Virus record (IMG/VR): IMGVR_UViG_3300034374_006741
Coordinates: 1 to 21,042 of that record
Origin: a virus
Length of the DNA stretch: 21,042 bases
Strand: one strand, 5' to 3'
A program made the position numbers and the translations under genes. Of the stretch, positions 1 through 21,042 are shown one piece after another; the first letter of the stretch is position 1, and each line of letters begins with the position of its first letter. The notes under the pieces were generated by a model. It did not search any database, was not told the origin of the DNA, and saw only the letters and a program-made list of their open reading frames with translations.

Positions 1-501
1 TCTAATCTCATCGTTAGAAAGATTAGAGTAATCCATTGCCGAGTTAACCATAACGACATTCATGTCGTCCATGTTCGCTGGATCTAGCCGCTGATAAGCA
101 AGGTAGTCCTCAGGAGATCTTCCAGTTTCTTGAACGAACTGGGCAATCTTCTGAACTCTTTCGTCCATTTGTGGAGCCTGTTGCTCCGCGTATGTCAAGT
201 CGTCGAAAGAAGTGATGTCCCTCCCCAGCCGCTCGCTGAGATATCCGAACATAGCCTCTTCGACCTGTTGATTCGTGTATTGCGGCTGCTCTTGCTGAGT
301 CGGTTGAGCAGGTGCGGCCTCAGGGTCTACGTATGGTGTTTCCTGTGGCTGCTCAGGCTGAGCCTGAGTCTGCTGCATAGACTGAGCAAAGTCTTCCGCG
401 TTGTCAAAGAACTGTACCTCTGGCTGAGATTCAACTTGAGGTTGTTCCACTTGTGGTTGCTCCACCTGGGGAGCTTCGGTAGTGATGTTTTCGTTTTCCA
501 T
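1..501 (-). CDS. Scaffold-like protein, C-terminus cut by window edge
   Basis: The reading frame is open from an ATG at 499-501 to the left edge, giving 167 residues with no stop, so the C-terminus lies outside the window. The first ~80 residues are acidic and rich in Gln, Pro and Glu, with a repeated VEQPQ motif. A more ordered part follows (MFGYLSERLGRDI near residues 85-97, then RSPEDYLAYQRLDP). An acidic Gln/Pro-rich start, disordered and then helical, placed after small virion proteins in a head gene cluster, fits a capsid scaffolding or prohead assembly protein. In that case the major capsid gene should be the next one leftward, outside the window. This is inference from composition and position; no catalytic motif is seen. 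It starts 22 bp after the stop of the 98-aa gene and has no promoter of its own. Confidence 0.65.
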   Translation of the reverse strand, partial: MENENITTEAPQVEQPQVEQPQVESQPEVQFFDNAEDFAQSMQQTQAQPEQPQETPYVDPEAAPAQPTQQEQPQYTNQQVEEAMFGYLSERLGRDITSFDDLTYAEQQAPQMDERVQKIAQFVQETGRSPEDYLAYQRLDPANMDDMNVVMVNSAMDYSNLSNDEIR

Positions 502-522
502 GTTAATTAAATTTCTTTTTTA

Positions 523-819
523 TCAGTCCGTGGGGGCGAGGTACGCAATGGCGTAGTCACCTGAGGTTCCAGTGATGGAAGTCCATCTACCGTATACCGT
601 TTGACCCTTTGCAATGGTTCTGTTCGCTATATCTGCAAAATCCGTAGAGTTTTCACGTGTAGCGGCAGAGCAAACAAAGTCTGCTTCGATTGCCTGCAAA
701 GCAACAAACACATATCCCGCTGGGGGCGTTACCGCCGAAGCAGCAGAGATGAGCTTGCTACCGTACTGACCGAATACAGCATTATTGTAAGTGCCTGTAT
801 TTGTAATGTTCTTTGCCAT
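523..819 (-). CDS. Small virion-type protein of unknown function (98 aa)
   Basis: A 98-residue protein with an ATG at 817-819 and a TGA stop. It starts MAKNITNTGTYNN and has many Ala, Thr, Ser and Gly, a central hydrophobic stretch (GYVFVALQAIEADFVC near residues 35-50) and a C-terminal half likely made of beta strands (VYGRWTSITGTSGDYAIAYL). There is no signal peptide or membrane segment. It lies 10 bp after the 135-aa gene and just before the scaffold-like gene, in the late leftward operon, so a head decoration or head-completion role is plausible. That is position-based inference; I do not recognise the family. Confidence 0.7.
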   Translation of the reverse strand: MAKNITNTGTYNNAVFGQYGSKLISAASAVTPPAGYVFVALQAIEADFVCSAATRENSTDFADIANRTIAKGQTVYGRWTSITGTSGDYAIAYLAPTD

Positions 820-829
820 GTCTTATGAA

Positions 830-1237
830 TTATGAGTATCTAACTGCTGAGCTATCGAGACCAAACACTGCGTACTCAACGAGTTGATCTACGTCGGTGC
901 CATAAATTTTAAGGTTTGCCGCAGGGTCTACAGGCATAAAGCAAAACTCGCCTCCGCCAAGCTTAGCCAAGACTGGGTCGTCTGCAGCTGTGTCGGCAAA
1001 TACGTATACGTACTTCTCTGACTCGCCAGAAAGGTTTTTGACGTAGATGTACGCTCTGTTGAGTTTTTCGTTAGCCTTATGAATGACCTGAGACGTCGCA
1101 TCGTTAGCCGTTGCGACAACCTTAAGCCTGTTGATTGCACCGCTATCTGCCAAAATGGAAACGGCAGAAGTGATGTCAACAGAAGTTGGCATTACGTCCG
1201 TAGAGCTTACTCTTATGCTAGCTCTTACCGTACCCAT
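830..1237 (-). CDS. Beta-rich virion protein, related in pattern to its upstream neighbour (135 aa)
   Basis: A 135-residue protein starting MGTVRASIRV. Its ATG overlaps the stop of the preceding gene by one base (TAATG), so translation is probably coupled. The second half follows the pattern AYIYVKNLSG, a strand YVYVFAD, LGGGEFCFMPVD, then VEYAVFGLD. The same order of an Asn-containing strand, a charged loop, a KLxxGE/GD turn and a final E(Y)xxxF strand appears in the 138-aa and 144-aa proteins of this window, so the three may share one beta fold. A structural role (head, neck or tail decoration) is inferred from this and from the late-operon context. No enzyme motif is present. Confidence 0.72.
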   Translation of the reverse strand: MGTVRASIRVSSTDVMPTSVDITSAVSILADSGAINRLKVVATANDATSQVIHKANEKLNRAYIYVKNLSGESEKYVYVFADTAADDPVLAKLGGGEFCFMPVDPAANLKIYGTDVDQLVEYAVFGLDSSAVRYS

Positions 1238-1653
1238 TATGCTTCAAAAATGAGCAAGTACTCAAGAGTCATGGCCGTTGCTACGCTAGGCGTGACGCAA
1301 ATGTCAGCAGCCGTGGTAGCGCTCCATGGGAGGAGCATCCAGTCGCCTGAGTAGAGTCTGCCCACCTCTTGAGGCGTGGCACCTCCGTCGCCGACAGAGA
1401 CCTTAAAGTACTCCGTAGCCACCGTGCTTGGGTTTCTCAAGTAGACCTTGTGGGCCTTGTCAGCCGTGTACAGGCTTTCGTCGAACAATACGTCAAGAGA
1501 GGTAGACGTGTAAATCTTACGAGCAACTCCAGACGTTTGATCGAGGCCAGTGACTGAGTCTGCCTTCGTCAAGGTAGATGACGTAGAGAGAGACAAAGCG
1601 TCACCAGTCAAGTCTGAACTAGAGAGCGTAATGGTTGCAGTTGTAGTTGCCAT
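1237..1653 (-). CDS. Beta-rich virion protein, first gene after a late promoter (138 aa)
   Basis: A 138-residue Ser/Thr/Ala-rich protein starting MATTTATITLSSSDL. The C-terminal half reads KVYLRNPSTVATEYFKVSV, then a GRLYSGDWMLLPW turn, then MTLEYLLIFEA. These resemble segments of the 135-aa protein that follows and of the 144-aa protein at 15,015-15,449. A TATATTTG -7 box lies 20 bp upstream of the ATG, so this gene heads a transcription unit that also holds the 135-aa, 98-aa and scaffold-like genes. It probably makes a small virion component. Its exact place in the particle cannot be read from sequence. Confidence 0.72.
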   Translation of the reverse strand: MATTTATITLSSSDLTGDALSLSTSSTLTKADSVTGLDQTSGVARKIYTSTSLDVLFDESLYTADKAHKVYLRNPSTVATEYFKVSVGDGGATPQEVGRLYSGDWMLLPWSATTAADICVTPSVATAMTLEYLLIFEA

Positions 1654-1672
1654 TTGTGTTTGGTAGTTTTTG

Positions 1673-1680
1673 CAAATATA
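1673..1680 (-). promoter_or_regulatory. Bacteroidota-type -7 promoter element (TATATTTG)
   Basis: On the minus strand the sequence reads TTACTATATTTGCAAAAA, which contains the TAnnTTTG -7 consensus of Bacteroidota promoters. It lies in the 34-bp gap between the 89-aa and 138-aa genes. The same bases from TTACTA to the A-run recur before the portal gene. No clear -33 TTTG box is visible at the usual distance. Confidence 0.65.
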
Positions 1681-1687
1681 GTAATTA

Positions 1688-1957
1688 TTACTTCTTTAGG
1701 ACTTTCATCCCGCAGGCAGCACGAGGGGCATTCCTGCCCATGCCGACTTTCTTTTTCTGAGCCACAACTCTCCTCTTACCAGAGGGACCGAGTTGACCCC
1801 AGGTTTTGGGTGTTTTCTTTGAAACCTTTCGGGACGGTCGGCACTTCTTTACGCCCTTGTTTTTAGAGCTACCACATTCATTACCCTTCTCGTCGGTCCA
1901 CTTTTCTTTAAACCAACGCTTAAGAGCTGCCCCCGCTTTAGTTTTTCTTGCTGCCAC
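1688..1957 (-). CDS. Small basic Cys-containing protein, DUF5872-like (89 aa)
   Basis: An 89-residue, very Lys/Arg-rich protein with a GTG start inside the end of the preceding 49-aa gene (20-bp overlap). It contains KRWFKEKWTDEKGNECG, then KKCRPSRKVSKKTPKTW. That WFKEKW(T/V)D ... CG ... K-C-P-S layout is one I associate with DUF5872, a family seen in phages and large DNA viruses; this is from memory and unchecked. Three Cys residues (two in the central motif, one near the C-terminus) could bind metal. It is the last of four tiny overlapping basic genes. Function is unknown; binding to DNA or to the virion is possible from its charge. Confidence 0.72.
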   Translation of the reverse strand: MAARKTKAGAALKRWFKEKWTDEKGNECGSSKNKGVKKCRPSRKVSKKTPKTWGQLGPSGKRRVVAQKKKVGMGRNAPRAACGMKVLKK

Positions 1958-2087
1958 GGCCCCAATTTTTTACGCCAACCTTTCTGCACTTGGCTACAGC
2001 GCCAGATGCGTATGCGGATGGCCAGATCTTATACCTGGACTTTACCTTTTTGGCGCAAGCATCAAGCTTTTTCTTCTTAACCTTCAT
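1938..2087 (-). CDS. Very small basic protein (49 aa)
   Basis: A 49-residue protein beginning MKVKKKKLDACAKKV and ending KNWGRGSKKN. The ATG overlaps the stop of the 61-aa gene in an ATGA arrangement, which supports a real, coupled gene. A central stretch (PSAYASGAVAKCRKVGVKNWG) with two Cys in the whole protein resembles tiny basic proteins I recall from other phage genomes, which share the CRKVGxKNWG ending. It has no membrane segment. Its role is unknown; it belongs to a run of four Lys-rich peptides between the LamG-like protein and the head-gene promoter. Confidence 0.65.
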   Translation of the reverse strand: MKVKKKKLDACAKKVKSRYKIWPSAYASGAVAKCRKVGVKNWGRGSKKN

Positions 2088-2269
2088 GAGTGCGACACAA
2101 GTTTAAACTCTGCTTTTTCAACGGCGTTAGGGTGAGGCTTATACGCGCCCTTCATAAGGAAGTACCTTCCGCGATCCTGCATCCAGTGATAACCAGACGG
2201 TGCGGGTACAGAAACCTTCTTGTCAGAGACATTAAGCTTACCCCCTTTGTTTTTTTTAACCGCATTCAT
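2084..2269 (-). CDS. Small basic protein (61 aa)
   Basis: A 61-residue protein starting MNAVKKNKGGKLNV. A longer reading upstream exists, but this ATG overlaps the stop of the preceding 83-aa gene by one base (TAATG), and the residues before it lie inside that gene and look non-native, so I chose the short form. The middle (PAPSGYHWMQDRGRYFLMKG) has an aromatic pattern and the C-terminus is PHPNAVEKAEFKLV. Basic overall, no Cys. Function unknown. It is the second of four small overlapping genes, probably made together with the virion genes. Confidence 0.65.
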   Translation of the reverse strand: MNAVKKNKGGKLNVSDKKVSVPAPSGYHWMQDRGRYFLMKGAYKPHPNAVEKAEFKLVSHS

Positions 2270-2520
2270 TAGCACTTCCACTTTCTGAGCGCAAGAGCTT
2301 TGCGCGTGGGTTTGCCGTTCGGTTTCTTCATCGGGCCTTTTACGCCCTTCATGCGAGCACAAAAAGAACGCTTACGTGGACCGCCACCAGGCTGCGGAGC
2401 CTTCAGGTTAGATCCCGTCTCGCGATTGTATTTCTCGCGTCCAGCTTTGGTAAGCCCGCCTGAACGAGACTTGTGCTTACCCATCTTAAGCTTTACGTTC
2501 TTTTTCTTAACCGCCTTCAT
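2269..2520 (-). CDS. Small basic Cys-containing protein, DUF6321-like (83 aa)
   Basis: An 83-residue, strongly basic protein starting MKAVKKKNVKLKMGK. It holds SGGLTKAGREKYNRETG, then PQPGGGPRKRSFCARM, GPMKKPNGKPTRKALALR and a terminal KWKC. This conserved-looking string (GLTxxGRxKYN, KAPQP, RSFCARM, KALALRKWxC) matches a tiny phage protein family that I think is DUF6321; this is from memory and unchecked. Two Cys residues are present. It follows the LamG-like gene by 9 bp and opens the run of four basic micro-proteins. No function is known to me; nucleic-acid or capsid binding is a guess from charge. Confidence 0.75.
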   Translation of the reverse strand: MKAVKKKNVKLKMGKHKSRSGGLTKAGREKYNRETGSNLKAPQPGGGPRKRSFCARMKGVKGPMKKPNGKPTRKALALRKWKC

Positions 2521-2529
2521 GTCACAAAG

Positions 2530-3576
2530 TTATGAAACTTGATATTTCTCTTTCAGGAGCCTAGCGAGCGCGGACGCCTCCTGTCCGTCAATAGCCTCTC
2601 TAAACAATCCCCACTCTGCCAGATACACTGTGTCTCCATCTGAAATGTTGGCCACAACGCCAGGGTCTGTTGCTGCGCCGTTCGTCGTCAGGGATGTGTC
2701 CCTTATTTCGCACTTTGGGCCAAAGCTGTCTATGTGAATGTCATCTTCACTGGAATCAAATATCTGACCAACCCCCTTTTTTTCATTGATAAAACCAAAG
2801 GCGTTAAAGTCATATATAGAGTAGTTTCCGTCCGAGTCTCTAGAAATGACCAAGATTATTGCATCACCATTTGCGGTGGTCATTTTAGACTGCCCCGTGG
2901 TTATCAAACTGTTCCCTGAAAATACGAAATCAGGATCGCCAACGGCTTGATTATCACCCCTTAAGGTAACTCTCAACGAAAGAAGTGCAGTTAAAACTGG
3001 GTTGGTGTCGTTTCTAGTGGGGCTGTAAACCCAAAGAGGTGACATGCCAGCCTTAGCAGCAGCCTTGTCAAAAGACATTACCGTGTACATGGTGAACTCC
3101 CCCTCAATAGTAAGGCGCTCACCATTGCTACCATCCTCGGCCACCCCTCCGAAGTGGAGGAACTTGGATTCATGGCCGTCTGGAGTGGCATCAGCGACAA
3201 ACTTTATGGCGCCAGTTGTAAACGGATTGTTAGATCCGCCAATGTCAAAAACAGGCTTATCTACATCAGACCTCTGTCCAGGTTTTGATGGGTGAGACAA
3301 GTCCATGCCCGTCTCCTTACCGCTGTTTTCCCACGTTTGAACGACATCGCCGCTAGAGTATCCAGCGGTAGACGCGACAAACCTAATGTCCACACCTTCA
3401 AGAAGGTCGTCAAGCTCTACCGCGTTTCCGACAGTTGGAGTTTTGAATTTATTAGGCCTATTGACGCTAAAGTTTACAGATTCACCGTCAATGGTAGAAG
3501 AAATATCCGTTTTGGCCTGAGTCTCAAACTGAACCGAAACGTTTTTTCTGGATGGCTCTGTAAAATTGATTGCCAT
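2530..3576 (-). CDS. LamG / concanavalin-like virion protein (348 aa)
   Basis: A 348-residue protein starting MAINFTEPSRKNVSV. The body (about residues 60-345) is rich in beta strands, with GTMYT-like motifs (GEFTMYTVMSFDK near 160), NSLITTG and DGNYSIYDFN. The end reads VYLAEWGLFREAIDGQEASA, then LARLLKEKYQVS. An acidic-aromatic strand, a short helix (E-A-x-x-L-x-x-L) and a final KYxV is the usual close of LamG/concanavalin-A-like jelly rolls found in phage tail and fibre proteins. It probably sits on the particle surface and may bind glycans of the host. Its ATG overlaps the stop of the 132-aa Ig-like gene by one base, so both are made together. The LamG assignment is from pattern, not a search. 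Confidence 0.62.
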   Translation of the reverse strand: MAINFTEPSRKNVSVQFETQAKTDISSTIDGESVNFSVNRPNKFKTPTVGNAVELDDLLEGVDIRFVASTAGYSSGDVVQTWENSGKETGMDLSHPSKPGQRSDVDKPVFDIGGSNNPFTTGAIKFVADATPDGHESKFLHFGGVAEDGSNGERLTIEGEFTMYTVMSFDKAAAKAGMSPLWVYSPTRNDTNPVLTALLSLRVTLRGDNQAVGDPDFVFSGNSLITTGQSKMTTANGDAIILVISRDSDGNYSIYDFNAFGFINEKKGVGQIFDSSEDDIHIDSFGPKCEIRDTSLTTNGAATDPGVVANISDGDTVYLAEWGLFREAIDGQEASALARLLKEKYQVS

Positions 3577-3974
3577 TATCTAATCGTGATGTCCTCCCTG
3601 ACGGTGAATGTTCCAAAAAACCAAGTCTCAGTCGTAGAGTTGACTATGTGATTTGCGGCGAGGTCATATATGTAAGAGCCTGGAGGGACGTTTGCCATGG
3701 CCTCTCTCGTAGCTGAGACGGTCAATGTTCCATCGGCAGCCCCAGTTACTGAGGCCAAAAGCTGGTTTCTACCTCCAGTAACATTAGAAAGAACAACGTC
3801 AGCCCTGCTGTTTGGGTTGGTTGAAGATCTAACGTCCATATCAAAAGAGTAGGCGGTAAGATCTACCGCATCCCCATCCGCATCCTTGACCGTAATGTCA
3901 AAGCTCAAACTGTCACCTCTTTTAGCCGTGACGTTAAGCTCTTCTGAAGTGTCTAGGTTAAGTTCTGTTGCCAT
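3576..3974 (-). CDS. Ig-like BppU-type baseplate/tail protein (132 aa)
   Basis: A 132-residue protein starting MATELNLDTSEELNV. Residues 15-50 read RGDSLSFDITVKDADGDAVD, then LTAYSFDMDVRSS. That RGD(S/T)xxFxxxVxDxDGxxVDLTxYxFxM pattern is typical of the N-terminal Ig-like domain of phage baseplate upper proteins (BppU_N) and similar tail proteins. Later strands (GTLTVSATREAMANVPPGSY, YDLAANHI, TWFFGTFTV) complete a beta sandwich. It overlaps the end of the portal gene by 17 bp and the LamG-like gene by 1 bp, so it is part of the same unit. A structural adaptor role between the tail or head and the LamG-like protein is inferred. Confidence 0.65.
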   Translation of the reverse strand: MATELNLDTSEELNVTAKRGDSLSFDITVKDADGDAVDLTAYSFDMDVRSSTNPNSRADVVLSNVTGGRNQLLASVTGAADGTLTVSATREAMANVPPGSYIYDLAANHIVNSTTETWFFGTFTVREDITIR

Positions 3975-6411
3975 TTTGAGTCAGGTTTCTGATTATCTCT
4001 TTTGTGTTGTCTTGTAAAAGCTCACCTCTTTGGTCTTTTCTCTGGCTCATAAGTTTTGACTGAGCCACGGCCTGCTTATCTACCCTTTCGTCCTTTCTGT
4101 CCTCTTTGAGAACCTCGATCTTTTGCTTAAACTCCTGGTCGTCGGTCTTGAATCCGAGGGTGGCCTGGGCCTTAATCATCTCGATTTCCTTCTTGAACTC
4201 GTGAAGCGCCTGTGCAACCTGAATGTCTGCCTGAGCCTTAGCTTGAATCTTTTGCATCTCAAGCTGCGACTCCATCTGTAGCTCCTGCTGTCTCGCCTGA
4301 GAAGCCTGTTGAGCTGCCTGCTGAGCTTGCTGAGCTTGCATTTGAGAGTTTTGCTGAGCGATCTGCTGCTGCCTCTGCTGCTTCTTAGTGCGCCTAAGAG
4401 ACAGAAGCCTCTCTGCTTGCTCTACATCCTTAAGCTCCCTAACCGCCATTGCGTCTTCGAGGTCAATGGCCTGCTGCTGAAGAGACATTTGAATAGACTG
4501 CTCAAGGAACTGTCTTTCTCTGTCGTCCATGTTCTTCATGACGGTAACGCCAAAGTTGAACATAGGAAGGTTTTCAAACGAAGAAATAACATTCATGTTT
4601 GACTTGCCAACCGCATTGGCGTATGCGTCAAAAATAACCGACTCCTTTGGAAGCACTTGAAGGCACTTTACAACGTCTTCGCAAACGCTTTGGAACAGAA
4701 TTATAGAAGCATTGGTTATGTCGTAAATAGCGTTGTTTCCTGCGGCTATAGCCTGCTCCCGAACGCCAACCAATGCGTCTCCCTTGGGTGTAGAGGCGTC
4801 CATAGCCTCGTTTACACCCGTGACATCCCTGATCATGCGCATGTAGTGATTGTACAGGTTGACCAGCTCATTGATGTTGCGGATACTGTTTCCGATCTCT
4901 CTGATAGGAGGGTTCTGGAATCCACCCTCTGGGTTTTTGCTTCTGTAGTAGAAGACACCAGTCTGCTCATAGATGTCGTGAAGCTCAAGGGGCTGAAGCT
5001 CTCCTCCCTTTCCGAGCTGAACGTTTTCCAGTCCCTCGATGTCAATAATCAATCCGTCTGGCTTTGCTTTAGCGATAGCCTGCTGGATTTTAAGGTGGGT
5101 GAGCTGAAGCATGTCGGCAAAACCCTTGGTGCTGCCGATCATTGACTTCGGAACCATGTCGTCAAGATTCGTTGCTACGGCAGAGTAAGACATGCGCGTT
5201 CTGCTGAGATCGTGCATGTTTCTTGGCATGTTGGTCTTTATGCCGTAGTCAAAAAGGTACCCGCAGCCCATCACATAGATGCCCCCGTAAACATTCATGA
5301 CGTCAAGAGAGTGAGGTGTTCTTTCATAAACACCGCCCTTTCTCTCCTTGTAGTTGTACCCCCTCACATAGAAGCCAACATTTCCGTACTTGTTCTCCCT
5401 TTCTTCGAAGTACATTCTGTCTGTAGAGAGAAACTCAAAGTCGAGAATCTCAACAATGTACTCGTCATAGCCATAAACCGTTCTTCTGGCCTGATTGTCG
5501 TAATAAGTTCTTCTTAGGGCTGATGCGTCGTTTCCGTGCTTAGATGCAGACTTTTCTGCAATCTTCTCAATCTGCTCTTCAGTGAGTTTGTCGCCAGCAA
5601 GCCTCTTGAGCTCTGAAATGGAGATTCTTCTTACGGCGCCAGCGTAGCTTATATCACCAAAGTTTGGGTCCTCTGTGTAGCTGTGAACAAAGTCTTTCGG
5701 ATCGATGTAGTCAATCGAAATGCCGTATGATGGGTCGTTAATTCTCTTTACGACACACATTCCGCAAGAAACCAAGTCTGAAACTGCTCTCCTGAATGTT
5801 GTTTCGTTGAACTTGTTCCAGGTAAGAGTTGCTTGTGTTGCGAGCTGAGCGGCGACCTCAGCATCGAGCTTTACGTTTGTCCCCAAGAAGATTTCGGCTT
5901 CTTCGAGGGTTTCTGGAATACTCTCTGGGTCCTCGTTAACTACAATGCCGTGAGCCTTTTTTAGGTCCATCAGGAGTTGCCTGTTCTTGACAAGCATCTC
6001 GATTTTCTTTTTTTCCTTGTCCCTAAAGGAAGTAGAAAGAGGATCGATGGCCTCAATGTTCGGGTACATTTCCCGAGAAAGAACCTTGTTGGTTACGATT
6101 CTAGCAAACTTGGGCAGTACGGGGACAGGACTAAAGTCCAGATTCAAAAGGGTCCCGTCATTGTTGTTTGGATCGAGATTGTTCAGGAGTCTTTTGTAAA
6201 TGTCGACATCCTGGGTACCGTTTGCGTACTTCCTATTTCTGTGAAACTCCCTATTTCTTCTATTGATGGCAGAGTCGTCTGGAGAAGATCCATTCCACTG
6301 CGCCTCGATCGCTTTTGCGTAGGCCATTCCATATTCCTGACCAAGCTTTTCTTCTTGCGACGCTAGGGGGTTTGGAAAGGACTTGGACGCTTTAGTTGAG
6401 CTGCCGTACAT
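3958..6411 (-). CDS. Portal protein (817 aa)
   Basis: This is the head-vertex ring protein through which DNA is packed. Evidence is its place directly after the terminase, its size and its motifs. The core (about 1-640) contains PKFARIVTNKVLSREMYPNI, a clip/stem-like helical part, and IRDVTGVNEAMDASTPKGDA, then LVGVREQAIAAGNNAIYDIT, a segment common to large portals of Bacteroidota phages including crAss-like ones. The tail (about 640-817) is a long Gln-rich coiled coil with QQ and QAQ repeats, longer than in most portals. The frame also opens at a TTG (6,435), but that codon lies inside the TATATTTG promoter box, so I placed the start at the ATG at 6,409-6,411. Tail morphology cannot be decided from this alone. 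Confidence 0.88.
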   Translation of the reverse strand: MYGSSTKASKSFPNPLASQEEKLGQEYGMAYAKAIEAQWNGSSPDDSAINRRNREFHRNRKYANGTQDVDIYKRLLNNLDPNNNDGTLLNLDFSPVPVLPKFARIVTNKVLSREMYPNIEAIDPLSTSFRDKEKKKIEMLVKNRQLLMDLKKAHGIVVNEDPESIPETLEEAEIFLGTNVKLDAEVAAQLATQATLTWNKFNETTFRRAVSDLVSCGMCVVKRINDPSYGISIDYIDPKDFVHSYTEDPNFGDISYAGAVRRISISELKRLAGDKLTEEQIEKIAEKSASKHGNDASALRRTYYDNQARRTVYGYDEYIVEILDFEFLSTDRMYFEERENKYGNVGFYVRGYNYKERKGGVYERTPHSLDVMNVYGGIYVMGCGYLFDYGIKTNMPRNMHDLSRTRMSYSAVATNLDDMVPKSMIGSTKGFADMLQLTHLKIQQAIAKAKPDGLIIDIEGLENVQLGKGGELQPLELHDIYEQTGVFYYRSKNPEGGFQNPPIREIGNSIRNINELVNLYNHYMRMIRDVTGVNEAMDASTPKGDALVGVREQAIAAGNNAIYDITNASIILFQSVCEDVVKCLQVLPKESVIFDAYANAVGKSNMNVISSFENLPMFNFGVTVMKNMDDRERQFLEQSIQMSLQQQAIDLEDAMAVRELKDVEQAERLLSLRRTKKQQRQQQIAQQNSQMQAQQAQQAAQQASQARQQELQMESQLEMQKIQAKAQADIQVAQALHEFKKEIEMIKAQATLGFKTDDQEFKQKIEVLKEDRKDERVDKQAVAQSKLMSQRKDQRGELLQDNTKEIIRNLTQNGNRT

Positions 6412-6432
6412 CTTTGTGGGTATACATTTTTG

Positions 6433-6440
6433 CAAATATA
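6433..6440 (-). promoter_or_regulatory. Bacteroidota-type -7 promoter element before portal (TATATTTG)
   Basis: The minus strand reads TTACTATATTTGCAAAAA, nearly identical to the element before the 138-aa gene. It lies 21 bp upstream of the chosen portal ATG. This suggests the portal operon has its own late promoter, separate from the terminase. Confidence 0.65.
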
Positions 6441-6458
6441 GTAAATGTGCCGATCACG

Positions 6459-8567
6459 TTAATTATACTTGTATCTCCTGAAGAACTTAGACTCCTTAAA
6501 ATCAGAGGCTTCCCTTTTTGGCTTAACCTTTTGGGCGGCAAGAAGGCAAAGTCCAGAACTAATCGTCAAGTCAAACTTCGTCCTGTTGTCGATTTTGTAT
6601 CCAATCCAGTCCTCTAGAGTTCTGTTAAAATACATCTTTCCCATTTCACCGCTTTCGTGGTTGGCCCCCACGTGATCATGAACGTATGCCTCAATCGCAT
6701 GAGCATGGGCCTGAATGACATCCTGAGAGTTAGATGGGATACCCTTTGTTTTTACGTTCACCTTAGCTGACGTAGACGTCAGATGATTTGGCCTATTCAT
6801 CAAGTATCCGTCGTAACCCCTTGTCTCAAAGTATCTTGCAATTCCATACTTGTTGTTCTCTATGAGTATTGGGTACCCGTAGAATACGGCTGCCATAAGC
6901 ACATCTTCGTAAAAGATTTTAGCCAAAGGCGGGCGGGACGCATACTCTAGCACAAACATGTTTGACGGATACTGCATGTGAAACTTGTTGTACAGGTGTA
7001 GCGCTCCCTTAGACCCCCGTCCATCGACGGTGGCATCAAGGTCATAAGAGTCAACCCCGCCTACCCCCAGCTCTGCATTGGGCGCTATTCTTTTGTTTCT
7101 AAGAAACTTAGACTGATTCCTGAGCTCTGGAGGTGGCATCCAGGCAACGCGAAACCTGCCGTTTGGGTCTGGAGTAAATACAACCTCTGTATCTTTCTCT
7201 CCATTCTTCCAAACGAAATTTCCAGTAACAACGGGGTTGGGGAACAACTCATCATTGTACTGGATTTGCTCGTAAATCTTACCCACATTAAAAAGACTTC
7301 CTTCTATACTGTCCCTAAAGGCTTCGTCAGTAGTAAAAGGAAACTGCCTGATAATCTCATTCATCTCAGAGGCGTCGTGCTTCATGGCCTCTCTTTCGTT
7401 TTTGAGATAGCTACGGGCTCCTATTTCAACGTCTACACCGTCGATGCCCTCAATAGGGGACTCAGGGTCCTCGTGTACGGCTCTCCCATGCTTGTCAAAA
7501 AAGCCCTCCAGCGCCATATCAGCTGGAATAAAAAGTCGGTAGAGTCCTGATCGGGTCCTACCATTCTTGTTCCTCTCGTCTGGGTCTGAATCCCTCCAGA
7601 GGTCCTTGTACTCTTTTCCCCCTTTGTCCATCGGATTTACGGTGCTCCCCACCATTGCCTTTCCGACGATTTTTCGCCCGACGATCAAACACGTCCGTTG
7701 AATCCTCCAGGCGTCCCTTATGTCTGTAGGTCTTTCCCATTTACCAGCTTCATCTAGATAGAGCAAATGTAGCTTTTCTCCGTCATAGGCGTTGTTGGTG
7801 GTGTTCTTCCAGTTTATGACCGTATTAAGAGCCTCGCCCGTCTGCGTAGTCTTATTGTTCTTCGTGATTCTCTTAGACGGCTCGCGAAAAGCCAGCTCCA
7901 TGCGCGGATTGGTCGTTCCATCCTGAATTGGTTTAAAGAAGAAGGGGTAGTGCCTGAACATCTGCACGACCTTCTTCATGAATATATTCTCTTGGGCGTC
8001 CTTACCAGTCTTTGACTGTATCCCCAAGAGCTTGTCTTTGACTTGTGTGGCTTCGTCTAGAAGCACGGCAGAGCAGATGTTGGTATATCCGCTCCGCCTA
8101 CATTTAGTATACAGCTGCCCGATACATCGGGGGTCCGCCTCACACGCAGACAAATGTAAGAAAATTTCTCTTTGGAACTCTAAGTAGTCTGGATACCCGA
8201 TGTCCATTCGGGTCCACTGAAGCATCATGTAATGCCTGCCCGTAATATATGTAGGGACACCGTCGTTATAGAACCAAAAGCCTTCACGCCTACGGCGAAA
8301 CTCCTCCTCGATATACGGAGAAAACTTCTCTCTGAAGGGCCTGGGCGTCTCGGACCACTCATCCATACTCTTAATCCGAAGCAACTCCTGAGGCATAGGA
8401 ATCCTCTCCCACAACTGCATGTGGTTTGGCTTTCCATATCCAGCAATCTCCTTTTTGGGAGGCTGAGCGGGAAGTGCAATGTCAAGCCCACCGATTTGAA
8501 CAATCTCTCCTTTCGTACCGTTGGGGCAAATTGAGATAAAGTCCGTAGCATCAGTAGACTTGGCCAT
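6459..8567 (-). CDS. terL: Terminase large subunit (702 aa)
   Basis: This is the ATPase-nuclease motor that packs phage DNA into the prohead. The N-terminal ATPase has a Walker-A-like loop at residues 156-162 (CRRSGYT, an unusual form lacking the classic GKS/GKT), a Walker B at 267-273 (LHLLYLDEA, acidic residues D272 and E273) and a coupling motif GSTVNPMD at 308-314. The C-terminal RNase-H-like nuclease starts near 500 with GVGGVDSYDLD (D506 a likely metal ligand), followed by LIENNKYGIARYF (E570) and FDLTISSGLCLLA (D667). Length fits large terminases next to portals of this size. The start ATG overlaps the end of the 61-aa CxC protein by 17 bp. The portal follows after a 47-bp gap that holds a promoter. 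Confidence 0.93.
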   Translation of the reverse strand: MAKSTDATDFISICPNGTKGEIVQIGGLDIALPAQPPKKEIAGYGKPNHMQLWERIPMPQELLRIKSMDEWSETPRPFREKFSPYIEEEFRRRREGFWFYNDGVPTYITGRHYMMLQWTRMDIGYPDYLEFQREIFLHLSACEADPRCIGQLYTKCRRSGYTNICSAVLLDEATQVKDKLLGIQSKTGKDAQENIFMKKVVQMFRHYPFFFKPIQDGTTNPRMELAFREPSKRITKNNKTTQTGEALNTVINWKNTTNNAYDGEKLHLLYLDEAGKWERPTDIRDAWRIQRTCLIVGRKIVGKAMVGSTVNPMDKGGKEYKDLWRDSDPDERNKNGRTRSGLYRLFIPADMALEGFFDKHGRAVHEDPESPIEGIDGVDVEIGARSYLKNEREAMKHDASEMNEIIRQFPFTTDEAFRDSIEGSLFNVGKIYEQIQYNDELFPNPVVTGNFVWKNGEKDTEVVFTPDPNGRFRVAWMPPPELRNQSKFLRNKRIAPNAELGVGGVDSYDLDATVDGRGSKGALHLYNKFHMQYPSNMFVLEYASRPPLAKIFYEDVLMAAVFYGYPILIENNKYGIARYFETRGYDGYLMNRPNHLTSTSAKVNVKTKGIPSNSQDVIQAHAHAIEAYVHDHVGANHESGEMGKMYFNRTLEDWIGYKIDNRTKFDLTISSGLCLLAAQKVKPKREASDFKESKFFRRYKYN

Positions 8568-8736
8568 ACCTATTGCTTCTGAAGCTAGGGGCGCCTGACT
8601 TTGGGTTTTTCAGCTCCATGTACTTGCCGCATGGACACTTGATGTCGTGATAAGCACCATCGGAGCCAAACTTAATTGACACCCCGCTTTTGGACTCTTC
8701 GTGCTTTTTTTCGCAATCGCAAATGTAATCAGCCAT
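8551..8736 (-). CDS. Small CxC...CxC protein, probable zinc ribbon (61 aa)
   Basis: A 61-residue protein starting MADYICDCEKKHEE. Four Cys in two CxC pairs (C6/C8 and C34/C36, the latter in IKCPCGKYM) suggest a zinc ribbon. The frame runs further upstream, but that part would lie within the tRNA-Arg gene, so the ATG at 8,734-8,736 is the sensible start, 21 bp past the tRNA 3' end. It overlaps the terminase start by 17 bp. A role in packaging or as a small regulator is possible from position. The family is not recognised. Confidence 0.7.
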   Translation of the reverse strand: MADYICDCEKKHEESKSGVSIKFGSDGAYHDIKCPCGKYMELKNPKSGAPSFRSNRYGQVY

Positions 8737-8756
8737 GATGATAGTGAATTGTATTG

Positions 8757-8830
8757 TACGCCTGACAGGATTCGAACCTGTGACCGTTTGCTTAGAAGGC
8801 AAATGCTCTATCCAGCTGAGCTACAGGCGC
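8757..8830 (-). tRNA. tRNA-Arg (anticodon TCT)
   Basis: Read on the minus strand, all four arms can be drawn. Acceptor GCGCCTG pairs with CAGGCGT (first pair G-T wobble). The D stem is GCTC/GAGC with a 9-nt loop. The anticodon stem is TTTGC/GCAAA with loop CTTCTAA, giving anticodon TCT, which reads AGA (Arg). The T stem is ACAGG/CCTGT with loop TTCGAAT. The discriminator base is A and no CCA is encoded, so it must be added after transcription. It sits in the leftward operon between two small genes, with only 5 bp to the stop upstream. Confidence 0.93.
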
Positions 8831-8835
8831 ATGCC

Positions 8836-9057
8836 TTAGCCCTTGCTGTTTCGTTTCTTCGGCCTGTTGTTGGCTCTGTTGATGCTAGCTTTCAAAAACC
8901 CTTTAATTTTTGACCCAGAGTGGTAGGCGTCTTTGCCGTCACCGTTCCCGTAGGTCTTTTTCTTTCTATTGTATTTATTGAGAGCGGCGCGATACTTCTT
9001 AGCCGCACGAGACTTCCCGTACTTCCTGTACTCTTTTTTGTAGTCGCGCTTTTTCAC
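8836..9057 (-). CDS. Small highly basic protein (73 aa)
   Basis: A 73-residue protein with a GTG start, rich in Lys, Arg and Tyr. It begins MKKRDYKKEYRKYGKSRAA, continues KYRAALNKYNRKKK, then GNGDGKDAYHSGSKIKGF, and ends RANNRPKKRNSKG. The order of a basic helix, then GDGKDxxH, then a Ser/Asn/Arg-rich end resembles small HNH-derived phage proteins, where the second half would carry the H and N residues. With only one His and no clear catalytic set it is more likely a degenerate, DNA-binding relative than an active nuclease. A GTATATTTGG box lies 4 bp upstream of the GTG, which would give a leader of almost no length. Confidence 0.62.
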   Translation of the reverse strand: MKKRDYKKEYRKYGKSRAAKKYRAALNKYNRKKKTYGNGDGKDAYHSGSKIKGFLKASINRANNRPKKRNSKG

Positions 9058-9061
9058 GTAC

Positions 9062-9069
9062 CAAATATA
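9062..9069 (-). promoter_or_regulatory. Possible -7 promoter element (TATATTTG)
   Basis: The minus strand reads ATCGTATATTTGGTAC between the 43-aa and 73-aa genes. It matches TAnnTTTG, but the start codon begins only 4 bp downstream, so a transcript from here would have practically no leader. It may serve the tRNA and the genes beyond. Confidence 0.4.
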
Positions 9070-9072
9070 CGA

Positions 9073-9204
9073 TTATCTGCCTTGACCTCTGTACTTCTTT
9101 GAGTAGTGCTTAGAAGACTTGTTGTTTGAGTGCTTTGTCTTGGAGTGGATGTCAGCTCTTTTGATACGCTTCTTCTGGATGTAGGTCGATGCTTGTTTCT
9201 TCAT
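9073..9204 (-). CDS. Very small basic protein (43 aa)
   Basis: An ATG at 9,202-9,204 opens a 43-codon frame ending in TAA. The protein starts MKKQASTYIQKKRIKRAD and ends KHYSKKYRGQGR. It has 14 Lys/Arg, several His and Ser, and no Cys. It fills the gap between the tRNA-like element and the 73-aa gene, and its composition matches the other tiny basic proteins of this phage, which is the main reason to accept it. No family is recognised; binding to nucleic acid is possible from charge. Confidence 0.55.
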   Translation of the reverse strand: MKKQASTYIQKKRIKRADIHSKTKHSNNKSSKHYSKKYRGQGR

Positions 9205-9217
9205 TTGATTTAATTTG

Positions 9218-9294
9218 TCCGCAAGGTGGGGCTTGAACCCACATGTAACCAATTACTCTTTCTACAAGGTATAAGCTTGAGGAGATACTCGCGG
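9218..9294 (-). tRNA. tRNA-like element with non-canonical or decayed core
   Basis: On the minus strand, ends typical of a tRNA are present. A 7-bp acceptor CCGCGAG pairs with CTTGCGG (one G-T), followed by discriminator A. The T arm is perfect: GTGGG, loop TTCAAGC, CCCAC. The middle does not form a normal D arm. A 4-bp stem CAAG/CTTG encloses a 7-nt loop CTTATAC, which would present anticodon TAT (Ile, AUA), and a small stem GTAA/TTAC replaces a normal variable region. It abuts the stop codon of the 47-aa ORF exactly. It may be a decayed tRNA, a D-armless tRNA or a tRNA mimic. The anticodon is uncertain. Confidence 0.4.
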
Positions 9295-9438
9295 TTAGTC
9301 TTCAAACTCTTCGTTCCAGAAGTCGTCCCAGAACTTGAAGTCTGTTTTGTTCTTTTGGTAAACAATTTCCTTCCAATCATTTAGAGAATCTTTCAGCGAA
9401 ACCTCCGCTGTAGTCTTTTGCTTCTTCGATTGATCCAT
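9295..9438 (-). CDS. Acidic Trp-rich small protein overlapping the 96-aa gene out of frame (47 aa)
   Basis: An ATG at 9,436-9,438 lies inside the 96-aa gene in another frame and opens a 47-residue ORF ending in TAA at 9,295. The protein begins MDQSKKQKTTAEVSLKDSL and ends KFWDDFWNEEFED. The C-terminal half lies past the 96-aa stop, in sequence otherwise unexplained, and its acidic, Trp/Phe-rich end looks like real protein. About 62 bp are shared by both frames. The stop is immediately next to the tRNA-like element. Function unknown. Confidence 0.5.
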   Translation of the reverse strand: MDQSKKQKTTAEVSLKDSLNDWKEIVYQKNKTDFKFWDDFWNEEFED

Positions 9439-9667
9439 TAGTGCTAATGTCTTTGATCATTTGCTCCAATCGCTGTCTTTCAACGATTAGATCTTTACAA
9501 TCCGTAGCTGTTTGTTTAATTGACTGAAGCTCTGCTTTTCTAGCGGCTCCACCTGCTTCTGGGTCGACAGGCTTTTTGACCTCGTCAATCATGTTGTTGA
9601 TGGCCACCTCCATAGACGCCATAAGGCGCTGAGCGGCCTCAAGCGTGGTGAACTTCTTCTTCGACAT
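9377..9667 (-). CDS. Coiled-coil protein of unknown function (96 aa)
   Basis: A 96-residue protein starting MSKKKFTTLEAAQRLM. Almost the whole length is predicted helix with heptad-like spacing (MEVAINNMIDEV near 19-30, then LQSIKQTATDCKDLIVERQR, LEQMIKDI). The ATG lies 29 bp inside the end of the chaperonin gene. A small helical protein upstream of the large terminase could be a small terminase subunit or an assembly factor, but no DNA-binding helix-turn-helix is obvious, so this stays a guess. No membrane segment. Confidence 0.65.
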   Translation of the reverse strand: MSKKKFTTLEAAQRLMASMEVAINNMIDEVKKPVDPEAGGAARKAELQSIKQTATDCKDLIVERQRLEQMIKDISTNGSIEEAKDYSGGFAERFSK

Positions 9668-10244
9668 AGAAAATATCAGTGTAGTCGACGCGGTAATACT
9701 CTACATCGTCGATTTTGAATCGGTAATCCATGTTCTTCTTGAAGCCCACGACATCTCCAACTTCAAGGCCAAGCTCCTTGGTCTTCTCAGACTCAAATGA
9801 TACTATCCCCTTTGTGACTGGGTCCTCCTTGAGCTTTACAACCTCGATGACATCGGATAGCTTTTCCTCCTCTTGTTCTAGAGGGGAGAGCACGACCCAC
9901 CCTCCAAGCGGATGCACCTCACCAGTCTCTTTCGACTTGTAAGCGATAGCTTGGTTGTTCACCACTGAAATGCTTGGCGGACAATATCTTACGAGGTAGT
10001 TGTTGTCCTCGCCAGTAAGAACCTGACCCTCATTCAGTACTACTAGGTGATGGAAGTAGAGAGTGTCTCCTGGCTGTGCGCCAGTGTCATACTTAAAAGG
10101 CACAGCAACCAAAGGGCCAGCATTAACGCGATGCTTAAACTCGTTGAAGCGGTTGTCCACATAGAGCTCAAGGCCTGACGAAGTCTTGATAGTATCATTG
10201 ATCTGCTTTTCGAGCTCAACGACAAATAGGTCGAACGTTCTCAT
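9639..10244 (-). CDS. GroES-like co-chaperonin with two tandem domains (201 aa)
   Basis: The second half (about 113-196) matches the GroES pattern: GGWVVLSPLEQEEEKLSDVI (first strand plus mobile-loop region), KGIVSF, LEVGDVVGFKKNMDYRFKID, then EYYRVDYTDIFYVEE. The first half (about 3-95) follows the same order more loosely: FDLFVVELEKQ, GPLVAVPFKYDTGAQPGDTL with YFHH, and NNYLVRYCPPSISVV. GroES is normally ~95 residues with a single domain, so this looks like a tandem double-domain co-chaperonin. Phage co-chaperonins (T4 gp31 is the classic case) replace host GroES on GroEL so that the capsid protein can fold. A similar role is inferred. Starts at ATG, 4 bp after the 79-aa gene. Confidence 0.72.
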   Translation of the reverse strand: MRTFDLFVVELEKQINDTIKTSSGLELYVDNRFNEFKHRVNAGPLVAVPFKYDTGAQPGDTLYFHHLVVLNEGQVLTGEDNNYLVRYCPPSISVVNNQAIAYKSKETGEVHPLGGWVVLSPLEQEEEKLSDVIEVVKLKEDPVTKGIVSFESEKTKELGLEVGDVVGFKKNMDYRFKIDDVEYYRVDYTDIFYVEEEVHHA

Positions 10245-10248
10245 TGAA

Positions 10249-10488
10249 TTAGAAGTTTAGATCGAACTCAAGCAAGCACGGCATGTCGTCGACAGCCTTC
10301 CACAAAACCTGAGAACCATCTTCTTCCTGCAAATATACGAGGTATCTCTTCTTGTTGTACCTATGCAGGTGTTCTTCGTCCATCAATATGGCACTAACAT
10401 TGCCCCTTCCTGCTTTCATGCCTACGTAATAGGCCATGGCATCCTTCGGGTCTCGCCCGATGATGATCTTTCTAATAAGTCCTTCCAT
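10249..10488 (-). CDS. Conserved-looking phage protein of unknown function (79 aa)
   Basis: A 79-residue protein starting MEGLIRKIIIGRDPKDAMAY. It has a compact alpha/beta look: RKIIIGRDPKDAMAYYVGM, a strand VSAILMD, then RYLVYLQEEDGSQVLWKAVD and a terminal PCLLEFDLNF. There is no signal peptide, Cys pair or catalytic motif. It starts 1 bp after the 101-aa stop and ends 4 bp before the chaperonin start, so all three are surely co-transcribed. I do not recognise the family. Confidence 0.68.
   Translation of the reverse strand: MEGLIRKIIIGRDPKDAMAYYVGMKAGRGNVSAILMDEEHLHRYNKKRYLVYLQEEDGSQVLWKAVDDMPCLLEFDLNF
10330..10337 (-). promoter_or_regulatory. Possible internal -7 promoter element (TATATTTG)
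   Basis: On the minus strand CTCGTATATTTGCAGG lies inside the 79-aa gene. It resembles the box at 9,062-9,069 (shared TCGTATATTTG). It could drive the chaperonin gene, but it is also plain coding sequence (Tyr-Leu-Val-Tyr-Leu-Gln), so chance is possible. Confidence 0.25.
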
Positions 10489-10489
10489 T

Positions 10490-10795
10490 TTAATTTAATG
10501 ATATCCCCAATCCGCTGAGGAGATCATCAAGATCTGTGTCGTCATCGGGAGGGGTGTAAGATTCTTTCATGAAGTCGGTGATGATGTCAAGCTCATCTTT
10601 TGACTGCATGTTGTAGTTGAAAAAAGCCTTCATGTTGCTTTGATCTTCCGATAGTGGCTCAAGAAGACCCACCACAACAGCAGATATAACACGATCTTCC
10701 ATGCCATACTTGTGTACAAGCTCCTGAATTGCTCCAGAAATTTCCTGGATTTCAAACCAGAAACCCTCTTCCTCCATATCTTCATAGTTGCCCAT
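10490..10795 (-). CDS. Small acidic protein of unknown function (101 aa)
   Basis: A 101-residue acidic protein starting MGNYEDMEEEGFWFEIQE. The middle is helical (ISGAIQELVHKYGMEDRVIS, AVVVGLLEPLSEDQ). The C-terminus is very acidic (PPDDDTDLDDLLSGLGISL). There is no His or Cys cluster. Its start codon is only 9 bp from the start of the rightward winged-helix gene, so the two are divergent with no room for promoters between them. The family is not recognised. Confidence 0.68.
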   Translation of the reverse strand: MGNYEDMEEEGFWFEIQEISGAIQELVHKYGMEDRVISAVVVGLLEPLSEDQSNMKAFFNYNMQSKDELDIITDFMKESYTPPDDDTDLDDLLSGLGISLN

Positions 10796-10804
10796 ACCTC
10801 AATT

Positions 10805-11257
10805 ATGCCTAAAAGTTCCGTATCCAAAAAGAAGCTCTTTCGAGACTTCTCCCGACTCCATCAAAGGTACGTAAAAAAGAACTACCTAAAGCACCTTCGA
10901 TCCGTCACCAATGACTTCTGCAGAAGGTACGACATCTTTGAAAAAGAGCTTCAGTTCATGTTGTGGGCCTACGACCTAGAGTTTTGGACTTTGGCTTACG
11001 CGGCCAAGGATTACAACTACAACAAAAAGAAGCTTGGCGAACGCATTGTATATGAGTTAGTTAACAATGGTTACGTGTACAAACACTTTGATAGACTAAC
11101 CCCGTCAGACACGCTAGAGGATCATTTATTCAGGGACGAAACGAAGTACAACTACAGGGTTAGGTATGCCCTTACCCAAAAAGCAAGGCTTCTCGTCCAG
11201 ACATATTACCGCTGTCTAGAAGACGCTGGTACTTCCTCGGATGCACCGCAATCTTGA
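10805..11257 (+). CDS. Winged-helix (MarR-like) regulator (150 aa)
   Basis: A 150-residue basic protein starting MPKSSVSKKKLFRDFSRLHQ. After a basic N-terminus (1-45), residues 46-90 hold a helical core (KELQFMLWAYDLEFWTLAY, then KKLGERIVYELVNNGYV), followed by a wing-like part and a final helix YALTQKARLLVQTYYRCL. The order of helix, recognition helix with LxxLxxxGYV, wing (YRVRYALT) and helix is that of MarR-type winged helices, so DNA binding is likely. It lies against the direction of all its neighbours, starts 9 bp from a divergent gene and overlaps the sulfotransferase-like gene tail-to-tail by 86 bp. A regulator of the late leftward genes is a fair guess. Confidence 0.68.
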   Translation: MPKSSVSKKKLFRDFSRLHQRYVKKNYLKHLRSVTNDFCRRYDIFEKELQFMLWAYDLEFWTLAYAAKDYNYNKKKLGERIVYELVNNGYVYKHFDRLTPSDTLEDHLFRDETKYNYRVRYALTQKARLLVQTYYRCLEDAGTSSDAPQS

Positions 11258-11756
11258 ATCGATCCATGTATTCGAACTTTTGGCGGCTGAACCTGTAGCC
11301 AAGGCCTATGTGCTTGACTATATCCTCAATCCTTAGATCGATGTCATCATAGTCAACTTCTAGCACGTTTGTAAAAAGAGACCGAACGCCTTCAAGCTCT
11401 ATGAGGGCCTGAGAAATTATCTCCCCGTACTGGAACGGGAAAGCCTCGCCTACTCCGCTCGGGAATTCTTTTTTAAGAGACTCGATAACTTCTAGGGGGT
11501 CCCTATTTATGATCACTATCGGTGAGTCTCCGTAAGAGTTATAAAAGTCTTTAGCCCACAGGGGGAAGCTGGAGTCAACGCCACCAATCGCCCCAAGAAC
11601 ACCTGGCCACAAATCACTGGGAAGGGTACCGTTCATGATTCTAATACCAGGCTCGTGCTCACAGCAAGACATGGTGTTGAGGTAGTGAGCCAGCCAAGCC
11701 CCGCGAGTGCGAGGCAAACCAGTCACGAAAAATGACTGTCGTTCAAAATTTTCCAT
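11172..11756 (-). CDS. Sulfotransferase-like P-loop protein (194 aa)
   Basis: A 194-residue protein starting MENFERQSFFVTGLPRTRGA. The motif TGLPRTRGAWLAHYL (12-26) matches the 5'-phosphosulfate-binding loop of sulfotransferases. PIVIINRDPLEVIESL (79-94) matches the 3'-phosphate-binding motif with its R-D-P-x-x-V-x-S-like order. Such enzymes move sulfate from PAPS to a hydroxyl or amine. It is shorter than typical cellular sulfotransferases (about 250-300 aa), so it may be a minimal form or a related P-loop enzyme. The last ~28 codons overlap the winged-helix gene on the other strand. Its place among virion genes suggests modification of a virion or surface glycan, which is inference. Confidence 0.6.
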   Translation of the reverse strand: MENFERQSFFVTGLPRTRGAWLAHYLNTMSCCEHEPGIRIMNGTLPSDLWPGVLGAIGGVDSSFPLWAKDFYNSYGDSPIVIINRDPLEVIESLKKEFPSGVGEAFPFQYGEIISQALIELEGVRSLFTNVLEVDYDDIDLRIEDIVKHIGLGYRFSRQKFEYMDRFKIAVHPRKYQRLLDSGNMSGREALLFG

Positions 11757-11760
11757 TCAA

Positions 11761-12756
11761 TTAGGTTGCTAATGCAGTGACGGCGATTTCCCTAGATATA
11801 TTACCCGCCGACTCAACAGGGACTTTGGCGGCCAAAGAAATAATTATTGTTTCCGTGTCTGTAAGAGACTGAGGAAAAGAAACACTTTGCTCAACACCGT
11901 TACTGTCAATCCACTCGAACGTTCCCGTCAAATCCATTTGGACTCCGTTTTTATCGACCACATCGAAAGTGTCGTCTGAAACAAGCCTTACTGGGACGTC
12001 GCTTACAACTATTGCATCCTCTGCAGGAGAAATGGAATCAACGGTTACATCAACGTAGGATTCCGTAAGAATCGGATCACCCGAGTGGACCGCTCTCTCT
12101 GGAAGAGCAATGTCTTGACTAAACATCAGCGCACCCACGAGACCCTCCCCTTCCCTTCGGGTGTCACCTTTTATGGAATTGCCTGTGTGAAGACTTTTAA
12201 TATACCAAGAAAACTCAAACTCTGAAGAAAAACAACCAGTAAATGAAAGATCTAGAGCAGTTTTGGACTGCAGCGATGACGAAGGTGGAAATCCCGATGG
12301 CTTAATAAGGGCTTTTCGGCCCGTAGTTAGAGACCTAATATCGTCATAAAGGCTTGCATCCAGAGTGTCTGACTCTAAGTTCCAAAAAGTAAGAACGTTC
12401 AAGGATGTGTTGGTGGGGACAACGGGGTTGAACTTATCAAGAGAAAGCTGAGTGCCCCGAGTGATGTTGTAAATAGTTGTGTATACCTCAATGTTGGTAA
12501 GAACATCCTCGGCTACAAGTGGGTCAACGTTCGATTCTGACTTTGTGCTCGCCGTCGCTATCCCACTTAAAGAAACATACTTGTCAGAACCTACTTCGGT
12601 GGTCCCAACTGCCCCCGTATTCACCCCAGTCAAATTTGTTGAAAAGGATGAAAGTAACGAAGTTCCTACAACGGGCGTTGCCCAAACAATGTTAGAAATT
12701 GTTTCAACCGCAACTGAGGGCTGATCTGTGTCTGTGGTTATTCCTAATCCAGGCAT
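11761..12756 (-). CDS. Beta-rich virion protein, probably tail (331 aa)
   Basis: A 331-residue protein rich in Ser, Thr, Val and Asp, with little helix. I placed the start at the ATG at 12,754-12,756, one base after the peptidase stop; a longer form begins at a TTG inside the peptidase gene. The protein starts MPGLGITTDTDQPSVAVETI. Parts such as LTNIEVYTTIYNITRGTQLS and FEFSWYIKSLHTGNSIKGDT, and a C-terminal Ig-like stretch (VDVTVDSISPAEDAIVVSDV), suggest beta sandwiches. A tail, fibre or neck structural role is inferred from this and from context. No enzyme motif; the family is not recognised. Confidence 0.6.
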   Translation of the reverse strand: MPGLGITTDTDQPSVAVETISNIVWATPVVGTSLLSSFSTNLTGVNTGAVGTTEVGSDKYVSLSGIATASTKSESNVDPLVAEDVLTNIEVYTTIYNITRGTQLSLDKFNPVVPTNTSLNVLTFWNLESDTLDASLYDDIRSLTTGRKALIKPSGFPPSSSLQSKTALDLSFTGCFSSEFEFSWYIKSLHTGNSIKGDTRREGEGLVGALMFSQDIALPERAVHSGDPILTESYVDVTVDSISPAEDAIVVSDVPVRLVSDDTFDVVDKNGVQMDLTGTFEWIDSNGVEQSVSFPQSLTDTETIIISLAAKVPVESAGNISREIAVTALAT

Positions 12757-12757
12757 A

Positions 12758-13240
12758 TCAAAGTGATTTTCCAAACATTACTTCGTAGTAAACCTTTCCT
12801 TCATCATCCCGAAGAGCTTTGAGGCAGCGACCACGATTAACGCCATCATGCACATAACTGACGTGAACCCAATCAGGATTATCTGAATCGCCAAATTCCC
12901 ACACCATTTGATCAAACGTAACGTTTTCTTGTATCCAGTCGAAGATCTGACTGTTTGTACAGCGTCCAAAAACGTCTGCGTCAAGGTCGAGTGCTCTTCC
13001 TTCCATGTGTTGACTACGAAGCGCACCACCGATAGCACGGTTGAGCTCAGGGCCACGATAGCCTGACGACACGTATATAGGGCACCCGAAAGCGTCCCTA
13101 AGAGGTTGAAATACGTTTTCTGCAAGAGCCTTGAGATTTTGGATAACCCATTCATCATCTGGAGTGTTGTTGATTCCCAACCTTGAAGCGGTAGTGCTTT
13201 TTGTACACTCCTTAAGTGTCAGGTTTTTAGATAGTTGCAT
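12758..13240 (-). CDS. M15 peptidase, probable endolysin (160 aa)
   Basis: This is a D-Ala-D-Ala-type metallopeptidase that cuts peptidoglycan cross-bridges, probably for host lysis. The start MQLSKNLTLKECTKSTTASR is the typical opening of M15_3 phage enzymes, so I chose the ATG at 13,240 over an upstream GTG at 13,276. Motifs: YVSSGYRGPELN (56-67), SQHMEGRALD (76-85, zinc ligands H78 and D85), WEFGD near 114-118 (E115 a likely catalytic acid) and WVHVS (124-128, third ligand H126). All key residues are present. There is no signal peptide, so release would need a holin or other membrane factor. A divergent 56-aa membrane peptide starts 119 bp away. Confidence 0.85.
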   Translation of the reverse strand: MQLSKNLTLKECTKSTTASRLGINNTPDDEWVIQNLKALAENVFQPLRDAFGCPIYVSSGYRGPELNRAIGGALRSQHMEGRALDLDADVFGRCTNSQIFDWIQENVTFDQMVWEFGDSDNPDWVHVSYVHDGVNRGRCLKALRDDEGKVYYEVMFGKSL

Positions 13241-13358
13241 GTCTGTTAACGAATTTTTACGATCTAAAACTTGCACGGAATTGATTTTTCTCCGTACAAT
13301 GAGATCAGCAAACAGCTCAAATTTACGAAATTCAGTTTAATCCTTTAATACTTACACA

Positions 13359-13529
13359 ATGAAATTTACCATTGCATCAGCCGCACTCGCAGTAGTAGGC
13401 CTCCTCTTTATGGATGACGCAGCTTCAAAGCAAAACCGCTTGGAGCCACGTTACAATGCGACACAGATCCAAGACATGATCATCGCAATCAACCACTTGA
13501 ATTCTCCAATGCCGTGGGAACGGGATTGA
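13359..13529 (+). CDS. Small secreted or membrane peptide next to the endolysin (56 aa)
   Basis: An ATG at 13,359 opens a 56-codon frame ending in TGA. The N-terminus MKFTIASAALAVVGLLFMDD is a Lys followed by a hydrophobic helix of ~15 residues, like a signal peptide or a single membrane anchor; the AAS near residue 22 could be a cleavage site. The rest is polar, with PMPWERD at the end. It is divergent from the M15 endolysin and followed 23 bp later by a clear terminator. A lysis accessory role (holin-, antiholin- or spanin-like) is possible, but no lipobox is seen and the family is unknown. Confidence 0.55.
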   Translation: MKFTIASAALAVVGLLFMDDAASKQNRLEPRYNATQIQDMIIAINHLNSPMPWERD

Positions 13530-13547
13530 TAGGATGTATATAGAATG

Positions 13548-13575
13548 AAAAAGGGGCGCAAGCCCCTTTTTTTTT
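13548..13575. terminator. Bidirectional intrinsic terminator
   Basis: A GGGGC stem (13,553-13,557), loop GCAA and GCCCC (13,562-13,566) are followed by nine T and preceded by five A. On the plus strand it ends the 56-aa gene. On the minus strand it follows directly on the stop of the 479-aa gene and has five T after the stem. It separates the two convergent units. Confidence 0.85.
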
Positions 13576-15013
13576 AGTCGTCATCGATGCCCTTGACTTT
13601 GACGTCAATGCTGTGGAACTTTTTGGGTCCTCTTCCTTTGTTTCTACCTCCGAACAGGTACATACGGCCACCCATTTTTCTCTGGGCCCTTAGCTGTTGA
13701 ATCGCGGCGGCAAGCTCCAAGGCACTGATCTGATCTCCTGAGTCCTCTTGGATTGTTCCGTATGGGCCTGTGGCTCTATTTAGCTCGGTGCTGCCAAGGC
13801 GATCAGACAACATTGGCTCAAGGGCTCCGACGTCAAATCTTCCAAGCCCTGGGTCAGAGGTGGGTACGCGCTCCTTAATCGGTCTTATTCCTCCTTGGAG
13901 TTCAGGTTCTGGTCGATTCACTGGAAGTGGCCCTGGGTCTCTTCTTCGCAGGGCAGCTACTGGATCGCCTGGGGCGGTCTGCATGGGTGGGTCTGGAATA
14001 ATTGTCTCTGGAGTATCGACCTCTGGGGATACATCTCTTCTGTCCCCTCTTCCGAGCTTGGCATACCAAGTAAGATCGTCAGAATAGTCGCCCTTAATGC
14101 TTCCGTCACCCTTGATTCTTCTTCTGTTTGTCTGAAGAAACTCTGCGCCAGTGGGTACATCAAATACCTTGAAGTTGAATCTACCAGCGTCGTCCATTGT
14201 TCCGAGGTCTTTCGTCTCTGCAGAGAGCATAGCGCCAAGAGGAATCTTCCCCTCAACAACGCCTGTAGCAAAAATATCGCCAGCCTCACCGTCGTAACCT
14301 CTCTCAAGCATCGCTTGATCCATGACGTCAACGTTAAACTTGCCGCTGCTCATCCTAGAGTAGAGATTGGCAGTCTCTGTTGCCACGGGCAGATTAGCTT
14401 GTCTCGCCAGTCTAGTCAGCCTGTTGGTCTGTGTGTCGTTGTGATTGGGGTCAGCGGCCTGAGACAGCTGGTATACCGTTGCGCTTTCAATACCTCCAGG
14501 AACATTGTCCTTAAGCCATTGCGCCTTCTTGGGGTCGCTTTCAATTTGAGAGATAAGGCCCCCCCTCAGTGGAGAGAGGTTTTCTTCGATCTGAGACTTA
14601 GCAGAAGAGAAAGGACCTCCGTCTCCATTTTTTCCACCGTCCTCATAATAGGTGATCTTTGTTTTGTTGCGCTTTTCGTTAATCTTGGCGGCCTTGTTTC
14701 CTTCGTTGTCGTACAAAACCTCGTCGGCACCAAGGAGGGATCTGAGCTTACTGGTTTCTTTTCTAGTTCCAATAATGTTCCCTAAATCGTCATACACATT
14801 TTGCTCGTCTGAGCCCCTAAAGACGCCTGCGTTTCTTTCGGTTATACCTCCTTCAGCGTACATCTTACCTCCGCCACCGTATTGCTTGATGACCTTCATC
14901 CCCATCTCTGCGGCCTTAACCATCTCTTCCTTGGACATTCCGCCCATGATTTTGTCAAATGCAGCCTTCCCAGCGGGTCCTGAGTTTTTAAGTGCCTGTA
15001 GTCCTTTGTTCAT
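13574..15013 (-). CDS. Large Gly-rich virion protein (479 aa)
   Basis: A 479-residue protein starting MNKGLQALKNSGPAGKAAFD. An N-terminal helical part (1-45) is followed by GGGGKMYAEGG (about 47-57). Near the C-terminus MGGRMYLFGG repeats that look. Between them is polar, low-hydrophobic sequence with Pro/Arg-rich stretches (PDPPMQTAPGDPVAALRRRD, GPLPVNRPEPE), probably disordered. Short GGxMYxxGG motifs recur in virion proteins I recall from marine phages. No enzyme motif is seen. It follows the 144-aa beta protein by 1 bp and ends at the terminator. It may be an internal or ejected virion protein, which is inference from composition and from the transglycosylase gene upstream. Confidence 0.6.
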   Translation of the reverse strand: MNKGLQALKNSGPAGKAAFDKIMGGMSKEEMVKAAEMGMKVIKQYGGGGKMYAEGGITERNAGVFRGSDEQNVYDDLGNIIGTRKETSKLRSLLGADEVLYDNEGNKAAKINEKRNKTKITYYEDGGKNGDGGPFSSAKSQIEENLSPLRGGLISQIESDPKKAQWLKDNVPGGIESATVYQLSQAADPNHNDTQTNRLTRLARQANLPVATETANLYSRMSSGKFNVDVMDQAMLERGYDGEAGDIFATGVVEGKIPLGAMLSAETKDLGTMDDAGRFNFKVFDVPTGAEFLQTNRRRIKGDGSIKGDYSDDLTWYAKLGRGDRRDVSPEVDTPETIIPDPPMQTAPGDPVAALRRRDPGPLPVNRPEPELQGGIRPIKERVPTSDPGLGRFDVGALEPMLSDRLGSTELNRATGPYGTIQEDSGDQISALELAAAIQQLRAQRKMGGRMYLFGGRNKGRGPKKFHSIDVKVKGIDDD

Positions 15014-15014
15014 G

Positions 15015-15449
15015 TTAGCTTGCTATAAAAATTTCGACCTGGCAAGTAGCTGTATTTGCTAGGGCTTCTATTTCGTCTACGTTTGTGAATGAAACAGCTG
15101 CGCCTGTTCCTGCGTCGTTAGCATCGGCAACCGAGTTGCCCATGATAAATGAGTCCCCAGCTTCAATCTTAACGAAGTATTCCTGAACACTTGTTTCTCT
15201 CACGCGAAGCGTGACAAAATTTGTCGAATCAAGATTCGTAATTCGAAGATGCTTCACAGACCCGTCTGCGATTGCCACCCCAGAAGCGGCTGGATCGAAG
15301 TTCACTAGGTCGATATACCCTGAAGTCGGTACAGTTACAAGCCTGTGCAGCACATCGCTCACGCCTGTAATCGTTTGCGTGTTTGTGGCCCCGTGAGCGG
15401 TACCATTCAGGGTGACCGCTTCTGTGATGGTTAGTGTCAGATCTGCCAT
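15015..15449 (-). CDS. Beta-rich virion protein (144 aa)
   Basis: A 144-residue protein starting MADLTLTITEAVTLNGT. It is almost all beta strand: HRLVTVPTSGYIDLVNFDP, then VKHLRITNLDSTNFVTLRV, YFVKIEAGDSFIMGN and CQVEIFIAS. The Asn-containing strand, then a (K)(I/L)xxGDS turn, then a closing strand with E-x-F, matches the pattern of the 135- and 138-aa proteins at the left end, suggesting a shared fold. A TATATTTG box ends 5 bp upstream of the ATG, so the transcript may be nearly leaderless. It is probably a neck, tail or decoration protein. Confidence 0.7.
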   Translation of the reverse strand: MADLTLTITEAVTLNGTAHGATNTQTITGVSDVLHRLVTVPTSGYIDLVNFDPAASGVAIADGSVKHLRITNLDSTNFVTLRVRETSVQEYFVKIEAGDSFIMGNSVADANDAGTGAAVSFTNVDEIEALANTATCQVEIFIAS

Positions 15450-15454
15450 GGATG

Positions 15455-15462
15455 CAAATATA
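15455..15462 (-). promoter_or_regulatory. Bacteroidota-type -7 element next to a start codon (TATATTTG)
   Basis: The minus strand reads AGACTATATTTGCATCCATG, with the ATG of the 144-aa gene 5 bp past the box. It matches the ACTATATTTGCA core of the other two best promoters. If it is used, the mRNA would start at or very near the A of the ATG. Confidence 0.5.
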
Positions 15463-15473
15463 GTCTATTCTAG

Positions 15474-16679
15474 TTACTCGGGTGAGAACATTCTCGCCGC
15501 TGCCCCGTACTTCATCTTGGCTCCAAAGCCACCACCTTCGGCCTCAGTGAGGTTTTCGAAAAGAAGGTCGGTGTCCAGCCCCATCTTCCTAAGCGCCACG
15601 AGGTTGGCGTTGATCTCATCGGTCTTGGACAAAAGGTCGCCACCTGCTACGAGGTTGGTGATCTTGGCGATAAGCTCTGGTGGCACGTTCTCGTAATCGT
15701 CCCCCATCGTCTTTTTAAACGCCTGGTTGTACATAGCCATCTTCTTAGGGTCAATGGGTTCCCCGTCATCAAGCATACCCCCTTCATCCATCTGTTGGCC
15801 GAGCTGAAAACCCTCAGGCAGTCTCTTTGGGTCAAACTGGCCAGCAACGATACCCTTTACGTAGTCTCTTGTTTCTTGTGGCCAGAAGTACCCATCGTAT
15901 TCTCCACCTCCTTTAGCATCCATCAAGGACACAAGTTCCTCTGGGGTGTTTGGGTTGATGTTATACCCAGCTGCCTTAGCCGCGTTCCACCCCTCAACAG
16001 CTCTACCGCCTCCTTGGTTGTACGCGCTGTACGCCCTAGCGAGCCTAGAGATGTTGGTTTCGGCATTCTTAACCCACCCAGAGTTGTACATCTTGTCAAT
16101 GTAGTAGTCCCTGACCTTCTCGTTAACCGCTGGGTCGTACACATCAGACCCCGCTGGCACAATACCATCATTGATTGCGTCCGTCAGAGCCCCTTCTGCA
16201 ATCCCATAAAGACCGCCTGCATATCCAGAGTCGGCACTGGGGTTGTTTGAGCTCTCATACCAGCGCTGAATAACCTTCCTTTCCGCACTCGTAGGCATAG
16301 CGCTGCCACCCTGAGGCTGCTGTACCTGCGGCTGTGTAATCGGTTCTTTTATAGGGAGGGGGCCAGAAGATCCTTCGGCACGCCGCAACATCTCCTCGGT
16401 GACCACCGCATCATCATCGTAAGCAAACTCACCTTTAATAGGAGTGAATGCGGGGCCCTTTGACTCTGGCCTCTTGGGGTGGGACAACCCCTGGTACCCC
16501 TGAGGCTCCTCTTCAAAGAAATAGTCGTAAAGGCGTTCCAAATACCCCTTCTCTCTTTCGGGTGGATCGTCCTGCGTTACAGGAACCTGAATTCCGTTCT
16601 GAGCGAAATAGTCTAACGGGAGTTGAACCCTGCTTTTTCTTACCTGATAACCCTGTGGGCGTCTTGATCGTGTGAACAT
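15474..16679 (-). CDS. Virion protein with a lytic transglycosylase-like domain (401 aa)
   Basis: A 401-residue protein starting MFTRSRRPQGYQVRKSRVQL. The first ~130 residues are basic and then Pro/Gln-rich, without clear domains. Residues ~130-280 look like a lysozyme-like SLT domain: IQRWYESSNNPSADSGYAGG (E142 the likely catalytic Glu), GLYGI at 156-160 and ISRLARAYSAYNQGGG (210-225, the AYN(A/Q)G motif). The rest is acidic, then Gly/Ala-rich. Such enzymes cut peptidoglycan glycan strands locally during DNA entry when carried in the virion. It is the first gene of the leftward virion unit, with a TATCTTTG box 22 bp upstream. Cut-site chemistry (transglycosylase or muramidase) cannot be decided. 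Confidence 0.65.
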   Translation of the reverse strand: MFTRSRRPQGYQVRKSRVQLPLDYFAQNGIQVPVTQDDPPEREKGYLERLYDYFFEEEPQGYQGLSHPKRPESKGPAFTPIKGEFAYDDDAVVTEEMLRRAEGSSGPLPIKEPITQPQVQQPQGGSAMPTSAERKVIQRWYESSNNPSADSGYAGGLYGIAEGALTDAINDGIVPAGSDVYDPAVNEKVRDYYIDKMYNSGWVKNAETNISRLARAYSAYNQGGGRAVEGWNAAKAAGYNINPNTPEELVSLMDAKGGGEYDGYFWPQETRDYVKGIVAGQFDPKRLPEGFQLGQQMDEGGMLDDGEPIDPKKMAMYNQAFKKTMGDDYENVPPELIAKITNLVAGGDLLSKTDEINANLVALRKMGLDTDLLFENLTEAEGGGFGAKMKYGAAARMFSPE

Positions 16680-16701
16680 ACAGCTAGTCTTGCGTTTAAA
16701 A

Positions 16702-16709
16702 CAAAGATA
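16702..16709 (-). promoter_or_regulatory. -7 promoter element for the leftward virion operon (TATCTTTG)
   Basis: The minus strand reads CGGTATCTTTGTTTT, matching TAnnTTTG, 22 bp before the ATG of the 401-aa gene. A TTG lies about 23 bp further upstream and could be a weak -33 box. It is the outermost leftward promoter, facing the hairpin-rich region. Confidence 0.5.
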
Positions 16710-17004
16710 CCGATTCTTTCCTTTACATCCTCCAACAGTAATGAGGCCATTTTTGTCTTAATCACAATGACTTCGCGAAGTTATAAAACATTTTTTTAAA
16801 AGTCAACCGTCAAGTAAATGTTCATGTAACGTCGCTTACGGTTTTGATAATGAGTAAGTTAGAGTATTTTACCTGTCTAATGGCAAATGAGAGACCGAAT
16901 CGAGATCAGTCGTAAAAAGGGGTGAGATATGTACACCGTGGGGATTATATACATACACACGCGCCCGCAAACGCAATCCGAAACGGATTGCCAGCACCTC
17001 CCCC

Positions 17005-17025
17005 CTGCACTTTAGTGCAGTTTTT
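17005..17025 (+). terminator. Terminator-like hairpin with T-run
   Basis: Stem CTGCACT/AGTGCAG with a 2-nt loop is followed by TTTTT. On the plus strand this is the shape of a short intrinsic terminator, yet no rightward gene lies upstream. It may attenuate a leader transcript or be only one of the many hairpins here. Confidence 0.35.
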
Positions 17026-17365
17026 GCTACAACTTTCAGCTTTTTGCCTGACTTTCAGTCAGTTAGCCTTGGTTAGTTCAAGCACAGCTTGAGACTAACT
17101 TCGCAGGCGTGTTGCCCTGAAAGGGAGGACAATCCCCCTTGTAACTCACTGAGTTACAAACATTCCCCTTCAATGGGGTTTTGCTGTTGACATTCCAACA
17201 CTCTGTGTTGCAGTTGTTTCGGTTTGTTATTGCAATTTCAAACGGCAGAATACTTGTATTCTGAAATCTTGCTAATGCACAGAGGCAGTACCCTAGGAGT
17301 CAACTAGTTGACCGTTGGTACCACGACCTTTACTCTAACTAGTTAGAGTACTTCTGGCCAAGGTA

Positions 17366-17419
17366 GAGATATGTATTAGAAAGAATGAATTCTATGAATT
17401 CTTTCTAATACATTATCTC
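17366..17419 (+). repeat. Long hairpin just upstream of the first rightward gene
   Basis: Arms GTATTAGAAAGAAT (17,373-17,386) and ATTCTTTCTAATAC (17,398-17,411) pair fully, extend by two more pairs, and after a one-base bulge by five more (GAGAT/ATCTC). The 11-nt loop holds GAATTC. It ends 15 bp before the ATG of the Lys/Ala-rich gene, so it would lie in that mRNA's leader. Confidence 0.7.
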
Positions 17420-17434
17420 ATAAACCATTTTGTG

Positions 17435-17944
17435 ATGTCAAACTTCCAATTTTCCGACTGCAAGAAAGCGGTCAACCAAGCCCTCTTCCGTCCAACCGCT
17501 GAGCGTAAGGCCGCCGCAATCAAAGCTTTGCAAGAAGCTTTGGACATGGTCACTTCCTTAGAGGAAGTGAAAGACAAGCCGAAGGCTTCCAAGACGAAGA
17601 AGCGTCGTCGTAAGACGACGAAGCGGACACCTTCACAGAAGGTGGCAGATGCTCAAGACCGAGCCGCTCTCAAGACCAACGAAGTTGGTCCAATCAAGCC
17701 TTCTTCGAAGGCTCGGAAGGCCGACGTAGCCAAAGCCGCTGCTTCCGCTAAAGCGGTCAGCGTGGCCACTGGCGCAGCAGCTAAAGCTGCCAAGAAAGCT
17801 CAGCTGAAAGCTGAAGCTGAGACGGCTGACAAAGTAGCTTCCTTGGAAGCTAAGATTGAGGCCTTGACGCAGTGCCTGGCTCTGCACATGGAGACTACGT
17901 CTCTGCCTCCTGCTAACGAAGTTAGCACTGACGTTCCATTCTAA
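17435..17944 (+). CDS. Lys/Ala-rich histone-H1-like protein in hairpin-rich coding sequence (169 aa)
   Basis: A 169-residue protein starting MSNFQFSDCKKAVNQALF (ATG at 17,435; a GTG one codon earlier is possible). The N-terminal ~50 residues look helical. A very basic part (SKTKKRRRKTTKRTPSQKV, about 50-68) and an Ala/Lys-rich part (KADVAKAAASAKAV, AAAKAAKKAQLKAEAE, about 97-132) follow. Last comes a short coiled coil (KVASLEAKIEALTQCLALHM) and an acidic end. This composition fits histone-H1-like DNA-compacting proteins known in bacteria and phages, but similarity by composition alone is weak. It is the first rightward gene. Oddly, the DNA holds at least a dozen perfect hairpins, listed separately. 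Confidence 0.72.
   Translation: MSNFQFSDCKKAVNQALFRPTAERKAAAIKALQEALDMVTSLEEVKDKPKASKTKKRRRKTTKRTPSQKVADAQDRAALKTNEVGPIKPSSKARKADVAKAAASAKAVSVATGAAAKAAKKAQLKAEAETADKVASLEAKIEALTQCLALHMETTSLPPANEVSTDVPF
17521..17926 (+). repeat. Hairpin array within coding sequence
   Basis: Perfect stems within the 169-aa gene: CAAAGCTT/AAGCTTTG (17,521-17,542), TCACTTCCT/AGGAAGTGA (17,550-17,570), CGTCGTC/GACGACG (17,603-17,620), CACCTTC/GAAGGTG (17,628-17,644), GACCAAC/GTTGGTC (17,674-17,690), AGCCTTC/GAAGGCT (17,697-17,713), CCGCT/AGCGG (17,745-17,756), GCAGCT/AGCTGC (17,777-17,790), TCAGCT/AGCTGA (17,800-17,814), TAGCTTCC/GGAAGCTA (17,835-17,852), GAGAC/GTCTC (17,891-17,903) and TGCTAAC/GTTAGCA (17,911-17,927). 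Loops are mostly 2-4 nt. One more, TTCATC/GATGAA (17,947-17,961), holds the next start codon. Low complexity of the protein may explain some of them, but not the perfect pairing. Confidence 0.75.
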
Positions 17945-17956
17945 TCTTCATCTACG

Positions 17957-18070
17957 ATGAACTTCTACGACTACTTCGAATCAGTCCCCGTGTTCCTCTG
18001 CGCCCTTGTGCTCCTGCCTTGTGCGGCCTACGTGGTGTACGACGCGGTGGACTTCTTCCTCAACGACTGA
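17957..18070 (+). CDS. Single-membrane-segment micro-protein (37 aa)
   Basis: An ATG at 17,957 opens a 37-codon frame ending in TGA. It reads MNFYDYFESVPVFLCALVLL, then PCAAYVVYDAVDFF. A hydrophobic helix of ~18 residues (VPVFLCALVLLPCAAYVV) suggests one membrane span with acidic flanks. The start codon lies in a small hairpin (TTCATC/GATGAA). It starts 12 bp after the Lys/Ala-rich gene and is followed by the first large hairpin. Function unknown; it is one of three tiny membrane proteins on this strand. Confidence 0.55.
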   Translation: MNFYDYFESVPVFLCALVLLPCAAYVVYDAVDFFLND

Positions 18071-18087
18071 ACCCCTTAGAGGTCTTT

Positions 18088-18130
18088 GTATATACACTCT
18101 CTCTGAACGTAGTGAAGAGAGTGTATATAC
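18088..18130 (+). repeat. Large hairpin with conserved loop, copy 1
   Basis: A 15-bp perfect stem (GTATATACACTCTCT with its complement at 18,116-18,130) closes a 13-nt loop CTGAACGTAGTGA. An outer GTCTT/AAGAC stem continues it. There is no T-run after it. It lies between the 37-aa gene and the next gene group. Confidence 0.85.
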
Positions 18131-18156
18131 TAAGACACTCTTGGAAACGTTAAACC

Positions 18157-18170
18157 TTCAAACTTCAATC
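18157..18170 (+). promoter_or_regulatory. Leader motif TTCAAACTTCAATC, copy 1
   Basis: TTCAAACTTCAATC ends 2 bp before the ATG at 18,173. It recurs almost unchanged before several group-opening genes on this strand. It could be a translation-initiation element or a binding site. Confidence 0.6.
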
Positions 18171-18172
18171 TC

Positions 18173-18313
18173 ATGGATAAGCACATCCGCCGTCAGCTCA
18201 TCGCTGACCTCCTCGACAGCCATCTCCCTATGGACATCCTCGCCAACACAGCGGCGTGGGACGAACTCACCTGCGACGAGCAGATGACGTTGGCTGACCT
18301 CATCGACAGCTAA
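18173..18313 (+). CDS. Small acidic protein (46 aa)
   Basis: An ATG at 18,173 directly after the leader motif opens a 46-residue frame with a TAA stop. It starts MDKHIRRQLIADLLDSHLPM and ends QMTLADLIDS. It is mostly helical and acidic, with repeated (A)DL(L/I)DS at both ends, so it could form a small helical hairpin. No membrane segment. The family is not recognised; it stands alone between copy 1 of the large hairpin and a smaller hairpin. Confidence 0.55.
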   Translation: MDKHIRRQLIADLLDSHLPMDILANTAAWDELTCDEQMTLADLIDS

Positions 18314-18342
18314 GGCATACTGATGAGCGCTGAATGCGCGAA

Positions 18343-18360
18343 ACACCACGAAAGTGGTGT
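18343..18360 (+). repeat. Small perfect hairpin between genes
   Basis: ACACCAC (18,343-18,349), loop GAAA (a GNRA-type tetraloop) and GTGGTGT (18,354-18,360). It sits directly before the second leader motif, in the place where other gene groups have the large hairpin. Confidence 0.6.
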
Positions 18361-18365
18361 CTATG

Positions 18366-18379
18366 TCAAACTTCAATTC
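18366..18379 (+). promoter_or_regulatory. Leader motif, copy 2
   Basis: TCAAACTTCAATTC ends 7 bp before the ATG at 18,387, the same distance as in copy 5. An in-frame ATG lies just before the motif (18,363), but equal spacing with copy 5 favours 18,387. Confidence 0.5.
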
Positions 18380-18386
18380 ATCTACG

Positions 18387-18761
18387 ATGACCAAACTTCA
18401 AGAACTATACTTCACCATCCAAGGGTGGGACGGGTTCAGCGTCAAGCACGACCTGAACGAGTACGGAGGCGGTGGTTACGCTGTGGGCGGAGCGTCCAAG
18501 TGCTTTGAAATCAAAGCCGACGACCTGTCTTGGAACCACTTTGCCTACATCATCATGCCCCACTTGCGTGAGCTGACACGGGGCAAGGGTGCAAGCAAGC
18601 TCATCGGCGGATGGGTGGATGCGCAAGGGATGGCCTACCTCGAACTCTCCGACATCGTGCAAGACCGCACGGAGGCAATCAAGCTGGGATGGATGCGCAG
18701 TGAGAAAGCCATCTACGACCTCAACAACAACGAAGAAATCGAAATACCAACAAACCTATGA
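18387..18761 (+). CDS. Phage protein of unknown function (124 aa)
   Basis: A 124-residue protein starting MTKLQELYFTIQGWDGFSVK; a start 24 bp earlier is possible. The middle has GGGGYAVGGASKCFEIKADD. The C-terminal half reads GGWVDAQGMAYLELSDIVQD, RTEAIKLGWMRSEKAIYDLN. That order (GGWxD...xxYL(D/E)xSxxVxDxxEA...xxxxAI(F/Y)DL) is one I associate with small phage proteins of unknown role found in many tailed phages. Its stop overlaps the next ATG (ATGA), so translation is coupled. No catalytic motif is clear. Confidence 0.72.
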   Translation: MTKLQELYFTIQGWDGFSVKHDLNEYGGGGYAVGGASKCFEIKADDLSWNHFAYIIMPHLRELTRGKGASKLIGGWVDAQGMAYLELSDIVQDRTEAIKLGWMRSEKAIYDLNNNEEIEIPTNL

Positions 18762-19000
18762 TTAATATTTGGGACAAATATCCAAAGCAAGGCACTCACT
18801 TCGAGGCCATGCAAGACAAGGTGAAACAGCACACTTGGACGTACTACACGTACTACGGGCGCGATCGAGATGATTGGTCAGGTCCGCACACCATCAAGGC
18901 ATCCACTCGTGAAGAGGCCATCCGTAAGGCGCAGTTCGAATGGATGGGCACTGGACAGACAGTGTGGAACTCCAAGATGAAACTCGTTGACAATCAGTAA
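18758..19000 (+). CDS. Small protein of unknown function (80 aa)
   Basis: An 80-residue protein starting MINIWDKYPKQGTHFEAMQD. It overlaps the 124-aa gene by 4 bp (ATGA). It is rich in Trp and Tyr (TWTYYTYYGRDRDDWSGPHT), followed by IKASTREEAIRKAQFEWMGT. That last stretch, strand-turn-helix with REEAIRKAQ, resembles short alpha/beta phage proteins. No Cys or membrane segment. The family is not recognised. It ends the second group, 8 bp before leader copy 3. Confidence 0.65.
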   Translation: MINIWDKYPKQGTHFEAMQDKVKQHTWTYYTYYGRDRDDWSGPHTIKASTREEAIRKAQFEWMGTGQTVWNSKMKLVDNQ

Positions 19001-19008
19001 ATTAACCC

Positions 19009-19022
19009 TTCAAACTTCAATC
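19009..19022 (+). promoter_or_regulatory. Leader motif TTCAAACTTCAATC, copy 3
   Basis: An identical 14-mer to copy 1, ending 1 bp before the ATG at 19,024. The preceding bases (AACCC) also resemble copy 1 (AACC). Confidence 0.6.
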
Positions 19023-19023
19023 T

Positions 19024-19146
19024 ATGGTACAACTACTATTCAACATCAACCTCGCGTTGGCGGGAGCCTGCGGACTCGTAGGCATCATCATGCTTGTAGG
19101 CATGGCAATGGACGCTGTTAGTAACTTGAAAGACAAGCAGTTATGA
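19024..19146 (+). CDS. Single-membrane-segment micro-protein (40 aa)
   Basis: An ATG straight after leader copy 3 opens a 40-residue frame. It reads MVQLLFNINLALAGACGLVG, then IIMLVGMAMDAVSNLKDKQ. Residues ~4-30 are hydrophobic, enough for one membrane span, with a basic cytoplasmic-type tail. The stop overlaps the next start (ATGA). Function unknown. A membrane-active phage factor (lysis control, superinfection exclusion or host takeover) is possible but not shown. Confidence 0.55.
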   Translation: MVQLLFNINLALAGACGLVGIIMLVGMAMDAVSNLKDKQL

Positions 19147-19331
19147 GAAGCTACTTCAACAAATTCTTCAACCCATTCCGTGGGTGCTCACACGAGGAAC
19201 TGGTGCTTGCGTACCTGTTCATGAGCGACGAGTACGACCACGAAGGTGTGGCTCTCGTAGCTGAGGCATACGATGAAGATACTTTCATTGACCTCAGAGA
19301 GTTCGGCATCTCAACTCGGGACTTCCAATAA
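19143..19331 (+). CDS. Small acidic protein (62 aa)
   Basis: A 62-residue protein starting MRSYFNKFFNPFRGCSHEEL, then VLAYLFMSDEYDHEGVALVA and EAYDEDTFIDLREFGISTRD. A short basic/aromatic start is followed by an acidic helical body. The ATG is inside the stop of the 40-aa membrane gene, so the two are made together and may act together. It ends 11 bp before copy 2 of the large hairpin. The family is not recognised. Confidence 0.62.
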   Translation: MRSYFNKFFNPFRGCSHEELVLAYLFMSDEYDHEGVALVAEAYDEDTFIDLREFGISTRDFQ

Positions 19332-19341
19332 GAGAGTGTTA

Positions 19342-19384
19342 GTATATATACTCTCTCTGAACGTAGTGAAGAGAGTATATATAC
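19342..19384 (+). repeat. Large hairpin with conserved loop, copy 2
   Basis: A 15-bp perfect stem (GTATATATACTCTCT with its complement) and the same 13-nt loop CTGAACGTAGTGA (19,357-19,369). Compared with copy 1, one C-G pair is a T-A pair, changed on both arms. Flanks GTGTT/AACAC and GAGAG/CTCTC extend the stem past a bulge. No T-run follows. Confidence 0.85.
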
Positions 19385-19399
19385 AACACCTCTCAAATG

Positions 19400-19413
19400 T
19401 TAAACTTCAAATC
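19400..19413 (+). promoter_or_regulatory. Leader motif variant TTAAACTTCAAATC, copy 4
   Basis: Two changes from copy 1 (C to A, and one inserted A late in the motif). It ends 9 bp before the ATG at 19,423 and lies 15 bp after the hairpin copy 2. Confidence 0.5.
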
Positions 19414-19422
19414 TCCAACACC

Positions 19423-19701
19423 ATGGACAACTTCTTTAAGCGCCCCGTCGGTGCAGCTGTGCTTGCACTCAATGACCTCCACTTCGGAAAGCATCTCAAT
19501 GACCTCAATCGGTGTGCTCGGCTTGTGCCCGAGGACGTGAAAGGCATGGCCTCTCTCATCTCCAACACCACATTCATGAGCGACGACGCGAAGGATGCGG
19601 TGATTGACACGCTGATTTCGTTCGCTGACACAGCCGAGCAACTCCAAGAGAAGTTGCTCAATGACATCATCGTGGACTCCGAAGATGTAGACCAATGCTG
19701 A
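19423..19701 (+). CDS. Small helical protein (92 aa)
   Basis: A 92-residue protein starting MDNFFKRPVGAAVLALNDLH. The frame is open further upstream through the hairpin and leader, but the ATG at 19,423 follows leader copy 4, so I chose it. It is mostly helical, with acidic residues towards the end (DTLISFADTAEQLQEKLLND, then IIVDSEDVDQC). No membrane segment or known motif. It heads a group of five overlapping genes. Function unknown. Confidence 0.65.
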   Translation: MDNFFKRPVGAAVLALNDLHFGKHLNDLNRCARLVPEDVKGMASLISNTTFMSDDAKDAVIDTLISFADTAEQLQEKLLNDIIVDSEDVDQC

Positions 19702-19799
19702 CAGCCATTCAGATATACGCAGGGTGGAGCATGGTGCTCTCCTGCATACGACTCTTGCTCATCGAAACGTTGAACTACTACGAATCCAAAGCACAATGA
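19695..19799 (+). CDS. Single-membrane-segment micro-protein (34 aa)
   Basis: An ATG at 19,695 overlaps the end of the 92-aa gene by 7 bp and opens a 34-residue frame. It reads MLTAIQIYAGWSMVLSCIRL, then LLIETLNYYESKAQ. Residues ~2-24 are hydrophobic enough for a membrane helix, interrupted by one Arg. Its stop overlaps the next ATG. It is the third tiny membrane-type protein on this strand. Its reality rests on the tight overlaps on both sides. Confidence 0.45.
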   Translation: MLTAIQIYAGWSMVLSCIRLLLIETLNYYESKAQ

Positions 19800-20110
19800 A
19801 ATTCACAGACTCCTTCAAGACCACACTCCCCTTCGTGTCAATGCGGACAGCATACGACGTAGACCTTGACGCCGCGAAGAACGTTGAGATGGACACCTCC
19901 ATCGGGATTGACCCCAACCATCAGTATGGTGGATGGTACGAAACATACGACCTTGACACAGGCGGTGACCGCTTCTATGCAGGCGGTGTGCTCGAAGTGT
20001 ACTGGGATGACAACGGAGAGGTACGCCTCACGGGGTACGATGGATGCTTCGAACTCCCTGAATATATCATCGAAGCCCTTGAAAAGAAGGGCGTAATCAT
20101 TGACCTATGA
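19796..20110 (+). CDS. Protein of unknown function (104 aa)
   Basis: A 104-residue acidic protein starting MKFTDSFKTTLPFVSMRTAY. The ATG overlaps the stop of the 34-aa gene; a longer upstream form would run through that gene. It has a beta-rich look: GGWYETYDLDTGGDRFYAGG, then VLEVYWDDNGEVRLTGYDGC, and a C-terminal helix ELPEYIIEALEKKGVIIDL. No catalytic motif is seen. The next gene starts inside its stop (ATGA). The family is not recognised. Confidence 0.68.
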   Translation: MKFTDSFKTTLPFVSMRTAYDVDLDAAKNVEMDTSIGIDPNHQYGGWYETYDLDTGGDRFYAGGVLEVYWDDNGEVRLTGYDGCFELPEYIIEALEKKGVIIDL

Positions 20111-20301
20111 CACAAGACAAATGCGAACGTGCAGTCGAGATACTGCGAGAGCAAGGCTTTGAAGCCTCCTATGTACAGGGGGCACCTGACGACCACGGAG
20201 TGTGGTTGGACTGCGTATGGAACGAGTCCTTGCAGGAGGCATACAGCTTCCGCCTCCACGACGAAGAAATCGAATACTATTCAAACGAATCCAAGGCATG
20301 A
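20107..20301 (+). CDS. Small protein of unknown function (64 aa)
   Basis: A 64-residue protein starting MTQDKCERAVEILREQGFEA. A first helix (2-17) is followed by strands (SYVQGAPDDHGVWLDCVWNE) and an acidic end (HDEEIEYYSNESKA). The helix-strand-strand layout is compact, with two Cys. It is coupled by ATGA overlaps to genes on both sides, and its start MTQ is also that of the next gene. The family is unknown. Confidence 0.65.
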   Translation: MTQDKCERAVEILREQGFEASYVQGAPDDHGVWLDCVWNESLQEAYSFRLHDEEIEYYSNESKA

Positions 20302-20444
20302 CACAAGCAGAACGACTCGACAACCGCACGAAGAACTGCGGGAGCTTCGAACTACACCTCATCCGAGCGTGGTTCAAGGCCGACAACATCAACAAGAAGA
20401 TTCTCGAAGAGGCCTTCGAGGGTACGATGTTCAACCTCAAATAG
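20298..20444 (+). CDS. Small protein of unknown function (48 aa)
   Basis: A 48-residue protein with an ATG overlapping the previous stop (ATGA). It begins MTQAERLDNRTKNCGSFELH, then LIRAWFKADNINKKILEEAF, and ends EGTMFNLK. It is probably a helix-turn-helix-sized bundle, but no clear DNA-binding motif is seen. It closes the third group; hairpin copy 3 starts 9 bp later. Function unknown. Confidence 0.6.
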   Translation: MTQAERLDNRTKNCGSFELHLIRAWFKADNINKKILEEAFEGTMFNLK

Positions 20445-20453
20445 AGAGTGTTA

Positions 20454-20494
20454 GTATATATCTCTCTCTGAACGTAGTGAAGAGAGATATATAC
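20454..20494 (+). repeat. Large hairpin with conserved loop, copy 3
   Basis: A 14-bp perfect stem (GTATATATCTCTCT with its complement) and the unchanged loop CTGAACGTAGTGA (20,468-20,480). Relative to copy 2, one base pair is lost from both arms at the same level. Flanks GTGTT/AACAC and GAGAG/CTCTC match copy 2. Confidence 0.85.
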
Positions 20495-20513
20495 AACACC
20501 TCTCAATAACAAA

Positions 20514-20528
20514 TTCAAACTTCAATTC
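20514..20528 (+). promoter_or_regulatory. Leader motif TTCAAACTTCAATTC, copy 5
   Basis: It ends 7 bp before the ATG at 20,536 and follows hairpin copy 3 by 19 bp, the same order as copies 1 and 4. Confidence 0.6.
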
Positions 20529-20535
20529 AATACCA

Positions 20536-20796
20536 ATGGACAACATCAAAGACATGACGAACGACGAGTTCATCAGCCACCTCATGACGGGGTACAACAA
20601 GCACGGGGCACTCGTGCAGATGGTGGTCATCGACTGCCTCCAACGTGGTCTTGACCACTACATCTCACACAAGGAACAAATCCTTGAGGAGCACAACAAG
20701 TCCCGTGAAGATGGGCGTATCTCCCTCATCAACATGGAGGCGTGGGTCTCCTGCTGTGAAGACACACAACAACGAATCCAAGACAAGTACTCATGA
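20536..20796 (+). CDS. Small protein of unknown function (86 aa)
   Basis: An 86-residue protein starting MDNIKDMTNDEFISHLMTGY. It is helical: KHGALVQMVVIDCLQRGLDH, YISHKEQILEEHNKSREDGR, then ISLINMEAWVSCCEDTQQRI. It resembles small phage proteins of the type that start DNMTDEEFxxHLMxxS(K)xGAL(M/A)QxFVxxAL, which are common and uncharacterised in tailed phages. No enzyme motif. It heads the fourth group; its stop overlaps the next ATG (ATGA). Confidence 0.7.
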   Translation: MDNIKDMTNDEFISHLMTGYNKHGALVQMVVIDCLQRGLDHYISHKEQILEEHNKSREDGRISLINMEAWVSCCEDTQQRIQDKYS

Positions 20797-20948
20797 CTAT
20801 GACACTCGGACCTAATCAAGTAGCCGTACTCGACTACTCAACCCGCAAAGTAGCGGTTGTAACGTTCGACGACATCAATGCCGTTGACGTAGAAGAATCC
20901 CTTTATGAACTCGGCTACGAAGTAGCTAATTGTGCATGGATGACATGA
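20793..20948 (+). CDS. Small beta-rich protein (51 aa)
   Basis: A 51-residue protein starting MTMTLGPNQVAVLDYSTRKV, then AVVTFDDINAVDVEESLYEL and ending GYEVANCAWMT. The order of strands and one helix (VAVLDYSTRKVAVVTFDD, DVEESLYELGYE) suggests a compact alpha/beta fold, like short proteins that pair as dimers. ATGA overlap with the 86-aa gene and with the next frame supports it as real. The family is unknown. Confidence 0.6.
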   Translation: MTMTLGPNQVAVLDYSTRKVAVVTFDDINAVDVEESLYELGYEVANCAWMT

Positions 20949-21042
20949 AAGACATCATCGAAGTAATTGTCGAACTCTCCCGTATGCAGGGACAGGCGAT
21001 CGACAGGGCACAGGCAGAGGCCATCAACACTGCCGTAGAAAA
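20945..21042 (+). CDS. Start of a protein cut by the right window edge
   Basis: An ATG at 20,945 in an ATGA overlap with the preceding stop opens a frame that continues to the edge; an in-frame ATG at 20,936 is also possible. The visible 32 residues (MKDIIEVIVELSRMQGQAID, then RAQAEAINTAVE) are helical. Too little is seen to assign a function. Confidence 0.5.
   Translation, partial: MKDIIEVIVELSRMQGQAIDRAQAEAINTAVE

Follow-up and report, generated by a model that had tools for sequence, protein, structure and literature searches.

At the boundaries of small early genes in a lineage of uncultured phages, long hairpins, hammerhead ribozymes and tRNA-like structures replace one another. This mutual replacement at the same boundaries suggests that every one of these element types serves to divide a single long message into messages for separate genes. 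The phages have genomes of ~60-65 kb, probably infect Bacteroidota, and are distant kin of the Flavobacterium 'elemo' phages and the Pachyviridae. The hairpin family is large and falls within this one lineage. Neither the family nor its exchange with ribozymes appears to have been described before. The features of the stretch of viral DNA that we analysed (21,042 nt, hereafter the window) are collected in Table 1.

Table 1. Boundary elements, leaders and genes of the small-gene block in the window.
Feature	Coordinates	Strand	Details	Source
Slot 0 long hairpin	17371..17413	+	ATGTATTAGAAAGAAT-GAATTCTATGA-ATTCTTTCTAATACAT; 5′ of first + strand gene	unbiased hairpin scan, slot table
First ORF of small-gene block	17435..17944	+	169 aa; conserved in relatives
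Type A boundary hairpin 1	18078..18141	+	inner stem 18088-18102/18116-18130; cap GAACGTAGTGA 18105-18115; outer GTCTT/AAGAC and AGAG/CTCT
Leader	18158..18168	+	TCAAACTTCAA before ATG 18173	sequence, leader list
Small ORF	18173..18313	+	46 aa; stop codon directly abuts hammerhead
Hammerhead ribozyme, stem I open-ended	18314..18367	+	stem I GGCATA/TATGTC; core CTGATGA; stem II GCGC/GCGC; GAA; stem III ACACCAC/GTGGTGT
Leader	18366..18376	+	TCAAACTTCAA before ATG 18387	sequence
Small gene 3′ of hammerhead	18387..18761	+		slot table
Type A boundary hairpin 2	19332..19394	+	inner stem 19342-19356/19370-19384; outer GTGTT/AACAC and GAGA/TCTC
Gene 3′ of hairpin 2	19423..19701	+		slot table
Type A boundary hairpin 3	20444..20504	+	inner stem 20454-20467/20481-20494; overlaps TAG stop of preceding gene
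Leader	20515..20525	+	TCAAACTTCAA before ATG 20536	sequence
Gene 3′ of hairpin 3	20536..20796	+		slot table

The + strand of the window contains three exact matches to CTGAACGTAGTGA (18103-18115, 19357-19369 and 20468-20480) and the other strand none, against a mean of 0.39 matches in shuffled sequence with 2 mismatches permitted. Each match lies in a hairpin, here termed type A, with an inner stem of 14-15 bp and outer stems of 5 and 4 bp, interrupted by single mismatches or bulges. The RNA folding z-scores on the + strand range from -6.7 to -7.0, and the three hairpins are far beyond chance. All start 1-8 nt from a stop codon and are followed by a leader and then an ATG, in keeping with an earlier note on this DNA that had placed them between the end of a gene group and a leader motif. 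The stem changes described there were also recovered on comparison: a C-G to T-A pair between copies 1 and 2, one full pair missing in copy 3, and covariation of the outer stem between GTCTT/AAGAC and GTGTT/AACAC. Moreover, relatives contain further copies and their stems compensate, the two points on which that note had staked its reading. Across type A stems 286 of 300 pairs are Watson-Crick, compared with a mean of 194 (maximum 240) when the arms were re-paired. A wobble strand test of the stems counted 3 G-T against 7 A-C cells, most of which reflect slipped registers. On each hairpin-matched contig all copies lie on one strand, the exception being one self-inverted contig. An Rfam search at the window hairpins returned chance-level matches only, none above the gathering score, and a literature search for the loop sequence or a sheared tandem GCGAAGC cap yielded nothing relevant.

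The span 18088-20494 also contains a hammerhead, and a further long hairpin (slot 0) lies upstream of it, for which relatives carry other long hairpins instead. The 169-aa ORF that follows slot 0 has no family match. The hammerhead shows the consensus core CUGANGA...GAAA...UH as CTGATGA, GAA with A15.1, and U16.1 C17, and the RNA fold of the element agrees with the three-helix layout. The core is invariant in 32 distinct homologues bar C/T at the variable position, although the core was prescribed by the search pattern; a looser scan retrieved the same set. Compensatory changes were found in all three stems (stem II position 2, CG/TA/GC/AT; stem III position 3, AT/GC/CG/TA; stem I position 1, AT/TA), and the search gave 0 hits in a 4.9 Mb reversed control. 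Matches to Rfam models were below the gathering threshold, both in the window (RAGATH-1-hammerhead, 22.3 bits, GA 56.3) and in the relative L248 (Hammerhead_1, 25.5 bits, GA 34). This score is a detection threshold and not a defining chemical feature. The hammerheads of the lineage are minimal, with no clear loop-loop contacts, and a scan found none in the examined parts of the genomes of the isolated relatives phi13:2, elemoA and MW202828. From its sequence we assign the window element to the hammerheads, with self-cleavage predicted after C17 at 18361|18362.

Loci were collected via their flanking proteins and the slot upstream of each orthologous gene was scored in distinct relatives. These boundaries hold a type A hairpin, a differently capped one (type B) or a hammerhead, and in single relatives a tRNA-like element. 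The slot 5′ of the gene at 19423 is occupied by type A in 12 relatives, type B in 4 and a hammerhead in 2, whilst that 5′ of the gene at 18387 holds a hammerhead in 23, type A in 2, type B in 1 and a tRNA-like element in 1. Upstream of the gene at 20536 we found type A in 13 distinct relatives and a tRNA-like element in 1; elsewhere this gene is internal to a group, and genes within groups have almost no upstream elements. The order on the sense strand is stop codon, element, leader TCAAACTTCAA and next start codon. Among 129 distinct TCAAACTTCA leaders, 37 are preceded by type A, 32 by a hammerhead, 13 by type B and 12 by another long hairpin; some have no element, for example that at 19010 in the window. 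The tRNA-like elements, found 5′ of the leader in L006/L231 and L261, are rare and at or below the detection threshold (28.3 versus 29 bits). What is conserved is thus the boundary rather than any one sequence.

We consider it probable that the hairpins serve as RNA punctuation in a polycistronic sense transcript from the small-gene (early-type) region, cleaved most plausibly by RNase III. One long sense transcript would span this region. As happens in the T7 early region, a host enzyme, most likely RNase III, would cut each hairpin of ~24 bp with its compact cap, and every resulting mRNA would start close to its leader. A self-cleaving hammerhead would do this at further boundaries and would also, in relatives, take the place of the hairpin at the same ones, leaving an expected 5′-OH end at UAUGUCAAAC; the tRNA-like element of single relatives could be processed by RNase P/Z. 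RNA processing had been one of the options in the earlier note and is supported here because hammerheads of relatives fill the same boundary slots. The helix of T7-type RNase III signals, about two turns of dsRNA between cistrons, is present on the assumption of a single transcript. Sequence alone does not prove RNase III sites. What the analysis shows is the conserved slots, the element interchange, the sense orientation, the stem covariation and the intact hammerhead core; the single transcript, the cutting of the hairpins, the enzyme and the benefit of separate mRNAs are inferred.

Alternatively, hairpin and ribozyme could share a slot merely as insulators of the downstream leader. Left uncut, such hairpins would block exonucleases at 3′ ends and keep upstream ribosomes or RNA structure off the leader, a role that fits their very stable folds, the super-stable G-A cap and a position between a stop codon and a leader. 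However, this reading leaves the self-cleaving ribozyme in the same slot of relatives unexplained, unless insulation is a by-product of cleavage, and we regard it as unlikely.

The cap itself raises a second alternative. An invariant loop of 13 nt had been proposed; it is identical in the three window copies, but it proved to be a structured G-A cap whose loop varies among relatives. We adopted a capped-stem model over an open loop after scanning for a stem with any loop, and on the same scan dropped the idea that a protein reads an open loop of 13 nt. The type A cap consists of the stem, a tandem G-A/G-A, two covarying pairs (AC/GT, GT/AC, AT/AT) and a small loop, its constant part being GAAC-NNA-GTGA. 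The leading CT of the 13-mer is an optional slip of the 5′ arm, absent or shortened in relatives. Among hairpins with a 2x2 mismatch, 49/50 have GA/GA and the inner pairs covary. The loops seen were GTA, GAA, AGA, ACA, ATA, CT, TT, CTT and TCTT, with the G-A tandem kept in most. A phage or host RNA-binding protein might read this tandem as a kink-turn-like motif with a 5′ slip, given that near-uniform GA/GA, a cap far more conserved than the stem and the 2-nt 5′ bulge that adjoins the G-A in the window copies. The cap conservation exceeds the needs of a bare RNase III substrate, and this counts against RNA punctuation by that enzyme. However, relatives have a bulge of 0, 1 or 2 nt, often none at all, short of the 3 nt that accompany tandem G-A in a kink-turn. 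Moreover, type B hairpins and hammerheads fill the same slots without the cap, and the analysis turned up no candidate protein. Because loops vary and hairpins with different caps share slots, it is unlikely that the common denominator is a strictly loop-specific binding protein. Recognition of the cap by a protein is, overall, quite improbable.

A role in transcription termination or attenuation between gene groups would suit hairpins placed immediately 3′ of stop codons. However, the stems are A+T-rich, none of the three window hairpins has a T-run, a terminator scan made no + strand call at these sites, and the hammerheads that occupy these slots are not terminators. We rejected intrinsic terminators for lack of both a U-run and a G+C-rich stem and of any scan call, in agreement with the earlier note, and consider termination or attenuation very improbable. 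A DNA-level element, either an operator or a hairpin promoter of the type used by the N4 virion RNA polymerase, would be in keeping with hairpins that head gene groups in an early-type region, and C-GNA-G triloops occur in N4-type DNA hairpin promoters. Operators, another option raised previously, are disfavoured because stem sequence shifts with pairing kept and the G-A cap can form on the sense strand alone. Moreover, ribozymes, which function solely as RNA, take the place of the hairpins; a promoter scan was at chance level; and no RNA polymerase was found among the large proteins of the genome (G004), where the 2618- and 1754-aa proteins lack DFDxD and no Pfam/PHROG polymerase match was obtained, a divergent polymerase being possible. 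We rejected a DNA site and judge this class extremely improbable. Almost no credence is given to functionless mobile REP/MITE-like repeats: CTGAACGTAGTGAAG does cap many unrelated stems, including those of dispersed repeats, in other viruses and bacteria, but the lineage copies are syntenic, in a single orientation at fixed orthologous boundaries with slot-specific flanks.

That hammerheads alternate with long hairpins, and singly with tRNA-like elements, at orthologous boundaries is comparative evidence for an mRNA-cutting job and offers a directly testable system. The role of hammerheads in phages and prokaryotes has been described as an open question (PMC6155905). Moreover, the hairpins, with their defined tandem G-A cap, form a family that is absent from Rfam. 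More tentatively, these boundaries may amount to a modular code in which unrelated cleavage devices (hammerheads, RNase-recognised G-A-capped hairpins and tRNA-like elements) are exchangeable before a common leader. Gene groups could then be portable self-processing cassettes, which suggests how phage genes can be shuffled with neither a promoter nor a terminator of their own.

Several known systems resemble the one described here. In tRNA punctuation, as in mitochondria, tRNA excision separates mRNAs; there too intergenic processing elements release messages, whereas tRNA-like elements are rare in this phage lineage. Super-stable hairpins of the GCGNAGC type, and dispersed bacterial repeats capped by CTGARCGNAGYGAAG, share the tandem G-A and triloop cap. 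These differ in having unrelated stems and contexts, whilst the phage copies sit at fixed gene boundaries. In the T7 early region, RNase III hairpins between early genes split the polycistronic transcript into mono- and dicistronic mRNAs (PMC4858673). The hairpins described here are similar in being long dsRNA stems with small internal mismatches, several of them between early genes. Unlike the T7 sites, with which they share no homology, they carry a tandem G-A cap, are mixed with or replaced by hammerheads, occur in phages of another host phylum, and are cleaved only by inference. Phage hammerhead arrays with a proposed processing role are already known: clustered phage and prophage hammerheads flank single genes or gene blocks, and processing of long transcripts was proposed for them (Perreault et al. 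2011, PMC3088659). The ribozymes described here likewise flank phage genes or gene blocks. They differ in belonging to an uncultured Bacteroidota-type lineage, in a minimal form that scores below Rfam thresholds, and in that long hairpins and tRNA-like elements can take their place at orthologous boundaries.

All three hairpins that an earlier note had placed at gene-group boundaries were confirmed in the window sequence (see table), as were the stem changes it had ascribed to them, namely C-G to T-A, the loss of one pair and GTCTT/AAGAC versus GTGTT/AACAC. Their RNA folding z-scores range from -6.7 to -7.0. The 13-nt loop CTGAACGTAGTGA occurs exactly three times in the window, each time on the + strand; allowing up to two mismatches, shuffled sequence gave a mean of 0.39. 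The loop had also been called invariant, which holds for the window's three copies, whereas across the family only a GAAC-NNA-GTGA core is constant, since a scan for the stem of these hairpins (type A) with any loop of 6-24 nt recovered, besides chance palindromes, CTGAACGTAGTGA (25), GAACAGAGTGA (12), GAACACAGTGA and GAACGTAGTGA. Moreover, the 23-mer CTCTCTGAACGTAGTGAAGAGAG was found in 35 IMG/VR stretches. Across 20 distinct type A hairpins, 286 of 300 pairs are Watson-Crick, whereas re-pairing arms among hairpins (2000 trials) gave 194 on average and never more than 240, an excess that comes partly from TATA-tract shifts and is therefore evidence of pairing, not a tally of independent events. 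Two otherwise different viral contigs (L010 and L032) share the same 23-mer hairpin core on unrelated outer stems. The related contigs come from metagenomes, and most are incomplete; one of them, L011 (IMGVR_UViG_3300006919_002226), is a perfect inverted self-duplication centred on position 4875 that probably arose during assembly.

Structured elements located in the window
Feature	Position	Strand	Location
Hairpin copy 1, inner stem and loop	18088-18130	+	
Hammerhead, complete core, stem I open	18314-18367	+	boundary upstream of 18387 gene
Hairpin copy 2, inner stem and loop	19342-19384	+	
Hairpin copy 3, inner stem and loop	20454-20494	+	

When hairpins were picked solely by their position upstream of the leader, the short motif before the next ATG, GA lay opposite GA in 49 of the 50 having a 2x2 internal mismatch. 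The two pairs above are AC/GT, GT/AC or AT/AT, and the loops GTA, GAA, AGA, ACA, ATA, CT, TT, CTT or TCTT. The cap is therefore a stem, a tandem G-A, two covarying pairs and a small loop, and it can form on the sense strand only. The extra CT of the window copies is a slip of 0-2 nt in the 5′ arm. In many other viruses (among loci L076-L177) the cap CTGAACGTAGTGAAG crowns perfect stems of unrelated sequence, and seven viral loci (L080, L081, L090, L096, L124, L129 and L142) carry a capped hairpin followed by short tandem repeats, e.g. TCTTCTCTTCTCTTC or GGTGTTGGTGTT. Dispersed repeats of the form TGTCACTCTGAACGTAGTGAAGAGTC occur in bacterial genomes (L178-L223), including Bacteroidota, Ignavibacteria and Bacillota MAGs.

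The window, a 21 kb virus record, encodes terminase and portal on the - strand; a gene for tRNA-Arg (TCT; 8756-8830, - strand) lies close upstream of the former. The window's block of small + strand genes begins at 17435. Terminase identity is 48.6% with the uncultured podovirus MW202828, falling to about 41% with Flavobacterium elemo phages, 40% with the Maribacter phage Panino and 38% with Cellulophaga phi13:2 (Pachyviridae); judged from these terminase relatives, the host is probably one of the Bacteroidota. In a 65,144-base relative (G004), five hairpin copies lie on one strand within about 4.2 kb of the small-gene region, given joined contig ends, and none outside it. The same relative encodes a 2618-aa protein (18927-26783, - strand) matching giant PHROGs without known function (phrog_14770, phrog_616, phrog_10691), in which no polymerase motif was recognised. 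Short perfect palindromes with small loops and 6-10 bp stems are very dense at window positions 16920-17950 (19.5 per kb in intergenic 16920-17432, 17.3 within the 17435-17944 gene, 1.5-3.2 elsewhere), and similar ones are visible in that gene's L011 homologue; they may be an origin, promoters or RNA structure.

The window's hammerhead reads CTGATGA-GCGC-TGAAT-GCGC-GAA-ACACCAC-GAAA-GTGGTGT-C between GGCATA/TATGTC, and its predicted fold matches expectation. Its top Rfam match is RAGATH-1-hammerhead at 22.3 bits, under the gathering score; one relative's element matches Hammerhead_1 at 25.5 bits. A pattern scan of related loci yielded 32 distinct copies with an invariant core and, in stems I-III, compensatory changes; stem I position 5 is a G-T pair in 30 of them, as expected for sense-strand RNA. 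Neither unrelated loci nor 4.9 Mb of reversed sequence gave any match to the strict pattern. A separate, independent scan, which looked for the ribozyme 3′ end plus leader, added 15 loci, 13 with hammerheads and one of these with four.

Hairpins and ribozymes interchange at orthologous boundaries. Loci were retrieved through the downstream-encoded proteins, blind to hairpins, and pooled with those previously collected. Counts are of distinct upstream sequences, not independent events. Of the sequences upstream of the 18387 gene, 23 hold a hammerhead and two hold type A (L224, L227); there is one case each of type B (a long hairpin with a different cap; L248), another hairpin (L158), a tRNA-like element (L231, scoring 28.3 bits where the threshold is 29) and a non-hammerhead structured element (L232); in two the gene is group-internal. 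Ahead of the 19423 gene stand type A (12), type B (4, cap CTTCATTTATGAAG) or a hammerhead (2), the remainder being mostly group-internal, and ahead of the 20536 gene type A (13) or, once, a tRNA-like sequence (L261). Group-internal genes have almost no element upstream. Element orders are mixed across 27 mapped loci, e.g. B, hammerhead, hammerhead, B, hammerhead in L035 and B, B, hammerhead, B, hammerhead, B in L248. The leader TCAAACTTCA, in 129 distinct cases, follows type A in 37, a hammerhead in 32, type B in 13 and another long hairpin in 12; several of the other 35 have imperfect hairpins or tRNA-like sequence. Such tRNA-like sequences lie directly upstream of leader or hairpin in L006 (about 11190-11285), L231 (2531-2626), L261 (before 4501) and L011 (near 9600), and ARAGORN called no tRNA at these four. 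The structured element of L232/L053 (about 9930-10020) shares its 3′ end, GGTGTCTGTATCAAACTT, with the hammerheads; it is without the hammerhead core and has only a chance-level Rfam match.

A ribozyme works only as RNA, and by cutting. Its occurrence in the hairpins' place, ahead of a common leader, argues that the hairpins also work in RNA and that the two would share one outcome, parting the upstream from the downstream message. The main rival is that the hairpins stay uncut and serve in insulation or stabilisation. We prefer the reading that host RNase III would cut them at gene-group boundaries, given the shared slots, the duplex length, the T7 precedent and the role proposed for phage hammerheads. 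Bacterial RNase III uses a duplex of the length that these hairpins offer. In the T7 early transcript, five such sites are cut to give mono- and dicistronic mRNAs (PMC4858673), and a 2011 paper proposed this role for phage hammerheads beside gene blocks (PMC3088659); a 2017 review still termed the prokaryotic hammerhead role open (PMC6155905). The G-A-capped family is absent from Rfam and from the literature searched, where hairpin/ribozyme interchange at orthologous boundaries was likewise not found; T7 RNase III sites and prophage hammerhead arrays are already known.
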